From Aureispira anguillae (GTDB lineage: Bacteria; Bacteroidota; Bacteroidia; Chitinophagales; Saprospiraceae), in the NCBI RefSeq assembly GCF_026000115.1, contig NZ_AP026867.1:1085501-1149500 (forward strand): a DNA stretch of 64,000 nucleotides, given 5' to 3'. The notes below the pieces were generated by a model. It had not been told where the DNA came from and did no database searches. It saw nothing but the letters and a program-made list of their open reading frames with translations. Of the stretch, positions 1 to 64,000 are shown piece after piece. Both the position numbers and the translations under genes were made by a program. Position 1 is the first letter of the stretch. Every line of letters begins with the position of its first letter.

Positions 1-485
1 TAAACAGATTTAATCTCCGATCGCATATGATCTCGTTCATAGATGTTGTCTGCGAGTGCCTTATCTGCCCCCGCAGCAATGAGCTCTTGCTCTAATGCTA
101 AAATGGCATCGTGATAGGCTGCTTGGTCTTCCGAAAATGATTCCATGTCTTGCCGCCAATAGTGGCTGTGTACATTCATCAGAAGGACAGTGGGAGTAGC
201 TCCACCTTCTAATAAGACAAAATGTAAGGTATTTTGTTCGCCGCCACCTGTGCCATTCCAGCCCGTTTGCAGAGCAAGGGAGGTCGGTGTTTGTTCAACT
301 AGTTCAGCTTCCCACACATTATCTATGATGCTAATATCACCATCTTGTAGGGTTAGTGTTATTGTTCGACCTAGCATGGCATTAAGCTCATTAGCATAAA
401 TAGCCAGAGGAGGTAATTTAGAATTGTAAGCATAAATCAACGGAGATTGAGATACCATCAACAATAAAAAAAATAAAGAACGCAT
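1..485 (-). CDS. secreted protein of unknown function, C-terminus cut off by window edge
   Basis: An open frame runs from an ATG at 485 leftward off the window edge (about 161 codons visible, no stop). The product starts with a hydrophobic signal peptide (MRSLFFLLLMVSQSPLIYA) followed by soluble sequence, so it is probably exported. The visible part contains a glycine-rich GWNGTGGGEQN stretch and an acidic, helical-looking segment with DMESFSEDQAAYHD. I recognise no family. The upstream region is a long AT-rich spacer shared with the divergent rseP gene. The frame is open throughout and the signal peptide is convincing, so the gene is likely real even though its end is missing. Confidence 0.7.
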   Translation of the reverse strand, partial: MRSLFFLLLMVSQSPLIYAYNSKLPPLAIYANELNAMLGRTITLTLQDGDISIIDNVWEAELVEQTPTSLALQTGWNGTGGGEQNTLHFVLLEGGATPTVLLMNVHSHYWRQDMESFSEDQAAYHDAILALEQELIAAGADKALADNIYERDHMRSEIKSV

Positions 486-996
486 AGTGTTTTTTTTGAA
501 AATAAAATGAGGAGTTGTTTGATCATTTGAGAACTAGAGTTGTTTAATTTAGAACAAAAAGACTTAAGTAAATGAATACCTCTTACTAACTTAACAGTCT
601 AGCCAAAGGAATAATAAGCGCATAGAACAGTTATATATCTTGGATGAGTTCTTGCGTGAACCTAGGAGATGTCTAAGATGGACTAATTTTGGAAAAGTGC
701 TACACTTAATTAAAAAATCCTACGCAAGAGTTGATTTCTTTTTGTAATTTTGCATCGTTCATTAGTTCGGTGAAAAACCTTATTGGGTTGATTTGTAGGT
801 GTTTAGTGAGTAAAGGGAGCGCCTTTAAAAGCTTATAAATCAGTAGTCATTACCGAACTATTAATAATTAAAAAGTATATTGCTCTTTTGGCAATAAAAA
901 AAACAAGACTAAAGTTATATATAATATAAAATATTTTTTTCTTGACTTAGGATTTTAAGAACAAAAATTAATAAAATAATAGCGTAAACAACAGCA
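486..996. other. AT-rich divergent intergenic spacer
   Basis: About 510 bases separate the divergent secreted-protein gene and rseP. No credible open frame is seen. A TAATTTTG sequence at 745-752 matches the Bacteroidota -7 consensus TAnnTTTG, but no TTG lies at the usual 17-20 base spacing upstream and it is about 245 bases from the rseP start, so it is only a weak promoter candidate. Confidence 0.4.
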
Positions 997-2337
997 ATGG
1001 GATATTTTATAATGGGAATGCAACTCTTATTGAGTTTGTCAATATTAGTTACTTTACATGAGTTTGGACATTTTTGGACTGCCAAAAAATTTGGAATGCG
1101 AGTCGAAAAATTCTACTTATTTTTTGATGCTTGGTTTCCTTTATATAAAAAGAAAATAGGAGAAACAGAATATGGGATTGGCTGGTTGCCTTTAGGGGGG
1201 TATGTCAAAATATCAGGCATGATTGACGAAAGCATGGATCGTGAAGCCATGGCAAAACCTCCGCAACCTTGGGAGTTTCGTTCTAAACCCGCTTGGCAGC
1301 GTTTGATTGTAATGATTGGCGGGGTAACCGTGAATTTTATTTTAGGGATTTTCCTTTTTGCTATGTTGGCTTGGGTTTATGGCGATAAATATTTACCCAA
1401 TGAAAATGCAGTACATGGCATTGCTTGTTCTTCTTTGGCCAAAGAAATGGGGCTTCAAGATGGAGATAAAATATTAGCAATTGGTGACGAACCTTTTGAA
1501 AAATTTAACTCTGGGATCGTAACAAGCAAAATGTTATTGGATGAAATCTATGATTTAAAAGTAATGCGGGATGGCAAAGAAGTGACGATTAGAGTTCCCG
1601 ATAGTACAGTATTAAAATTGCCGAAACACAGCAAGAAAAAATTGCGTTTATTTGAACCACGAGTGCCTTTTGTGATTGGTAGTGTTTCTAAGGATATGCC
1701 AGCAAAAGCAGCAGGACTAGAGAAAGAAGATTCAATTGTTGGTTTTAACAATACACCAACTCCCTTTTTCTCTGATTTTAGAGCATTGGCGAGACAGCAC
1801 AAAGATCAAGATGTTGTGGTTGATTTTTATAGAAAAGGAGAACGTAAAAGTTTAACCATACATACAACCGAAAAAGGACAAATTGGCGCTGGGACTTATG
1901 GTCCAGAACGATATTTTGAATTTGGACGCATCAAATATGGTTTTTTTCAATCGTTTCCTGTTGCCTTATCTAAAAGTTATAACTTTTTGGCCTCACAAAT
2001 CAAAGCATTTGGTCAAATGTTTACAGGAAGGATCAAGGCTACAGAGAGTTTAGGTGGTTTTATTGCCATTGGTCAAATGTTTCCTCCTTATTGGGATTGG
2101 GAACATTTTTGGAGAATGACGGCTATTTTGTCTTTGATTTTGGGCTTTATGAATTTGTTGCCAATTCCTGCACTGGATGGGGGACACGTTATGTTTTTAT
2201 TGTTTGAAATTGTAGCACGTAGACCTGTTAATGAAAAGGTATTGGAGTATGCTCAGGTAGTGGGAATTGTCTTATTGTTAGGGCTGTTGTTATTTGCCAA
2301 TGGCTTAGACATTTATGGCTTGATTTTTCCATCTTAA
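997..2337 (+). CDS. rseP: RIP metalloprotease RseP (site-2 protease)
   Basis: Intramembrane zinc metalloprotease of the M50 family, which cleaves membrane-bound anti-sigma factors or signal-peptide remnants inside the inner membrane. The HEFGH zinc motif is at residues 21-25 in the first membrane helix. The second metal-ligand motif, LDGGH with Asp394, lies near the C-terminus. Two PDZ-like segments lie between, around residues 125-210 and 220-300. At 446 aa the length is normal for Bacteroidota RseP. The start at 997 puts the expected short segment before the HEFGH helix; an in-frame ATG at 1012 is an alternative. The nearest anti-sigma candidate in the window is at 21.3 kb, but no direct link is shown. 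Confidence 0.93.
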   Translation: MGYFIMGMQLLLSLSILVTLHEFGHFWTAKKFGMRVEKFYLFFDAWFPLYKKKIGETEYGIGWLPLGGYVKISGMIDESMDREAMAKPPQPWEFRSKPAWQRLIVMIGGVTVNFILGIFLFAMLAWVYGDKYLPNENAVHGIACSSLAKEMGLQDGDKILAIGDEPFEKFNSGIVTSKMLLDEIYDLKVMRDGKEVTIRVPDSTVLKLPKHSKKKLRLFEPRVPFVIGSVSKDMPAKAAGLEKEDSIVGFNNTPTPFFSDFRALARQHKDQDVVVDFYRKGERKSLTIHTTEKGQIGAGTYGPERYFEFGRIKYGFFQSFPVALSKSYNFLASQIKAFGQMFTGRIKATESLGGFIAIGQMFPPYWDWEHFWRMTAILSLILGFMNLLPIPALDGGHVMFLLFEIVARRPVNEKVLEYAQVVGIVLLLGLLLFANGLDIYGLIFPS

Positions 2338-2473
2338 ATTTGTTCTGTTAGAAAAGTGTTAAAATGCCAACTTCATACACTTGTTTTCCGTTTAAGAAAG
2401 TAAGAATAGAAACATTATAAAACATGGGGAATTAGCAGATGTTGTTAATTAGCCTCATAACTCAATTTAAATT

Positions 2474-3157
2474 ATGAATACTAAATATCTTCTTGCGTTA
2501 TTATTTGGATTCTTCTCTTTTGCGATCGTTGCACAAGAACAATCTGATATTGTAGAGGTGTATGGATTGATTGTAACCAAGGGAGAAAATGCAAGATATG
2601 CTTATGTGCCTTTTGTTACGGTTGCGGTCAAAGGAACAACTCGTGGAACTTATGCTAATTATGAAGGGATGTATTCAATTGTTGTTAAAAAGGGGCAAAC
2701 ACTAACTTTTTCTGCGGTAGGTTTTGAAGACAGAGAGATTGTGATTCCTGAAGATATTGATGGAATGTATCATAGCCTTAAGGTGGAATTAATGCCAGCA
2801 TCAATTAATATTGATGAGGTGACGGTATTCCCTTGGCCTGATCGTGATAACTTAGCGGCTGAGTTTTTGGCAATGCAACCTAACCGTGCAGGTCAATTAG
2901 AGGCGATTGCTAAAGAGAATTTAGAGCGAAATCAGTTGTTGGCAGTTGCTAACAATACCAGTATGGATGGGCGAGAAAACTCTATTCAATACCTGCGTCA
3001 ACAAGCAAGCGATTATTCTTATCAAGGGCAACAAGCTCCACAATCTATTTTTGATCCTATTGCTTGGGGGAAATTCTTTAAGCAATGGAAGAAGAAAAAG
3101 CACAGCGCTAAAGAGGAGCAAATGATTAAAATATTAGAAGGAGAAAACCAACGATAA
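2474..3157 (+). CDS. secreted carboxypeptidase-regulatory-like domain protein
   Basis: A 227-aa exported protein with a signal peptide (cleavage near VAQEQ, residue 20). It is followed by a CarboxypepD_reg-like beta-sandwich at about residues 25-110, seen in the pattern VPFVTVAVKGTTRGTYANYE, then GMYSIVV and SAVGFEDREI. This is the N-terminal plug-like domain that precedes TonB-dependent receptors, here without a barrel. The C-terminal half is Gln- and Asn-rich, then basic (KKWKKKKHSAKEEQM is approximated by residues 200-220). Such stand-alone proteins are common in Bacteroidota and their function is unknown. The gene follows rseP by 136 bases on the same strand and is closed by a strong hairpin at 3183-3215. 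Confidence 0.75.
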   Translation: MNTKYLLALLFGFFSFAIVAQEQSDIVEVYGLIVTKGENARYAYVPFVTVAVKGTTRGTYANYEGMYSIVVKKGQTLTFSAVGFEDREIVIPEDIDGMYHSLKVELMPASINIDEVTVFPWPDRDNLAAEFLAMQPNRAGQLEAIAKENLERNQLLAVANNTSMDGRENSIQYLRQQASDYSYQGQQAPQSIFDPIAWGKFFKQWKKKKHSAKEEQMIKILEGENQR

Positions 3158-3182
3158 ATCAACCCTTTTAATAGGATAAACG

Positions 3183-3215
3183 AAGGGACGCTTTGGCTAT
3201 GCCAAAGCGTCCCTT
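3183..3215. terminator. bidirectional terminator hairpin
   Basis: A perfect 14-bp stem (AAGGGACGCTTTGG and its complement) with a 5-base loop lies between the convergent genes ending at 3157 and 3241. T-rich sequence follows on the plus strand. Confidence 0.8.
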
Positions 3216-3240
3216 TTGCGTTTTGGAGCAAGATAAAATG

Positions 3241-3930
3241 CTATTGGTTTGTATTGGGACTAGACAAAGTTTCAATCAACTCAATGGCTACTTTATTGAG
3301 GTTGTCAATTGCTAAAGGAATGTCCCAGTTGTCTTTGTTTCGAGGTTCTACATAATTAGAAATAGAGCGAATTTGCAGGCAATCTATTTGATGTTGCAAA
3401 CAAGCATAAAAGACCGCAGCACCTTCCATAGATTCCAAATCTGCGGGATATTTAGCCTCAATTTTTTGGATGCTTTCAGCCGACCCATGTACTTTATTGA
3501 CCGTAATAGCAGTTGCCTGTGGCAAGAATTTATTTTCGGTATTGGGAGCATATAATTTGCCATTGATATAAGGCGCTTCGTTCCAATCTACTAATTGCAA
3601 TTCAAATAAATCCGTAAAAGCACCATTGGCTTCTTCAACCCCAACATCGGCAAAACGGTCGTTGATAACTTGCAATACTTGCCCAATGGCTAAGGCTCGA
3701 TTAAAAGCGCCTGCAATTCCCAAGTTAAGCACCAAATCAAACTGGTGTTGAGCAAGTACCGTAGCCAATGCAAAAGTAGTGTGTATGGGACCCACGCCAG
3801 CCACTAAGATATGAATATCAATCTCTTTAGAAAAAAAACGTCTGTTCTCTTTGTTTTTGAAATTAGTGTTTAAATACGTTAATAAGGGCATAATTTCAAA
3901 CTCGGTGGCACTTACAAGAAGTAGTTTCAT
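3241..3930 (-). CDS. mqnB: futalosine hydrolase MqnB
   Basis: Nucleosidase of the phosphorylase superfamily that splits futalosine to dehypoxanthine futalosine and hypoxanthine in the alternative menaquinone pathway. The 229-aa protein begins with LLVSATEFEI, carries VAGVGPIHTTF and NLGIAGAF in the N-terminal half, and has the nucleoside-binding SMEGAAVFYAC segment (family SMEGA motif) near residue 165, followed by IRSISNYVEPR. These match MqnB better than 5'-methylthioadenosine nucleosidase because of the NYVEPR(N)K(D)xW segment. It implies menaquinone made by the futalosine route. The gene is convergent with the preceding secreted protein and divergent from the transporter. Confidence 0.9.
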   Translation of the reverse strand: MKLLLVSATEFEIMPLLTYLNTNFKNKENRRFFSKEIDIHILVAGVGPIHTTFALATVLAQHQFDLVLNLGIAGAFNRALAIGQVLQVINDRFADVGVEEANGAFTDLFELQLVDWNEAPYINGKLYAPNTENKFLPQATAITVNKVHGSAESIQKIEAKYPADLESMEGAAVFYACLQHQIDCLQIRSISNYVEPRNKDNWDIPLAIDNLNKVAIELIETLSSPNTNQ

Positions 3931-4090
3931 AGTAATTGTTAAATCTTTTAATTGCGTGAAGAGGCATAAAAGTAGTATTTTTCCTAAAAATAAGGAATAG
4001 CAGTAAGAGAAGTTGTAAAAAAAAGGCTCTTTGATAAGTTTTGTGATAAGCTCTTAGCAATTACGATCTGTGAAACTATATGCATCGTAA

Positions 4091-4156
4091 GTTATAAGTA
4101 GAAAGTCGTAAGGTTTTATTTTGATAATAAATAACTTACGACTTTCTACTTATAAC
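4091..4156. repeat. 22-bp perfect inverted repeat in a divergent spacer
   Basis: Arms at 4091-4112 and 4135-4156 are perfect complements and enclose a 22-base AT-rich loop. The spacer (3931-4262) separates genes that are transcribed away from it, so this is not an ordinary terminator of either neighbour. The rest of the spacer shows no gene. It could be a palindromic repeat element, a MITE remnant or a regulator site. Confidence 0.75.
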
Positions 4157-4262
4157 TAATATCCTATTAACTACTTCAAAGGGCAATTATTTTTTAGTAT
4201 TCCATTGTTATTAAGTAAAAAAAATAAGTGAGGATAACATATTTACCTAAAATTATACAAAC

Positions 4263-5768
4263 ATGAACAAACAAAAAATTGGTTTATTGCTGGGACCTAG
4301 TTTATATTTTTTGATTTTGTTGGGGATGGATCTCGAAGGTTTATCTCCTAGAGGACAAGCAGTTTTGGCAACCACTTTTTGGATGGCAATTTGGTGGGTG
4401 ACAGAAGCCGTTCCCATTGCTGTTACGGCACTTTTGCCCTTGGTTTTGTTTCCATTGGCAGGAGCCATGACGATAAAAGAGACAGGTGGTCTTTATGGGC
4501 ATCCAATTATCTTTCTTTTTGTGGGAGGTTTTATGATTGCCTCAGCGGTTGAGCGTTGGAATTTGCACCAGCGAATTGCATTGGGAATTATTGCAAAAAT
4601 AGGAAGTGCGCCCAAGTCTATCATTTTAGGATTTATGGTTGCGACAGGCTTTTTGTCCATGTGGATTTCCAATACAGCCACCACCATTATGATGGTTCCT
4701 ATAGGAATTGCTATTGTTAAACAACTAGAAACAAAGCATCTAGCAAAAGCAGACCATACCTTTGCCAAGGCATTGCTCCTAGGGATTGCCTATGCGGCTT
4801 CTATTGGAGGAATTGCAACCTTGATTGGAACGCCAACCAATGTGATTTTTACAGGGGTGGTTACTGAAAAATACGGCGTTGAAATTTCTTTTGCGGCTTG
4901 GATGTTGTTTGCCATGCCTATTGCTGTTGTTTTATTATTCATTTGTTGGTATTATTTGGTAAATATAGGCTTTGATCTTTCCCCTTTTGAGGAAGAGGAC
5001 AGCGCAACGAGTTTAAATAAAATAAAGAATTACCAACGGGACTTGGGAGGGATGAGCTATGAAGAAAAAGTTGTGATTGCCGTTTTTGGGGGAGTTGCGT
5101 TGGCTTGGATGACTCGATCGTTCTTACTCAATCCATTTTTTCCGCATTTAACCGATACCATCATTGCCATTATTGGAGCGATTAGTCTGTTTATTATACC
5201 AACGAAAAACAGCGTCCCCAATAGAGAAGTCGTTGATACCTCCTTAGATGACCTTGACGATAGCCCCGCTACAATTTTAGATTGGGAAACGGCGGTAAAA
5301 ATACCTTGGGGAGTCATTTTATTGTTTGGGGGAGGGCTGTCCTTAGCCAATGGATTCGACAAAACAGGATTGGCAGCTTGGATTGGCACACAAATTAGCT
5401 TATTGGGCGTTTTGCCACTGTTTTTATTGCTATTGTTGCTCATAGCTGCCGTTAACTTTTTGACAGAGATCACTTCCAATGTGGCTACAGTTTCTATGAT
5501 TTTGCCCATTTTAGCTTCCTTATCCATGACGATTGGAGTACATCCCTATGTTTTGATGATTGGAGCAACTTGCGCTGCTTCTTGTGCCTTTATGTTGCCA
5601 ATTGCCACTGCGCCAAATGCGATTGTTTTTGGTTCTTCTTATATTCAAATAGGGGACATGATTAAGGCAGGGATTTGGTTGAATTTACTCTCGATTCTTT
5701 TATTTTCGCTCTATGTTTATGTGGTTATGCCGCTTGTTTTTGGAATTGATTTGTATGGGAGTTTGTAG
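4263..5768 (+). CDS. SLC13/DASS-family anion:sodium symporter
   Basis: Inner-membrane transporter of the divalent anion:sodium symporter family (dicarboxylates, sulfate or related anions). The 501-aa protein is hydrophobic throughout with about 11-12 predicted helices. It carries the two family signatures: SNTATTIMMVPIG in the first half and TSNVATVSMILPI in the second, with GTPTNVIF and LPIATAPNAIVF as the paired ion/substrate hairpins. A more polar loop at about residues 235-265 and a charged segment near 325-345 (DTSLDDLDDSPAT) separate the halves. Substrate cannot be read from sequence. It stands alone, with no adjacent metabolic genes. Confidence 0.88.
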   Translation: MNKQKIGLLLGPSLYFLILLGMDLEGLSPRGQAVLATTFWMAIWWVTEAVPIAVTALLPLVLFPLAGAMTIKETGGLYGHPIIFLFVGGFMIASAVERWNLHQRIALGIIAKIGSAPKSIILGFMVATGFLSMWISNTATTIMMVPIGIAIVKQLETKHLAKADHTFAKALLLGIAYAASIGGIATLIGTPTNVIFTGVVTEKYGVEISFAAWMLFAMPIAVVLLFICWYYLVNIGFDLSPFEEEDSATSLNKIKNYQRDLGGMSYEEKVVIAVFGGVALAWMTRSFLLNPFFPHLTDTIIAIIGAISLFIIPTKNSVPNREVVDTSLDDLDDSPATILDWETAVKIPWGVILLFGGGLSLANGFDKTGLAAWIGTQISLLGVLPLFLLLLLLIAAVNFLTEITSNVATVSMILPILASLSMTIGVHPYVLMIGATCAASCAFMLPIATAPNAIVFGSSYIQIGDMIKAGIWLNLLSILLFSLYVYVVMPLVFGIDLYGSL

Positions 5769-5784
5769 TTGGAATGCAGAAAAA

Positions 5785-5841
5785 CTGCCTATTCGATACT
5801 TTAAAAGAAGGAAAATCCATCTAATATAATCCAATAGGCAG
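5785..5841. terminator. possible weak terminator between convergent genes
   Basis: CTGCCTATT at 5785-5793 is complementary to AATAGGCAG at 5833-5841. The loop is long (about 39 bases) and no T-run follows, so the call rests mainly on its position between convergent genes. Confidence 0.3.
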
Positions 5842-5863
5842 CAAGCATTTCGTTAAAATAGTA

Positions 5864-7708
5864 TTAGCTTATATTTAGGTGCGTTTTCCAGTAATTGGTT
5901 AAGAATAAGTTGTTAGGATCTAGTTCTTGACGAATATTCATCCAATCGTTCCATTTAGGATATTGCTGCTCTATATAATTGCTGGGAACAGAAGGCGTGT
6001 TTTGGACTAAAAATTTCCCCCAATGCAGTCGATAATCAAAATCTTTTAACAAATCCCAAAACTGAGGATAGAAACGGTCAGTTGGCTGTTCATAATTAGA
6101 CCCAAACCAAAATACATCTACCCGCACAACATCTTTGTCATAAGATGGACTCATCCAAAACTTGCTTTTAGTGGTGGCATAAAACTCATAGGAGAAGGTA
6201 TCCGTTTCATCAAAGCTAGCTTGTTCAAAAAAATCATTCATCTTGTTCATAACAGCCTGCGTTTGATCAACTGGAATCCAAATTTCAGTAAACCAAGTTG
6301 GCAATAAGTGGTCGTCTATTTGATTATCCATGGGTAAACCTTGCCACCAAGTATCCCAAAATTGTTGCGGTCCAGCATCGCCATCTAATTTGACAAAAAC
6401 ATTCTTAAGAATGGAAGGGTAAAAATTTTGAAAAGCATCCATATCGGCAAAAAGTTGATCAAAAATTTGCTTCCATGGATCCTCTAATGGAGCATTTCGA
6501 TGCCCAATGAGCAAGTAGAACAAGCCCCCCAAAGCTTGTAGCACCAATTCAGACATGCGGGTTAATTTATCAGCCAATTCTTTTGCCTGTTCATAAGGGA
6601 TATTATTTTTATTTTGGCTACTTAGATGTGCTGTTTTATCATTAATTAATTGGAAAATTTGAAGTGCCTTTTCATGATCTTGTCGCATGATAATTCCCCT
6701 TACTTGATCAATGATTTGCAGGAATTGTTCTTCGTGTTGATTGACAAAATAATCCAATTTTAGAAAAATGTCAACGGGCAATTGTTGAAGTTTTTCAGCG
6801 GTAACCAAATATCCCATCTCAACATAAGGACGGCGGTTAAAATCTTCAGCAGTTCCTGTTTGACTAGTATAGTCACTAGCGATCATACGATGAGCTTTCC
6901 AACTGACAATATGGTTAACACCTTTTTGGGGCCACCATAGAATACGAGAATATTCTGCTAACTGTGGGTTTCTACTTCCATCAGCTAAAGGTGCGTTTCG
7001 CAAAAAATCTTCATAACTGGGGTGGGTGGCTGTTCCTGAGCCCAGTAAATCCATTTCTGCATCAACTAAAGTGGTAATGGCTTCAGACCCCATGATATGA
7101 TAACGTTCGGTACATTTAAAAGTAACTTGAGTAACAATCCCTAATAGTCCCATTGAGACACCCGCTGCATAAAATTTACTAGGGTCTGGATCTGTTTTGC
7201 TAAACGTATGGATAGATCCCGTTCCATCAATTAAGCGGATGGCTTCAATACTATCGCCTAAGTCGTAATTTAACGACCCACCAGAAGAACCCGTTGCCAA
7301 AAAGCCAGCAACGGTCTGATGCCGAATTCCTCCTAAGTCAGGGAGTGCTAAGCCTGCTTGGTCTAGTTGATACAACAAACTGTTTTCAACGGTAGACGTT
7401 CCACTTGGATCATAGGGATCTTTTCCTAAATTAACACCTGCTTGACAAGTAACCGTCATATTCTCTGAGTCGATGAATACAGCCCTGTATTGATCTAGCA
7501 TAATGTTGATGCCTGTTGTAGGAGTAGGGGGACTATTGGTATAAATGGCTTTTTTTACAGAATGGGCAGAACCACGAACTCGGATTTTTAGCCCTTCTGT
7601 TTGTGCTGTTTTGATGAGCTCTATAATTTGATCTTCTGTTGTTGGATGGTAAAAGCCATCAGAACCTATTTCTAAGGTTTTGTTTGTTGGATGATCTTTT
7701 GTAATCAT
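5864..7708 (-). CDS. FAD-binding (PCMH/VAO-type) oxidoreductase
   Basis: Flavoprotein oxidase or dehydrogenase of the vanillyl-alcohol-oxidase fold. The FAD domain fills about the first 230 residues: RVRGSAHSVKKA with His49 in the position used for covalent FAD attachment, then DLGGIRHQTVAGFLATGSSGG and GVSMGLLGIVTQVTF. The C-terminus ends with DPNNLFLTNYW, typical of the sugar-lactone/alditol oxidase branch, while the long middle resembles bacterial cholesterol-oxidase-like members. The substrate is unknown. I chose the ATG at 7708 (614 aa): an upstream in-frame extension to 7894 would add about 62 Asn/Ile-rich residues with no family counterpart. No signal peptide is seen. Confidence 0.82.
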   Translation of the reverse strand: MITKDHPTNKTLEIGSDGFYHPTTEDQIIELIKTAQTEGLKIRVRGSAHSVKKAIYTNSPPTPTTGINIMLDQYRAVFIDSENMTVTCQAGVNLGKDPYDPSGTSTVENSLLYQLDQAGLALPDLGGIRHQTVAGFLATGSSGGSLNYDLGDSIEAIRLIDGTGSIHTFSKTDPDPSKFYAAGVSMGLLGIVTQVTFKCTERYHIMGSEAITTLVDAEMDLLGSGTATHPSYEDFLRNAPLADGSRNPQLAEYSRILWWPQKGVNHIVSWKAHRMIASDYTSQTGTAEDFNRRPYVEMGYLVTAEKLQQLPVDIFLKLDYFVNQHEEQFLQIIDQVRGIIMRQDHEKALQIFQLINDKTAHLSSQNKNNIPYEQAKELADKLTRMSELVLQALGGLFYLLIGHRNAPLEDPWKQIFDQLFADMDAFQNFYPSILKNVFVKLDGDAGPQQFWDTWWQGLPMDNQIDDHLLPTWFTEIWIPVDQTQAVMNKMNDFFEQASFDETDTFSYEFYATTKSKFWMSPSYDKDVVRVDVFWFGSNYEQPTDRFYPQFWDLLKDFDYRLHWGKFLVQNTPSVPSNYIEQQYPKWNDWMNIRQELDPNNLFLTNYWKTHLNIS

Positions 7709-7996
7709 GTTGTGTACGTAAAATTTTAATTGTGAATTGAAAGTTGATATAAGAATTAAAAGCAATGAAGTATTATTGTTATAAATATATAAATTATTTA
7801 TTTTATTTATAACAATAAATAATATGTTTATCGAAAAGATTGTAAGATTTGTAAATGAATTATAGAAGTTTAAGATCAACTTAAAAAGCCCCAATAATAA
7901 AATGAGAACTTCGCAGATTTATTTATAGGTGATTTAGGATTGACTGTAAAGGATTATTTTTTTTACTAACAATTAGACTTAATCCACTAATTTTAG

Positions 7997-8004
7997 TAGC
8001 TTTG
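7997..8004 (+). promoter_or_regulatory. candidate -7 promoter element of ndk
   Basis: TAGCTTTG matches TAnnTTTG and is followed by C, as is common in Bacteroidota. It lies 58 bases before the ndk start. The -33 position holds only a weak ATTAG. The rest of 7709-8062 is AT-rich and shows no gene. Confidence 0.45.
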
Positions 8005-8062
8005 CGCCAAGCTTAAAAACTGAAAAAATAAATTTATACAATAACAAAATAAACGTAGGAAA

Positions 8063-8482
8063 ATGGCTACTAACAGAACGCTAACAATGATCAAACCTGA
8101 CGCTGTAAAAGCAGGTCATATTGGAGGTATCTTAAACCAAATCAATGAAGCAGGTTTTAGAATTGTTGCAATGAAAATGACTCAATTGACGCAAGCAGGT
8201 GCAGAAGCTTTTTATGCTGTACACAAAGAAAGACCTTTCTTTGGCGAATTGGTAGAGTTCATGACTTCTGGTCCTATTGTAGCAGCAATCTTAGAAAAAG
8301 ACAATGCTGTTGCTGATTTCCGTACTTTGATTGGTGCAACCAATCCAGCTGAAGCAGCTGAAGGTACTATCCGTGCAAAATATGCAAAAAGCATTGGTGA
8401 AAATGCTGTTCACGGTTCTGATTCTGACGAAAATGCTGAAATTGAAGGTAACTTCCACTTTGGTGGTGTTGAGCAATTCTAA
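8063..8482 (+). CDS. ndk: nucleoside diphosphate kinase
   Basis: Transfers the terminal phosphate of ATP to NDPs and dNDPs through a phospho-histidine. The 139-aa protein has the full family pattern: [11 protein letters not shown] at the start, then [19 protein letters not shown], and the active-site NAVHGSDS with catalytic His117. The length is typical. The gene is monocistronic, with a promoter-like element 58 bases upstream and a strong terminator 24 bases downstream. Confidence 0.97.
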
Positions 8483-8506
8483 GAGAATATAACACAAAAA
8501 AAAAGA

Positions 8507-8538
8507 GCGGTCTCGATTATTCGAGACCGCTTTTTTTT
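8507..8538 (+). terminator. rho-independent terminator of ndk
   Basis: GCGGTCTCGA, loop TTAT, TCGAGACCGC, then eight T residues. A textbook intrinsic terminator. Confidence 0.92.
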
Positions 8539-8815
8539 GCATTATTTTGTACAGCTGGCTATATCTTTTATCTTTAAGAACTTACAAATCTAAATGTTAT
8601 CCATTTTAAGTAACTACGCATAACCAATCCTGTTTCGTTACTTAATCAATCAAGGTATAATCGTAGGGTGAGAAAGCTAGATGCTCGTTCTAACATCTAG
8701 TGACAACTGAGCTAAAAATAGCATTAGGCAGGGTAAAAGAGGGCGATATTAAACGGTTGAAAACAAGAATGGATTTCAATTCTTTTATAAAAGTGCCCCC
8801 TCAAAACTACAATGT
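8539..8815. other. intergenic region with small inverted repeats
   Basis: No gene is seen. AAGTAAC (8608-8614) pairs with GTTACTT (8637-8643), and CTAGATG pairs with CATCTAG around 8677-8700. The second includes a TCTAACATCTA string that also occurs in the hairpin at 50958-51006. No clear promoter for the following gene was found. Confidence 0.4.
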
Positions 8816-11800
8816 ATGAAATACGTGAACCTACTGTGCCTTTTATTACTCTGTGCTTGTACCAACGATCAAAAAGATGTTCGGGAATTATTAAACGAAA
8901 CCAATAGCAGCCACGAAAAGCTCAAAGATTACCTTTTTCAAAGACTTAGCCCAGCGCAGACAGGGGTTGACTTTCAGAACACCATCACCCAAACAGAAGA
9001 TATTAATATCCTTTCTTGGGATTATTTATTTAATGGAGGTGGTGTGGCAGTTGGCGATTTAAACAATGATGGCTTGCCAGATTTGGTGTTTACGGGGAAT
9101 CAGGTTGAGAATGAGATTTATTTAAATCAAGGGGGATTAAAATTTGAAGCGGTAAGCCAAAAATCAGGCATCAATCTCAAAAATGCGGATGGCAAACCTT
9201 CTTGGCATACAGGGGTAACCTTGGCGGATGTCAATAACGATGGTTGGTTAGATATTTATATTTGCCGTTCAGGTATCAAGGATATTTATACCCAACCAGA
9301 GAATCTACTGTTTATTAATCAAGGAGACATGACTTTTGTAGAAGAAGCCAAAGCTTATGGTATTAACGATGGGGCTTATTCTACTGGAGCTACGTTTTTT
9401 GATTATGACAAAGATGGTGATTTGGATTTGTATGTCAACAATCATTTTTCGGATTTTAACAGGAGAACGACCTTTGAAAATGCTCAAAAGCGAATTGCTG
9501 CTAATCCTGCTTTATTGCAAGCCAATTCTTCTCACTTGTACAAAAATGAAGGTGGAAAATTTATTGATGTCACGGCTGAGTTGGAGATGTTGCGGTATGA
9601 TTATGGTTTGGGAGTTGTTGCTGCTGATCTTAATAATGATGGTTGGACAGACTTGTATGTGTCTAATGATTATACACAGCCTAATGTTTTGTGGATCAAC
9701 CAACGGGATGGAACCTTTTCAGATGAGATTAAAGGACAAATGAAACACGTTGCTTATTTCTCAATGGGTTGTGATGTGAATGATTTTAACAACGATGGCT
9801 TTCCTGATATTATTGCTGTAGATATGGCGGCAAAGGATCATGTTACTGCAAAAACTTCCATGGCATCCATGCAGCCTGCCTATTTTAAAAAAATGACGGA
9901 ATATTATGGTTATGTACCACAATATATGTTCAATGAATTGCAATTAAATCGTGGAAATGGGCAGTTTTCAGAAATTGCTAATATGGCAGGAACGGCAAAA
10001 ACAGAGTGGAGTTGGGCGCCTTTGTTCGCTGATTTTGATAACGATGGGCTTAAGGATTTAATCATTTCTAATGGCTATAAGCAAAACTCCTTAGACAATG
10101 ATTTTCGAGTTAAATTAAGAAACCGAAAAGTAGAACTACAAGGAAAGCCTATTCCTGCTGCTGAACGAATGCATTGGATTCAACAAATTCCGAGCTACAA
10201 AGCCAAAAATCACTACCTAAAAAATACGGGGCAACTCCATTTTGAAGATAAGAGAGATCAATGGATTCAGTCTATTCCTTCTTTGTCAAATGGGGCGGTT
10301 TATGCTGATTTGGATCAAGATGGCGATTTGGATTTAGTGACCAACAACATTGATGCCCCTGCTTCCATTATTCAAAATAAGACAAAGGGAAAAAGTTACT
10401 TGCAAGTAGAGCTAAAATCTAAAACCAATAATTTTGCAGCTTTGTTGAATGCCAAGGTCTTAGGGTTTAAGGGAGAAACAATTTTTTATCAAGAATTGAC
10501 GCTGAGTAGAGGCTTTCAATCGGCTGTAGAGCCCTTAATCCATTTTGGTTTGGGTGATTTGAATAACTTGGATAGTTTGGTGGTTAAGTGGCAAAATGGA
10601 AAGCAGCAAAAATTAAGCTCTATTGAGGTCAACCAAAAATTAACGATTTATTGGGAAGATGCCAAGGACAAGGCGACCAATTTGCCTCAGCGAGCGCACC
10701 GAACCAACAGGGCCAAGTCCTTGGGGCTTGATTTTGCTTATGCTGATAATCAATTTGATGATTTTAAGAAAGAAATTTTATTGCCACACAAAATGTCTAC
10801 TTTGGGAACTGAGATTGCTGTAGGGGATGTCAATGGAGATGGACGAGAAGATTTTTACATTGGAGGAAATCTCAATCAAGCAGGACAATTGTATCTCCAG
10901 ACAGCAGCAGGAACTTTTTCGGCTCAATCTGTGGCAGCTTTTACTAAGGACAAAGCATTTAAAGATTTGGGATGCTTGCTGTTTGATGCCGATGGCGATC
11001 AGGACTTGGACTTGTATGTTGCGAGTGGTGGCGGTGGGGAAGTAGTGGGAAAAGAAGCGTTGTTACAAGATCGGTTGTATATTAATAACAAGGGAGATTT
11101 TAAACGCCAATTATCCTTTCCTACTTTAACCACTAGTACCAAGGCAATAGAAGCTTTTGATTTTGATGCCGATGGTGATTTGGATTTGTTTGTAGGAGGC
11201 CGAAATGTAGCAGGGCGTTACCCCAAATCTCCCAGGTCTTATTTTTTAGTCAATGACGGGAATGGCAATTTTGAAGATAAAATAGTGACTGTTGCCCCTC
11301 AATTGGAATATGCTGGTTTGATTACGGATGTTTTAAGCACGGATTTTAATAAAGATGGAAAACTAGATCTTGTTATTTGTGGGGAATGGATGCCCGTTGG
11401 TTTTTATCAGCAAGAAAATGGTCATTTTCAGAATGTAACTGCAAAAATTGGTGATCCCCTAAAATTGGGCTGGTGGCAATCTCTGATCGAATATGATGCC
11501 GATCAAGATGGCGATTTAGATATTGTTGCAGGGAATTTGGGGGCTAATAATAAATTTCACCCTTCTGTTCATCGACCGATGAAGGTATATTTTAGAGATT
11601 TTGATCGAAATGGAACGGAAGACATTTACTTGAGTGTTAATTATGAAGGCAAAGAAGTTCCTGTTCGAGGTCGAGAATGCAGTTCTCAACAGATGCCTTT
11701 CATCGCTGAAAAATACCCTACTTATGGGCAATTTGCGGCAGCCGAAATAGGGGATATTCTAGGAATGAAAAATATAGATAGCTCCTTGGTTTATGAAGTA

Positions 11801-12172
11801 AAAGAATTTAAGCACACCTTGTTTTTTAACGAACAACAACAATTCAAAAAAACAGCACCGCTCCCCATGGAAAGCCAAATGTCTTTGGTGAGAAGTATGG
11901 CTTTGTTTGATTGGGATAAAGATGGTACAAAAGATCTTTTGACCGTTGGTAATTTAAAAGATACAGAGGTAGAAACAGCGGCTTATGATGCAGGGCTAGG
12001 AACGGTACTTGTCAACAAAAATGGGCAACTAAAGTCGTTATCTGTACAAGAATCAGGCGTTTCTTGGAGTGGAGAAACTAGAGCAATCCAATTGATTCGG
12101 TTGAATACGGGAAAAACCGTTGCTTTAATAAGCAAGTACGGCGAGAAAATGGAGGCTTATTTTTTACCTTAA
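8816..12172 (+). CDS. CRTAC1/ASPIC-UnbV family FG-GAP repeat lipoprotein
   Basis: A 1118-aa surface or periplasmic lipoprotein. The N-terminus has a lipoprotein signal with Cys after LLLLCAC (LCAC lipobox, about residues 12-15). The body carries many FG-GAP/VCBS calcium-binding repeats of the form D-x-N-x-D-G-x-x-D, for example [44 protein letters not shown] and [11 protein letters not shown]. This predicts one or two beta-propellers. An ASPIC/UnbV-like segment lies near residues 580-620 (IHFGLGDL...[10 protein letters not shown]). Such proteins are abundant in marine Bacteroidota; adhesion or substrate binding is the usual inference, not demonstrated. No SusC/D pair is adjacent. Confidence 0.85.
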
Positions 12173-12183
12173 ATATAAAAAAT

Positions 12184-12363
12184 ATGAAGATGATGGAAAA
12201 TGATAGCATAAATTGGGGCTTGTTGCTTGCAATTATTGGGTTTTGGTGCTGTATGGAATTGGGAATGAATTTAAGTCTTAGTGGCGTGGATTATCCGAAT
12301 GCATTACAGCATTTCAGAGGAATAGATTTACCCATTTATATGAGTTGTGCCCATTTCTTTTAG
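12184..12363 (+). CDS. small membrane-protein ORF, possibly frameshifted
   Basis: A 59-aa ORF starts 11 bases after the CRTAC1-like gene (first ATG 12184, with ATGs also at 12190 and 12193). It encodes a polar start, a hydrophobic helix (WGLLLAIIGFWCC), a short polar loop, then a stop. In another frame across that stop the sequence reads P-I-S-F-S-A-S-L-I-L-I-L-F-V-Y-C before TAA at 12398-12400, a plausible second helix. The gene may therefore be a two-helix membrane protein broken by a frameshift or sequencing error, or an intact small protein. No family recognised. Confidence 0.4.
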   Translation: MKMMENDSINWGLLLAIIGFWCCMELGMNLSLSGVDYPNALQHFRGIDLPIYMSCAHFF

Positions 12364-12432
12364 TGCAAGTTTAATATTGATTTTATTTGTCTATTGCTAA
12401 ACGTCAATAGATCATTGCAAAAAAAACAGACT

Positions 12433-12834
12433 ATGGAGACTATTTTAGACGATTATGAAGCTGAAAATGAACTGTTGCCTTACCTTAAGCTTCGTAATGA
12501 GGAGCTAGCGGATGTTATTGCCTTACTAGAGGAGAATGGTGTTTATTTTGAGCTAAAAAAAGTAATGGGATCAATGAACGACACAGGGATTGTTCCTATG
12601 GCAGCTACACAATTGGGAAATATAGACACGATTGTTTATGTAGCAGAAAATGAGCATACTTTGGTTGATGTTATTATGGAAGCCTATTATGAAGAACGGG
12701 AAGCGATACCCAAAAATGAAGAAATACAACTTACCGAAAAAGATAAGGGCAAGAATCAAGCGTTTATTCTATTATCTATCTTATTTTTGCTATTTATTCT
12801 ATTGAGAGCATATTTTAAATTTATAGAAGCATAG
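12433..12834 (+). CDS. DUF2007-like signal-transducing protein with C-terminal membrane helix
   Basis: A 133-aa protein starting at the ATG at 12433; an upstream in-frame TTG at 12394 would add 13 residues without support. The N-terminal two thirds resemble the DUF2007 (PII-like) fold: LEENGVYFELKK, then a beta-strand segment IDTIVYVAENEHTLVDVIM, a layout used in small Bacteroidota proteins called putative signal transducing proteins. Residues about 108-128 form one hydrophobic helix (AFILLSILFLLFILLRAYF). It is 3 bases from the next gene and probably co-transcribed with it. The family assignment is moderate. Confidence 0.6.
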   Translation: METILDDYEAENELLPYLKLRNEELADVIALLEENGVYFELKKVMGSMNDTGIVPMAATQLGNIDTIVYVAENEHTLVDVIMEAYYEEREAIPKNEEIQLTEKDKGKNQAFILLSILFLLFILLRAYFKFIEA

Positions 12835-12837
12835 TCT

Positions 12838-13392
12838 ATGTCAAATTACACGGTACCCGAAATCATACAACAAACCAAAAATTGGGTAGAACGAATTGTG
12901 GTTGGTTTTAATTTTTGTCCTTTTGCCAAACGAGAAGTATTAAGAAATAGCATTCGATACCTAGTTTCTACGTCCTCATCTATGGAGTTTGTTATGTTAG
13001 AATTTGTAGAAGAATTAAAGCGTATGGATGCAGACGAAACCATAGAAACGACATTGATTATTTACCCCAAATTGTTTGGCGATTTTGAGGAATACCTAGA
13101 CTTGGTTGATATGGGACAATCCTTTTTGCAGCAATTGGGATACGAAGGGACGTATCAGTTGGCAAGTTTTCATCCTGAATACTGTTTTGCAGACGTAGAA
13201 CAAGACGATGCCTCTAATTTTACCAATCGTTCCCCTTATCCAACCTTGCATTTAATTCGAGAAGCAAGTATAGAACGAGCCTTGGAGCATTATGATAACC
13301 CTGAATCTATTCCTGATCGAAATATAGCTTTTGCTAGAGAAAAGGGAAAAAAGGTACTACAAAAAATATTATTAGACTGTTATCAGCTTTAG
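12838..13392 (+). CDS. DUF1415 family protein
   Basis: A 184-aa soluble protein with the DUF1415 hallmarks: WVERIVVGFNFCPFAKRE near the N-terminus (a conserved G-x-N-x-CPFA segment), TLIIYPKLFGDFEEYLDLV, and LASFHPEYCFADVEQDDASNFTNRSPYP with a conserved FHP and NRSPYP. Function is unknown. The conserved Cys and His suggest a catalytic or metal-binding role, which is inference. The start codon is 3 bases after the stop of the DUF2007-like gene, and bshC follows with its own promoter-like sequence. Confidence 0.85.
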   Translation: MSNYTVPEIIQQTKNWVERIVVGFNFCPFAKREVLRNSIRYLVSTSSSMEFVMLEFVEELKRMDADETIETTLIIYPKLFGDFEEYLDLVDMGQSFLQQLGYEGTYQLASFHPEYCFADVEQDDASNFTNRSPYPTLHLIREASIERALEHYDNPESIPDRNIAFAREKGKKVLQKILLDCYQL

Positions 13393-13415
13393 CGTAAAAC
13401 AAAATTGATTTGCGG

Positions 13416-13446
13416 TTGTTGTCTTACTATTTACTCAATAGATTTG
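13416..13446 (+). promoter_or_regulatory. Bacteroidota-type promoter of bshC
   Basis: TTG at 13416-13418 (or 13419-13421) is spaced 20 (or 17) bases from TAGATTTG at 13439-13446, fitting the TTTG-N19-TAnnTTTG consensus. It lies inside the in-frame extension upstream of 13467, which argues that bshC starts at ATG 13467. Confidence 0.65.
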
Positions 13447-13466
13447 CACCAATAAAATTACGATTA

Positions 13467-15056
13467 ATGAAAATAACAACGTTCGATTTTAAAGATATTC
13501 CTCAGTTTTCTGATACCGATAAGGCCTATACGCTAGGAGATGCTAGGCTTCGTCCTTTTTATCAACATGAGGTTAAGATAGAGCAATTTGCAAAGGTTAT
13601 TGAACAAAAAACATTTGAGAAAGACAAAAGAGCGATTCTAGTCCAAGAGCTAGAACAACAATATAAGGGAGTAGCGGCTAGTGAAGCAACATTGAACAAT
13701 ATCCAAAAACTTCGAGCTTCAAATTGTTATACCATTATAACCGCTCATCAGCCCAATTTATTTACAGGACCGTTGTATTTAATTTATAAAATTTTGAGTA
13801 CCATTAATTTGGTTGAAAAATTGGAAACTACTTATCCTGAACAGCAATTTGTTCCTATTTTTTGGACAGGAGGAGAGGATCATGACTTTGAAGAGGTTAA
13901 CCATCTAAATCTATTTGGAAAACGATTGACTTGGGAAGATGAGCAAGGTGGTTCTGTAGGAAAATATGAGATAACTTCTTTGCGCCCCGTTTTAGAGCTA
14001 GTCCAAGAAATCTTGGGGACAGGAGAGCATGCTAAGATTTTATCCGAACAATTGGAGAAATATTATACAGCGGCAGAGAATTATGGAGAGGCGGTAAAAC
14101 ATTTTGTCAATTGGATTTTTAGCCGTTATGGTTTAGTGATTGCTAATGCAAATACGGCTGCGTTCAAGCGGCAAATGATTCCTATCTTTAAAGATGAGTT
14201 ACTTCATCATACTTCCAAAGACATTGTAGAACAAACTGCTAGAGAATTAGTCGCAGCAGGATACAAACAACAAGCACATGCTAGGGCCATTAATTTATTT
14301 TATTTGCTGCCCAATAAACGCAATAGAATTGTAAAAGAAGAAGGGCTTTATAAGGTATTAGATACTAATTTAGCCTACTCTGAAGCAGAAATATTGGAGG
14401 AGCTAGAAAAAAATCCTCAAAATTTTAGCCCCAATGTTATTTTACGTCCGATGTTTCAAGAAACAATTTTTCCTAATCTTGCCTACATTGGAGGAGGGGG
14501 AGAAATTGCCTATTGGTTAGAGCGAAAAGCACAATTTGAGCATTACCAAATTCCTTTTCCAATGCTTATTCGACGTTGCTCTGTTCTATGGATTCCCAGA
14601 GGAATGACTAAATTAATGGGAAAATTAAATATTCAGGTAGACCAAATTTTTGGAGATACTCACCAATTATTAAAGCAATACATTTTAGAAAATACCACCG
14701 AAGAGTTGTCTTTGGAAACGGAGAAAAAAGCGCTCAATCAGGTGTTTGAGCAAATTATGGCAAAGACCATGCGCATAGATGTTGCCTTAGAAAAAGGAGT
14801 GCTAGGACAGCAAGTGCAAATGCAAAAGGCAATCGAAAAACTAGAACAGCGTTTGGTGCGAGCAGAAAAGAAAAAAAATGAAACGAGTATGCAGCAAATC
14901 CAAAAGCTAAAAGATAATTTATTCCCAAAAAATGGTTTGCAAGAGCGACATGATAATTTTTTGGCTTTTTATAGTCGTTATGGCGATCTGTTTTTGGATA
15001 CCTTAAAGGCTAATTTGAATGTTTTAGACAAAAAATTTGTAGTAATTGAGGACTAA
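13467..15056 (+). CDS. bshC: bacillithiol biosynthesis cysteine-adding enzyme BshC
   Basis: Final enzyme of bacillithiol synthesis; it joins cysteine to GlcN-malate to give the low-molecular-weight thiol. The protein is 529 aa from ATG 13467, the usual BshC length. Recognisable segments are the HQPNLFTGPLYLIYKILSTI core near residue 95, the FWTGGEDHDFEEVNHL motif near residue 133, the GGGGEIAYWLE segment in the second half, and a C-terminal coiled coil (about residues 430-490). An in-frame TTG at 13410 would add 19 residues but overlaps the promoter-like sequence. bshA and bshB are not in the window. Confidence 0.93.
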   Translation: MKITTFDFKDIPQFSDTDKAYTLGDARLRPFYQHEVKIEQFAKVIEQKTFEKDKRAILVQELEQQYKGVAASEATLNNIQKLRASNCYTIITAHQPNLFTGPLYLIYKILSTINLVEKLETTYPEQQFVPIFWTGGEDHDFEEVNHLNLFGKRLTWEDEQGGSVGKYEITSLRPVLELVQEILGTGEHAKILSEQLEKYYTAAENYGEAVKHFVNWIFSRYGLVIANANTAAFKRQMIPIFKDELLHHTSKDIVEQTARELVAAGYKQQAHARAINLFYLLPNKRNRIVKEEGLYKVLDTNLAYSEAEILEELEKNPQNFSPNVILRPMFQETIFPNLAYIGGGGEIAYWLERKAQFEHYQIPFPMLIRRCSVLWIPRGMTKLMGKLNIQVDQIFGDTHQLLKQYILENTTEELSLETEKKALNQVFEQIMAKTMRIDVALEKGVLGQQVQMQKAIEKLEQRLVRAEKKKNETSMQQIQKLKDNLFPKNGLQERHDNFLAFYSRYGDLFLDTLKANLNVLDKKFVVIED

Positions 15057-15386
15057 TCAGTTCTTCTATTTGGCAATACTCAAAATAATTAGCGTTATTT
15101 ATGGCACAGTTTTCTTAGTAGTTAAGAATTGAGTGCTAAGGAATAAGCTTATCACTCAGCTAAGAAATCTTAAAGAAGAAAGGTTCTTTGATAAATTGTG
15201 TGCTACTAATATAGGGTAAGGTGAAATTATTCTATTTGGGGATATAAGAACCTAGGCTACCTTGTTCTTAGATTACTAAAATCTAATACCCAAATGGTGT
15301 AATTAGAACCGTTAGTTAAAATTTCCTCACGATTTGTCAAAGAACAAGAAAAAAATAGACATTAATCTAATAATTCTTAAGGGAAT
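15057..15386. repeat. intergenic region with nested and terminal inverted repeats
   Basis: No gene is seen. GAGTGCTAAG near 15130 pairs 9/10 with CTTATCACTC, nested within TTTCTTAG and CTAAGAAA arms. An 18-base sequence at 15183-15200 is complementary at 16 of 18 positions to 15328-15345, enclosing 127 bases. This could be the ends of a small non-autonomous element, but no flanking duplication is visible. Confidence 0.45.
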
Positions 15387-16337
15387 ATGATGATAGGCTC
15401 AAAAAAATATTGCAGCATTTTTTTTGGTATTGTATGCATGATAATGGTTACCAATTTGAAAGCACAAAAACAACGCTTTAATGGCAATTATCCTTTAGCA
15501 ACACCAAGCAAATCTGAATCTCAAATAAAAGCAGAATACGAGAAGACGGTTACGGCTATGTTGGGCGGAGTACGTCTTATGGGACTAAATACAACTCCTA
15601 CCAGTAGAGAAGATCCTGAGGCTTTTACCAAAGATGATTACAAGGAGGTGGTAGAAGAAATGAATGTTTATGCGATTGAGCTGTGCCAAAAATTAGGAAC
15701 AGATTATGCTAATAAGCTCAAAAAAATTAGCAAAGCGATTAAGTCCAATAAGTTCTCAAGTGCAGAGTCTGATTTGGAAAGTATTGGTGCACAGTCTAGT
15801 AAAGAGGCGGAAACTATTTTCTTTATTTGGAAAGAATATTTAAGAGACAAAGAAAATAAAGCACCTTGGACCGATCCCGAAAATATTAAAATTACTCGTG
15901 TATATCGGGCGATGTTGGCTTATGTGAGCAAGAATTATGAACGCCCTTTTGGGGCACAGGCCGAGCAAGGGGCAATTATAGCAGATGCCGCACAAGCATT
16001 GAGTAATTGCATGGAAAACCCAACGGAATTGGCTTGGAAAGGGGAATCCAAAATGACCATGCGCAAAGAGGATGAACTAAGACGATTGGCGAGTAATGTT
16101 TCTTATTATAATTGGCGGATGCACAATCCTATTAGTGGAAAACGTGCGGCCCAAATTGATGAAACGGTTGTTCGACACTTGCAGCAGGCGTTGTACGATG
16201 TCGTTCGAACGACAATCGAAAATAAAGACCGTTGGGACAATGACCCTGCTCATGGTGCTAATTTATTGCGCCTTTTTGAGGATACAAAGGGCAGTGGTTG
16301 GACCGTTAATGGCGACAAGGCTCATAAAAAAAATTAG
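15387..16337 (+). CDS. secreted protein of unknown function
   Basis: A 316-aa protein with a signal peptide ending near NLKAQKQ (residue about 27; a double Met start, 15387 or 15390). The mature part is mostly helical and charged, with a paired acidic/lysine segment around residues 105-135 (KLKKISKAIKSNKFSSAESD), followed by WTDPENIKITRVYRAMLAYV and a C-terminal WDNDPAHGANLLRLFED. I recognise no family. Export points to the periplasm or surface. The hydrolase gene and its duplicated 5' fragment follow on the same strand. Confidence 0.65.
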   Translation: MMIGSKKYCSIFFGIVCMIMVTNLKAQKQRFNGNYPLATPSKSESQIKAEYEKTVTAMLGGVRLMGLNTTPTSREDPEAFTKDDYKEVVEEMNVYAIELCQKLGTDYANKLKKISKAIKSNKFSSAESDLESIGAQSSKEAETIFFIWKEYLRDKENKAPWTDPENIKITRVYRAMLAYVSKNYERPFGAQAEQGAIIADAAQALSNCMENPTELAWKGESKMTMRKEDELRRLASNVSYYNWRMHNPISGKRAAQIDETVVRHLQQALYDVVRTTIENKDRWDNDPAHGANLLRLFEDTKGSGWTVNGDKAHKKN

Positions 16338-16348
16338 TAGGTTATAGC

Positions 16349-16394
16349 ATCAACAGATGAATAACAATAAAATAGTCTACTTTATTAGTGGGCT
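16349..16394 (+). repeat. 46-bp direct repeat, upstream copy
   Basis: Identical over 46 bases to 16587-16632, the start region of the alpha/beta hydrolase gene, including its first 12 codons. Similarity continues in degraded form for about 20 more bases and then stops. Confidence 0.9.
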
Positions 16395-16518
16395 AGCGGA
16401 TCAATGCGTTTTATCGAATAGTTATAGTTTGTTTTTTTTATATAATCTATTATTTCCTTGTTTATTGGGTTCATTTTATCTGTTTTTTAAACTTGTAGCT
16501 CATGAAACTAATGAATAG
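16357..16518 (+). pseudogene. vestigial duplicate of the alpha/beta hydrolase 5' end
   Basis: This 53-codon ORF begins with the same 12 residues as the downstream hydrolase (MNNNKIVYFISG). It continues LADQCVLS where the intact gene has LGADERVFA, then runs into unrelated hydrophobic sequence and a stop at 16516. The divergence after the perfect repeat suggests an old partial tandem duplication, or a remnant of a paralogue whose start was homogenised. It may also encode a short hydrophobic peptide from the hydrolase's own translation signals. It is unlikely to be a functional enzyme. Confidence 0.6.
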
Positions 16519-16586
16519 AGCTCAAAAACTCTTACTTTTAAGTTATAAATAAATAAAAATTGAGCTTTAAATTTAGATCTTAGTAG

Positions 16587-16632
16587 ATCAACAGATGAAT
16601 AACAATAAAATAGTCTACTTTATTAGTGGGCT
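16587..16632 (+). repeat. 46-bp direct repeat, downstream copy
   Basis: Second copy, overlapping the ribosome-binding region and start of the intact hydrolase gene. The two copies are 238 bases apart start to start. Confidence 0.9.
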
Positions 16633-17254
16633 GGGAGCAGATGAACGTGTTTTCGCTCAATTGGATTTGCCAAGGGTACAGATGGTTTATATCAATTGGG
16701 TCAAGCCCGAATTAGAGGACAGCTTGTCTTCTTATGCTGCAAAACTATTGGAGCAAGTTGACCTTAATCAAGAGGTGGTGTTGGTTGGGCTTTCTTTTGG
16801 AGGAATGTTAGCCGTAGAGTTGAGCCAATTAATTCCTAATTGCAAAACAATTCTACTTTCAAGTGCCGCCACTGCTAAGGCAATTCCTCGTATATACAAA
16901 ACGATTGGGAAATGTAAGATTCCTCAATTACTTCCTTTTTTTATTTTTCGGCAGGCTAATTTTTTTAGTTATTATTTCTTTGGAGTCAAGGCTAAACCTC
17001 ATCAACTCTTGCTTAAAGAGGTGTTGTTTAACACAGATGAGCATTTCTTTAGATGGGCTATAGATGCTATTTTAGGTTGGAAAAGCGAAGTTGTTTTGCC
17101 CAATTTAATTCAGATTCATGGAACAAAAGACCGAATATTACCTTTGATTGAAGATTCAGAAATGGTAATAATTCCAAATGGTGGACATTTTATGGTCTTG
17201 GAGCAAGCCGATTTAGTGAGTAAGGCACTGCAAAAGGTATTGTTGGAAAAATAA
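16595..17254 (+). CDS. alpha/beta hydrolase
   Basis: A 219-aa cytoplasmic alpha/beta-hydrolase-fold protein. The nucleophile elbow is GLSFGG (G-x-S-x-G, Ser near residue 68) after strand VVLVGL. The early strand VYFISGLGADERVF holds the oxyanion-hole-like glycine region. The Asp and His of the triad are plausibly in IHGTKDRILPL and the final NGGHFMVLEQ. The closest families are small esterases and thioesterase-like hydrolases; substrate unknown. A strong bidirectional terminator follows immediately, and a vestigial copy of its 5' end lies directly upstream. Confidence 0.85.
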   Translation: MNNNKIVYFISGLGADERVFAQLDLPRVQMVYINWVKPELEDSLSSYAAKLLEQVDLNQEVVLVGLSFGGMLAVELSQLIPNCKTILLSSAATAKAIPRIYKTIGKCKIPQLLPFFIFRQANFFSYYFFGVKAKPHQLLLKEVLFNTDEHFFRWAIDAILGWKSEVVLPNLIQIHGTKDRILPLIEDSEMVIIPNGGHFMVLEQADLVSKALQKVLLEK

Positions 17255-17296
17255 ATGTGCCAATTTGAGCATTAATAATCCTCAAATTGGCACATT
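17254..17296. terminator. bidirectional terminator hairpin
   Basis: A perfect 16-bp stem (AATGTGCCAATTTGAG) with an 11-base loop lies between convergent genes. There is no long T-run, so some uncertainty remains about intrinsic termination. Confidence 0.7.
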
Positions 17297-17322
17297 CCAA
17301 CCTTATCAAGAAGCGAAACCAA

Positions 17323-17877
17323 CTAGCCACCAGCAGGCGTTTTAATTTCTCCACGTTGAATCAAAGCATCTGCTTTTGCTTTTTGTTTTTTGTTCCATAT
17401 CTTTCGGAAAAATAGCACTTGCTCTTTTACTTTTAGATCTTTACCATGCAAATGGCGATGATAGGAGGTAATGATGATGCCAATCATATAATCATAATGA
17501 GGAACCTTCATTTTTCTAAAATACTCTGATAGTCTAGATCCCTCGCTTAAAGACCACTTGTGCTCCAACCAAGTTCCCAAAGAACCATGTGTTTTGCGAT
17601 CTACTTCATCATCAGCATAAGCCATAAACGTTTTTTTAGCATCTTCATCCATCAATTTGTCCAATTGAGCAAAGGCATCGTACAAATCTCTAGGAATGTA
17701 CATACCATCCAATTCTGATTCTAAGATACGATTTTGATAAATGCTATCATTGACAATATCGCCACGTTTTTTTTGTGTTTTGATAATTACTTTATCAGCA
17801 TCCTTTTTAGGCGCTTCTTGTGCAATGGCTCCAATTCCAATACAACAAATCAGTGAAATAATGAGTATGCGAATCAT
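17323..17877 (-). CDS. secreted DUF6794-like protein
   Basis: A 184-aa exported protein with a signal peptide ending near GIGAIAQEA (residue 20). The mature region matches the DUF6794 pattern as I know it: YIPRDLYDAFAQLDKLMD, then HGSLGTWLEHKWSLSEGSRLSEYFRKM and IGIIITSYHRHLHGKDL. The function of this domain is unknown. In other genomes it is usually cytoplasmic or associated with small stand-alone proteins, so the clear signal peptide is worth noting. It is convergent with the hydrolase gene. Confidence 0.7.
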   Translation of the reverse strand: MIRILIISLICCIGIGAIAQEAPKKDADKVIIKTQKKRGDIVNDSIYQNRILESELDGMYIPRDLYDAFAQLDKLMDEDAKKTFMAYADDEVDRKTHGSLGTWLEHKWSLSEGSRLSEYFRKMKVPHYDYMIGIIITSYHRHLHGKDLKVKEQVLFFRKIWNKKQKAKADALIQRGEIKTPAGG

Positions 17878-18058
17878 ATGCGGTTGTTTTTTGTTAGAAA
17901 ATTGCTTAAAGCAACTTTAGATTGAATATAAGACCAACCAGTTTTATTTTTAGGTTGTTGTCTTATTAATACGAATCCTGTACCAATGTTACGGGTTTTT
18001 GAGATAAAAATAAAAAAAACTAAGCCATTGGTTGTTTAGCTTCTTTACAATCAGTGTT

Positions 18059-19207
18059 TTATAGCTCGTTGGTGCTGTTGTTGAGACTGTCTAATCCTTG
18101 AAGTTCTATTTCTAATAAGATAGGATTATGATCTGAATAAGCGAATTTTAAATTTTTCCCCTCTACCTTTTTGATGCTTATATTGGGAGAAACCAAATAA
18201 AAATCGACTAAGGAGACTGCTGTTTTGCCATATTCTAGAATATCAATAACCTGTCTATTGGTCGGAACAGTAGGATCAAAAGCCCATTGCCAGCCCTCAG
18301 GCATAAAATCAGGAGCTATATTAGCAGGGTTATAGGTAGAATCGGTGGGAATGCCAACGGCTTTGCTCGCTGCATCAAAAGGGAGTTTAGGAGGGGTTTG
18401 ATTCCAGTCGCCACCAACCACAACATAATTACCTTTGTTGTATTCTGCTAAGACTAGTTGCTTGAAATAAGCCATTTCATCATTTTTTAGCGTTCCTCCA
18501 TCGTAGGCAGAATTATGCGTATTAACAACAATCAACTCTTTGCCATCGGGATGAGCTGTTTGGTAACGTTGTACAGATAGGCAGCGATCAAGGTGGAAGA
18601 TATAATCGGGCCATCCATAAGAGCCAGGAAATTGATAACGGGTACTTTTGTGCGCTTGATATTTAGCATAACTACTTAAGCCACTTTCCATTTTCCCCAT
18701 TACTTGCCAAGGTTCACAAACGGGAATAACGACACGTTGGACTTTGTAGTTGACCGCAAAATGAGCATTGTAATTGGGCAATTGTGCTAGGTATTGCTCG
18801 TGTTGATTGATAAAATAACTGCGCTTGGACTGGTAATCTACTTCTTGCAATAAGACAAAATCAGCAGGATGAGCAGCAATAAAGGCACTAATTCCTGCAA
18901 TGTTTTCTTCTACATAAGATTTGGGAGAACGAACCATTTTTCCATTCGAAAAAAAGAAGGGATTGCCATCGTCATAAAAGAAATTGGACTTGGCTCCTAA
19001 ACCACCGTAGCCTACGTTCCAATTGAGAAATGTGAGTCGGTTCTTGGTGATAATTGAAGCTTGGGTATTGTCTTTTATGGGCAATGCTATTTTCTCTTCG
19101 GGTTGAAAATCTGTAGCAGTTCCATGCAAAAGACAACCAATAACATAACATAAAAATAGAGCTAGGGCAACTATTGACCACTTAAGGAGCTTTTTTAGAA
19201 TCTTCAT
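18059..19207 (-). CDS. endonuclease/exonuclease/phosphatase (EEP) family protein, membrane-anchored
   Basis: A 382-aa protein of the EEP (DNase I-like) superfamily: metal-dependent phosphodiesterases or phosphatases. The N-terminus is a basic stretch followed by one membrane helix (about residues 12-30), so the domain is probably periplasmic. Visible motifs are LTFLNWNVGYGG (N ligand), VLLQEVDYQSKR (catalytic Glu), VNTHNSAYDGG, VVVGGDWNQTPP (DxN motif) and the final FAYSDHNPILLEIEL (SDH). All catalytic motifs look intact. The start is ATG 19207; the longer frame to 19264 adds 19 residues with no support. Substrate unknown. Confidence 0.85.
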   Translation of the reverse strand: MKILKKLLKWSIVALALFLCYVIGCLLHGTATDFQPEEKIALPIKDNTQASIITKNRLTFLNWNVGYGGLGAKSNFFYDDGNPFFFSNGKMVRSPKSYVEENIAGISAFIAAHPADFVLLQEVDYQSKRSYFINQHEQYLAQLPNYNAHFAVNYKVQRVVIPVCEPWQVMGKMESGLSSYAKYQAHKSTRYQFPGSYGWPDYIFHLDRCLSVQRYQTAHPDGKELIVVNTHNSAYDGGTLKNDEMAYFKQLVLAEYNKGNYVVVGGDWNQTPPKLPFDAASKAVGIPTDSTYNPANIAPDFMPEGWQWAFDPTVPTNRQVIDILEYGKTAVSLVDFYLVSPNISIKKVEGKNLKFAYSDHNPILLEIELQGLDSLNNSTNEL

Positions 19208-19611
19208 TGAATAAAACGAATAAATCTTGTAAAGGAAGTTGTTTAAAAATAACCAATTAATCATTTTGAAAAGGTTACTCCAATAATTCTACTTCCATAA
19301 AAGATATTTGGAGGGACTATTTAAAATGATTAATTTTGTTGCTACTTATAGAAGTTGTTGATCAATATGTGTGTAATAACTTCATGGTATGGAATGAACA
19401 AGTAGTAGTACAAAAATACATCTTAAATATTAGATGTTCTCTAAATTTAGAATGAAATTAATAAGAACAGCGCCCTTTTTATACCCTGTACTTAAGTAAC
19501 GAAGCAAAACTAATGATTGTAAATTTAAGCCATCTTAATTTTTGTGAACTATTATTAAAAACAGATACTCCCAACCCCTTTAGGTATCTAAACTCTGGTA
19601 AGTCTAAAACT
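19208..19611. other. divergent intergenic spacer
   Basis: About 400 AT-rich bases between the EEP gene and the OmpA-domain gene. An in-frame upstream extension of the latter (from 19513) precedes its signal peptide and is unlikely to be translated. A CTACTTATAGAAG string and a TTAGATGTT string are seen, with no clear promoter. Confidence 0.4.
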
Positions 19612-20778
19612 ATGAATAAAATACAATCCCTACTTTTTATTTTTATAGCCTTGTTATTCTCTACAATGAGCTATGCGCAGGTGTTGCAAAATATGGTTAA
19701 AAACCCTAGCTTTGAGCAGTATAGGAAGGTGCCCTCAGACTTGGGAAATATAGAAACAATTGATTATTGGTCTTCTCCTACAGAGGCTAGTCCCGATTAT
19801 TTTCATAGAAGGGCAGGAGGCAAAAATGTGGATATTCCTTATAATAAAATGGGGTACTGCAATGCTCGATCAGGGCATGCTTATACAGGAATTTATGCTT
19901 ATGCGAGTCGTTATATAAAACGCAATTTTAGGGAGTATATTCAGTTAGAATTAAAACAACCCTTGTTGTTTGGCAATACTTACTGTGTAAAAGCACATGT
20001 GTTTCTTTCTCAATCGTCTAACCGTGCTGTTGGAGCCTTGGGAATGACGGCTTCCAAGATTAGAACGAACCAAAATCATGAGTTTGCGATTAGTGACAAT
20101 AGAATGACTTATATGCTTCAAGAGGATCGTTCCCCCTTAGACGATAGAAAATGGGTAGAAATTTCTTGCCAATACAAAGCACAGGGAGGAGAGCGTTATA
20201 TTGTAATCGGTAATTTTGACGACGATCGAAAAACTAAAGTTTCGGGAGCAATAGAAAATGATACGTTCAAAAATCCGCATGTAGATTTTGCCTATTATTA
20301 TGTAGATGATGTTTGTGTAACCAATGCTAGTACTAATTTTAGTTGTGATTGTGGTTCTTTTGATTTGATCCGAACAAGGGGCGAAGAGCGCATTGTTTTG
20401 GATGTGAAAGTTCAGAAAAAAGAATATTATCTAGGACAGGTTGTGATTATGAAAAACCTTGATTTTGAACGAGGAAAGTCACTCATGTTGAGCGGTGCAC
20501 AAGCTGCTATCAATGATTTGGTCGGTACACTGCGGCTCAATCCCAATTACCATATTGAGATTTCGGGGCATACAGATGATAAGGGCGACCCTCAAAAAAA
20601 TCAAATTTTATCCAAAAAAAGAGCCGAAGCTGTTTACAATTATTTATTGTCTTCGGGGATTAAAAAAGAACGGTTAACTTTTAGAGGCTATGGGCAATCT
20701 CGCCCAATTGCTTTGAACAAAACTGTAGAAGGACGCCAAAAAAATGAGCGTATTCAATTTAGGATTACAAAAAAATAG
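19612..20778 (+). CDS. OmpA-family outer-membrane protein with N-terminal beta-sandwich-like domain
   Basis: A 388-aa exported protein starting at ATG 19612, which begins a signal peptide (MNKIQSLLFIFIALLF..., cleavage near SYAQ). Residues about 25-235 look like a carbohydrate-binding-module-type jelly roll: NMVKNPSFEQY at the start, then GHAYTGIYAYASR and a Cys-containing VDDVCVTNAS end. The C-terminal third is an OmpA peptidoglycan-binding domain with FERGKSLMLSGAQAAIN, IEISGHTDDKGDPQKN and LSKKRAEAVYNYLL...RLTFRGYGQ, with the Asp and Arg expected for diaminopimelate binding. It probably tethers an outer-membrane module to the peptidoglycan. A combination frequent in Bacteroidota. Confidence 0.85.
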   Translation: MNKIQSLLFIFIALLFSTMSYAQVLQNMVKNPSFEQYRKVPSDLGNIETIDYWSSPTEASPDYFHRRAGGKNVDIPYNKMGYCNARSGHAYTGIYAYASRYIKRNFREYIQLELKQPLLFGNTYCVKAHVFLSQSSNRAVGALGMTASKIRTNQNHEFAISDNRMTYMLQEDRSPLDDRKWVEISCQYKAQGGERYIVIGNFDDDRKTKVSGAIENDTFKNPHVDFAYYYVDDVCVTNASTNFSCDCGSFDLIRTRGEERIVLDVKVQKKEYYLGQVVIMKNLDFERGKSLMLSGAQAAINDLVGTLRLNPNYHIEISGHTDDKGDPQKNQILSKKRAEAVYNYLLSSGIKKERLTFRGYGQSRPIALNKTVEGRQKNERIQFRITKK

Positions 20779-20881
20779 CGTACATTTGTTACCAAAGAAG
20801 AACATAGTTTTTCTGAATACTATGTATTGATGATATTAAAATTTCGATCTTTAATCGATATAGCAAGATACTAAAATAAAT

Positions 20882-21250
20882 ATGAAAAAGACGGTTGATA
20901 AAAACGTACTAAACTCAATTAAGGAACAAGTCAAAGAATTAAAAGCTGCTTACCAAACAGAAAAAGAAGTTACTGCAGCAATGATTGAGCAGATGAAGGC
21001 AGTGAGAGAATTGTTCAAAGAACTAGAGCAACCTACTATTGTCAAATCTATTCGTTTGGCGTATGAACATATTACCAATCATGGTAACTTAGATAACTTG
21101 CCTTATTGGGAAACAGAAGAAATTGAATTGGACGAAGAAAATTCAAGTTTTGAATACTACTTAGGTTTGCTAACCAATCCTACTAATAAATACAATAGAG
21201 AAGAGATTAAGGAATTGAATATTTTGTTGAAAGAAATGGCAGATGCTTAA
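20882..21250 (+). CDS. small acidic helical protein of unknown function
   Basis: A 122-aa cytoplasmic protein with no signal peptide. The first 50 residues are a likely coiled coil rich in Lys/Glu (SIKEQVKELKAAYQTEK), followed by a segment LAYEHITNHGNLDNLPYWE and an acidic tail EEIELDEENSSFEYYLGLL. It resembles no family I can name. It stands alone on the plus strand, 103 bases after the OmpA gene, and is closed by a strong hairpin shared with the convergent anti-sigma-like gene. Confidence 0.6.
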   Translation: MKKTVDKNVLNSIKEQVKELKAAYQTEKEVTAAMIEQMKAVRELFKELEQPTIVKSIRLAYEHITNHGNLDNLPYWETEEIELDEENSSFEYYLGLLTNPTNKYNREEIKELNILLKEMADA

Positions 21251-21293
21251 TCCATAAAAAAAGATTTTAGGGTAAGAATCCCTAAACACTAAA

Positions 21294-21332
21294 ACGAGTC
21301 ACAAAATATTGATTTTGTGACTCGTTTTTTTT
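21294..21332. terminator. strong bidirectional terminator
   Basis: Perfect 14-bp stem (ACGAGTCACAAAAT), 4-base loop, then eight T residues on the plus strand. It separates the plus-strand small gene from the minus-strand sigma/anti-sigma operon. Confidence 0.9.
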
Positions 21333-21338
21333 AACAGG

Positions 21339-22103
21339 TTATAATTCTTGAAGCAGTTGTTTTGCTTGTAGCGCATATTTTCCCCTTTCTGAAATGCGTA
21401 ACAATTGTTCCAAAGCCATTTTACTATTGGAGCGATTGCCCTCTTGTAATTCAATTAAGGCTAAATACCAATAGGATTGTTGGGCATAAATACTTTTATT
21501 AAGCGTTAAAACCTGATTTAAATAACCTTTTGCAAGTGCATAGTTTTTTAGTTCTATATTGCTCATGGCTAAATGAAACAAAATGTTCTCATGGCTATTG
21601 TTTGGAGTATTAGCAATCTGAAGTGCTTGCTGTAATTGTTCAATAGCTACCTTATAATCTTTCTGAATGTAGGCATTTATCCCTGTTGTTAAATGGTCAG
21701 AAAGAGGGTGGGGAGTAGATCGCTCTAATTCATCAGAGATATACGTTTGATAGTGAGCCGCAAAAAGTTCTTGACTAGTTTTTTCGGCTTGATTGTACCA
21801 CCAAGCAAAGGTTAAAATCAATAAAAAACTGGCTGCTGCAAGCCAATAATACCATTTTCGAGTGCTAGTGGTCGCACTTTTTTGATGCATCTTTGAAAAA
21901 TCTTCTCCTATAGCAGATAATTTTTTTTCTAAATCAAAGGCCTGTTGATCGGATAGAAAAGCAGCCATTTCTTGATGCAAAGTCACTTCTTGCGCCAAAG
22001 CTGAATCTTTGGCTATTAATTGCTCAAACGCTTTTGTCTCCTCCTTTGTAAGTTGTTGGTTGAGGTAGCGTTCAATTTGTTCAAATTGTTGTTCTTCCGT
22101 CAT
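21339..22103 (-). CDS. membrane-spanning TPR protein, probable anti-sigma factor
   Basis: A 254-aa protein with three parts: a cytoplasmic acidic N-terminal region (residues 1-82) with the FEQIERYLNQQLTKEETKAF segment typical of Bacteroidota anti-sigma-like proteins; one membrane helix at about residues 84-103 (WYYWLAAASFLLILTFAWWY); and a periplasmic C-terminus with two or three TPR-like helix pairs (QKDYKVAIEQLQQAL, LKNYALAKGYLNQVL, EGNRSNSKMALEQLL). It has no zinc-finger HxxxCxxC, so it is not a ZAS-type anti-sigma. It lies 13 bases downstream of the sigma gene in the same operon. The anti-sigma role is inferred from layout and partner. Confidence 0.7.
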   Translation of the reverse strand: MTEEQQFEQIERYLNQQLTKEETKAFEQLIAKDSALAQEVTLHQEMAAFLSDQQAFDLEKKLSAIGEDFSKMHQKSATTSTRKWYYWLAAASFLLILTFAWWYNQAEKTSQELFAAHYQTYISDELERSTPHPLSDHLTTGINAYIQKDYKVAIEQLQQALQIANTPNNSHENILFHLAMSNIELKNYALAKGYLNQVLTLNKSIYAQQSYWYLALIELQEGNRSNSKMALEQLLRISERGKYALQAKQLLQEL

Positions 22104-22116
22104 AATATTTAATGAA

Positions 22117-22698
22117 TTAGCGATTCAACTCTTTATAAAGAACGTCTTCTTTTACCAATTCTAATAATTTCTTTTGGCATTTGTATTTGCGTTTTTTTGC
22201 ATATCCAGCACTTCCTAAGCCCAATTTTTGGGCAATTTCTTCCATGGTTTTTTTAGCAAAAAATAATTTCAAAATTTCTTGACACCCTTCTGATAAAAGG
22301 GAGAATTTTTTGAAAAAAAGCTGCTGTTTATTTCGTTCTTCTATCACTTCAATAATACTCAGATCTTCTTGAATAATGTCCTCCTCTACCAATAAAGGAC
22401 GCAGATCTTTTTGTCGTTTTAGTTTTTGAAGCCAAAGGTTTTTGCATATTCCATAAAAATAGGTGTGCAAACTATACTTGAGCTCAAAATCGGGCGCTTT
22501 AGCCTTTTGATAAACGATCATAATTGCATCTTGAAATAGGTCCTTTGCGTCATCTACTGTCCCTTGGTTTCGAAGTACAAAGGAAACAATTCCACTAAAA
22601 TACTGGGCATAAAACTGGCGTATAACGAAGGAATCTCCTGCCATAATACCATTAAGATAATGATCTGTTGTTGAAGTATTCAAATTGTTTGTCTCCAA
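22117..22698 (-). CDS. ECF-type sigma-70 family RNA polymerase sigma factor
   Basis: A 193-aa sigma factor with region 2 at about residues 25-95 (VDDAKDLFQDAIMIVYQKA is the -10-recognition and core-binding helix region; SLHTYFYGICKNLWLQKLKRQ follows) and region 4 at about residues 130-185 (LSEGCQEILKLFFAKKTMEEIAQKLGL, a helix-turn-helix that ends in AKKRKYKCQKKLLELV). The KRKYKCxKKL end is typical of a Bacteroidota subgroup often found next to TPR or CHAT genes. No extra SnoaL or sensory domain is present, so control must come from a partner, most likely the protein encoded next to it. Confidence 0.88.
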   Translation of the reverse strand: METNNLNTSTTDHYLNGIMAGDSFVIRQFYAQYFSGIVSFVLRNQGTVDDAKDLFQDAIMIVYQKAKAPDFELKYSLHTYFYGICKNLWLQKLKRQKDLRPLLVEEDIIQEDLSIIEVIEERNKQQLFFKKFSLLSEGCQEILKLFFAKKTMEEIAQKLGLGSAGYAKKRKYKCQKKLLELVKEDVLYKELNR

Positions 22699-22820
22699 TA
22701 GCTGTTTGTTTTCTTGGCTTAAATAGGTTGCTCGAAAATAGAGAAAAAAAATAAAAATGCAAATTATTGAATATCATTAAATTATGAATAGCTGTTATTT
22801 TGTATGAAAAATAATTAAAA

Positions 22821-22842
22821 TTTTGGGGTCACCTTTTGGGGG
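22821..22842. promoter_or_regulatory. tandem TTTTGGGG element in divergent promoter region
   Basis: TTTTGGGG at 22821-22828 and TTTTGGGGG at 22834-22842 are spaced 13 bases start to start, in the spacer between the sigma gene and the plus-strand unknown gene. The G-runs stand out against the AT-rich surroundings. It could be an autoregulated ECF promoter or an activator site. No -10 partner is certain. Confidence 0.35.
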
Positions 22843-22949
22843 CTTTGTCAACCAATAAGCAAAACCACTAGTAAAGAGTTAATTAATCAATGTGCACAGC
22901 TTTTTACTAGGGGGATCTTTAAATCATTTTTATTAAAACAATTTATACT

Positions 22950-23372
22950 ATGCCTACAAATATTAAAGGAATCTGGATGATTTTGCAAACAGCAACTGGC
23001 ACAAACTCAGGAATAAAGGATAGCAACCATCTTGAGCTTCAGATCACAACGACGAACTCTGTTGTAAAATTGGAAACCAATAATGCTGCTAGTGGTGCTA
23101 ATGGCCTTGTTCAATCACTGGTTAAAGCCCAAGCCACACAATTTTCTTGGAATGCACAAGGTGGTTATTGGCCAGCAGGAGCTTTGACCGTTGAGAATAT
23201 TAGTTCTTGGAGCTTGGAATTAGTTGCTGCCAATAGCAATGCTTCTTATACGCCACGATGTATTTGGATTATTATGAGAGATGTTGATAACAATTATCAT
23301 CTAGCGGTAGCAGATAGATCTTGGAACAAAAACAAACCTTTGCTCCCTGGGATTGCTCAAGTTATTGGCTAA
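22950..23372 (+). CDS. unknown 140-aa protein, beta-rich, no signal peptide
   Basis: A small soluble protein with alternating short beta-strand-like runs: HLELQITTTNSVVKLE, TQFSWNAQGGYW, LTVENISSWSLELVAA and RCIWIIMRDVDNNYHLAVA. The W-x-L-E-L pattern and beta character are loosely reminiscent of PLAT/C2-type sandwiches, but I would not name a family. It has no signal peptide and is therefore cytoplasmic. It is the first gene after the divergent spacer with the sigma factor, followed by its own terminator, so it is likely controlled from the same region. Confidence 0.65.
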   Translation: MPTNIKGIWMILQTATGTNSGIKDSNHLELQITTTNSVVKLETNNAASGANGLVQSLVKAQATQFSWNAQGGYWPAGALTVENISSWSLELVAANSNASYTPRCIWIIMRDVDNNYHLAVADRSWNKNKPLLPGIAQVIG

Positions 23373-23439
23373 ATCAGATTGAATAAAAAGTAGCAGACGA
23401 AGTACACTGTGTAAAAACAGAATAACTTAACTGTATACT

Positions 23440-23479
23440 AAGAGCAAATTCTATAAATCAAAAAATAGAGTTTGCTCTT
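23440..23479 (+). terminator. terminator of the 140-aa gene
   Basis: AAGAGCAAATTCTAT pairs at 14 of 15 positions with ATAGAGTTTGCTCTT, with a 10-base loop and short T-run. Confidence 0.7.
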
Positions 23480-23627
23480 TTATCTCCGAATTGATTTTAA
23501 TGGTCTCACGAATCTAATACGTCACAAACAGGGATATATAGCACTCGTAACAAGGGCGATACCTAGAACGTGGCTAATAATCCATGAAGAATTATTTTAC
23601 TAAACACTGAAAATAACGATAGTAATT

Positions 23628-24638
23628 ATGAAAAATATAAATATACATGCTGTTTTGGGGGTGATTTTTGTCTTACTGAATCTTCCTTTTTTAGCACAAG
23701 GGCAGAAAAAATGCACTAAATGTGATTCTACAGAAAAAAAGCCTGTCCGAATTCGGATTATTTCCTTTCAAGCAGGTGATCCTACTTTTAAAACAGCTTT
23801 ACGGAATAAAGACAGCATTGCCGTCAATAAATTTGATGTCACTGCAATTTTATATGCTGTAAACAAAGAGGGGGCAGTTTTTGACACAGATACGGTCTAT
23901 AATCATGTGGTTGGAAGGCTGAAGCCCAATGAAAAAGTAACGATTATGTCCTGTTTTGATTTTGAAGGGGAATATATTCCAGACTCTATTCGAGCAACCT
24001 TAATTCTTTACGATACAATAGACTGTTCCATCAATTTTGCGATAGAGGATGATACGGCAACGATTAACTTTGGATCCAGCGCCTCCTGTCCTCATAATAG
24101 TTTCCAGTCTAACAATATACCCTATTTAAAGTCGGGAGAGCCCCTATTTATTCCAGAGGATGGAGATATTGTTGTATTCGCATCGAGAGATGAAACCAAT
24201 CCAAAAGTTTTTTTGGAGGCTATCTTAGATTCGACCACGACAGCAGATACAATGGTATTGGATACGATTAAATTAGTAAGTACTTTTAATTCTCTAAAAA
24301 TGCAGGGTGCAAAATGGAAACTTCGCAAGGTAAAAGAAGGAGGAGATTCTATATTTTATCTACAACCATTGCTTCCTGATAATGATAATTATGTTTTAGG
24401 ACTAAGTGACAGTACTTTTATTTTGGTAGATATAAATAGTGAAAATGCGAATGCTAAGTGGAATCTTCAATTTTTAGAAGCGACCAAAGATAGCAGTAAT
24501 GTTCATCATCTGTATCTTAATGGAGCAGAAGAAGGACAAAAAAACTACCTTTATAAAAAAGAAAATAGTTGTGTTGGAATTACCACTAGCCTTTTAGAAA
24601 AAAAGACAAAATGGTATATTCATAAATTAACTGACTAA
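23628..24638 (+). CDS. secreted protein with probable C-terminal beta-trefoil
   Basis: A 336-aa exported protein (signal peptide ending near LPFLAQGQ, residue 26; then a CTKC motif at about 29-32). The N-terminal half has a beta-sandwich-like pattern with two further cysteines. The C-terminal about 150 residues show a threefold repeat in which each unit ends with K-W-x-aliphatic: Trp230, Trp278 and Trp329 (AKWKL, AKWNL, TKWYI), about 50 residues apart. That periodicity is typical of a beta-trefoil (ricin-B-like or actin-crosslinking-like), usually a sugar- or surface-binding fold. The gene lies 59 bases before the CHAT gene on the same strand. Assignment is by pattern only. Confidence 0.65.
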   Translation: MKNINIHAVLGVIFVLLNLPFLAQGQKKCTKCDSTEKKPVRIRIISFQAGDPTFKTALRNKDSIAVNKFDVTAILYAVNKEGAVFDTDTVYNHVVGRLKPNEKVTIMSCFDFEGEYIPDSIRATLILYDTIDCSINFAIEDDTATINFGSSASCPHNSFQSNNIPYLKSGEPLFIPEDGDIVVFASRDETNPKVFLEAILDSTTTADTMVLDTIKLVSTFNSLKMQGAKWKLRKVKEGGDSIFYLQPLLPDNDNYVLGLSDSTFILVDINSENANAKWNLQFLEATKDSSNVHHLYLNGAEEGQKNYLYKKENSCVGITTSLLEKKTKWYIHKLTD

Positions 24639-24697
24639 ACAGTTGTTGCTGATTATTAATGTTTTTAGGAACAAAGGTGGTTTGAAAATAAAATACG

Positions 24698-27514
24698 ATG
24701 AAAAGAATTTTACCCTTGGTTTGGTTATATTCATTGATCTTATTTCCTCACTTGGGAATTGGTCAATCTGCGGATCAATGGCCAGAATATTGGCTAGAGA
24801 AAGCAGATCAATTGGAGGAGCAAGAGCAATTGGATAGCGCCATCTATTGCCTAAAACAAGCAGCAAATTATGCAAGAAATAGTCAAAATATAGACTGTCT
24901 GACCAAGAGCCAATTAAAACAAGGCTCTTGTTTTTTATATCAAGAGAATTGGGATAGTGCCGTTTATTACTACAACCAATGTATTCATACCGCTCAAAAA
25001 TTTGAAATAAAAAATTCGCTTATTTTAGCGAATGCACATTCCTTACAGGGAGTGGCTTATTATTATTTGGGGGATTTTAATCAAGCAATTGTACATGCTC
25101 AAAAATCATTAGATTATGATCTGATTAATGGAGTAGAACCGAGTAATTTGGCATTGAATTTAGAAAATCTTGCCAATATGTACCGAGAAAAATCTGCTTA
25201 TGATAAAGCATTAGAATATTATCAGCAAGCAATGGCTATTTATAAAAAGGAGGGAGCATCTGCTAAAAAATTACTAGGGCTAACCTACTTAAATATAGGG
25301 GTTTGTTATAATCGGAAGCAACAAAATGAGAAGGCTTTAGCTTATTATAAGCGCTCAAAAGCACAGCTAGAACAGAATCCTAATCCATCCAAGAAACAAT
25401 TGATTAGTCTGTACAACAGTTTTTCTATTGTCTATCGAGATTTGAATGCCTTGGATAAATCCATGAATTATGTTCAAAAAGCGTTAGCATTACAAAAAGA
25501 AACGCCTTATAAAAGAGCAAATACGCTGACTACCTTGGGCTATCTATATTTAAAAAAGAAGCTATACCCAAAAGCTAGAGAGGTCTTAATGGAGGCATTC
25601 GAAATACATCCTGATAAAAAACACCCCAATGTCGCCAAAATACAATTGACACTAGGGCAAAGTTGGGCAGGAGAGAATAAGAAAAAAAAAGCATTGGAGG
25701 CCTATCAAAAGGGAATGATGATTTTGGTACAGGGCTTTGAAAATACAGGAATGAATAACCCTGCTCTCCAAAATTATAATAGCTCTTCACGGAATCTACT
25801 TAAATTATTACATGCCAAAGCAAAGCTCCTAAGCCAAATGGGGGCAGATTATTGCGGGCTGTCCATCGAAACGTATCAGTTGGCATCTGACTTGATTTTT
25901 CAAATGCAAAAGAGTTATCCCAATGCCTCTACACAATTATTATTAGCAAAAACAACAACCCCATTGCATGAAGAAGGTTTTGAGGTTGCTTTTAATGCTT
26001 ATCAAAAAGACAAAACAATAAAAAACTTAAATCAAGCACTTTTTTTTGCAGAGCGCACAAAATCAAAATTACTGTTAGATAATATTGCTACTAAAACGGC
26101 AAAAAAAATGGGAGGTGTACCAAAAGAACTTATCCAAGAAGAACAAAATTTGTATTTAAACTTAGCATTTTATAAAAAGAAATGGCTAGAAGCTGACCGT
26201 AAGCAACAAACGGAAAAAAAACAGCAGCTTCAACAGTATATTTTTGATTTAGATGCAAGGATAGCGCAACTTCAAAAGCGTTTAGCAAAAGAATATCCCA
26301 ATTATTACGAAGATCAACAACAAGCTATTCCTACAGTAGAGGTGGTGCAAGATCAATTTTTGAAATCTAACAAGGAGGTGTTGATCGAATATTTTGTCAG
26401 TCATCAAGAAGTCTATGCTTTTGTGATTCATCCGTCATTTGCTAAGTTAGAACATATCGCTACGAAGACTAGCTTGGAGGTTTTTTTAAGTCGGTTTTGG
26501 GCTAGTTTATTGAACCCTCAAACGAAAATGCAAAATGAAGAAGATGCTTTTAAATATTATGTTATAAATGCTCAAATCTTATACGAAAAGCTATTAAAAC
26601 CATTGATCCCTGAAAAGGTTCAAGAACTATACATTGTTCAGGATGAGCAATTAAGCTTTTTGCCAATGGCAGCATTGTTAAAATCGAATAGTCAAGAGGC
26701 TGGAATGAGCTATTTAGATTTGGATTATCTCGTACATCATTATCGATTTGGGTATAGTTATTCAGCCGCTTTATTGTTGCATAACCTCAGGCATAAATCA
26801 ACGGATTATCAACAATCCTTTCTTGGGTTTGCTCCTTTCGAAACAGTAACCCCAAAAGATAGTTTTAATGCACTTCCTTATTCGCTTAATGAAATTGAAG
26901 AGGCGACCAATTTATTAGGGGGGAACAATTTTATAGGAGATCAAGCTACTTTTGGACAGTTTTGCCAGACTGCTAATGCATCTATTTTACACATCGCTTC
27001 TCATGGTCATGTGAATAGAAGGTATCCCGAATATTCTTATTTAGCATTTAGAGGAGATCAACATTTATATGCTTTTGAAATTCAAAATATAGAGATAGAA
27101 GCAGATTTAGTTGTTTTGAGTGCCTGTGAAACTGGAATTGGGCAATTTGCCTCAGGGGAGGGAACACTTAGTTTAGCTCGATCGTTTATGTATACAGGTG
27201 TTTCAAGTGTATTGATGACCTTGTGGAAGATAAGAGATCGGAGTAGTGCTGTATTAATGAATTACCTCTATCAGTACTTGGCAGAGCATGGTACTTCTAA
27301 GCTAGAAGCATTGAGAGAAGCACAAAGAAAATACCTACAAGTAGATGCTGATCCCAGAACAGCACATCCTTATTTTTGGGCAGCTCATATTCTTTTGGGT
27401 AGCCCTGATGCATCAATGATTAGACCACTGGACCATAGATGGAAATATGCAGGTTGCTGCATGGTGTTGTTAATTGGGATAGGATTTTGGCAGTGGAAAA
27501 AAGGACGAGGGTAA
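24698..27514 (+). CDS. exported, membrane-anchored TPR-CHAT caspase-like protease
   Basis: A 938-aa protein. Residues 1-22 are a signal peptide (ending GIGQS); about 25-380 are multiple TPR repeats (for example YLGDFNQAIVHAQKSL, YDKALEYYQQAMAIY, NEKALAYYKRSKAQL); about 470-540 a charged coiled coil; and about 600-900 a CHAT domain. The caspase-type dyad is intact: HIASHGH with His769 and LSACETG with Cys810, followed by the GEGTLSLARSF segment. Residues 917-933 form a membrane helix before a basic KKGRG tail, so TPR and CHAT should face the periplasm with the tail in the cytoplasm. CHAT proteases cleave specific partner proteins; the adjacent anti-sigma-like protein is the obvious candidate, which is inference. 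Confidence 0.9.
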   Translation: MKRILPLVWLYSLILFPHLGIGQSADQWPEYWLEKADQLEEQEQLDSAIYCLKQAANYARNSQNIDCLTKSQLKQGSCFLYQENWDSAVYYYNQCIHTAQKFEIKNSLILANAHSLQGVAYYYLGDFNQAIVHAQKSLDYDLINGVEPSNLALNLENLANMYREKSAYDKALEYYQQAMAIYKKEGASAKKLLGLTYLNIGVCYNRKQQNEKALAYYKRSKAQLEQNPNPSKKQLISLYNSFSIVYRDLNALDKSMNYVQKALALQKETPYKRANTLTTLGYLYLKKKLYPKAREVLMEAFEIHPDKKHPNVAKIQLTLGQSWAGENKKKKALEAYQKGMMILVQGFENTGMNNPALQNYNSSSRNLLKLLHAKAKLLSQMGADYCGLSIETYQLASDLIFQMQKSYPNASTQLLLAKTTTPLHEEGFEVAFNAYQKDKTIKNLNQALFFAERTKSKLLLDNIATKTAKKMGGVPKELIQEEQNLYLNLAFYKKKWLEADRKQQTEKKQQLQQYIFDLDARIAQLQKRLAKEYPNYYEDQQQAIPTVEVVQDQFLKSNKEVLIEYFVSHQEVYAFVIHPSFAKLEHIATKTSLEVFLSRFWASLLNPQTKMQNEEDAFKYYVINAQILYEKLLKPLIPEKVQELYIVQDEQLSFLPMAALLKSNSQEAGMSYLDLDYLVHHYRFGYSYSAALLLHNLRHKSTDYQQSFLGFAPFETVTPKDSFNALPYSLNEIEEATNLLGGNNFIGDQATFGQFCQTANASILHIASHGHVNRRYPEYSYLAFRGDQHLYAFEIQNIEIEADLVVLSACETGIGQFASGEGTLSLARSFMYTGVSSVLMTLWKIRDRSSAVLMNYLYQYLAEHGTSKLEALREAQRKYLQVDADPRTAHPYFWAAHILLGSPDASMIRPLDHRWKYAGCCMVLLIGIGFWQWKKGRG

Positions 27515-27517
27515 ATT

Positions 27518-27566
27518 AGCATTGAAAAATGGAAGATGCTGGTTTATTCTTCCAATTTTCAATGCT
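27518..27566. terminator. bidirectional terminator hairpin
   Basis: A 19-bp stem with one mismatch and a short loop lies between the CHAT gene stop and the convergent thioredoxin gene. Confidence 0.75.
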
Positions 27567-27583
27567 CTAATGATGTTAATACA

Positions 27584-28771
27584 CTATTTTTTATCTTTTA
27601 CCTTCCTCTTTTTATCGCTGTCTTTTTTGTTTTGCATTTCTTGGTCAATAACAGAGGATTCGCCAGAATTGCTAATGCCGATCTTGCGTTTGTTTGAAAC
27701 GGCAAATTGTTCCAATAATTGTTTTAAGCTAGAAGGATTGATATAACCAATATGTTTACCAATCACTTTCCCATCGTGCACAAAGACTAGAGAAGGCACT
27801 TCTGTTACCCCAAAACTTTTGTGTTTATTGTGACTTCCATCTACTTCAATTTTTTCAAAGTATACTTTATTATAAGTGTTGGCTTGTTCTAGAACAACAG
27901 GCGTTGTTTTTTTACAGATACCACACCAAGAAGCCTCGAAATAAAAGAGTAGGTATTCTCCCAAACTATAGAGTTCTTTGGGATTAACCGACTTCATATC
28001 TTTGATAGATTTAAAGCTTGTGCTATCTGAAAAATTAGCGCCTTCCAATAAGATACCAACCTTTTGTTCTGTCGCCGAAATGCTTAAAAGCCCTTCATGT
28101 TTAGCGATTGTTTCTTTGCCACGTTTAAAGAAAATAGTTGGCAGATTGTCAAGCCCTAATTTATGTCGCTCTGCGTCACCATCTTCGACCATATGCTGTT
28201 CTATCTGGATTAAACCTTCATAGCGATCTCCAATAAACTCAATATTTTTACGCATCTTTCGACAGCGTTTGTTGTTGGAACCATAAAAGACAATAGATAT
28301 GCTATCGCCATCCGTTGTTTTGGGCGCAGCAAGCACCTTTTTGCTTTGTTCATGGAGGGAAGCCATAAGACTTATCGCTGTATTATCCTGAACTTCATCT
28401 GCAAAACGCCCATACCAAGAAGCCGTCATCTTTTTTAATTGGATGGCTAATAGTGCTGTTTCTTTAGAAATTGGAGCAGAACTATCGTATAACGCTTGTG
28501 TATTTCCAAAACAAGATAAAAAGGCAGGAGAGGACTTTGCCAATTCTTGGATGATCTCATACGATTCTTTCCAATCTTTGCCTGTTTCACCCAAATCACC
28601 AGATTGTTTCTCAATTAATTGCTGGGTTTTTGCCTGAAGTTGTTTCATTTCCTTCAGTTGCTTTTTTTGTTGTGAGCTATAAACTCCAATGTTGTTTTCT
28701 TGGTAATCTTCAACCCAGGAATTAGCAAGTTTATTAAGCTGAACAACATCTTTGAATTCTTGTAGTGTCAT
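27584..28771 (-). CDS. cytoplasmic protein with two thioredoxin-like domains, the first lacking CxxC
   Basis: A 395-aa protein starting at ATG 28771 (MTLQEF); the longer frame to 28894 has no support. About 180 helical N-terminal residues come first. Then comes a thioredoxin-like domain around residues 185-270 (DSISIVFYGSNNKRCRKMRK, LPTIFFKRGKETIAKHEG) in which the CxxC position is not a redox pair. A second thioredoxin domain at about 290-375 has the active site WCGIC and the cis-Pro segment VTEVPSLVFVHDGK. The end is a Lys-rich tail. No signal peptide, so it acts in the cytoplasm. Role unknown; probably disulfide reduction or chaperone-like. Confidence 0.8.
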   Translation of the reverse strand: MTLQEFKDVVQLNKLANSWVEDYQENNIGVYSSQQKKQLKEMKQLQAKTQQLIEKQSGDLGETGKDWKESYEIIQELAKSSPAFLSCFGNTQALYDSSAPISKETALLAIQLKKMTASWYGRFADEVQDNTAISLMASLHEQSKKVLAAPKTTDGDSISIVFYGSNNKRCRKMRKNIEFIGDRYEGLIQIEQHMVEDGDAERHKLGLDNLPTIFFKRGKETIAKHEGLLSISATEQKVGILLEGANFSDSTSFKSIKDMKSVNPKELYSLGEYLLFYFEASWCGICKKTTPVVLEQANTYNKVYFEKIEVDGSHNKHKSFGVTEVPSLVFVHDGKVIGKHIGYINPSSLKQLLEQFAVSNKRKIGISNSGESSVIDQEMQNKKDSDKKRKVKDKK

Positions 28772-28943
28772 AAGGTATGTTGGTGAAATTGATGGCGTAG
28801 CCAAATGAGTAAATTTAAGGGCTAAATATAACGATTTTTTTTGTGAAAAGCAAGTAGGTTTTCTTTTTGCAGTGATTGTGGCGCACAAAAACAAGACCCC
28901 AAAATGTTATTGTACAATATATAGATTAAATTTGGATAAAGCT

Positions 28944-28980
28944 AAAAAAGCTGTTTAGGAATATCCCAAACAGCTTTTTT
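28944..28980 (-). terminator. terminator of the Fe-S oxidoreductase gene
   Basis: AAAAAAGCTGTTT pairs with AAACAGCTTTTTT around a short loop; the minus strand ends in a T-run, just past the stop of the Fe-S gene at 29001. Confidence 0.85.
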
Positions 28981-29000
28981 TTATTTATTCGATTGATAGA

Positions 29001-30350
29001 CTAGGCATTAGCCTCTTCAATCCATTTGTCTCTATCGTCAGGAGAAAAAGCCCAAGGAGCGCCATTGTTTTCAATGGTATTAAACATATTGTTCCATTCT
29101 TCAGGCGAATCAGATTGCTCCAAAATTTGATTTCTACGTAAGTCCAAAATAATATCTACAGGACTAATCATAATTGGGCAAGCTTCCATACAAGCATTAC
29201 AAGTGGTACAAGCTCTTAATTCTTCGGTAGAGATATAGTCAAATAAGCTCTTTTTATCATCGTAGTTCTCCGCAGTTAACACACTAGTGCTTTCCTTTTT
29301 GTCATCGGCAATCAGCTCTGTTTTGTTAGCGGCAATATTTTTACCAATTTCGTCTGCACGATCCCGAACATCCATCATAATCTTTCTAGGAGATAATTTT
29401 TTGCCTGTTAGATTGGCTGGACAAACAGAAGTACAACGACCACACTCTGTACAAGTATAAGCGGCCAAAATATCGGTCCATTGCATATCAAAGACATCTG
29501 CAACACCAAACTTTGGCATGGGTTCATTGGGGTCTGGCTCTTCAAATGCAGCATTGGGATCAAACATAGATGCCACTTCTTTTTGAATGTCAGGCATATT
29601 TTTCATTTCTCCCTTAGGCGTCAAACGAGCATAATAGGTATTGGGAAATGCCAACATGATATGCAAGTGCTTAGAATAAGGAAGGTAGTTCAAGAACGCA
29701 AATACCACTAAGATATGTCCCCACCAACCAATACGCTCTGCAATATGCAGCGTGTCAGATGAAATGGTATCGCCCCACAATGGCGCAAGCTGACCGCTAA
29801 TCAAAAAACCTAAATCTGGATTTTCATGCATATCAGCACTGTTCATCATAAAAATAAAAACCACCAAGAAAAACTCTGCAAATAGAATTAGATTACCATC
29901 TAACTTGGGCCATCCATCCATTTCAGGTTTTACAAAGCGAGGAAGTTTAAGTAGATTTCTACGAGCCAAAAAGACAAAGGTCGCAATCAAAGCCCCCAAG
30001 GATAAGATTTCTATAAAGCTGATTAAAATAGTATAAACAATTCCTAAGGAGTGGCTAAAGAAACGGTGAGAACCCGTTAAACCATCTACAAAAATCTCAA
30101 CAAGTTCTATTTGTGTAAACAAGAAGGCTACATAAATAAATAAATGCATAAAGGCAGCCAAAGGACGCTTAAACATCTTTTTTTGCCCTAGGGCAATCAT
30201 TAACATGTTTTTTAGACGTTGAGATCTATCGCCTTCAATTTTGTCTTTTTTCCCTAACATAATGTTATTATAGACAAATTTGTACTTTCGGAAAGCGACT
30301 CCAAATGTTATCAATGAAATAACTGCAAATATGGCTGGTTGCATATTCAA
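29001..30350 (-). CDS. membrane-bound (Fe-S)-binding oxidoreductase, heterodisulfide reductase-like
   Basis: A 449-aa protein. The N-terminal 260 residues hold about five membrane helices with conserved histidines (for example FMHLFIYVAFLF and WWGHILVVFAFL), consistent with a b-type cytochrome-like quinone-interacting domain. The C-terminal part has two 4Fe-4S ferredoxin clusters: CTECGRCTSVCP and CTTCNACMEACP. This architecture is common in Bacteroidota, where a second (Fe-S)/CCG-domain protein usually follows; no such partner is in the window downstream. The likely role is electron transfer between the quinone pool and a soluble partner. Start at 30350 (MNMQPAIFAV). Confidence 0.85.
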   Translation of the reverse strand: MNMQPAIFAVISLITFGVAFRKYKFVYNNIMLGKKDKIEGDRSQRLKNMLMIALGQKKMFKRPLAAFMHLFIYVAFLFTQIELVEIFVDGLTGSHRFFSHSLGIVYTILISFIEILSLGALIATFVFLARRNLLKLPRFVKPEMDGWPKLDGNLILFAEFFLVVFIFMMNSADMHENPDLGFLISGQLAPLWGDTISSDTLHIAERIGWWGHILVVFAFLNYLPYSKHLHIMLAFPNTYYARLTPKGEMKNMPDIQKEVASMFDPNAAFEEPDPNEPMPKFGVADVFDMQWTDILAAYTCTECGRCTSVCPANLTGKKLSPRKIMMDVRDRADEIGKNIAANKTELIADDKKESTSVLTAENYDDKKSLFDYISTEELRACTTCNACMEACPIMISPVDIILDLRRNQILEQSDSPEEWNNMFNTIENNGAPWAFSPDDRDKWIEEANA

Positions 30351-30704
30351 ATTTATTTTTGTAAGTTTAGTAACAATAAAAGCATCCGATAGATGATTCC
30401 ATAAATTACCCTAATAGTTGATTGATGATTGGTGAAATTTAACAACTCAAAGATCTTAAGTGGCTAAATTGCCCGAAAAGTTATAAAAAATGTTAAAAAC
30501 TCCCAACTTAATTGCTGTTTTAAATTCCAATATAAAAAGGTTCTAAATTAAGAGTTAGATTTAGCCCCCAGCCTCTTTGGAGATAATCCCAATATTTAAA
30601 GATCACTTTGTGCATAGGATTACTAGACAATTAGCAATTACTTGTCACAAGGGGTATTTACCTTTTATAAGCAATCCCTTTTCTATTACTAATATAAGTA
30701 TCTT
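30351..30704. other. divergent intergenic spacer
   Basis: About 350 AT-rich bases between the Fe-S gene and the subtilase gene. No ORF, strong hairpin or TAnnTTTG promoter was recognised. Confidence 0.4.
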
Positions 30705-32978
30705 ATGAAATACATTTTACTTTTATTTTTGGGTTTATCGATTCAACTTGTTGCTCAACAGTCGTCTAAGTTGAACATTGATTTGCATTTAGCATTAAAA
30801 AAGCATACAACAATTGAGTATTCTACTGTTTTTTTGCCCGTTTTGGTAAAAGGCGATCTGGCAGTGATAGAACAATTGGTGAAGGAAGACGGAGGCTATT
30901 ATAAATATGGCGTTAAAAATATTGCATCTACCTATATTTCTTTGGCAACGATAGAAAAATTATTAGGAGCGAACAAGGTGGAGCGTTTGGAATATAGGGA
31001 AGCCGTTGCCCAACAGTTGAGCTATCCTGAAGATACCCTTATGTTGACCCATAACAATGTTTGGGAGGCACATAGTGGAGGAGGGCTTTTGCCACAGGGC
31101 TTCAAAGGAGATGGAGTATTGTTGGGAGTAATTGACGATGGATTTGAATGGAAACATCCCGATTTTATGCATCCTGATAGTAGCACTAGGATTCTTTACC
31201 TGTGGGATCAAATGACCAATAGCACAAGCTATCCTGAACTCTATTATGGCTATGGATCGTCTTGGGATAAAGCTGTGATTGATAATCATCAGTGTACACA
31301 CGTGCCAGGGCAACATGGGTCTCATGTTATGGGAACGGCAGGAGGAAATGGGCGAGCTTCTGGCAAATATTTAGGGATTGCTCCTCATGCGGATTTGGCT
31401 TGCGTAAAAGTCTCCTTAGGCAACCAATTTTTGTCCAAATTTGTAGATGCTGTTCATTATATATTTAGCAAAGCAGATGTTTTGGGACAAGCTTGTGTCA
31501 TTAATTCTAGTGTGGGAAGTTATGCCAGTGGTCACGATGGCAAAGATTTGTATTCAGAGTTGATTGACAATATGTTAATGGCTAAATCGGGAAGGGCTTT
31601 GGTTCAAGCAGGAGGAAATGCACGTAGTTATCCTGTCCATTTGGGAGTAGATTTAAACAATAGCTTATCTCAAACTCGTTTTGAGTATCATAATAGTAAG
31701 CAGAAGATGCATTTTGATTTATATGCTGATACCGCTAATTTTTCTGCTGTTGACTTTTCTTTTCAACTGATCAACCCACAAACACAACAAATAATAGCAC
31801 AAACAGCAACTTATAATATCTTACAAGATTTTGCTTTTACGGGATCTATAGCAACACTTTCGCAGGTTTTATTTACAGATGCAGGAGGCAACCCCGTCAC
31901 CTTAGAAATTAATGTTGACCAGTATGAAGATGCCTATGAGGTTGCTATAAATATCCACTCTGCATCTAATTTGGGACAGTGGCAACTGACCACAACAGGC
32001 ACGGGTAAGTATGACATTTGGAGCCATGCTGTTTTATTAAAGACCTCAAATATGTTGGAAAATGTCTCGATTCCCAATTACAAAAACCCAGATAATATTC
32101 AAAGTATTGTCGGCTATTGGACTTGTTCTGATAAGGTGGTGACGGTTGGTTCTTACCAAAATAGAACCCATATCGTTTCTTGGTTGGGAGACACCTTAAA
32201 CATAGGAACTAGTGGTTTTCCTCAAAATGGCATTTCGGCTTTTTCAAGCTTGGGACCAACACGGACAGGACTGCAAAAGCCCAACATAACTGCTCCTGGT
32301 GGGCAAGTGATGTCTGCCTCTCCTTTGTCTACACTCAATTATTACAAAAGTAGCCCTAATAATCGCCTAGATCAAGACGGTTGGCACATCCTTAATAGAG
32401 GAACATCGATGTCCGCTCCAATGGTTGCTGGCGCTGTTGCGCTCTATTTTCAGTGCAAGCCTTATGCTAATTATGCAGATGTTTTGCAGGCTTTAGAGAA
32501 TAGTGCAAGGATAGATTCTTTTGTGTTCTTAGAGGTAATGGCTTTGCCCAATATTCATTGGGGGTATGGAAAACTAGATGTCTATAAATTGTTGGAGCGT
32601 TGCTTGATTTATGGCTGTATGGATTCTACGGCATTAAATTATAATTCTTTGGCAACGGTTTCTGATAGCAATGCTTGTTTGTATAATCTTACCCATTTGA
32701 ATAGAGTAGAAGGGCAACTGTCTCTAAGTTGTCAACCCAATCCTTTTGCTAAAACAGCAACAATATTTTACGAACTGCCCAATTTTATTCAAGAAGAACG
32801 TCCCAAGCTTTCTTTGTATAATTCGTTGGGACAACTTGTTTTTTTGAAGGCATTGTCTAAGTCAAAGGGGAGCATTGTATTGGAAGGTTCTAACCTTGGA
32901 GCTGGGGTTTATTGGATGGTTTTGGACGACAATCGTAGGCAGTATATTTATCAGCAATTGGTTATAAATAATGAATAA
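30705..32978 (+). CDS. secreted subtilisin-like (S8) serine protease with T9SS sorting domain
   Basis: A 757-aa exported protease. Signal peptide MKYILLLFLGLSIQLVAQ. The catalytic triad is intact: Asp144 in GVIDDGFEW, His204 in QHGSHVMGTAGG and Ser568 in GTSMSAPMVAGA. A large insertion of about 200 residues (roughly 290-490) sits between His and Ser. After the catalytic domain comes the GCMDSTALNYNSLATVSDSN segment, a motif often seen before sorting domains in Bacteroidota. The C-terminal about 85 residues form a type A T9SS sorting domain (CQPNPFAKTATIFYELPN ... YIYQQLVINNE). It is therefore probably exported through the outer membrane. Confidence 0.93.
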   Translation: MKYILLLFLGLSIQLVAQQSSKLNIDLHLALKKHTTIEYSTVFLPVLVKGDLAVIEQLVKEDGGYYKYGVKNIASTYISLATIEKLLGANKVERLEYREAVAQQLSYPEDTLMLTHNNVWEAHSGGGLLPQGFKGDGVLLGVIDDGFEWKHPDFMHPDSSTRILYLWDQMTNSTSYPELYYGYGSSWDKAVIDNHQCTHVPGQHGSHVMGTAGGNGRASGKYLGIAPHADLACVKVSLGNQFLSKFVDAVHYIFSKADVLGQACVINSSVGSYASGHDGKDLYSELIDNMLMAKSGRALVQAGGNARSYPVHLGVDLNNSLSQTRFEYHNSKQKMHFDLYADTANFSAVDFSFQLINPQTQQIIAQTATYNILQDFAFTGSIATLSQVLFTDAGGNPVTLEINVDQYEDAYEVAINIHSASNLGQWQLTTTGTGKYDIWSHAVLLKTSNMLENVSIPNYKNPDNIQSIVGYWTCSDKVVTVGSYQNRTHIVSWLGDTLNIGTSGFPQNGISAFSSLGPTRTGLQKPNITAPGGQVMSASPLSTLNYYKSSPNNRLDQDGWHILNRGTSMSAPMVAGAVALYFQCKPYANYADVLQALENSARIDSFVFLEVMALPNIHWGYGKLDVYKLLERCLIYGCMDSTALNYNSLATVSDSNACLYNLTHLNRVEGQLSLSCQPNPFAKTATIFYELPNFIQEERPKLSLYNSLGQLVFLKALSKSKGSIVLEGSNLGAGVYWMVLDDNRRQYIYQQLVINNE

Positions 32979-33083
32979 AGTAATGACAATTTAAAGGATT
33001 ACTTATCTAATTTATTCGTATTTTATTTTCTAAATGATTACCTTGATTGGCGAAAAACACTTCATTAATCTAAAGAAATATAT

Positions 33084-33683
33084 ATGATACGAGCTCTAAG
33101 AACTACTATTACCTTATTCCTATTGATAAATACCATGACAATTGCTCAGATAACCAATAAACCCAAGTTAGATTTTAAAGTGATTGTAAATATTCCAAAA
33201 CAAGAAATAGAGATAGATTGGGAGGTTTGTTTAGAGAATAGTGTGGCCAAATTATTAGATAATAACTTGCAGGTTATAAAAATACAGCGACTTTGCGAAG
33301 ATAGACGATCTGTTATTGATATTGCAGGCTTACAAAATGATTTGTACTACGTAGAAATAGAACATTATACAGGAAAAGGAATTCGCCCTATTATTAAAGC
33401 AAATAAAGAAGTTGATGCAACTTCTTTACCCAAAAATTTAAAGCCTAGTTTAGATTTTGGAGTTTATCCCAATCCTGCCCAAAAGGAAGTAACCATTACG
33501 ATAGATATGGGGGGACTTAAGAGCACCATCACCATTTTAGATTTGCAAGGGAAAAGAGTCCAACAACTTACCGTAAAAAGTAGTAGAACGGTTATCGATA
33601 TGTCCTCTTTGCCCGCAGGAACTTATTTTTTTCGTCTAGAAAATGAAAAAGGAATCGGTGTAAAAAAAATAACAAAAAGTTAA
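33084..33683 (+). CDS. small secreted protein with T9SS type A sorting domain
   Basis: A 199-aa protein with a signal peptide (cleavage near TIAQITN, residue 22). It has a short beta-rich middle of about 90 residues, and a type A T9SS C-terminal domain: YPNPAQKEVTITIDM, followed by VQQLTVKSSRTVIDMSSL, then PAGTYFFRLENEKGIGVKKI. The middle (KPKLDFKVIVNIPKQEIEI) matches no family I recognise. It follows the subtilase gene by 105 bases and may be expressed with it. Confidence 0.82.
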   Translation: MIRALRTTITLFLLINTMTIAQITNKPKLDFKVIVNIPKQEIEIDWEVCLENSVAKLLDNNLQVIKIQRLCEDRRSVIDIAGLQNDLYYVEIEHYTGKGIRPIIKANKEVDATSLPKNLKPSLDFGVYPNPAQKEVTITIDMGGLKSTITILDLQGKRVQQLTVKSSRTVIDMSSLPAGTYFFRLENEKGIGVKKITKS

Positions 33684-33726
33684 AAAATTACTACTCATCG
33701 TTATTAAAATGCCCAAACGAAATAAG

Positions 33727-36279
33727 CTAATTTAAAAGATCATTAATGGATAAGTACTGGATATCTTTTGCTTGGAACTTATCGGTTGTTTTTAATTCAA
33801 TTGTTTTTTCTTCATTGGGCATTAAATCGAAATAATTATCACTCCAATTGCCTGCGGCATTTACGCTTACCAATAAATTCTTGACCAATGTATTGGCTTT
33901 TAAGGTTAACTGATAACCAGCTTGAGTGGCTATGAGTTGGCTGTTTAGTGTGTGCTTTTTTAAGTGTAATTTTTTGGGAATTTCCAGATAATACAAGCGC
34001 TGATAATTAAAATCGCTGCCCTTAAAATTTAGGCGGAGTACAACGGCATTATTGGGCTGTTGTTTTAATAACGTTGAAATATTATATTCAAAGGATAAAC
34101 CTGCTTGACCAGGAACTAATTTAACCTTATTTTCTTGTCTAGTGTTGATGACTTTTCCATCAAAATTGAGCACTTCTAGCTGCAAATTGCCCACAACGGG
34201 ATCTTTTCGATCAGAGACCAAATCTAGCTGTAATCGATTTTTGTCCAGTTTTTTGGCACTTAACAAAACTTCTTGGTACAAACTACGAATGTTGTAATGT
34301 AGCGCTTTCCAACGCCCAAAATAATCAACACTAGACCAAGATGGTCCAGGCCAACAATCGTTGATTTGCCAATACAGACTTCCCATGCAGTGCCCTTTAC
34401 TTTGTCGGTGGCTTTCTATTGCTAAGGTCAGCCCATAGGCTTGAGTCAATTGACTTAGATAAACAAAATTTTCAAAAGAAGTCGCTTTAGGATAGTAGCT
34501 TTCTAAATGTTTTTGAATCATGCCATTGCCGATATAGCTTTTTTGATGATGTTGCATCACTTCTGAGTCTAGGTTCCATTGGCTAGAATCAGCAAAAGCT
34601 TCAATTGTTTTCATGCCAGGAAAAGATTGAAAACCATATTCGCTCATGAAACGCCCCACATTAGTGGGGTAATTTTCAAAAGGCTCCCTACCATGCCACA
34701 CCCCCCAATAATGCATACTTTTGTGGTTGAAATTTTCAGCTTTTCCCCAATTGCTTAGAGGAGAACTAGAAACATAGGGGCGATGTGGACTCAATTTTTT
34801 TAATGTTTCGGGGATTAATTGCTTAAAAATGGTTTGATAACCTGTTATTATCGTGGTGGAATCGATGGGAGAGTAGCCAAATTGTTTTTGCCAGCCCCAA
34901 TTGTTCCAAGCAACTTCCATCTCATTATTGCCACACCAAAGCGCAATACAGGCATGATTTCTAAGACGGCGGACATTTTGTTGTATCTCTTTTTGTACGT
35001 TTTTTAAGAATGAAGTATCGCTAGGATACATACCGCAAGCAAACATAAAATCTTGCCAAACCAAGATGCCTTTTTCATCACAGCGGTCATAAAAATAATC
35101 TTCTTCGTAGATTCCTCCCCCCCAAACACGCAACATATTCATATTGGCATCTACTGCGTTTTGAATGAGGTTATCATACTGTTTGTGAGTGACACGGGGC
35201 AACAAGTTATCCTGAGGAATATAATTCGCTCCCTTCATAAAAACAGCTTGTCCATTTAGCCTAAAATAATAGCTTGTTCCAATAGAATCCGCTTCTTGTA
35301 TGAGCTCAATCTTTCTTAAGCCAATTTTTTGAGTTTCTGTGTGCAATATTTGAGTTCCCCTTTTTAATTCTACAGTAAACTGATTTAAATGAGGTTCGCC
35401 CAAACCATTAGACCACCAAAGTTTAGGTTTTTGTAAGGTGAAGTCCAATTGATAAGTTTTAGTTCCTGGAGTGACTTTGATCGGAGCCTTTTTAAGCAAC
35501 TTTCCTTCTTGTTTAATCAGAAGCTCTAAGGTTTCTTCTGCTGTCTCCAAATACTCAATTTCAATTTGCGTATTAATATGCGCCTGTTCTGGGGAGATAT
35601 TTACTTGTTCAAAATAAACATCATGCACCTTAGCAAAACGATAAGCCTCTATGCGAACGGGACGCCATATTCCCATTGTCACCATTCTTGGCCCCCAATC
35701 CCAACCAAAATGATAAGGGGCTTTTCGAACAAAAGGACTTACTTTGATAGCACCTGCATCATTCCCAGCAGGCAATTGATAGCCCAATTGATGGTAAGCC
35801 GCTTCTTTTTCTTTAATAGGAGATTTAAATCGTACTTGGATGCTATTTTCCCCTACTTTAAGATAGGGTTTGCAATTAACTCGCCAAGTGCAAAACATAT
35901 TATCAGCTTGTAATATGCTTTGACCGTTAATATAGACATCGGCATAAGTATCTAAGCCGTCAAAGACTAAATCAATTACGTCTTGTTCTAGTAAGCTTGC
36001 GCTAAGCTCAAATGTTCGTTGATATTCCCAATTCTCTAATTCAATCCAACCGATTTCTTTTTCATTACGGCCATAAAATGGATCTTTAATTAAGCCCGCT
36101 CTTAGCAAATCCAGTTGTACAACGCCAGGTACCTTAGCTTTTATCCAGCCTTCTTTACCAACTTGTTTAAATTGCCAATCTCCATTCAAAGAAATGGTTT
36201 CAATTGGTTGGATTTCTTTAGAACAAGCCGAAAAAATAAGCAAGAGAAAAAAAAGGCTATATGGATAATTTTGAGACAT
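33727..36279 (-). CDS. beta-mannosidase, glycoside hydrolase family 2, lipoprotein
   Basis: An 850-aa exoglycosidase that removes terminal beta-mannose. N-terminus with lipobox (LLLIFSACSKE). Domains in order: GH2 sugar-binding domain (about 25-200: GDWQFKQVG, WDWGPRMVT), immunoglobulin-like domain, TIM barrel with the acid/base WCGNNEME (Glu453) and the nucleophile MSEYGFQSFPG (Glu547), then C-terminal beta domains. The ALWCGNNE and WGGGIYEEDYFYD segments are diagnostic of beta-mannosidase. It is the last gene of a three-gene operon, starting 19 bases after cutC, so the pathway is probably N-glycan or mannose-containing oligosaccharide breakdown. Confidence 0.9.
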   Translation of the reverse strand: MSQNYPYSLFFLLLIFSACSKEIQPIETISLNGDWQFKQVGKEGWIKAKVPGVVQLDLLRAGLIKDPFYGRNEKEIGWIELENWEYQRTFELSASLLEQDVIDLVFDGLDTYADVYINGQSILQADNMFCTWRVNCKPYLKVGENSIQVRFKSPIKEKEAAYHQLGYQLPAGNDAGAIKVSPFVRKAPYHFGWDWGPRMVTMGIWRPVRIEAYRFAKVHDVYFEQVNISPEQAHINTQIEIEYLETAEETLELLIKQEGKLLKKAPIKVTPGTKTYQLDFTLQKPKLWWSNGLGEPHLNQFTVELKRGTQILHTETQKIGLRKIELIQEADSIGTSYYFRLNGQAVFMKGANYIPQDNLLPRVTHKQYDNLIQNAVDANMNMLRVWGGGIYEEDYFYDRCDEKGILVWQDFMFACGMYPSDTSFLKNVQKEIQQNVRRLRNHACIALWCGNNEMEVAWNNWGWQKQFGYSPIDSTTIITGYQTIFKQLIPETLKKLSPHRPYVSSSPLSNWGKAENFNHKSMHYWGVWHGREPFENYPTNVGRFMSEYGFQSFPGMKTIEAFADSSQWNLDSEVMQHHQKSYIGNGMIQKHLESYYPKATSFENFVYLSQLTQAYGLTLAIESHRQSKGHCMGSLYWQINDCWPGPSWSSVDYFGRWKALHYNIRSLYQEVLLSAKKLDKNRLQLDLVSDRKDPVVGNLQLEVLNFDGKVINTRQENKVKLVPGQAGLSFEYNISTLLKQQPNNAVVLRLNFKGSDFNYQRLYYLEIPKKLHLKKHTLNSQLIATQAGYQLTLKANTLVKNLLVSVNAAGNWSDNYFDLMPNEEKTIELKTTDKFQAKDIQYLSINDLLN

Positions 36280-36298
36280 GCTTAGTTACTTAAGAGAA

Positions 36299-37015
36299 TT
36301 AATTTCCGTTAATAATATTTAGGCAAGATTTGAGTTTTTCTACATCAAAAACTTTTTTTTGATATTCTGTGCTTGGAAAGTGGGGGTGTTTAAACCCTTC
36401 TATCTGCTCAATTGTTTGATGCGCTGTAAAATGAAATTCAGTCGCTCCGATTGTTTTTAGGGCTAGGATATTCTGCGGATTGACTCCAGCACCTGGCATA
36501 ATAACAATCCGCCCATTGGCTTTTTGGATTAACCCTTGGATCAAGTCTTGTCCTTCAATCGCTGTTTTCTTTTGTCCAGAAGTTAATATTCTATCCACAC
36601 CTAAATCAATCAATTGTTCTAAGGCTTGAAAAGGATTGCTGCATCGATCAAAAGCACGATGAAAGGTAATACGCATAGGACGAGCTAATTCAACAAGCGA
36701 TTGAGTTGTTTTAAGATCGATGCTACCATCTATATTTAGGGCTCCAATCACAACACCGTCTACCCCCAAAGACTGGCATAATTTGATGTTGTGTTTCATT
36801 TGCTCTATTTCATAAGCATTATAATAAAAATCCCCCCCTCTAGGTCGAATAATAACAAAAAGATCAATATCTATCGCTTTTCTTGTTGCTGCAATACAAC
36901 CTGCACTGGGGCTAGTTCCGCCCTCCAATAAATTGGCGCAGAGTTCTACTCGTTGAGCACCATAATGTTGAGCTAGGAGGGCTGCACTAGGACTATCTAA
37001 GCAAATTTCAATCAT
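36299..37015 (-). CDS. cutC: CutC family protein
   Basis: A 238-aa TIM-barrel protein of the CutC family. Visible features: MIEICLDSPSAALLAQHYGAQRVELC start, LLEGGTSPSAG, VIIRPRGGDFYY, ITFHRAFDRC and GVDRILTSGQ, then VMPGAGVNPQN. The family was named for copper homeostasis, but no biochemical role is established by this sequence. I chose the ATG at 37015; a GTG two codons earlier (37021) is in frame. It lies 14 bases after the hexosaminidase stop and 19 bases before the mannosidase, so a role linked to glycan use is more likely here than copper. Confidence 0.85.
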   Translation of the reverse strand: MIEICLDSPSAALLAQHYGAQRVELCANLLEGGTSPSAGCIAATRKAIDIDLFVIIRPRGGDFYYNAYEIEQMKHNIKLCQSLGVDGVVIGALNIDGSIDLKTTQSLVELARPMRITFHRAFDRCSNPFQALEQLIDLGVDRILTSGQKKTAIEGQDLIQGLIQKANGRIVIMPGAGVNPQNILALKTIGATEFHFTAHQTIEQIEGFKHPHFPSTEYQKKVFDVEKLKSCLNIINGN

Positions 37016-37029
37016 GTGCACAAATTTCT

Positions 37030-39303
37030 TTATTCTACAATGAATTCATCAATAAACAGCCAAGCCTCCGCTCCAGCGGCTGCATGCCAATCAGGGCAAT
37101 GCGCAATATTGTGGGCTTTTAGCCGAACATATCTTGCCGACTGATCTTTTAATGGAAGCTCAAAGGACTCTATAAACTCCCCCTCTTTTTGAGGAGAAGT
37201 AGTGTTTTTGATGCTACCAACGAGTGAAAATCTTTTGCCATCATCAGAAGTAAAAAAATCAACTTCAACGGGTAAGAAAATCCATGAGTCTTGTTTTTGA
37301 AAAAAGGAAACCGCTAGTTTCGATAAAGGCTGCGTTTTTTGTAAATCAATTGTTATTTCCATTGGTACCTTCTGAACCGCTTGCCAATTTCCATCTCTAA
37401 AATTACCACTTCCACGAGCGCCATTCGTTACTGCTGCGATACCGCCACCTGTATAATAAGAGCTATAATTATAACTCAATATAGGCTCTAGTCCATTTGC
37501 CAAATGTTTATTAAATGTTCGAGATAGCGCTTCACCATAAGGTTTTTCTTTTTTAAAGGCCTGAACCGTTAAGATGGTATTTTCCTTAAGGGCTATGGCT
37601 CCATCGTATTTTTGAGCGTTGGTAGAAGGAGTTGAGCCATCTGTTGTATAATATAAAGTCAGATCTTCAGCTCCTTTGGTCAACTTAATATTGATGCTTT
37701 GGGTTGAGGTAAATGTCTCTAAACGAATAGGAACAGTTTCGGCACCGTAGTGCACATCAAAAGCATCTAAGCTAGGATATTGTCCTTGTACTCGTTGATA
37801 AAATGCAGGGTAATCACGTTCCACAGGAGCAGACCAAAGCACTTCTGCCATTGCCAATAATCTAGGGAAAACCTTTTGATCTAAGACCTGTTCATTGGGA
37901 ACTCGTTCAGTCCACATATTGCATTCTCCTCCCAAAATAAAGGAATGTTTTTCTGTGGGAAGTGCTTTAGGGATTGGGTTAAATGAATAGACTTTTTCTA
38001 AATCAATGGCATTGAGTTTATAGTCAAAATAAGCATGACTGGTTGGTGAACTGATTGCATATTGGTTTTGATTGGCAGCGTCTAAAGCACCTCCCATCCC
38101 TCGCCAAGATTGAACAGTTGCATTTTCGGCTAACCCTCCTTCTAAAATTTCATCCCAACCAATAAGCTTTTTATTATGACGAGCCAGAAATTTAGCGATT
38201 CGCTTGATAAAATAACTTTGCAATTCGTGTTCATCTTTTAGCTGCTCCTCTTTGATTCTCTTTTGGCATTTTGCACAATGTTCCCATCTGTATTTGGGGC
38301 ATTCATCCCCTCCAATATGGATGTATTGGCTTGGAAATAGCTCAATAACTTCTGTTAATACATCTTCCAAAAATTGAAAGGTGCTATCATTTCCAGCGCA
38401 ATAAACATCTTTGAACACTCCCCATTTGGTTCCTACTTCCAGTTGTTTGCCTGTGCAAGACAAATGAGGGTAAGCAGCAATGGCTGCCTGAGAATGACCT
38501 GGTAGCTCAATTTCAGGAACAATTGTAATATGGCGTTCTTGTGCATAAGCAACCAGCTCTTTGATGTCTTCCTTACTGTAAAAACCTCCATAAGGTTTTC
38601 CATCTTTTCCTGTTCTCCAAGCGCTAATTTCTGCCAATTTAGGATATTTATCGATTGCTATACGCCAACCTTGATCTTCTGTTAGATGCCAGTGTAAGGT
38701 GTTCATTTTATAAAAAGCCAAGAGGTCAATGTATTTTTTAATTACTTCTTTGCTAAAAAAATGGCGGCAACAATCAAGTAACATACCTCGCCATTTAAAG
38801 GCTGGACTGTCGTTAATGGTTAGGGTAGGAAGCCCCCAAGCAGAACGTTTTTCTTTTTGGTGAAAATTAGGATGAAACAATTGACGTAAGGTTTGAATAC
38901 CTCTAAATATACCTGCTGCATCTGCACTATTAATGCTAATTCCATTACTGTCAATATTCATATAGTAGCTTTCCGCAGTGGTTGTTTCTGTTGATTTAAG
39001 CGTCCCAATTTGAATGTAATTAGTGGAACCAGTGGGCATTGTTGGAGCTGTTTTTAGCTCAAAAAAAAGTGAGGCATTCAGCAAGTTTTTTAAATACTGT
39101 GCTTCTTGTTCATAGGCAGCATCTGCAACGAGGACGGTTTCTTTATTGAGTACAAAAGTAGAGGAGGTCTTTGTTATTTTTTGAGGAAGGGGAACCACTG
39201 AAATTTCTTTACGAGTTAATAAGGCTTCTTCAGTGCTTTGTTCTGGTTGATTAATGCAACTTGCTAATAGGAGCAAGCAGAGAGCATATACGATATAAGG
39301 CAT
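37030..39303 (-). CDS. beta-N-acetylhexosaminidase, glycoside hydrolase family 20, lipoprotein
   Basis: A 757-aa exoglycosidase that removes terminal GlcNAc or GalNAc. Lipobox LLLLASC (Cys15 or so). GH20 N-terminal alpha/beta domain, then a TIM barrel with KMNTLHWHLTEDQGWRI, VPEIELPGHSQAA and the catalytic pair HIGGDECP (Asp333-Glu334). The C-terminal region has an FN3_7/chitobiase-like domain (TDGSTPSTNAQKY) and a F5/8-type C-terminal sugar-binding domain. Start ATG 39303; upstream in-frame sequence to 39354 has no support. First gene of the hexosaminidase-cutC-mannosidase operon. Confidence 0.92.
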   Translation of the reverse strand: MPYIVYALCLLLLASCINQPEQSTEEALLTRKEISVVPLPQKITKTSSTFVLNKETVLVADAAYEQEAQYLKNLLNASLFFELKTAPTMPTGSTNYIQIGTLKSTETTTAESYYMNIDSNGISINSADAAGIFRGIQTLRQLFHPNFHQKEKRSAWGLPTLTINDSPAFKWRGMLLDCCRHFFSKEVIKKYIDLLAFYKMNTLHWHLTEDQGWRIAIDKYPKLAEISAWRTGKDGKPYGGFYSKEDIKELVAYAQERHITIVPEIELPGHSQAAIAAYPHLSCTGKQLEVGTKWGVFKDVYCAGNDSTFQFLEDVLTEVIELFPSQYIHIGGDECPKYRWEHCAKCQKRIKEEQLKDEHELQSYFIKRIAKFLARHNKKLIGWDEILEGGLAENATVQSWRGMGGALDAANQNQYAISSPTSHAYFDYKLNAIDLEKVYSFNPIPKALPTEKHSFILGGECNMWTERVPNEQVLDQKVFPRLLAMAEVLWSAPVERDYPAFYQRVQGQYPSLDAFDVHYGAETVPIRLETFTSTQSINIKLTKGAEDLTLYYTTDGSTPSTNAQKYDGAIALKENTILTVQAFKKEKPYGEALSRTFNKHLANGLEPILSYNYSSYYTGGGIAAVTNGARGSGNFRDGNWQAVQKVPMEITIDLQKTQPLSKLAVSFFQKQDSWIFLPVEVDFFTSDDGKRFSLVGSIKNTTSPQKEGEFIESFELPLKDQSARYVRLKAHNIAHCPDWHAAAGAEAWLFIDEFIVE

Positions 39304-39455
39304 TATTAAGTTAATTTTGTACCGACCATTAGTTTGTTGGCGCGCAAAATACAAAGAATAATCATTTCGCCTTGTAAAATGGGATTAAATATTTATAAAT
39401 CATGTAAGTATGATTTTTTTGTTGTTGAAAATTCTAGTAGCTTGTGTTTGTAAAA

Positions 39456-39503
39456 TTGAAAATTTGAAAATGAGTTGATGTAACTCTATTTTCAAATTTT
39501 CAA
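39456..39503 (-). terminator. terminator-like hairpin after the S9 peptidase gene
   Basis: TTGAAAATTTGAAAAT and its complement pair over about 19 bp with a 1-base bulge. It lies in the 241-base space between the S9 gene and the hexosaminidase gene, so the two are probably separate transcripts. Confidence 0.65.
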
Positions 39504-39544
39504 AATTTACCAGTTGATAGCAGCAACAACCTCTATTCGATATT

Positions 39545-41734
39545 CTATTGATTGATGCCTTCTAGGTCCAATAAAAAGGCATATTCTAAAGCGGTTTCTT
39601 TAAAACGCTTAAAACGCCCCGAAGCACCACCATGCCCAGCTTCCATATTGGTGTGCATCATTAATAGATTCTGATCTGTTTTTTGATCTCTTAATTTTGC
39701 AATCCATTTGGCAGGCTCCCAATACTGAACTTGAGAATCAAACAACCCTGTTGTGATTAACATATTGGGATAATTTTGAGCTTTTACTTGATCATAAGGC
39801 GAATAAGATAGCATATAGTCATAAGAATCCTTGTTTTTAGGATTGCCCCATTCATCAAATTCATTGGTCGTTAACGGAATGGTTTCGTCCAACATAGTAG
39901 AAACAACGTCTACAAATGGAACAGCAGCAATCACTCCATTAAAAAGCTCTGGTGCCATGTTGACCACTGCACCCATCAATAAACCACCAGCACTGCCTCC
40001 CATAGCATATAAGTGATCATTAGCGGTATATTTTTCATCGATCAAATACTTAGCACAATCAATGTAGTCGTTAAAGGTGTTTATTTTATTGAACATTTTC
40101 CCATCTTCATACCATTCTCGTCCCATTTCTTCACCACCACGAATATGCGCAATTGCCCAAGCAAAACCTCTGTCCAATAAGCTCAATCTAGTTGAACTAA
40201 ACCATGGGTCCATTGAAGAGCCATAAGAACCATAAGCATAAAGTAAAAGCGGGTTTTTGCCATCGAGTTTCATTCCTTTTTTGTAAACAATAGAAATAGG
40301 AATTTTTTTACCATCTCTGGCATTGGCAAATAAACGTTGAGTTACGTATTGGTTGGGATCGTGCCCTCCAACAACCTCGGTTTGCTTTTTGAGTTCTTTG
40401 TCTTTAGTCCCCATATTATAATCATAAACGGAACTAGGGGTCGTTAAGGAAGAATAGCCAAAGCGTAGTTTTTCGGTATCAAATTCAGGATTATTACCAA
40501 CGTAAGCCACGTAAGCATCTTCTCCAAAATCTATGCTGTGTTGTTGTTGTGTTTTTTGGTCAATGATATTGATAGAGGTCGTCGCATTACCACGTTCACT
40601 AACCACCAAATAGTTTTTGAACACCTCTATGTCCTCTAATAGAACATCTTTGCGATGCGGAATAATTTCTTTCCAATTTTCTCTGCTTGTTGCATTGGCA
40701 GGAGTTTCCATTAGGCGGAAGTTTTGAGCCTTCCAATTGGTCACAACATAAAATTTATCTTCAAAATGATCTATGTTGTACTCATGATGCGGTTCTCTAG
40801 TCGCAAACTGCTCAAAAGCATCTTCTGGACGATCGGCATTTAGGATATGAAAATCACTAGAAATAGTACTCTTATTGTAAATAATAATGTATTTACCAGA
40901 TTTGGATCGATACACGCCTATATAAAAGGAAGGGTCCCGTTCAAAATAAACGATAAAATCGTTGGCTACATCATCTCCAAGGCGGTGACGCAAGATTTTT
41001 TCAGATAAGAGCGACACCTCATTTTTAGTTGTATAAAAATAAGTTTTGTTGTCATTAGCCCAAGCACCACTGCCGTCTGTATTTTGAATGCGTTCGGGCA
41101 AAAATTCTCCCGTTTCCAAATTTTTAAAACGAACGGTATAAATACGGCGACTAACCACATCTTCACTAAAAGCTAGTATTTTATTGTCGGGGCTAACTCT
41201 CAGACCCGTAGCAGCATAATAACTATGTCCCTCTGCCAGTTCATTGACATTGAGCATAATTTCTTCTTTAGCCTCTAAATTTCCTTTTTTTCGGCAATGA
41301 ATAGCATATTCTTGCCCTTTTTCATACTTGGTATAATACCAATAACCATTTTTGAAATAGGGGACAGAGGTATCGTCTTTTTTGATTCGATCGACGATTT
41401 CGGTGTATAGCTTTTCTTGGAAGGCCTCTGTATGCTGCATTTTGGAAGTCAAATAAGCATTTTCTGCATTTAGATAATCCAGCACTTTTTGAGTTTGGGC
41501 ATCAGGATTTTTTGCATTTTTTTGTTCATCAGTTAGACGCATCCAGAAGTAAGGATCTACTCTAGTATGACCATGTGTAACGATAACAGAATCTTTTTTT
41601 TCAGCGATTGGCGCTTTAACTACAGCATCTTGTACGGTAGTTTCTATTTCTTTTTCTTTTGACATTTGATTACAGGCATTTAGCGTTAAGCTAAAAATTA
41701 GGATAACAAAATAATAAGGTATTGTACGAAACAT
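39545..41734 (-). CDS. S9A prolyl oligopeptidase / oligopeptidase B-like lipoprotein
   Basis: A 729-aa serine peptidase. Lipobox near residue 20 (LTLNACNQ). N-terminal about 400 residues form the seven-bladed propeller (WMRLTDEQKN, FKNGYWYYTKYEKGQEYAIHC). The C-terminal alpha/beta-hydrolase domain has Ser581 in GGSAGGLLMG and His701 in AGHGGASGR, with the Asp expected in the TTGLFDSQVQYWEPAKW region. The AIAHIRGGEEMGREWYEDGK segment is typical of oligopeptidase B. It removes or cleaves short peptides, probably in the periplasm or on the cell surface. It lies downstream of susD, with a terminator between. Confidence 0.92.
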   Translation of the reverse strand: MFRTIPYYFVILIFSLTLNACNQMSKEKEIETTVQDAVVKAPIAEKKDSVIVTHGHTRVDPYFWMRLTDEQKNAKNPDAQTQKVLDYLNAENAYLTSKMQHTEAFQEKLYTEIVDRIKKDDTSVPYFKNGYWYYTKYEKGQEYAIHCRKKGNLEAKEEIMLNVNELAEGHSYYAATGLRVSPDNKILAFSEDVVSRRIYTVRFKNLETGEFLPERIQNTDGSGAWANDNKTYFYTTKNEVSLLSEKILRHRLGDDVANDFIVYFERDPSFYIGVYRSKSGKYIIIYNKSTISSDFHILNADRPEDAFEQFATREPHHEYNIDHFEDKFYVVTNWKAQNFRLMETPANATSRENWKEIIPHRKDVLLEDIEVFKNYLVVSERGNATTSINIIDQKTQQQHSIDFGEDAYVAYVGNNPEFDTEKLRFGYSSLTTPSSVYDYNMGTKDKELKKQTEVVGGHDPNQYVTQRLFANARDGKKIPISIVYKKGMKLDGKNPLLLYAYGSYGSSMDPWFSSTRLSLLDRGFAWAIAHIRGGEEMGREWYEDGKMFNKINTFNDYIDCAKYLIDEKYTANDHLYAMGGSAGGLLMGAVVNMAPELFNGVIAAVPFVDVVSTMLDETIPLTTNEFDEWGNPKNKDSYDYMLSYSPYDQVKAQNYPNMLITTGLFDSQVQYWEPAKWIAKLRDQKTDQNLLMMHTNMEAGHGGASGRFKRFKETALEYAFLLDLEGINQ

Positions 41735-41956
41735 AATGATTGTGTTCTGTAGAGTACAAATGTACTCTTTTTGAAAGATTGAACGCTAAGGAATAGGTTT
41801 TTAATTTTTGCGGTCAATGTATGATTCTAAATTTAGTGATTAAAATAAATGATATATAGTTTTATATTAACTTTTAGATAATCTTCACATTATTTTGACA
41901 AAAGCAACTGTTGGTTTGTAATCATTTTAGTAAGCCTTTCTGTAAAGTCTTAACAA

Positions 41957-41991
41957 AAAAAAACTGCAAGTCACATGACTTGCAGTTTTTT
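41957..41991 (-). terminator. terminator of the susCD operon
   Basis: AAAAACTGCAAGTCA pairs with TGACTTGCAGTTTTT around a tiny loop; on the minus strand a T-run follows. It lies 24 bases past the SusD stop at 42015. Confidence 0.9.
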
Positions 41992-42014
41992 AATATCAAA
42001 AAGCAGGTTGTTGA

Positions 42015-43514
42015 TTAATTAACGTCCCACCATAGTTTGGTATCTAAGTTATCTGTACCTCCTAAAAGAGAAACACCTTCTGCGTATTTATCGCCATTTA
42101 AGGTTTGTTCATCATTAGGATATATCATACGATGAGGAATGCTTGTGCCTTCCAAGGTACCATCAGCAGGAGCTTGAAGAATACCGAAATCTAATCTTCT
42201 ATACTCTGCCCAACCTTGAATTCCTTGCATATACAAAGCAATCCATTTTTGACGACCAATGATTTTCTTCCAAGATTCAGAACCTCTTAAGGTATTATAA
42301 TCTACGGTAGCTTGTGCAATATAGTTGTTAATATCTGTTAGAGAAAGCGTAGCTTGTGCATCCCAGAATTGCATAGAAGCCGTGATACCATTGTTATAAT
42401 GGGTAGCAGCATCACCAGCACCAGAAATACCACGTTCAGCAGCTTCTGCCAACATAAACTCTACCTGTGCATAATCCAAATAGATACCAGGAGCGCTTTC
42501 AGCCAATACTTGTGCGTTTCTTTGAGAAATATCATCATTAGCAGTTAAGGCAGCATTTGCTTCAGAAAGACCATAAACTTCTCCAACATAGTTACCTGAA
42601 TTAACAGCAGGAGCATAATAAAAGCCAACTCTTGGATCATTTAAACGCTGTAACTCATCAACCATAGTACTGGAAGCTGCAAAGTCGTTACGAGTTTTGT
42701 AATCTTCCGATTGAGGATTGTTGTTTGGAGCACCTGCTACATAAGAAAATAAGGCGTTGTCTGCATTAGATTCAAATACACCACTGGCAATTGCTTCTGA
42801 TACAGCTGTAGCCGCTGTAGTAGGTTCTACATCTGCCATACGAAGTGCAACACGCATTTTTAGTGAGTTCGCCAATTTTTTCCATTTGACTACATCACCA
42901 TCATAAATAACATCTCCTTTTAAAGAATTGTCACTCACGTCAAAAGCATTAATAGCTTCATCCAACTTCGCTAATAAACCAGTATAGACCTCTTTTTGAG
43001 AATCGTATTTAGGAAAAGGATACTCCGCACCTTGTAGTGCTTGAGAAAATGGAATTGGTCCCCAACAGTCGGTCATGTTTTGGTATAACCAAGCTTGTAA
43101 CACCTTGGCAACAGCAATTTGGTTTTCAGTTTTACCAAAACCAATATAATCATTAGGCGCAGTCTCATTCAGACGAATAATTTCTTGCAAATCTTGTAAT
43201 GGGCGAGAATAAAAATAAGACCAATAATTATTGGTAACCCCTACTCTAAATGCATATCTAGATTCATTGCTATATTGGTTCGATGCCCAATATTGAGCCA
43301 ATTGATTCCCTCTGCGGCTATTGAACCACTCATCCCAAGTAAAATCCATCATATATTTCTGTGCATTGCTCAACAGAAATGAAGTAGAAGTGCTACTTGG
43401 TTCATTAGGATCTGTATTTAATTGTTCATAGTGCTTTTTACAAGCCGATAAGCTAGCAGCCATACAAACACTAAACAGTCCATATTTGATATATTTATTA
43501 AATTGAATTTTCAT
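42015..43514 (-). CDS. SusD/RagB-family nutrient-binding lipoprotein
   Basis: A 499-aa surface lipoprotein that caps a SusC-type pore and binds the ligand before import. Lipobox LSACKK at about residues 20-25, then the family start HYEQLNTDPNEPS. The mid-region has TPR-like helices (EVYTGLLAKLDEAINAF), and the C-terminus holds EFMLAEAAERGISG and a KWIALYMQGIQGWAEYRR segment that resembles the SusD_C end. The ligand is unknown; it belongs to the SusD-like_2/RagB group of peptide or mixed-substrate systems. Located 26 bases after susC. Confidence 0.92.
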   Translation of the reverse strand: MKIQFNKYIKYGLFSVCMAASLSACKKHYEQLNTDPNEPSSTSTSFLLSNAQKYMMDFTWDEWFNSRRGNQLAQYWASNQYSNESRYAFRVGVTNNYWSYFYSRPLQDLQEIIRLNETAPNDYIGFGKTENQIAVAKVLQAWLYQNMTDCWGPIPFSQALQGAEYPFPKYDSQKEVYTGLLAKLDEAINAFDVSDNSLKGDVIYDGDVVKWKKLANSLKMRVALRMADVEPTTAATAVSEAIASGVFESNADNALFSYVAGAPNNNPQSEDYKTRNDFAASSTMVDELQRLNDPRVGFYYAPAVNSGNYVGEVYGLSEANAALTANDDISQRNAQVLAESAPGIYLDYAQVEFMLAEAAERGISGAGDAATHYNNGITASMQFWDAQATLSLTDINNYIAQATVDYNTLRGSESWKKIIGRQKWIALYMQGIQGWAEYRRLDFGILQAPADGTLEGTSIPHRMIYPNDEQTLNGDKYAEGVSLLGGTDNLDTKLWWDVN

Positions 43515-43540
43515 AAGAATTCGATAATTTTCGTTTTTGA

Positions 43541-46500
43541 TTAGAATTTAAGGTTTAGGTTAATTCCAATAGAACGTTCTGTAGGCAATTGTCCGCCTTC
43601 AAAACCTTGAACATTTCCAGAGTTTACAGCTGCTTCAGGATCAATGTGTGGAACATTTTTGTGAAGGATAGCTAAGTTTCTTCCTACAACAGAAATAGAT
43701 ACATCTCTAAAAGGAGTCTTAGTAAACATTTTGTTCGGGAAGGTATAACCTAAGCGAGCTTCTCTAAACTTAACGAAACTAGCATCATAAATATCAGCAG
43801 CCTTAATTACATAACCTTGGTTAGCAAAGAAATGAGTTTGTGCATCTACATTAGTGGTGTTAGGCTGTCCTGAACTTACCCAATTTCCATCAGCATCTTG
43901 TGTAGCAGCAATACCGTCTACAACGATACCATTTTCACGAATACCATTTTCAGCAGTTTCTGCCAACATACCAGAGTATTTACCCCATTGGTTGGTCAAT
44001 GAGAATACTTTTCCTCCACTTTGGAAATCAAACAATAAGTACAAAGAAATACCTTTGTAAGATAGGGTAGTAGAAATACCACCTGTAAAATCAGCCAATA
44101 CAGAACCCAATGCCTCAACATCGTCGGTTTTTGCATAAAGACCTGTAGCAGCATCTACTAGTTTGTTGCCATTCTCGTCATAAACGAAGTTTGTACCAAC
44201 AAAAGTACCATAAGATTCACCAACTCTAGCTTCTAAAGCAACACCAAACAAAGAAGACAAACGAATATTATCTGTACCTTCTGTTAATGCTAATACCGTA
44301 TTGTTGTTTTTAGCAAAGTTGAATCCAAGATCCCATCTAAAACCATTTACTTTTACAGGAGTACCATAAGCAGCAATTTCAATACCATGATTTAGTACTT
44401 TACCTGCATTCAATTGACGAGTAGTATAACCTGTAGAAGCAGATTGGCTCACACCAAAGATTAGGTTGCTAGTTACTTGGTTATAATAAGTAAAGTCTAT
44501 TCCTAAACGACCTTTTAGGAATCTTAAGTCCAAACCAGTTTCAAATGCATTACTACGCTCTGGTTGTAGCTCAGAGTTGTTTAAGTCATTAGGAACAGTA
44601 CTCATACCATTGCTACCAAAACTAGGATTGGTAAAGTAAGTAGTTTCCAATTGGTAAGGCTGTGTACCACTACCTGTTTGACCATAAGAAGCTCTAAATT
44701 TACCAAACGATAAAATATTGTTTTTAGGCAAAACTTCAGAGAAAATAAAGCTTACACCAAAAGAGTAATAGTGGTACAAGTTATTGTCCGTAGGTAGCGT
44801 TGAATTAACATCAAAACGGTAGCTTATATCAGCATAAAGGAAATCTTTAAATCCTACCGATGCATTGAAGAAGGTAGAGAAGATTTCTTGTTGTGTCATG
44901 AAGTCATTAATCATAACATTCGATACAGAGTTACTTAAGTTGTAAAAATTAGCGGTGTTAAGTCCCCCTTGTGTACTAGTTGCATTAAGTGTATAGATGT
45001 TTTTGCGGAAGTTAATCCCAGCAAAAGCATTTAGAGAAATAAGCTCTCCAAAACGTTTGTTGAAGGCTAATTTAGCCTCATAGTTGTTTTCTCTTTTGAA
45101 GCGAACATCTTCAGAGTACTTAGATTCTTTAACACCTCCTTTTGCGATCCATTCTTCACGACGATCGGTATAAAAATCAGTCATGGCACGACCACTAATG
45201 GTTAAGAAATCAGTGATAGCATACGATAGACCAACATTTCCGAATAGACGCTCTCTTCTATCTCTTTGACCATTTTCATAACGCTCCCAGAATGGGTTGT
45301 CCCAGTAATGAGGAGTACCATCTATTTCGCTGTTTCTATTCCAAGTACGTTGAGTTCCGTCTGGGTTTTTGTAGTTTCTTAGGCGATCCATGTTCAGTTG
45401 TCTTTGGAACCACTGATTGAACTCCGCCATAATAGATTCACCATATCCTGTAAGAGGGCGGCCATTACCTTCGTTTGCTACGAAATTAATAGAGGCTCTT
45501 GCTGTTAGTTTCTTGGTCAATTTGTAGTCTGCATTAAACCCAAGGTTGTGTCTATTCAACTTAGAGTTTTCTTGCGTACCCAATTGATGAGTGTTGGTGT
45601 AAGATAGACGGAAAGAACCTAGGGTATTGGCACCACTCAAAGCAATGCTATTGGTAGCTAATAAACCTGTGCGGAAAAAATCTTTAACATTATTAGGATT
45701 GGCTTCCCATGCTCTAGTTTTTCCATAGTTGTCGGTATCCCACTCGTCGTAAGAATCCCACTGTCTAACTTGTTGACCATCAAATTTAGGCCCCCAACTT
45801 CCATCGTATCCTAAGTCAGCAACCAATTGGTTGGTATCAAGGATAGAGTTAGAGAAGGTATTTCCTGCACCACCACCATATTGATTTTGGTAAGTTGGCA
45901 ATACAGCAACTTCGTTAAACTGAATGCTAGAGTTGATGGAAACACCAATAGGTAATTTAGAGTCTTTTACTCTAGAACCTTTTTTAGTCGTAATCATGAT
46001 TACACCATTAGAACCACGATCACCATAAAGTGCAGCACCAGCAGGTCCTTTTAGTACGTTGACAGACTCAATATCATCAGGATTGATGTCTGAAATAGGG
46101 CTACCATAATCATAACCACCAGCACCACGAACTTGATCTTTATCAGCAGCAGTTGTACCAATTGCAGCAAAGTTGGTATTATCAATCGGAACTCCGTCAA
46201 CAACAAATAAAGGTTGGTTGTTTCCTTTGATCGATCCCGCACCTCTAAGAAGGATACGAGTAGAACCACCTAAGTTAGAAGATCCTGTGATTTGTACACC
46301 AGCAACTTTTCCTTGCAGGGTATTTAAGAAATTGGCATCTCTTGATTTGTTAAGGTCATCCCCATCGACTTCTTGAGAAGCATAACCTAATGATTTTTCT
46401 TTGCGAGAAACTCCCAAAGCAGTTACAACAACTTTTTCTAAATCGACCCCTTCTAATAAGGTAACATTTAGTGTTGTACCTGTAATTTCTACCTCTTGTG

Positions 46501-46732
46501 TAGCATATCCTATGTAACTAAATAAAAGAGCCGTAGCTTCTTCTGGTACTTCAATGGAGTATTTTCCATCAATATCCGTTATGGTACCAGAGGCAGAGCC
46601 TTTCATTAATACCGTTGCGCCAATTATTGCTTCGCCGTTCTCATCCGTTACTGCTCCAGAAATAGTTTTCTGAGCATAAACGGTCCCTATAGAGAAGACT
46701 AACAACACTAGCAGCGTGTTGAATAGTTTCAT
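43541..46732 (-). CDS. SusC/RagA-family TonB-linked outer-membrane receptor
   Basis: A 1063-aa outer-membrane transporter. A signal peptide (ending YAQKTIS) is followed by a CarboxypepD_reg-like domain (residues about 22-100: SGAVTDENGEAIIGATV), then a plug domain with LQGKVAGVQITGSS and LRGAGSIKGNNQPLFVVDGVP, and the 22-strand barrel to the end (ERSIGINLNLKF). The plug motif VVVTALGVSRKEKSLGYA is a typical SusC signature. It forms a transport pair with the SusD gene 26 bases downstream. Energised by TonB-ExbBD, which are not in the window. Confidence 0.95.
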   Translation of the reverse strand: MKLFNTLLVLLVFSIGTVYAQKTISGAVTDENGEAIIGATVLMKGSASGTITDIDGKYSIEVPEEATALLFSYIGYATQEVEITGTTLNVTLLEGVDLEKVVVTALGVSRKEKSLGYASQEVDGDDLNKSRDANFLNTLQGKVAGVQITGSSNLGGSTRILLRGAGSIKGNNQPLFVVDGVPIDNTNFAAIGTTAADKDQVRGAGGYDYGSPISDINPDDIESVNVLKGPAGAALYGDRGSNGVIMITTKKGSRVKDSKLPIGVSINSSIQFNEVAVLPTYQNQYGGGAGNTFSNSILDTNQLVADLGYDGSWGPKFDGQQVRQWDSYDEWDTDNYGKTRAWEANPNNVKDFFRTGLLATNSIALSGANTLGSFRLSYTNTHQLGTQENSKLNRHNLGFNADYKLTKKLTARASINFVANEGNGRPLTGYGESIMAEFNQWFQRQLNMDRLRNYKNPDGTQRTWNRNSEIDGTPHYWDNPFWERYENGQRDRRERLFGNVGLSYAITDFLTISGRAMTDFYTDRREEWIAKGGVKESKYSEDVRFKRENNYEAKLAFNKRFGELISLNAFAGINFRKNIYTLNATSTQGGLNTANFYNLSNSVSNVMINDFMTQQEIFSTFFNASVGFKDFLYADISYRFDVNSTLPTDNNLYHYYSFGVSFIFSEVLPKNNILSFGKFRASYGQTGSGTQPYQLETTYFTNPSFGSNGMSTVPNDLNNSELQPERSNAFETGLDLRFLKGRLGIDFTYYNQVTSNLIFGVSQSASTGYTTRQLNAGKVLNHGIEIAAYGTPVKVNGFRWDLGFNFAKNNNTVLALTEGTDNIRLSSLFGVALEARVGESYGTFVGTNFVYDENGNKLVDAATGLYAKTDDVEALGSVLADFTGGISTTLSYKGISLYLLFDFQSGGKVFSLTNQWGKYSGMLAETAENGIRENGIVVDGIAATQDADGNWVSSGQPNTTNVDAQTHFFANQGYVIKAADIYDASFVKFREARLGYTFPNKMFTKTPFRDVSISVVGRNLAILHKNVPHIDPEAAVNSGNVQGFEGGQLPTERSIGINLNLKF

Positions 46733-47151
46733 AAAAAACCTTTTGTTTTTTGAGTTTAAATAAAAATAGTTTGCGTATCTAATGTAGATATAAAACTCAA
46801 AAAAATAACAGTTTGTTAATTTTTTTTAACAAATAATTACATTTTTAACAGATGAAATACATGTTTTAACACTTTTTACTGTTCTGATTTATAGTTTTTT
46901 ATGCTTTGAATGGGGCAGGTATTTGAAAATGGACACTTTTTGAAAAAAAAAAGGGTTCTAAGGCTTTTTAACAAATTTTGACGCAAAAAATAGATTATTT
47001 CTAGTAAAAAAAACCATGCTTTATGTAAAATACAGAATATGATTTTGGGTAGTTTTAAGGTTGTGTAGAGTTATATATACTGTATAAATATAATGTTAAT
47101 TAATGGTAATGAAAAAAAGGATAAAAATAGAGGTTGGAAGGAGACTAAAAC
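46733..47151. other. AT-rich spacer upstream of susC
   Basis: About 420 bases with no ORF. It should hold the susC promoter on the minus strand, but no TAnnTTTG element was found. Homopolymeric A and T runs are common. Confidence 0.4.
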
Positions 47152-47184
47152 AAAAAAAACCTTTGGTAATTTGACCAAAGGTTT
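47152..47184 (-). terminator. terminator of the deoxynucleoside kinase gene
   Basis: AAACCTTTGGT pairs with ACCAAAGGTTT around a 6-base loop; the minus strand continues into T residues. 35 bases past the stop at 47219. Confidence 0.85.
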
Positions 47185-47218
47185 CTAATATTATCTTGAT
47201 TTCTATCTATGAGATTAT

Positions 47219-47836
47219 TTATAAATTGAGTTGCTTGGAAACTTCATCAATGACAAATTGCCTATGCTCTATATTATCTTTATAATCTAGCTCATTGACG
47301 TCAAGCACTAATAATTTGCCAGCGTCATAATTATTAATCCACTCTTCGTATTTATCATTTAGAGATTTGAGATAATTTAAGCTCATGGTTGATTCGTAAT
47401 CACGCCCTCTTTTTTGGATATGATTGACTAGGGTAGGTACACTTGCCTTGAGATAAATTAGTAAATCAGGAGCATTAACTTGTGAACTCATCAATTTGAA
47501 TAAATCAAAATAATTGTGAAAGTCACGAGTTGCCATCAACCCCATCTGGTGCAAGTTAGGAGCAAATATATGCGCATCTTCATAGATAGAACGATCTTGT
47601 ATAACAGTGGTATCTCCTTTTTGAATTTCAACAATTTGTCGGTACCGATTGTTTAAAAAGTAAATTTGGAGATTAAAAGACCAGCGACTCATGTCATTAT
47701 AAAAGTCTTCTAAATAAGGATTATCATCTGTTGATTCATAATTGACTTCCCAGCCAAAATTGTTGCTTAACAATTCGCAAAGCGTTGTTTTGCCAGCCCC
47801 AATATTTCCTGCAATGGCAATGTGTTTTGGTTTCAT
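47219..47836 (-). CDS. deoxynucleoside kinase (dGK/dCK family)
   Basis: A 205-aa kinase that phosphorylates deoxynucleosides for salvage. P-loop AIAGNIGAGKTTL at residues about 7-19, then YLEDFYNDMSRWSFNLQIYFLNNRY (the substrate site), the DRSIYEDA motif (Asp-Arg-Ser) around residue 80, and the LID arginines KRGRDYES near residue 140. The size and DRS motif fit the bacterial dNK/dGK-dCK group rather than thymidylate kinase. Specificity cannot be fixed from sequence. Confidence 0.88.
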   Translation of the reverse strand: MKPKHIAIAGNIGAGKTTLCELLSNNFGWEVNYESTDDNPYLEDFYNDMSRWSFNLQIYFLNNRYRQIVEIQKGDTTVIQDRSIYEDAHIFAPNLHQMGLMATRDFHNYFDLFKLMSSQVNAPDLLIYLKASVPTLVNHIQKRGRDYESTMSLNYLKSLNDKYEEWINNYDAGKLLVLDVNELDYKDNIEHRQFVIDEVSKQLNL

Positions 47837-48277
47837 CGTCTTGTTTAACTATCTGTTATTATATTTTGTAGGTAATTTCTTTTTTTTGTGGCGTCATGAG
47901 CTATCGTTAGTAAATCAATTGAATTATTACGCTCAGTTTGTTTCATTTTTTCTATTCATTAGAAAAAAACAAAAAGGAGATGGATTCAATCAAGCATAAC
48001 TTTTTAAAACGCTACTAATTAGATACTTAGAAAAAGTCCCTATTATTTTTCGTCAAAATAAAATTTTTTTGCAAAAGAAAAGCATTCTCTTCTCGAAACC
48101 TAAAAAAATCTTTTTTAGGCAGTGGTTTTTTGAGAAAAGCTAGGTTTTTACCAACCCTTTTCTAACTCCTCGACGTTTTTGAAGGCAAGTAAGGAAGAGG
48201 AGATGAAAGTAGTATAATCAACTTTTATTTTCCTTTAGGCATTTGTGGGAAATTGCCTTTTGAGTAAAATGGAGTGC
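47837..48277. other. intergenic region with A/T hairpin
   Basis: About 440 bases with no convincing gene. CCTAAAAAA (48099-48107) pairs with TTTTTTAGG (48111-48119), and flanking imperfect complements extend it. It lies downstream of lpxB on the minus strand and could contribute to termination. Confidence 0.4.
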
Positions 48278-49387
48278 TTAAGAACGCAAGTATTGTAGCA
48301 TGCTCTTGGCTGCTTTTTTAGAAGCTCCTTGATGACCTAATTTTTGGTATAAGAGGTTGTAGTCTTTTAATATTTCTTGTCGTTTAGTGCCCTCCGTTAT
48401 TTGTTGAAGCGCTGTCTTTAGCTGCTGTGTACTCAAGTCGTGTTGGATTAGTTCTTGCACGACTTTTTTGTCCATAATTAAATTAACAATAGAAATAAAA
48501 CGAACCTTAATAATTCGCTTGACAATTGCATACAACAAAGCACTTGCTTTGTAACAAACTACTTGAGGAACCTTAAATAAGGCAGCTTCTAAAGTCGCTG
48601 TTCCTGAGGTAACTAAAGCAGCATGACTGTGGCTTAATAAGTCATAGGTTTTGTTTTGAATTAAGGTAATGTTATTACGCTCAGCAATAAAAGATTCGTA
48701 AAAGGAAGGGGCTATAGATGGAGCTCCAGCAATAACAAATTGATAGTTTGGGAAATCATCTATGACCGTTAACATAATGCCCAACATGGAGTGAATTTCT
48801 TGCTTGCGACTGCCAGGCAATAAGGCTATAATGGGTTGAGTCGTTAATTTTGCTTCTGAACGAAAATTAGGATTTGGGCAATGTTGCTGCACAACATCAA
48901 GTAAGGGGTGCCCTACAAATTCTACCTTGTAATCGTGTCTTTGGTAGAATTCTTTTTCAAAGGGAAGAATGACAAACATTTTATCAACATACAATTTGAT
49001 TTTGTGTACTCGTTTTTCTCTAGTTGCCCATATTTGAGGAGAGATATAATAAAAAACCTTATAACCTTGCTGCTTTGCCCATTTGGCAATTCGCAAGTTA
49101 AAACCAGAGTAATCAATCAAAATCAAAACATCTGGGGCAAATTCTTGAATGTTTTCACGGCAAAACCTAAAATTTCTCAATATCGTAGGCAGATGCTTTA
49201 TGATTTGACCAATACCCATAAAAGCTAAATCTTTGTAGTGCTTAACGAGTTCTACGCCTGCTGCTTCCATTAAATCTCCCCCCCAAGCTCTTATGCTAGC
49301 TGTTTCGTCTTCCTGCTGTAATGCTTTTACTAAGTTGGAGCCATGCAAGTCTCCTGATGCTTCTCCTGATATAATATAGTATTTCAT
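48278..49387 (-). CDS. lpxB: lipid-A-disaccharide synthase
   Basis: Condenses lipid X with UDP-diacylglucosamine to give the lipid A disaccharide on the inner membrane. The 369-aa protein has the family start YYIISGEASGDLHGSNL, GIGQIIKHLP, LILIDYSGFNLRIAKWAK, KVFYYISPQIWATRE and the LLPGSRKQEI segment of GT-B nucleotide binding, followed by ALVTSGTATLEAAL. All are diagnostic. The remaining lpx genes are not nearby. Confidence 0.96.
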   Translation of the reverse strand: MKYYIISGEASGDLHGSNLVKALQQEDETASIRAWGGDLMEAAGVELVKHYKDLAFMGIGQIIKHLPTILRNFRFCRENIQEFAPDVLILIDYSGFNLRIAKWAKQQGYKVFYYISPQIWATREKRVHKIKLYVDKMFVILPFEKEFYQRHDYKVEFVGHPLLDVVQQHCPNPNFRSEAKLTTQPIIALLPGSRKQEIHSMLGIMLTVIDDFPNYQFVIAGAPSIAPSFYESFIAERNNITLIQNKTYDLLSHSHAALVTSGTATLEAALFKVPQVVCYKASALLYAIVKRIIKVRFISIVNLIMDKKVVQELIQHDLSTQQLKTALQQITEGTKRQEILKDYNLLYQKLGHQGASKKAAKSMLQYLRS

Positions 49388-49427
49388 TGGTGATAAGGGA
49401 TGAAGTTGCCTTAGTTGTTAACAAATA

Positions 49428-49471
49428 TGGCAATTTGAAAATATAGACATCGTGCCATTTTCAAATTGCCA
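49428..49471 (-). terminator. terminator-like hairpin after kynureninase
   Basis: TGGCAATTTGAAAAT and its complement form a 15-bp stem with a 14-base loop, between the kynureninase stop (49502) and the lpxB start. Confidence 0.65.
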
Positions 49472-49501
49472 AAACTAAAATAGATTGATAAGACCATGTC
49501 T

Positions 49502-50779
49502 TTATCCCAAGAGCTCACTTTTGAGAATTTCTACAAACTGATAAACATCCATAAAGTTATTATAAAGCGGAACAGGAGCTACTCGAATTACATCTGGTTC
49601 TCGCCAATCGGCAATTACTCCTTTTGCTGTGATTGCATCAAATAAGGCTTTGTTGCCATTTTTGACTTGTATAGACAATTGACAACCTCTATCTTTGGGT
49701 GAGCTGGGTGTTATAATTTGAATTCTATCGGTTTCGATTTGTTGCAATAGAAATTCCATATAAGCAGTTAGCAATTTACTTTTTTCTTGAAGCTTATCCA
49801 TTCCTACTTCATCAAAAAGTTCTAACGAAGCCAATAGAGGAGTCATTGAAAAAACAGGCGCATTGCTAAGCTGCCAAGATTCAGCGGATGCCATAGGATG
49901 GAAGGTGTCGCCCATTAGGAAACGGGTGTTTTTGTCATGTCCCCACCAGCCTTCAAATCTAGGAATGTTGGGATCGTGCAAATGCTTGTCATGGACAAAT
50001 GCGCCTGCAATAGCTCCTGGGCCACTATTCAAATACTTATAATGACACCAAACGGCAAAATCAACGTTCCAATCGTGTAATTTTAGCACCACATTACCTG
50101 CTGCATGTGCCAAATCAAAACCCACGAGGGCTCCAATTTCATGCCCTATTTGAGTAATATATTCTAAGTCAAAAAATTGCCCTGTATAATAATTAACCCC
50201 TCCAAGCATGACCAAGGCAATCTCATCTGCATTTTCACGGAGTGTTGCCTCTATATCTTCTATTCTCAAAGTTTCTTCTCCCGTGCGAGGGCTAAGTTGA
50301 ATGAGGCTCTCTTGGGGATCATAACCATGAAAACGAATTTGAGAATCCATGGCATATTTATCAGAAGGGAAAGCTGCCTTTTCGATAACAATCTTATGGC
50401 GTTTGGCTGTTGGTCGATAGAAGGAAACCATCATCAAATGAAGGTTAGTTGTTAGGGTATTCATAACAACTACTTCTTGCTCCTGAGCACCAACAATTTT
50501 GGCTAATTTTTTGCTAAAAAACTCATGATAAGGCATCCAAGCGTTTTTAGCATGGAAATGACCTTCTACACCAAATTTTTTCCAATCATTTAATTCTTGT
50601 TGCAAATAGCTTTCTACTTTTTTGGGCTGCAATCCTAGAGAGTTGCCACAGAAATATAAACTGTCGTTTCCATCTGTATGCTTGGGCAAGTGAAATTGAT
50701 CTCTATAGATTTTTAAGGCATCTTGCTCATCCATTTTTTGAGCGAAGGCTAGACTGGTTTCAAACACTAGTGTATCCAT
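49502..50779 (-). CDS. kynU: kynureninase
   Basis: PLP enzyme that cleaves kynurenine to anthranilate and alanine in tryptophan breakdown or NAD synthesis from tryptophan. The protein is 425 aa from ATG 50779. Motifs: YFCGNSLGLQPKKVE near the start, VVVMNTLTTNLHLMM, VGFDLAHAAGNV, WCHYKYLNSGPGAIAGAFVH (PLP lysine in HYKYL), and RFEGWWGHDKNTRF. The frame extends 19 codons upstream to 50836 without family support. No other kynurenine-pathway gene is in the window. Confidence 0.95.
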   Translation of the reverse strand: MDTLVFETSLAFAQKMDEQDALKIYRDQFHLPKHTDGNDSLYFCGNSLGLQPKKVESYLQQELNDWKKFGVEGHFHAKNAWMPYHEFFSKKLAKIVGAQEQEVVVMNTLTTNLHLMMVSFYRPTAKRHKIVIEKAAFPSDKYAMDSQIRFHGYDPQESLIQLSPRTGEETLRIEDIEATLRENADEIALVMLGGVNYYTGQFFDLEYITQIGHEIGALVGFDLAHAAGNVVLKLHDWNVDFAVWCHYKYLNSGPGAIAGAFVHDKHLHDPNIPRFEGWWGHDKNTRFLMGDTFHPMASAESWQLSNAPVFSMTPLLASLELFDEVGMDKLQEKSKLLTAYMEFLLQQIETDRIQIITPSSPKDRGCQLSIQVKNGNKALFDAITAKGVIADWREPDVIRVAPVPLYNNFMDVYQFVEILKSELLG

Positions 50780-50892
50780 TTTATTGCGAGTACTTAATAA
50801 GTTGGTTGATGAAAAATCAAAATCATGGAGCTGCAACGTAGGTAAATTTACAAACTAAAAGTGATAGAACGTACGAAGCAGGTATTATATAA

Positions 50893-50901
50893 TAATAAGG
50901 T
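50893..50901. repeat. 9-bp direct repeat (target-site duplication), left
   Basis: TAATAAGGT, identical to 51098-51106. The two copies lie immediately outside the proposed element ends. Confidence 0.65.
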
Positions 50902-51097
50902 CTGTGTACAGGACAAAACAATTGGAATTAAATAAAGTAAGGGTTTCATTGGGCTATTTTTAGATGTTAGACCCTATTAAGTTGTGATAGGGTCTAACAT
51001 CTAAAAGCAAAGCGGTCTAAGATCTAAGATCGAAATATAGGTTTTAGCTTAAACAATACTTTATAAGTATCCTTTACCTGTTTTGTCCTGCACTGCG
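50902..51097. mobile_element. MITE-like element with terminal inverted repeats
   Basis: A 196-bp non-coding element. Its ends are complementary: CAGGACAAAACA at 50909-50920 and TGTTTTGTCCTG at 51079-51090 are perfect. With the outer 7 bases the terminal repeats are about 19 bp with 15 matches. It is flanked by the 9-bp direct repeat TAATAAGGT on both sides, as expected for a target-site duplication. Inside, a 20-bp perfect hairpin is found at 50958-51006. It encodes no transposase, so it would need one in trans. It lies between kynU and the SDR gene and interrupts neither. Confidence 0.65.
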
Positions 51098-51106
51098 TAA
51101 TAAGGT
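51098..51106. repeat. 9-bp direct repeat (target-site duplication), right
   Basis: TAATAAGGT, identical to 50893-50901. Confidence 0.65.
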
Positions 51107-51153
51107 ACAAAAATGATTATTAATTAATACAACGCCAAAAAAAGCATCAAAAA

Positions 51154-51864
51154 TTACTGTGCGCCCCAAGGATTGGTTGCCCAGACTGATAGTTCAGGAA
51201 CCATTCCACGATCATCCATTTCTAAAACAGCTTTAATACTATGGGCAATCTCGGTGGGGGTTAGCTTGTAATCAACAGTTGGTTTTTCTATGCGATCCGC
51301 TTGATTAAATGCAGTAGGAACTTCACTTGGATTTATTTGCATGACACGGATATTTAAGGGGCGCAATTCGGCTTGCCAACATTGGGTTAATGCTCGTAAA
51401 GCAAATTTTGAAGCAGCATAAATGGACCCTCTTGCAAAACCTTTGAGGGCTGCTGTTGAGGCAATGTTGATGATGCTACCACGCTGTTGAGTTTTAAAAT
51501 GGGGTAAAAGTTCTTGAGTAAATAGCGTCAAACCAAAAACATTGGTTGAAAAAACACGCTCAAAATGCTCAAGGGTAATTTCTCCTAATAACGGGAACTC
51601 TCCAATTCCTGCATTATTAATTAAAACATCAATGCCACCTAATTTTTCGATGGATTCAGCAGCTTTGTTGGGCAATGCTTGATAATCTGAAATATCAAAA
51701 GGCAAACCTAAACAGCCTATTTGTTGGGCAACTTCAGCTACTTTTTTAGCATTTCGTCCTGTAATTAAAACTTTTGCCCCTGCTTCTACCAGTACCTCTG
51801 CCATTGCTTTCCCTAGTCCTGAACTACCTCCTGTAATTAGGATTTTTGCATCGTTTAAATTCAT
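51154..51864 (-). CDS. short-chain dehydrogenase/reductase (SDR)
   Basis: A 236-aa classical SDR, NAD(P)-dependent. Rossmann motif TGGSSGLGKAMAE at residues about 11-23, NNAGIGE near residue 83, the catalytic Ser in NIASTAAL, and YAASK with Tyr and Lys near residue 150, then INPSEVPTAF. The TGRNAKK stretch after the second strand suggests NADP preference. Substrate unknown; the closest named relatives are 3-oxoacyl-ACP reductase-like SDRs. It is not linked to any pathway genes here. Confidence 0.9.
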   Translation of the reverse strand: MNLNDAKILITGGSSGLGKAMAEVLVEAGAKVLITGRNAKKVAEVAQQIGCLGLPFDISDYQALPNKAAESIEKLGGIDVLINNAGIGEFPLLGEITLEHFERVFSTNVFGLTLFTQELLPHFKTQQRGSIINIASTAALKGFARGSIYAASKFALRALTQCWQAELRPLNIRVMQINPSEVPTAFNQADRIEKPTVDYKLTPTEIAHSIKAVLEMDDRGMVPELSVWATNPWGAQ

Positions 51865-52297
51865 TGTTTTATTTGGATTAGAATATTGTTATACTACTTC
51901 TTGGATTATTCATACAGCCTCGTTGATTGCTCGTGCCTTTTTCACGAAGTAGTGTGTTAATAACTCTTGGACTAATCGAGATCAAAGAGCTTTTTTTTAT
52001 TTATTATATCAAATGCAAGGAACTATAAAAAGTTGTGGAAATGGGTTGATTTTTTATTATAAAAATAACTCTGCACATCATTTATGTTTTTCATAGTTGA
52101 TAAGGAAGGGGTAGATGAGTTTTATTTGAGTATGAATTTGTTTTTGCGTTTAAATCGTTGTTTGTTAGTGTTTTGTGTGGTTTTATTGAGCGTTTGAGTG
52201 GCATTTTTTTTGAAAAATTATCTTTTTTTTTCCTAATGACGCTCATTATTTTTGAAAAGACTTCAAATAAAAATTCACCAAATAAATTAAAAACCAA
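51865..52297. other. divergent intergenic spacer
   Basis: About 430 bases. ACTACTTC (51893-51900) pairs with GAAGTAGT (51946-51953), and imperfect direct repeats (CTTGGATTATTC and CTTGGACTAATC) follow. A minus-strand 68-codon frame at 52091-52297 is Lys/Asn-rich with no family and is probably not a gene. Confidence 0.4.
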
Positions 52298-53614
52298 ATG
52301 AATAAGTTTTGTGCATTAAATCATCCTGAAGGAAAGAATTTTATTTATTTTTTTTATAAAAGTCAGTATTACAAATACGACTGGGAGATTGACAGAGTCG
52401 TTGATGGTTATCCTAAATCAATTAGATTATGGGAAGGATTGCCCATTGATGGAGTAGATGCTGCCTTAAATCATCCAACGGAAAAAGATAAATATATATA
52501 TTTTTTCAAGGAAGGTACTTGTTTTTTATACGATTGGAACCTAGATAAAGTAATTAAGAAAAAACCAATTACCGATTTTTGGAATGGGCTGCCTAGTAGT
52601 GGGATTGATGCCGCTCTGAATCATCCCAAACAAAGCACTCGGTATGTTTATTTTTTTGCAGGAAATCATTATTATAAATACGATTGGGCAGCGAAAAAAA
52701 TGGTTGATGGGTACCCTAAATCAACGAAAGCCAAATGGAGTGGCTATCCTAATAATTCAGTTCATGCTGCTGTTAATCATCCAAAGAATAAGGATAAAGT
52801 CTATTTATTTTTAGGAACTTGGTATTTTAGATACGATTGGGAAAAGGATGCAGTAGATCCTGATTATCCGTCCAAAATTAGAGCTGCATGGAAAGGCTTA
52901 ACCATGTATCCACTTTGGAAATTCACCCCGACGCATTTAGAAATTATAAAACCAGAAGAATATCAAGACGATCCATATCTAGCAGCTATTTATTGGCGAA
53001 CAGCATTGGGCATAAAAGGGAGTACAAAAGTTCAATTGTTAACTACTTATAAACAATTGGGGCAAGATGTTCCTGTGGGTAAGAAAATCGAAATACCATT
53101 TGATGCTAATTTAACCGTTATAGAAGAAGAAAACATCTTTGGTTATAATGTGCCGCATGAAGCAGATATTCCTGTTAGTGTTATGGGGTATTTTTTAATT
53201 GGCATGGATAAGGATTTTTCTCCACATAATGTCTTAGATTTTACAATGAAAGAATTGGAAGGGTTATTTAAAGCAGCCTTAGAAAAACATTTTGAGTCGA
53301 TGGATTGGCTGTCTAATGTTGGAGGAGTTCCCAATCATGAAATGTTTAAGATAGCACTAAAAAATGTATTAAAAGATCGACAGCAACCCCCATTGCCATC
53401 TAATAGTGGAATTTCTCAAACCGTAGCCGATTGGTTGGCCGATGAGTTGGTCGGTAATGGAGAGTTAATACTAATGAATATTGATCCAGCCTTATCTAGT
53501 TTAGTGCAACTATCAACGGATAGACCATTTCCGCTTCAAGAAGCAACAAAGGTGATCTCCTTGGAAAAGATTGGAAAGTATGAGGTGACGTTTAAAATTG
53601 AGCGTCTGCCTTAA
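52298..53614 (+). CDS. hemopexin-repeat protein with unknown C-terminal domain
   Basis: A 438-aa protein without a signal peptide. The first about 205 residues hold four hemopexin-like repeats, each beginning with [AH]A-x-N-H-P (residues about 6, 55, 107, 159) and containing Y-x-F-x-x-x-x-x-Y-x-Y-D-W. This predicts a four-bladed propeller, complete as in photopexins. The C-terminal 230 residues (from about 205: LEIIKPEEYQDDPYLAAIYW, then IEIPFDANLTVIEEE) match no family I recognise. A bacterial hemopexin protein without a leader suggests release by lysis or a contractile injection-type system, or an intracellular role; these are inferences. A strong terminator follows. Confidence 0.8.
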   Translation: MNKFCALNHPEGKNFIYFFYKSQYYKYDWEIDRVVDGYPKSIRLWEGLPIDGVDAALNHPTEKDKYIYFFKEGTCFLYDWNLDKVIKKKPITDFWNGLPSSGIDAALNHPKQSTRYVYFFAGNHYYKYDWAAKKMVDGYPKSTKAKWSGYPNNSVHAAVNHPKNKDKVYLFLGTWYFRYDWEKDAVDPDYPSKIRAAWKGLTMYPLWKFTPTHLEIIKPEEYQDDPYLAAIYWRTALGIKGSTKVQLLTTYKQLGQDVPVGKKIEIPFDANLTVIEEENIFGYNVPHEADIPVSVMGYFLIGMDKDFSPHNVLDFTMKELEGLFKAALEKHFESMDWLSNVGGVPNHEMFKIALKNVLKDRQQPPLPSNSGISQTVADWLADELVGNGELILMNIDPALSSLVQLSTDRPFPLQEATKVISLEKIGKYEVTFKIERLP

Positions 53615-53640
53615 TTTTGTAAAAAAGACAATCTTATTGG

Positions 53641-53680
53641 CCTCATTTTTTAAGATATTCCTTAAAAAATGAGGTTTTTA
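53641..53680. terminator. bidirectional terminator
   Basis: CCTCATTTTTTAAG pairs perfectly with CTTAAAAAATGAGG (14 bp, 6-base loop), followed by TTTTT on the plus strand. It is placed between convergent genes. Confidence 0.9.
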
Positions 53681-53683
53681 TTA

Positions 53684-54256
53684 TTAAAAATTGCTCAAAG
53701 CATCATAAACTTTTTGGGTAGGCAAACCAACAATACTATTGTAAGCACCTTCTATTTTTTGGATTTTAGCCAAGCCTATCCATTCCTGAATGGCATAAGC
53801 GCCTGCTTTGTCATAGGGTTGAAATTTTTTGACATAAAAATCAATTTCCTCTAGGGATATGGGCGCAAAGTGAACCTTAGCAACATCTGAGAAAACAACT
53901 TCTTTTTCTAAACTCAATAAACAAACCCCTGTAATAACTTGGTGTACCTTACCCGATAATTCACTCAAAATGCGAACCGCATCTTCATAATCCTTCGGTT
54001 TGTGATAAATCGTGTCTCCCATCAATACAATGGTGTCGGAAGCTAAAATAACTTTTCCTTTTTCTAAATGCCCTCGAACAGCTTGTGCTTTTTTTTGAGC
54101 TAAAAATTCGGGTACTTGTGCTTTGGGCAAATCCTCTGGAAAATCTTCAACGACATCTTGAAGCACTACATCAAAGTCAAATCCTAGTTCATTTAATAGT
54201 TGTTTTCTTCTAGGCGATTTGGATGCTAATAATAAATGAGGTTTTATTCTTTGCAT
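53684..54256 (-). CDS. Maf family nucleoside triphosphate pyrophosphatase
   Basis: A 190-aa housecleaning enzyme that hydrolyses non-canonical or modified nucleoside triphosphates (dTTP/UTP/CTP classes) and is linked to septum control. It shows the SKSPRRKQLLNELGFDF start, the ILASDTIVLMGDTIYHKPKDYEDA core with catalytic acidic residues, and the GKVHQVITGVCLL and YDKAGAYAIQEWIG segments. All fit Maf/YhdE. It is convergent with the hemopexin gene. Confidence 0.95.
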   Translation of the reverse strand: MQRIKPHLLLASKSPRRKQLLNELGFDFDVVLQDVVEDFPEDLPKAQVPEFLAQKKAQAVRGHLEKGKVILASDTIVLMGDTIYHKPKDYEDAVRILSELSGKVHQVITGVCLLSLEKEVVFSDVAKVHFAPISLEEIDFYVKKFQPYDKAGAYAIQEWIGLAKIQKIEGAYNSIVGLPTQKVYDALSNF

Positions 54257-54646
54257 AAATTAATCTTATTTTTAGGTAAGGAAGGTATGGATAAAAAATC
54301 AGCTTCTTTGACAATGGCAACAGACCTGACCAACGCTAAAAGAACAAAATTTTCAACTCCTTTAGCTTTGTTATTGATGATCCTGTGGGCTGCCAAATAA
54401 CAGAAAATGATGACAAATTTAAAGAATTTAAATGAATTAATTGGTTAGCCTAAACTACTGAAGTATGATTTTTTATCTTCTATGGATTTAGTATATTGGT
54501 TACTAGTACTGTGTTATTCATTATCCTTTGTAGAATAATGCTTTGGAGGGTAATTATCTTGTTATTTAAACATTAATATTTGAGCTTTAAAACCACTTGA
54601 TTGATAGGAAAATCAAAAAATTAATGTTTTATTGTATAAATAGTCT
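54257..54646. other. intergenic spacer, no gene seen
   Basis: About 390 AT-rich bases between maf and the NADAR gene. No ORF or strong hairpin is recognised. An in-frame TTG at 54597 would extend the following gene by 21 codons. Confidence 0.4.
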
Positions 54647-54654
54647 TAAATTTG
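54647..54654 (+). promoter_or_regulatory. candidate -7 element of the NADAR gene
   Basis: TAAATTTG matches TAnnTTTG and ends 5 bases before ATG 54660, so the transcript would be leaderless or nearly so. No TTG is at the expected spacing upstream, so confidence is low. It argues against the TTG start at 54597. Confidence 0.35.
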
Positions 54655-54659
54655 TAGTT

Positions 54660-55223
54660 ATGGCAAAATACAATATAGAATGGCTTCTAAAAGAAGTCTC
54701 AACTCAAAAACGTATTAAGTATGTCTTCTTTTGGGGGCATCAAGCCCAAAAAGATGGTCAGATAGGGGCGTCGTGTTTGAGTCAATGGTTTGACTCACCA
54801 GCTTCATTTGTTGTCGATGGAATTAACTATCAAACAGCTGAGCATTGGATGATGGTAGAAAAAGCTAGATTGTTTAACGATGAGGAGATGGTGGAACGCA
54901 TATTGAATAGCAGTTCGGCTGCAAAAGCTAAAAAATTAGGTCGTTTGGTACATAATTTTGATGCTAAGGTATGGGACCAACATGCTTTTGATATTGTTAA
55001 ACAAGGGTCTATTTATAAGTTTGGGCAGAATCCTCAATTAAAGGAATACTTGCTCCAAACGGGCAGTAGGGTATTGGTGGAGGCTAGCCCATTGGATGCA
55101 ATATGGGGGATAGGCTTATCCAGAGAACACGAACATGCCTGCCAACCCAGTTTTTGGAGGGGGAAAAACCTCTTGGGGTTTGCCTTGATGGAGGCTAGAG
55201 ATGTTTTGCTAAAAGCAGGATGA
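54660..55223 (+). CDS. NADAR domain (YbiA/DUF1768) protein
   Basis: A 187-aa protein of the NADAR superfamily, whose members cleave N-glycosidic bonds, for example of riboflavin intermediates (YbiA) or of ADP-ribosylated guanine in DNA (antitoxins to DarT1). Motifs: YVFFWGHQ, LSQWFDSPASFVVDG, YQTAEHWMMVEKARLF (central helix), AKAKKLGR, the SPLDAIWGIGL segment and SFWRGKNLLGFALMEAR at the end. All are typical. ATG 54660 gives the normal length; the upstream TTG would add 21 residues. No DarT1-like toxin is adjacent, and the next gene is an unrelated membrane protein. Confidence 0.88.
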   Translation: MAKYNIEWLLKEVSTQKRIKYVFFWGHQAQKDGQIGASCLSQWFDSPASFVVDGINYQTAEHWMMVEKARLFNDEEMVERILNSSSAAKAKKLGRLVHNFDAKVWDQHAFDIVKQGSIYKFGQNPQLKEYLLQTGSRVLVEASPLDAIWGIGLSREHEHACQPSFWRGKNLLGFALMEARDVLLKAG

Positions 55224-55371
55224 TTTTTTGTAAATAAAGGAGTAGTTGCCTAGCATGATAAACCGCTATTGCTAAATGGTCAATAGTTTGTTGAAAAGCT
55301 TTATTAGGTTGATATGGATGTTTTTTGCTAAAGAAAAGTAAAAGAACAACGAACTACTAAAATTGTATAAT

Positions 55372-55746
55372 ATGACTACAAAATTTTTTGGAGCTATTGG
55401 AGCTATTTTTCTCATGGGATATTTGGGAACTTTTATTGGATGGTGGGGAATAGCCTTGGTGGCAGGAATAGTTGGATTTGTGCTTCAAATTCAAAGTGGA
55501 CTTAGTTTTTTTAGTGGTTTTTTGGGCGGAGCCTTATTTTTTGGGTTTTATGCCTATTTATTAGATAGTGCGAATGAAAGCCAATTGTCAACCATGATGG
55601 CAGAGGTATTGACTTTTCATCCTTTTTGGCCAACTGTAGCAATTGGTGCTATACTAGGAGGGCTAGGTATGTTGACTGGAAAATACGCTAGAGATGCATT
55701 TGGAGGAGAACAAAGAGCTCCTAAGTATAGGGGAAAATATAGATAG
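55372..55746 (+). CDS. small membrane protein of unknown function
   Basis: A 124-aa protein with three or four hydrophobic helices (FFGAIGAIFLMGYLGTF, IALVAGIVGFVLQI, SFFSGFLGGALFFGFYAYLL, VAIGAILGGLGMLTGKYA), Gly-rich, with a basic C-terminal tail (KYRGKYR). No conserved catalytic residues are visible. It resembles small uncharacterised Bacteroidota membrane proteins and could be an inner-membrane scaffold. Start ATG 55372; a TTG at 55363 is also in frame. Confidence 0.65.
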   Translation: MTTKFFGAIGAIFLMGYLGTFIGWWGIALVAGIVGFVLQIQSGLSFFSGFLGGALFFGFYAYLLDSANESQLSTMMAEVLTFHPFWPTVAIGAILGGLGMLTGKYARDAFGGEQRAPKYRGKYR

Positions 55747-55750
55747 TTGA

Positions 55751-55773
55751 TTTTACTTCAAGAGGTAAAATTT
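55751..55773 (+). terminator. weak hairpin after the membrane-protein gene
   Basis: ATTTTAC and GTAAAAT pair across an 8-base loop immediately after the stop. Short stem, no long T-run. Confidence 0.35.
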
Positions 55774-55789
55774 GTTACACTGTAACAAA
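55771..55789. promoter_or_regulatory. 19-bp perfect palindrome, operator-like
   Basis: TTTGTTACA, C, TGTAACAAA. A second exact half-site TTTGTTACA followed by a spacer base and TGTA occurs at 55922-55935. Two copies of the half-site in the space before era suggest a regulator site or the ends of a repeat. Confidence 0.5.
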
Positions 55790-56109
55790 AGTTGTGGATG
55801 GTTTTTACAGAGCGTTTTAAATGAGATTCGATGAAAATTAGAGCCTGATAGCAGCGCTATCAAGGCGAAAATTTGAAAAAGAAGATCACTAAAAGACTCA
55901 ATTAAAAAGTATTTAGAAATTTTTGTTACAGTGTATTTAGAATTAATATTCCGTTGATTAACTGCGTTGCTAGGTTAGCTAGTGCGCTAGCGCTTATGAG
56001 CTCCCTGAGGTCGGTTCGTTATCACTCGTGAGCCAGCATAGCTGGGTTCGGGTTTTTGACGGAATAATGTAGAATAAAAACAGTAACTAAATACATCAAA
56101 ATAAGATAA
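55790..56109. repeat. repeat-like intergenic block before era
   Basis: No gene. It contains GATAGC-AGC-GCTATC (55847-55861) in the context GAGCCTGATAGCAGCGCTAT, and a GC-richer stretch (about 55960-56060) with palindromes GCGCTAGCGC and CCAGC-ATA-GCTGG. This composition differs from nearby spacers and looks like a dispersed intergenic repeat, which only a genome-wide search can confirm. Confidence 0.45.
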
Positions 56110-57012
56110 ATGGAAAAGCCGCATCGTTCAGGTTTTGTGAATATTATTGGGCGTCCCAATGTAGGGAAGTCTACGTTAATGAATGCTTTGGTTGGGGAGC
56201 GTATGTCTATTATTACCAACAAGCCTCAAACGACTCGTCATCGTATTATTGGAATTGTAAGTGATGAAGACTATCAAGTTGTTTTCTCAGATACTCCAGG
56301 GTTTATAAAGGATCCTTCTTACGAGATGCAGTCTAGTATGAATAAGTTTGTCTCGACTTCTTTTAAAGACGCTGATATTATGGTCTTGGTGGTAGATGTA
56401 ACAGAAACTTATGACAACGATAACCCTTTGTTTAAGAAATTAGCAGGAGTGGAAGTGCCTTTGTTTTTGGTATTAAACAAGGTTGATTTAATTGATCAAC
56501 CAACCTTGTTCAAGAAAATAGTGGAATGGAAAGACAAGGCTAATTTTAAGGAAATTATTCCAATTGCTGCTTTGCACAAAAGAGGAACGGAAGAACTTTT
56601 TGGCTTTATCTTAGATAATCTTCCGATTGGTCCTGTTTATTATTCAAAAGACCAATTTACGGATCGCCCAGAACGCTTTTTTGTCTCTGAAATTATCAGA
56701 GAAAAAATTCTAATGAACTACTACCAAGAAATCCCTTATTCTTGTGAGGTAGTCGTGGATGCTTTTCAAGAAGATCCCAATCCTAAGAAAAATTTGGTGC
56801 GGATACATGCTACGATTTTTGTAGGTAGAGAGAGCCAAAAAAACATTATCATAGGTAAGAAAGGAGCCGCTATAAAAAAATTAGGAATCAATGCTCGCTA
56901 TGCCATCGAAAAATTCTTAGACAAGAAAATCTACTTGGAATTATTTGTCAAGGTTAAAGACAATTGGAGAAATGACGATAAAATGCTAAAGAGCTTTGGA
57001 TATAAAGAATAA
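56110..57012 (+). CDS. era: GTPase Era
   Basis: Essential GTPase that binds the 3' end of 16S rRNA and takes part in 30S maturation. The 300-aa protein has G1 GRPNVGKST at about residues 14-22, switch G2 around TTRHRIIG, G3 DTPGF, G4 NKVD and a C-terminal KH domain (IIGKKGAAIKKLGINARYAI) that ends in LFVKVKDNWRNDDKML. The length is typical. First gene of a three-gene cluster with two short genes behind it. Confidence 0.97.
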   Translation: MEKPHRSGFVNIIGRPNVGKSTLMNALVGERMSIITNKPQTTRHRIIGIVSDEDYQVVFSDTPGFIKDPSYEMQSSMNKFVSTSFKDADIMVLVVDVTETYDNDNPLFKKLAGVEVPLFLVLNKVDLIDQPTLFKKIVEWKDKANFKEIIPIAALHKRGTEELFGFILDNLPIGPVYYSKDQFTDRPERFFVSEIIREKILMNYYQEIPYSCEVVVDAFQEDPNPKKNLVRIHATIFVGRESQKNIIIGKKGAAIKKLGINARYAIEKFLDKKIYLELFVKVKDNWRNDDKMLKSFGYKE

Positions 57013-57036
57013 GATTTGTTGTTAAATACAGAAAAA

Positions 57037-57396
57037 ATGCCAACACCTCAATTAAATTTAATTGCTCAATCTATTTTATTTTTAATGCCTTCTGGGATTC
57101 AATCTAATTTTCAAGTACGATTGGGAGTACATACGGATGCTACTACCGTGCTTTCAAAAGGTGATTTTACGATAGCAAATTGCAAAGATATACCAGATGC
57201 AGTTGATAAAGCGATGCAGTTGATTACTGCTATGAATTTGAGTATAGCAGACAATTTTATATTGGTTTTACCTCCTTTTATTGGAAAAAACGAAGCCGAA
57301 GAGGCGGCATTAATTGATACGGCATGGATGATAAAAGAGGCGGCAGATAAAGGGGGATGGGAATTCTCAAGGCATCTTCCTGCGCCTATTTTTTAA
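57037..57396 (+). CDS. unknown 119-aa protein downstream of era
   Basis: A soluble protein, 24 bases after era, starting at ATG 57037 (an in-frame TTG at 57016 would add 7 residues). It has alternating beta-strand and helix patterns: QSILFLMPSGI, FQVRLGVHTDATTV, FTIANCKDIPDAVDKAMQLI, and NFILVLPPFIG. This could be an alpha/beta fold. No family recognised. Probably co-transcribed with era and the lipoprotein gene. Confidence 0.65.
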   Translation: MPTPQLNLIAQSILFLMPSGIQSNFQVRLGVHTDATTVLSKGDFTIANCKDIPDAVDKAMQLITAMNLSIADNFILVLPPFIGKNEAEEAALIDTAWMIKEAADKGGWEFSRHLPAPIF

Positions 57397-57417
57397 TTGT
57401 TTGCAAAATGCCCAAAA

Positions 57418-58251
57418 ATGAAACTGATTTTCCGTTTGTTCTGCTTGCTCCTTGTGTTTCAATTGTGTGCTTGCGCCAGTCAATCTGATCCTGCTGCTAC
57501 AGATGCACCTTTTAAGAAAAAGAAACAGGACTTATCCTCGAAACAAGAAAACGCTACAAAAAGTAAAGGATTGATAGGAGAGAAGAACAATTCTATGGAT
57601 GATAAGGGAGGGGTGGATGAGTTGAAGGGGCGGAGCTTGCCAGAAGAGGTAATGGAGGAGGAGGAAATGGGCTTGTCTATCATTTCTTATCAGAACATAG
57701 AGGAAAAAATAACGGAAGAAAGACCTGTTCAGGGACAAAAGGTTAAGTTGTCCATTCAGAACAACCATAAACAAGCCATGTGGTATTTAATGCCTGTTTC
57801 GGGAGAAAAAGAAATGCCTAAGGATGGACGGTTTCGGGTGAACCCAGAAGCCAATCCTCCTTTCTTGGCGAAGGGCTATGGTCAAATGAATCAAACATTA
57901 ATTGAGTTGATTTATCATGGACAGCTCAATCAGAGCTTTCGAGCATTTTGCATAGAAGCAGGAAGTTCTTTGTTGTTTAGAAATTATGACTTAGGAACTT
58001 ACTCGGAAGGAGAATATGTGCCCTTTTGGGCTGTAAAAGAATTGGTAACCAATAATCAGATCAAATTAGAAAACTGGTTGCCTTTTTCTGTGACTTCTTC
58101 GCCCAATGTTGTTATGCACAATAAAACAGAAAGTGGTACGGCAAAATGGGTAAATTTGAGCGAAGGGGCTGCTTTTCCTTCTCAACCTATTGAATTTATA
58201 CAAGCTCAGGGAATTAAGAAATACCAGATTCCTGTAGGCGTTATTCGATAG
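57418..58251 (+). CDS. lipoprotein of unknown function
   Basis: A 277-aa lipoprotein starting at ATG 57418 with a hydrophobic leader and lipobox-like LCAC (FQLCACASQS). Residues about 22-80 are a low-complexity, Lys/Ser/Glu-rich linker with an acidic stretch EEVMEEEEMGL. The rest is a beta-rich domain with VQGQKVKLSIQNNHKQAMWYL, RNYDLGTYSEGEYVPFWAV and NWLPFSVTSSPNVVMHNK. No family recognised. Third gene of the era cluster. It is followed by the helicase gene after 136 bases. Confidence 0.6.
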   Translation: MKLIFRLFCLLLVFQLCACASQSDPAATDAPFKKKKQDLSSKQENATKSKGLIGEKNNSMDDKGGVDELKGRSLPEEVMEEEEMGLSIISYQNIEEKITEERPVQGQKVKLSIQNNHKQAMWYLMPVSGEKEMPKDGRFRVNPEANPPFLAKGYGQMNQTLIELIYHGQLNQSFRAFCIEAGSSLLFRNYDLGTYSEGEYVPFWAVKELVTNNQIKLENWLPFSVTSSPNVVMHNKTESGTAKWVNLSEGAAFPSQPIEFIQAQGIKKYQIPVGVIR

Positions 58252-58387
58252 TTAAGGATTGTTTATATGTCAATAGAAAAAAAAAACCTAGCGCATTATG
58301 GAAAAAAATATTACTTTTGAAGTATTAAGATAAAGAGACCCCTTACTTTTGAAGCAAGGAATTGCGTGTATTATATATTAATGAGAA

Positions 58388-59668
58388 ATGACATTTGAGG
58401 AATTAGAATTAGATTACGATTTATTAGATGCCTTAGACTATATGGGTTTTGTGAATGCAACACCTATTCAAGAACAAGCCATACCACTTATATTAGAAGG
58501 GCAAGATTTAATTGCTTGTGCACAAACTGGTACTGGAAAAACAGCGGCTTTTATATTACCAATCCTTAATAAACTTGCTGAAAATCCTACTCCCCAGACC
58601 AATACACTGGTGATTTGCCCAACACGAGAACTTGCTATTCAGATTGAAAAACAGGTACAGGGCTTTGCCTATTTTGTAGGAGTTAGTTCTATTGCTGTTT
58701 ATGGAGGTAGTGGAGGTGATGATTTTGCACAACAAAAACGAGCTTTGACCCAAGGAAGCAATATCATTGTTGCCACTCCAGGGAAGTTGATTTCTCATCT
58801 GAATTTAGGATATGTAAAGTTTGAAAATGTCGAACATCTGATTTTGGATGAGGCTGATCGAATGCTGGATATGGGCTTTTTGGAGGATATACAGAAAATT
58901 ATTTCTTATTTGCCCAAAAAACGCCAAAACCTAATGTTTAGTGCTACTATGGCACCCAAAATTAGAACCTTAGCCAACCAGATTTTGACAAAACCTCAAA
59001 CGATTAATATTGCATTAGATAAACCTGCTGAAGGAGTTTTGCAAGCAGCTTATCTAACTTATGATCATCAAAAAACACCTTTGATTCATAGTTTGTTGGC
59101 AGATAAACCAGAGTATGAGCGAATTTTAATTTTTACGTCTACCAAACGAAAGGTATTTGATATTGTTCGTTCGCTTAGAAAAGAGGGCTATTCTGTCGCT
59201 GGAATTTCTTCTGATTTGGATCAGGATAGTCGAGAAAAAGTATTGCTGGAGTTTAAACAAAAAACGGTTCGTATTCTTGTTGCTACTGATATATTGAGTC
59301 GTGGGGTCGATATCAAAGACATTAATTTGGTCATCAATTATGATGTTCCAGGCGATGCTGCTGATTATGTCCACAGGGTAGGACGTACCGCTCGTGCTTC
59401 TACTACAGGGGTTGCATTGACCTTGGTGAATGAGGACGATATGTATAAATTTTCTAGAATCGAAAAATTAATCGAGTCAAAAATTCCTCAAATACGACTT
59501 CCTCAAGCGTTGGGTGATGGTCCAGAATATAAGTTGCGTGGAGGTGGGCGAAAAAAGAAATACAACAACAAGAATAAAAATGCCAACCGTTCTAAAGGGA
59601 CTAATTATAGAAAAAAAACAGGCAATAGAAATTCAAAAAATAAGTCGCAAAAGACAAAGAACAAATAA
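58388..59668 (+). CDS. DEAD-box RNA helicase, RhlE-like
   Basis: A 426-aa ATP-dependent RNA helicase. Q motif FVNATPIQEQAIP (Q near residue 28), Walker A AQTGTGKT, Ib and PTRELA (TNTLVICPTREL), DEAD motif LDEADRML, SAT motif FSATM, then helicase C-terminal domain with VATDILSRGVDI and VHRVGRTAR. The C-terminal 50 residues are Lys/Arg/Asn-rich and disordered (KKKYNNKNKNANRSK...), an RNA-binding tail. The YwbE-like gene starts 5 bases after the stop and is likely in the same transcript. Confidence 0.95.
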   Translation: MTFEELELDYDLLDALDYMGFVNATPIQEQAIPLILEGQDLIACAQTGTGKTAAFILPILNKLAENPTPQTNTLVICPTRELAIQIEKQVQGFAYFVGVSSIAVYGGSGGDDFAQQKRALTQGSNIIVATPGKLISHLNLGYVKFENVEHLILDEADRMLDMGFLEDIQKIISYLPKKRQNLMFSATMAPKIRTLANQILTKPQTINIALDKPAEGVLQAAYLTYDHQKTPLIHSLLADKPEYERILIFTSTKRKVFDIVRSLRKEGYSVAGISSDLDQDSREKVLLEFKQKTVRILVATDILSRGVDIKDINLVINYDVPGDAADYVHRVGRTARASTTGVALTLVNEDDMYKFSRIEKLIESKIPQIRLPQALGDGPEYKLRGGGRKKKYNNKNKNANRSKGTNYRKKTGNRNSKNKSQKTKNK

Positions 59669-59673
59669 GTAGA

Positions 59674-59877
59674 ATGGACGGACGGAACAGAACAGATATA
59701 AAGGTAGGAGCAGAAGTAGCTATTGTGCTAAAAAAGGATCAAGCTACGGGATTGTTGACTGAGGGCTATGTTAAAAATATACTAACCAAAAGCAAATTTC
59801 ATCCACATGGCATAAAAGTACGCCTAGATACTGGTGAGGTGGGGCGTGTAAAAGAAATTTTAGACGATGGGGAATAA
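59674..59877 (+). CDS. YwbE family protein (DUF2196)
   Basis: A 67-aa protein matching the YwbE family: VGAEVAIVLKKDQATGLLTEGYV, ILTKSKFHPHGIKVRLDTGEVGRV. Small beta-barrel-like fold, function unknown; nucleic-acid binding is a common suggestion. It lies 5 bases after the DEAD-box gene, an arrangement that fits an RNA-related role by association. Confidence 0.85.
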   Translation: MDGRNRTDIKVGAEVAIVLKKDQATGLLTEGYVKNILTKSKFHPHGIKVRLDTGEVGRVKEILDDGE

Positions 59878-59899
59878 GTTTTTTTAGAACACTGTGTAC

Positions 59900-60778
59900 T
59901 TAGTTCCACATATCAATAGGTCGAATTTCAAAACCCTTGTCTAATAATTGCATTAATAAACCACAGTCGTAGCGTAGATGGTACCAACCAATAGCTACAA
60001 AACAGTTGTGTTCCTCCAAGTATTGAGGTAACAAGTCAGCCCACTGCTTATTCCGTTCCGTTATAAGTGGATAAATCGTAGGGCATGGATCTCTGAACGC
60101 AAAGGGCAGTTCCATATCTCGATAGTCCATGACAAAGTCACATTCATCTTCCAAGGTATGGTGGTTGGATTTAAGTCCTTTTATCAAAATTTTGAGACGT
60201 TTAATTTGAAGAATTTCAGAATTTCGAGGGACATATTCTTCTTTGAGCTGCTTAAATCGATCTTCTCCTTTTTCAAATCCTTTGGTTGGGATATTATACA
60301 TTGCTGCCAAATTCTCTATATAGGTATCCATATTCCGAAAATCATCTCGTTCGCTACACCCTTCGCAGACATCTCTAAAATATTCTAAACTAAGGTATAA
60401 ATCGAGTTCGTGCAAATGAAGTTTTTGATACGGCTTGCCTTGAAATTTTTCAGCAATAAATTGCAATTCACTTCTATTCAATAACTTTTCCAACGTTGGG
60501 TTATCAACCCTGTCTTTTACTACAGTCCAAAGATTAGCATCATTGCCAATCGTTTGTAAGAGTACTAAATCGGCCTGCTTTAATTTTTTGTAGGCTGTGG
60601 ACATGGTATGAAAAAATTTGCTTCCAAAAGCATGCGAAGTACCTAAAATATAAGAAGTTTTATCATGAACGGTGTCCTTGACTTCCCATAGAACGGTATG
60701 ATAAATGGTATGGTTAAACTGAGCATGGCTACATTTTGCCCCCAATAGGCTAAATATACAAAATAAATAAAATCGCAT
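59900..60778 (-). CDS. TraB/GumN family protein
   Basis: A 292-aa exported protein (signal peptide ending near GAKCSHAQ). The TraB/GumN fold is supported by LWEVKDTVHDKTSYILGTSHAFG at the start (GTxH motif), then LKQADLVLLQT, and the C-terminal CFVAIGWYHLRYDCGLLMQLLDKGFEIRPI (G-x-x-H and C-terminal strand). Members are proposed metalloprotease- or hydrolase-like; the two GxxH-type histidines are present. Convergent with the YwbE gene. Substrate unknown. Confidence 0.82.
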   Translation of the reverse strand: MRFYLFCIFSLLGAKCSHAQFNHTIYHTVLWEVKDTVHDKTSYILGTSHAFGSKFFHTMSTAYKKLKQADLVLLQTIGNDANLWTVVKDRVDNPTLEKLLNRSELQFIAEKFQGKPYQKLHLHELDLYLSLEYFRDVCEGCSERDDFRNMDTYIENLAAMYNIPTKGFEKGEDRFKQLKEEYVPRNSEILQIKRLKILIKGLKSNHHTLEDECDFVMDYRDMELPFAFRDPCPTIYPLITERNKQWADLLPQYLEEHNCFVAIGWYHLRYDCGLLMQLLDKGFEIRPIDMWN

Positions 60779-61359
60779 ATCTTATGTTTTTTTAGTACGT
60801 GGTAGGGGCGTATATCACAAAGTAATAGCGAATTCAGTTGGCTCGTTTATGAGCGTGACCACTTATGTTAAAACGATTCATCATGCTCCATTTTAGTAGA
60901 CCTACTGGTATAGTTTGGGAATGTTTAGGCGCTAAAAATGCTCTTTTGATAGAGAAATTTTTTTCTTTTTTATAAAAAAAAGAAAATGGACGAAGTATTA
61001 ATTCAAAGACTATGAATAAAAAACTACATTTGTGTTGAATCAAATTTCCTGAATGGCTGAGTTGATTGTGAAGTATAAAGTTAACAAAATTGATCGAAAT
61101 ATTAACCATAAGAAATCAGCATTATTTATTCGATTTGCGCATGGGGGGAGTTTGTGAATGTTATTTTGTTGCTTCCGTTTTGTTTTATTCATACTTACTT
61201 AATGGGCGAATTTCGTGAGGCAATATAGCGAATGCCATTGTTCTGATTGGATAAAAAAACGTCAAAAAAACGAAATAAATAAGCATACAAAGTACTAGCT
61301 GAAAATCTGCCAATTAGTTGTATTGGGGAACCATTATTTAATTTATTAATCTACTTAAG
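60779..61359. other. AT-rich divergent spacer
   Basis: About 580 bases, with no convincing gene. A minus-strand 91-codon frame (60834-61109) lacks family or composition support. A long A/T palindrome is present near 60957-60985. No clear promoter for the following peptidase was identified. Confidence 0.4.
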
Positions 61360-63501
61360 ATGAGAGTTTTATGGATAATTATTGTAACATTCATAGCATT
61401 TGAAGTTACAGCACAAGATAAAGAGTTAACATTGGAAGATGCCGTAATTGGACAATGGAGGCAATTTTATCCAACACATATTAGTAACCTAGTTTGGAGA
61501 GCAGAAGGGGATGTGGTTACTTTTCGTTCGGAGGATGCTAAGAAGATAATGACACAAAAAGTAGGCTCAAAAGAGGCAACGGAGTTATTTAATCTAGATG
61601 CTTTGAACAAAGCGCTTGGCGAAGAATTAAGTGCAATGCCTTTTATTCGTTGGGAAGCAGAGCGTGAATTTAGTTTTAAATATGGAGGGCAGCTATTTGG
61701 AATGCTTTTGACAGGAAACAAAATTACTAAAAAGAACGTAGTTTCTATGCCAAAAGCTGCTAATATAGATTATCACAAAGCTTCTCAACAAGTTGCCTTT
61801 ACAAAGGATCATAATTTGTGGATTCAGAATAAAGAAGGGGATGAAGTTGCGGTTACAACATCTGAAGATGCTAATATTGTTAGCGGACAAGCGATTGCTC
61901 GTCATGAATTTGGGATAAGCAAAGGAACGTTTTGGTCGCCTAATGGAGCGTTTTTGGCCTTTTATCAAAAGAATGAAATTGATGTAGCAGATTACCCCTT
62001 GCTAGACATCAGTACCACACCAGGAAGTTTGAAAACAATTAAATATCCAATGGCTGGACAAAAAAGCGAATATGCGAGCATTGGTATTTATGATACAAAA
62101 ACCAATAAAACAGTTTATTTAAAAGTAAAAGGGCCAAAGGATCAATATCTAACCAATTTGGGCTGGGGACCAGAAGAGAAATTTGTTTATGTTGCTGTTG
62201 TAAACAGAGAACAAAATCATGCTTGGCTCAATAAATATGATGCGTTAACAGGAGATTTTATCAAGACCTTATTTGAAGAAAAACACAGCAAATATGTTGA
62301 ACCAGAACATCCTGTTTGGTTTATTCCTGGTAACAACAAGGAATTTTTGTGGTGGTCAGAGCGTGATGGTTTTATGCACTTGCACCGCTTTAATACGGAT
62401 GGAAAATACCTTGGACAAGTAACAAAAGGCAAGTGGGTAACCTTGAATATTCTAGGGTTAGATCATACTGGCAAAAATATCTTGGTTACGGGAACCGATG
62501 AGTCTGGCTTGAATACAACGCTTTATTCTGCTCCGTTGGCAGGAGGGAAAGCGTCTAAGCGATTGGTGCAAACAGATGGTATCCACCGCTTTTCTTTGAG
62601 TAGTTCTAAAAAATATGTGGTTGACAATTATTCTGATATTAAGACACCGCATATTTCTCGTATTATTGACCTAAAAGAAAAGACTAAAAATACCTTGCAT
62701 ATTGCTAAAAATCCTTATGAAGGTTATAAAATTGCTAAACCAGAATTGCTTACCCTAAAAGCTAAAGATGGAACCCCCTTGCAGGCTCGTATGATCAAAC
62801 CAGCAGATTTTGATCCAACTAAAAAGTATCCTGTTATCGTTTATGTTTATGGTGGTCCTCATGCACAAATGGTCAAAAACAGTTGGTTGGCTAGTGCTAG
62901 CTTGTGGATGTATCATGCAGCCAACAAAGGTTATTTGGTTTTTACATTGGATAATAGAGGGTCTGCTAATAGAGGGCTTGAATTTGAAAATGTAATCCAT
63001 AGACAGTTGAGTAAGAATGAAATGGAAGATCAAATGGTAGGTGTTGATTATTTAAAAACACTGCCTTATGCTGATACCGATAAAATGGCGGTGCATGGTT
63101 GGTCTTATGGTGGTTTTATGACGACTTCGTTGATGCTAAAATACCCAGATGTATTTAAGGTAGGTGTTGCTGGTGGACCTGTAACCGACTGGAATTATTA
63201 TGAGGTGATGTATGGCGAGCGTTATATGGATAAACCAGAAGAAAATCCAGAGGGATATAAAGAAACACAACTTAAAAATTATGTAAAAAATCTAAAAGGA
63301 GACCTTTTGTTGATTCACGGAACGGTAGATGATGTTGTTGTTATGCAACATAATTTAGCACTTGTTCAAGCCTTTGTTGATAATGGTATCCTAATGGATT
63401 TTTTCCCTTATCCAATGCATCCACACAATGTAAGAGGAAAGGATAGAATTCACTTGATGAATAAGGTTTTGACTTATATCGATGAAAAACTAGCTAAGTA
63501 A
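61360..63501 (+). CDS. S9B dipeptidyl peptidase IV-like secreted peptidase
   Basis: A 713-aa exported serine peptidase (signal peptide ending near EVTAQD, residue 19). The propeller domain covers about residues 70-440 (IARHEFGISKGTFWSPNGAFL is the DPPIV_N motif, with EFG instead of the double Glu of human DPP IV). The alpha/beta-hydrolase domain has Ser582 in GWSYGGFM, Asp657 in HGTVDDV and His689 in PHNVRGKD. It releases dipeptides from peptide N-termini, probably in the periplasm. The residue that is Asn in classical DPP IV (TxDDN) is Val659 here, so specificity may be altered. Confidence 0.92.
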   Translation: MRVLWIIIVTFIAFEVTAQDKELTLEDAVIGQWRQFYPTHISNLVWRAEGDVVTFRSEDAKKIMTQKVGSKEATELFNLDALNKALGEELSAMPFIRWEAEREFSFKYGGQLFGMLLTGNKITKKNVVSMPKAANIDYHKASQQVAFTKDHNLWIQNKEGDEVAVTTSEDANIVSGQAIARHEFGISKGTFWSPNGAFLAFYQKNEIDVADYPLLDISTTPGSLKTIKYPMAGQKSEYASIGIYDTKTNKTVYLKVKGPKDQYLTNLGWGPEEKFVYVAVVNREQNHAWLNKYDALTGDFIKTLFEEKHSKYVEPEHPVWFIPGNNKEFLWWSERDGFMHLHRFNTDGKYLGQVTKGKWVTLNILGLDHTGKNILVTGTDESGLNTTLYSAPLAGGKASKRLVQTDGIHRFSLSSSKKYVVDNYSDIKTPHISRIIDLKEKTKNTLHIAKNPYEGYKIAKPELLTLKAKDGTPLQARMIKPADFDPTKKYPVIVYVYGGPHAQMVKNSWLASASLWMYHAANKGYLVFTLDNRGSANRGLEFENVIHRQLSKNEMEDQMVGVDYLKTLPYADTDKMAVHGWSYGGFMTTSLMLKYPDVFKVGVAGGPVTDWNYYEVMYGERYMDKPEENPEGYKETQLKNYVKNLKGDLLLIHGTVDDVVVMQHNLALVQAFVDNGILMDFFPYPMHPHNVRGKDRIHLMNKVLTYIDEKLAK

Positions 63502-63518
63502 TTAAAGAACAAATATAG

Positions 63519-63553
63519 ACCATTCGCTAAGTACAGCGTATTTAGCGAATGGT
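63519..63553. terminator. hairpin after the DPP IV-like gene
   Basis: ACCATTCGCTAA (63519-63530) pairs with TTAGCGAATGGT (63542-63553) around an 11-base loop. No T-run follows, so intrinsic termination is uncertain. Confidence 0.5.
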
Positions 63554-63582
63554 TACTTACCGTTGAGTAACTGAGAAAAGAC

Positions 63583-64000
63583 ATGGGAACGATCCATAAA
63601 AAAATAGATCAAGCAATAATTGATGACTTGTTAGTGACCATTCCGAGGGGAACGGTTGATATGAGAGATGATCGAACCAAAAAAACTTGGTCGGTTAACA
63701 TTGATTGTTTTAAACTATCTAAGTTTCCAATAACGCAAGCATTGTATAGAACAGTAACTGGCAATAATCCTTCAACATTCATGGGGGATCAACTACCAAT
63801 TGAGACTGTTTCTTGGATTGATGCAGTAAATTTTTGCAATGAATTATCAGAATCTTTCGGAAAGGATAAATGCTATACCATTGATGTAACAACTGGAATT
63901 GCTGCCTTGAATTCTGAAGCCAATGGGTTTCGATTGCCCACAGAGGCGGAATGGCAATATGCTTGTCAGGCAGGAACGAAAGATATTCGGCATGGAGCAT
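63583..64000 (+). CDS. SUMF1 / formylglycine-generating-enzyme-like protein, cut off at window end
   Basis: An open frame from ATG 63583 to the window end (139 codons, no stop). It carries the FGE-sulfatase domain signs: FPITQALYRTVTGNNPSTF, LPIETVSWIDAVNFCNELSE and NGFRLPTEAEWQYACQAGT. No signal peptide, so probably cytoplasmic. Members modify a cysteine in sulfatases, but many bacterial SUMF1 domains serve other roles and the catalytic cysteines lie in the missing part. The start is preceded by a 29-base space after the hairpin. Confidence 0.88.
   Translation, partial: MGTIHKKIDQAIIDDLLVTIPRGTVDMRDDRTKKTWSVNIDCFKLSKFPITQALYRTVTGNNPSTFMGDQLPIETVSWIDAVNFCNELSESFGKDKCYTIDVTTGIAALNSEANGFRLPTEAEWQYACQAGTKDIRHGA

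Follow-up and report, generated by a model that had tools for sequence, protein, structure and literature searches.

A TPR-CHAT protease gene linked to an ECF sigma factor and a membrane anti-sigma factor in Aureispira anguillae: a candidate proteolytic switch of the envelope

Genes at the locus

The locus lies in a 64,000-nucleotide stretch of Aureispira anguillae DNA (contig NZ_AP026867.1), hereafter the window, and its features are collected in Table 1. On the minus strand, two genes separated by 13 bp in the ORF list encode a sigma factor and a membrane protein. The sigma ORF matched Sigma70_r2 with an E-value of 6e-8 and scored 64 bits against the TIGR02937 cut-off of 42.9, which places it among the ECF sigma-70 factors. 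The second protein has the layout of a membrane anti-sigma factor, that is, a single transmembrane (TM) helix, a position next to a sigma gene and a predicted periplasmic part. Its structure model (pLDDT 89.5) comprises helices at residues 3-74, a membrane-spanning helix at 82-104 and TPR helices from residue 133; the TPRs scored slightly under the Pfam cut-offs, and an NCBIfam anti-sigma model covered residues 12-125 with an E-value of 8e-8, under that model's cut-off. The topology was assigned from hydropathy and charge, the net charge before the TM helix being greater than that after it in 86 of 91 anti-sigma factors. Judging from family and operon, the cytoplasmic N-terminal domain would hold the ECF sigma factor. 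The ECF-type sigma gene, the single-pass TPR protein 13 bases past it and the two divergent genes of no assigned family, all claimed in a first-pass annotation of this DNA, are thus present.

For the two divergent proteins, of 140 and 336 aa, no Pfam family was found above the cut-off (DUF4898 gave an E-value of 0.002, under it), and a phmmer search covering the window's ORFs and those of loci L043-L071 and L101-L220 found no relative. The 336-aa protein is perhaps an exported cargo or a regulon member. In the third divergent protein, the CHAT domain (PF12770) follows TPRs and was matched with an E-value of 2e-52 and 179 bits against a cut-off of 24, which makes the protein a member of the CHAT peptidases. 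The His769/Cys810 dyad proved intact as had been claimed. Among the linked CHAT rows (linkage as defined below), His and Cys occupy these positions in 106 of 107, a few rows being one gene drawn from two collections. The structure model (pLDDT 86.5) ends in a helix at residues 914-937 which, along with the hydrophobic tail, is consistent with the earlier prediction of an exported, C-terminally anchored protein. When the model was compared with the PDB, the best 21 matches were Csx29/TPR-CHAT, separase and the transmembrane anti-sigma factor DdvA, with Csx29 as the nearest solved fold and DdvA at Foldseek rank 9. When PDB sequences were compared with the profile of the linked CHAT proteins, the best match was again DdvA, whose entries 8rot and 8rw5 are listed as CHAT domain-containing protein. 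In a PADLOC scan, matches were limited to TPR models, in the CHAT protein alone.

Table 1. Features of the locus and the candidate site-2 protease gene (positions in the window)
Feature	Position	Strand	Basis or remark
M50 (RseP-like site-2 protease), candidate for second cut	1024..2283	+	genome's only match, E 1e-57; putative role
Membrane anti-sigma factor	21339..22103	-	cytoplasmic helical part 1-74, TM 82-104, periplasmic loop 105-132, TPRs 133-254 (sides predicted)
R128 and S129 codons, predicted cleavage site (P1-P1')	21717..21722	-	column conservation and covariation
Anti-sigma TM helix, residues 82-104	21792..21860	-	helix in model; homologue hydropathy and charge
ECF sigma factor (193 residues, start codon TTG)	22117..22698	-	Sigma70_r2 and TIGR02937
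140-aa protein, no family match	22950..23372	+	ORF list, profile search
336-aa protein with N-terminal hydrophobic segment	23628..24638	+	ORF list; position like exported genes of relatives
TPR-CHAT protease (938 aa), export and C-terminal anchoring predicted	24698..27514	+	profile match, model, fold search
CHAT domain, residues 625-902	26570..27403	+	profile search
Glu732, covaries with P1	26891..26893	+	residue other than Glu in 6 of 8 pairs with M or L at P1
Catalytic His769	27002..27004	+	H in linked CHAT rows
Catalytic Cys810	27125..27127	+	C in linked CHAT rows
Asp847, putative S1 residue that would recognise Arg at P1	27236..27238	+	covariation with P1
C-terminal membrane anchor, residues 914-937	27437..27508	+	helix in model; hydrophobic tail by reading

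Linkage of CHAT genes with the sigma/anti-sigma pair

The number of CHAT matches per genome was 30 here, 44 in one relative, and few or none in others. A single CHAT gene beside a single sigma gene is therefore little proof of association in this genome, where 2 of the 31 other above-cut-off ECF sigma genes likewise have a CHAT gene no more than 7 kb away, approximately as expected from density. A SigZ-like gene (L068) and a FecI/FecR pair (L048), each beside a CHAT gene, were set aside as chance neighbours.

Conservation in relatives had been set beforehand as a test, and the linkage was found. We collected the relatives' loci which carry this sigma factor with a TM anti-sigma factor of less than 340 aa, and called a locus linked when a CHAT gene lies within 7 kb. 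Of these loci 53 of 80 were linked, and among loci of genomes with known CHAT density 43 of 63 were linked in comparison to 1.66 expected, demonstrating an association above chance. The linkage is kept across 34 genomes of the order, and among loci from named records, nearly all from Bacteroidota, 50 of 80 have a CHAT gene, or 52 of 80 when C14 caspases are counted. It also outlasts gene rearrangement: the 102 pairs comprise 49 divergent and 27 convergent ones, and in the others, where both genes share a strand, CHAT is downstream in 19 and upstream in 7 (locus L203 was assigned by hand, out of the divergent class). The same genome has a second copy (L054), arranged as an operon of sigma, anti-sigma, CHAT and CHAT.

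Neither CHAT nor C14 lies within 7 kb in 23 of the 80 relatives' loci, some of them on short contigs, while 13 of the 23 have more than 7 kb of sequence on both sides; a C14 caspase occurs within that distance in 4 of the 27 CHAT-less loci. Long anti-sigma factors form a further group of 27, of which 24 carry a fused trypsin-like domain and none has a linked CHAT gene. Co-occurrence of the CHAT tail anchor with the anti-sigma TM helix, considered as a sign of shared location, was dropped (p 0.12), and the value obtained with the cut motif added (p 0.016) is not relied on because the motif was partly assigned by hand.

The candidate cut site and its covariation with the protease

In the loop between the TM helix and the TPRs of the anti-sigma factor there is an [R/K/M]-[G/S] step, which is R128-S129 in the window, R128 being within a coil at residues 118-132 of the structure model. 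The P1 column of 99 linked anti-sigma factors holds R in 73, K in 12, M in 5 and other residues in 9 (in 7 of the 99 rows the P1 residue was read a second time by eye, for L296 with its CHAT residue already known), and the next residue is G or S in 79 of the 90 that have R, K or M. R128 is invariant in alignment A5, which consists of the window and 34 chosen from 40 candidate rows; L268, L295 and L296, without R at P1, are among the six omitted.

The P1 residue varies together with two residues of the CHAT domain. D847 is present in 76 of 77 pairs with R at P1, in 3 of 11 with K and in 2 of 8 with M or L, and E732 in 74 of 77, 11 of 11 and 2 of 8, respectively. In the uncorrected comparison, columns 128 and 847 ranked first of 66,442 pairs and exceeded the maximum of each of 200 pairing shuffles, and the signal sits in the anti-sigma linker between TM helix and TPRs. 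In six simulation tests on the CHAT tree, with 3000 runs each, the observed association was reached in no run or in a single one. A sign test on independent, well-supported branch pairs gave a mean of 1.6 pairs changing in the same way and 0 in the opposite way for 847, and 0.8 and 0.1 for 732, and since only 3 and 2 such pairs exist, respectively, this test cannot reach significance. The exceptions to the rule are L154 (M with E732), L190 (L with E732 and D847), three pairs of K with D847 and three of R without E732; the window locus fits it. We also considered whether D847 corresponds to separase D2151, which has been paired with Csx29 K670 (PMC9729208); D847 instead lies opposite the residue 4 positions before K670, so only the same segment is claimed.

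Proposed switch, alternatives and known systems

Taken together, the core parts probably form an envelope-to-nucleoid proteolytic switch in which the CHAT protease cuts the membrane anti-sigma factor and frees the ECF sigma factor. The first-pass annotation had proposed such a cleavage, and the conserved linkage, the candidate cut site and the P1/CHAT covariation support it. We infer the CHAT location, the cleavage, the second cut, the signal and the regulon of this switch. A trigger would be sensed by the TPRs or by the divergent exported proteins. The TPR-CHAT protein, anchored on the periplasmic side of the inner membrane by its C-terminal helix, would then cut the exposed TM-TPR loop after Arg128 and before Ser129, and loss of the TPR domain may turn the anti-sigma stub into a substrate of the M50 site-2 protease. 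The freed sigma factor would then drive expression of its regulon, to which the gene or genes lying between sigma and CHAT plausibly belong.

As an alternative, the CHAT protein may be an effector of the regulon and not its activator, where the sigma factor drives CHAT and the exported neighbours, which CHAT processes; processing of a bacterial gasdermin has been attributed to a TPR-CHAT protease (PMC9729208). In its favour, many loci encode exported proteins between the sigma and CHAT genes, such as subtilases, PKD proteins and cytolysin-fold proteins, and the frequent divergent arrangement suits shared control. However, 21 of 58 linked pairs have no gene between them except the anti-sigma gene, 18 of the 26 pairs sorted as convergent by script lie within 40 bp of it, and the covariation of an anti-sigma loop residue with a CHAT residue is left unexplained. 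We regard this reading as unlikely. It is very improbable that a general periplasmic protease cuts the anti-sigma factor while CHAT is linked for another reason, e.g., as a TPR scaffold or sensor. The P1 residue also occurs outside linked loci, with R or K in that column in 33 of 49 unlinked anti-sigma factors, which would suit such a protease, although in these loci the protease may be encoded elsewhere or the residue may serve another role; changes at P1 are, however, accompanied by changes at CHAT 847 and 732, and the catalytic dyad is conserved. Chance neighbourhood, which the many CHAT genes and the two unrelated ECF sigma genes near CHATs could suggest, is refuted for the family by the excess over expectation and by linked loci in named records that span several groups, and is scarcely credible at the window locus, where the second copy and R128, D847 and E732 agree with the rule.

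The best explanation is that the CHAT protein serves this anti-sigma factor as a dedicated site-1 protease, a CRISPR-independent envelope counterpart of Csx29/Csx30/CASP-sigma; here and in many relatives the neighbouring protease and anti-sigma factor bear corresponding features of enzyme and cut site, which suggests that the protease cuts the anti-sigma factor and turns genes on. Like this Type III-E system, where inhibition is lifted when the anti-sigma factor is proteolysed (PMC10028731; PMC9729208), the locus combines a TPR-CHAT protease, an anti-sigma factor and an ECF sigma factor. Unlike Csx29, which acts in an RNA-guided complex, the protease and cut site here are predicted to be periplasmic and membrane-tethered. 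Csx30 is not known to have a comparable TM/TPR layout. The predicted cut here is mostly after R, unlike in Csx30, for which cleavage between 427 and 429 (PMC10028731) or after L407 (PMC9729208) is described. By reading, no Cas7-11-like gene was found among the ORFs of 90 aa or more between 17 and 33 kb of the window, nor was one found in the nine neighbours scanned; the ORFs covered thus lack the Cas7-11/gRAMP effector that, along with a crRNA, marks a Type III-E Craspase locus.

DdvA of Myxococcus xanthus, described as the cognate anti-sigma factor of DdvS (PMC4374960), which is reported to control an antiphage island (PMC12288465), carries its CHAT domain inside the transmembrane anti-sigma factor, whereas here CHAT and anti-sigma factor are separate genes, and the catalytic dyad and the candidate cut site belong to different proteins. 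The single-pass anti-sigma factor and the M50 gene in the genome resemble the RseA/DegS/RseP (sigma-E) system, and RseA-type anti-sigma factors are described as first cut on the periplasmic side (PMC10028731), but the proposed site-1 protease would be a locus-encoded cysteine protease of the caspase/separase fold and not a PDZ serine protease such as DegS. CalpL/CalpT/CalpS similarly joins protease, anti-sigma and sigma in one switch, with a Lon-type protease and a cyclic oligoadenylate trigger, outside the envelope. The ECF54 group, whose example organism is an actinobacterium, shares the CHAT/subtilase neighbourhood. Proteolytic control has been proposed for that conserved neighbourhood, and ECF54 is described as acting without an anti-sigma factor (PMC8999054), while the locus here encodes a putative one.

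In titles and abstract openings, no paper was found on a CHAT/TPR anti-sigma/sigma module in Bacteroidota. One subset of the CHAT genes in these CHAT-rich genomes would gain a substrate, a predicted single-residue cut site and a specificity code (P1 versus CHAT 847 and 732). If true, the site-1 proteases of anti-sigma factors extend to the caspase/separase fold, and Csx29/Csx30/CASP-sigma is perhaps a single branch of a more widespread pattern in which sigma factors are released by caspase-like proteases. More tentatively, and with somewhat less than an even chance in our judgement, one Bacteroidota sigma/anti-sigma lineage may use interchangeable dedicated proteases, namely a tail-anchored CHAT, a C14 caspase or a fused trypsin-like domain, each cutting a specificity-matched periplasmic site, and its loci may control exported effectors that differ between loci, subtilases and pore-former-fold proteins among them, as a CRISPR-independent, envelope-facing caspase pathway. 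What is new here is the candidate cut-site step and its covariation with CHAT residue 847.

Conserved linkage of sigma, anti-sigma and CHAT genes

The window (G000:C1:1085501-1149500) lies within a 7.8-Mb genome, and the family assignments made for the locus in the first-pass annotation, an ECF sigma factor, a membrane TPR anti-sigma and a divergent TPR-CHAT protease, were borne out by family-model searches. The catalytic pair it had named in the CHAT protein, H769 and C810, was confirmed in the alignment of linked CHATs. The 140-aa and 336-aa window proteins had no relatives among the loci searched.

Features of the sigma/CHAT locus, in window positions
Feature	Position	Strand	Remarks
ECF sigma	22117-22698	-	ORF reading and family models
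Anti-sigma, 254 aa	21339-22103	-	13 bp after the sigma ORF
140-aa ORF		+	divergent from sigma, before the 336-aa ORF
336-aa ORF		+	N-terminal hydrophobic segment; between the 140-aa ORF and the CHAT gene
TPR-CHAT protein, 938 aa	24698-27514	+	third divergent ORF

A search of 198 genomes of the order with the window sigma yielded 135 places, 3 of them in its own genome; the neighbourhoods of 121 of the other 132 places were examined (the 11 excluded all come from family f20) and sorted into four classes by the next gene. The results showed that the linkage proposed for checking in relatives is conserved, with a CHAT gene within 7 kb in 53 of the 80 loci, from 34 genomes, where the next gene encodes a transmembrane (TM) protein shorter than 340 aa. 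The corresponding counts were 0/27 for a TM protein of 340 aa or more, 2/8 for a next gene without TM and 1/6 where the anti-sigma gene is absent. For the short TM anti-sigma loci in genomes with a CHAT count (63/80), CHAT was found in 43 against 1.66 expected, a number to which no probability is attached because related genomes are not independent. Among named records, the best 80 of at least 495 sigma loci included 50 with CHAT within 7 kb (among them Aquimarina, Spirosoma, Prolixibacter, Marinifilum, Neolewinella and a Chlorobiota MAG) and 2 with a C14 caspase without CHAT; this set partly overlaps the order set (e.g., L221 = L101 and L299 = L116). The 102 sigma/CHAT pairs were divergent (49), convergent (27, counting L203, with overlapping ORFs), same-strand downstream (19) or same-strand upstream (7).

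Elsewhere in the same genome, one locus (L054) packs a sigma, an anti-sigma and two CHATs into a tight operon, and two others (L050 and L070) have a sigma/TPR anti-sigma pair with no adjacent CHAT. The pair of L070 adjoins a restriction-modification-like block (L070:5901-11730, plus strand), named by reading as a methylase, a specificity-like subunit, an AAA ATPase and an HNH-like protein. Opposite the pair of L050, on the 122-kb contig C2, lies a TPR protein that carries an HELTH motif (L050:7945-9519, plus strand) and clusters with an M48 peptidase gene of L102.

A predicted cut site and its covariation with CHAT residues

The aligned CHAT-linked anti-sigmas share a conserved short step in the otherwise variable loop behind the TM segment, consisting in order of aromatic residues, some variable residues, R/K/M and then G/S. 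The residue before the predicted cut (P1; R128, followed by S129, in the window protein) is R in 73, K in 12, M in 5, S in 5, E in 2, G in 1 and D in 1 of 99 linked anti-sigmas, and after a P1 of R/K/M there is G in 45/90 and S in 34/90. In alignment A5 of the anti-sigmas (34 of 40 candidate rows plus the window; mean column identity 27%) A91, R128 and W212 are the sole invariant residues, but we prefer the 99-row count because 3 of the 6 rows omitted from A5 lack R at P1. Seven rows were re-assigned by eye (L244, L250, L280 and L288 to R, L123 and L296 to M, L190 to L), six of them before their CHATs were inspected and L296 after its CHAT residue had been seen, giving R 77, K 12, M 7, L 1 and other 2. 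R or K also stands in the P1 column of 33/49 unlinked anti-sigmas.

Columns 732 and 847 (E732 and D847 in the window CHAT) differed most between CHATs with R/K and M/L partners, among columns at least 60% conserved within the R/K group. Across 98 distinct CHATs, D847 and E732 occur in 76/77 and 74/77 for P1 R, in 3/11 (E 5, A 3) and 11/11 for P1 K, and in 2/8 each for P1 M/L (2/7 each without L296). Fisher tests, which disregard kinship, gave p values of 2e-8 for R vs K at 847 and 2e-6 for R/K vs M/L at 732, and a scan of 279 CHAT columns against the three P1 classes placed 847 first, 767 second and 732 third. The main covariation test used uncorrected columns; in the all-pairs scan, by-eye corrections excluded, 128/847 ranked 1 of 66,442 anti-sigma/CHAT column pairs, with a score never reached by the all-pairs maximum in 200 shuffles of the pairing, which do not preserve kinship. 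When either trait was simulated along the CHAT tree, built without columns 732 and 847 and with many deep branches unsure, at most 1 of 3000 runs reached the observed association in each of six tests. The P1 class must change at least 12 times on the tree. Independent pairs with good support numbered just 3 for 847 and 2 for 732, too few for a sign test to inform. The pattern persisted with CHATs thinned to less than 60% alike (n=82): R went with E/D in 58/61, K with a residue other than D in 8/11 and M/L with residues other than E/D in 7/8, leaving 2 others. E732/D847 were also present in all 27 other CHATs of the genome compared, including the second CHAT of L054.

In caspase-fold proteases the S1 pocket is lined by residues that precede the catalytic His and residues that follow the catalytic Cys; column 732 falls in the first of these stretches and 847 in the second. 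P1 Arg is read by Asp in separase, with Lys there in Csx29 (PMC9729208); 847 is placed only in the same segment as that Asp. For Csx30, the cut is given as between 427 and 429, with M427 required (PMC10028731), or alternatively after L407 (PMC9729208).

Topology and proposed function

The anti-sigma model (pLDDT 89.5; A5, 35 rows) has helices within 3-74, a helix at 82-104 covering the TM segment, a short helix at 110-117, coil at 118-132 and TPR helices starting at 133; in the PDB it best matches TPR proteins. In 86/91 homologues the part ahead of the TM segment carries a higher net charge than the part behind it, which favours a cytoplasmic N-terminus. The CHAT model (pLDDT 86.5, pTM 0.83; alignment A6, 26 rows) comprises TPRs, the CHAT domain and a C-terminal helix at 914-937. 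Among solved structures, the 21 closest to this model belong to Csx29/TPR-CHAT, separase and DdvA, a transmembrane anti-sigma. Hydrophobic stretches were found at the N-terminus of 88, the C-terminus of 89 and both ends of 78 of the 102 linked CHATs longer than 700 aa, rough counts since the simple hydropathy rule misses the window CHAT's own tail. As about 12 residues separate the end of the CHAT domain from its membrane helix, and R128 lies about 24 residues after the anti-sigma TM, the two would come together near the membrane.

We consider it likely that the CHAT protein acts on this anti-sigma as its site-1 protease. The genome's only M50 match, which falls inside the window, is a candidate for making the second cut. 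The principle, in which a protease cuts an anti-sigma and the sigma is freed, is already known from RseA/DegS and Csx29/Csx30; DdvA (PDB entries) is a known anti-sigma carrying a CHAT domain, and the ECF54 group has CHAT genes near ECF sigmas without an anti-sigma (PMC8999054). The system proposed here would combine separate protease and substrate, a matched cut site, an envelope location and independence of CRISPR. No description of such a widespread version was found in topic searches of an open-licence library, and within that scope the envelope version with its matched cut site is what appears new.

Other proteases and neighbouring genes

A C14 caspase lies within 7 kb in 4/27 short TM anti-sigma loci without CHAT; the profile used was itself built from these four genes, once Pfam had identified them. 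Of the 27 longer anti-sigmas, a group defined by length (at least 340 aa) and not by tree, 24 have a trypsin-like domain and none a linked CHAT; these are possibly self-cutting anti-sigmas. Since CHAT, C14 caspase and trypsin-like domain are all found with it, the sigma lineage tends to be accompanied by a protease of one of three kinds. In the longer proteins (L114-L139 and others, alignment A7) the trypsin-like domain stands behind the TM helix, and the loci come mostly from family f20, the named examples L297 and L300 being Chitinophagaceae.

Extra genes separate sigma and CHAT in many relatives (none intervenes in 21/58 linked pairs), several with secretion signals. Among the products are subtilases bearing a type IX secretion tail, PKD/DUF7619 proteins, cytolysin-fold proteins and a possible beta-trefoil protein, and these genes resemble regulon members or signals. 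Thiol-activated-cytolysin domain genes occupy this place at L107:5334-7172 and L111:7294-9156 (both minus strand). Six loci (L198, L161, L188, L189, L199 and L205) share the same-strand order sigma, anti-sigma, a gene of about 700 aa and CHAT; in L198 that gene encodes a subtilase bearing a type IX secretion tail, and it groups with other genes like it. One sigma-linked CHAT (L180:5098-7431, minus strand) is degenerate, its His/Cys dyad absent. The whole genome has 30 CHAT matches, and the 27 compared, none of them the nearest CHAT of this sigma type, keep the Cys in 27/27 and the His in 26/27, with hydrophobic stretches at both ends in 23/27.
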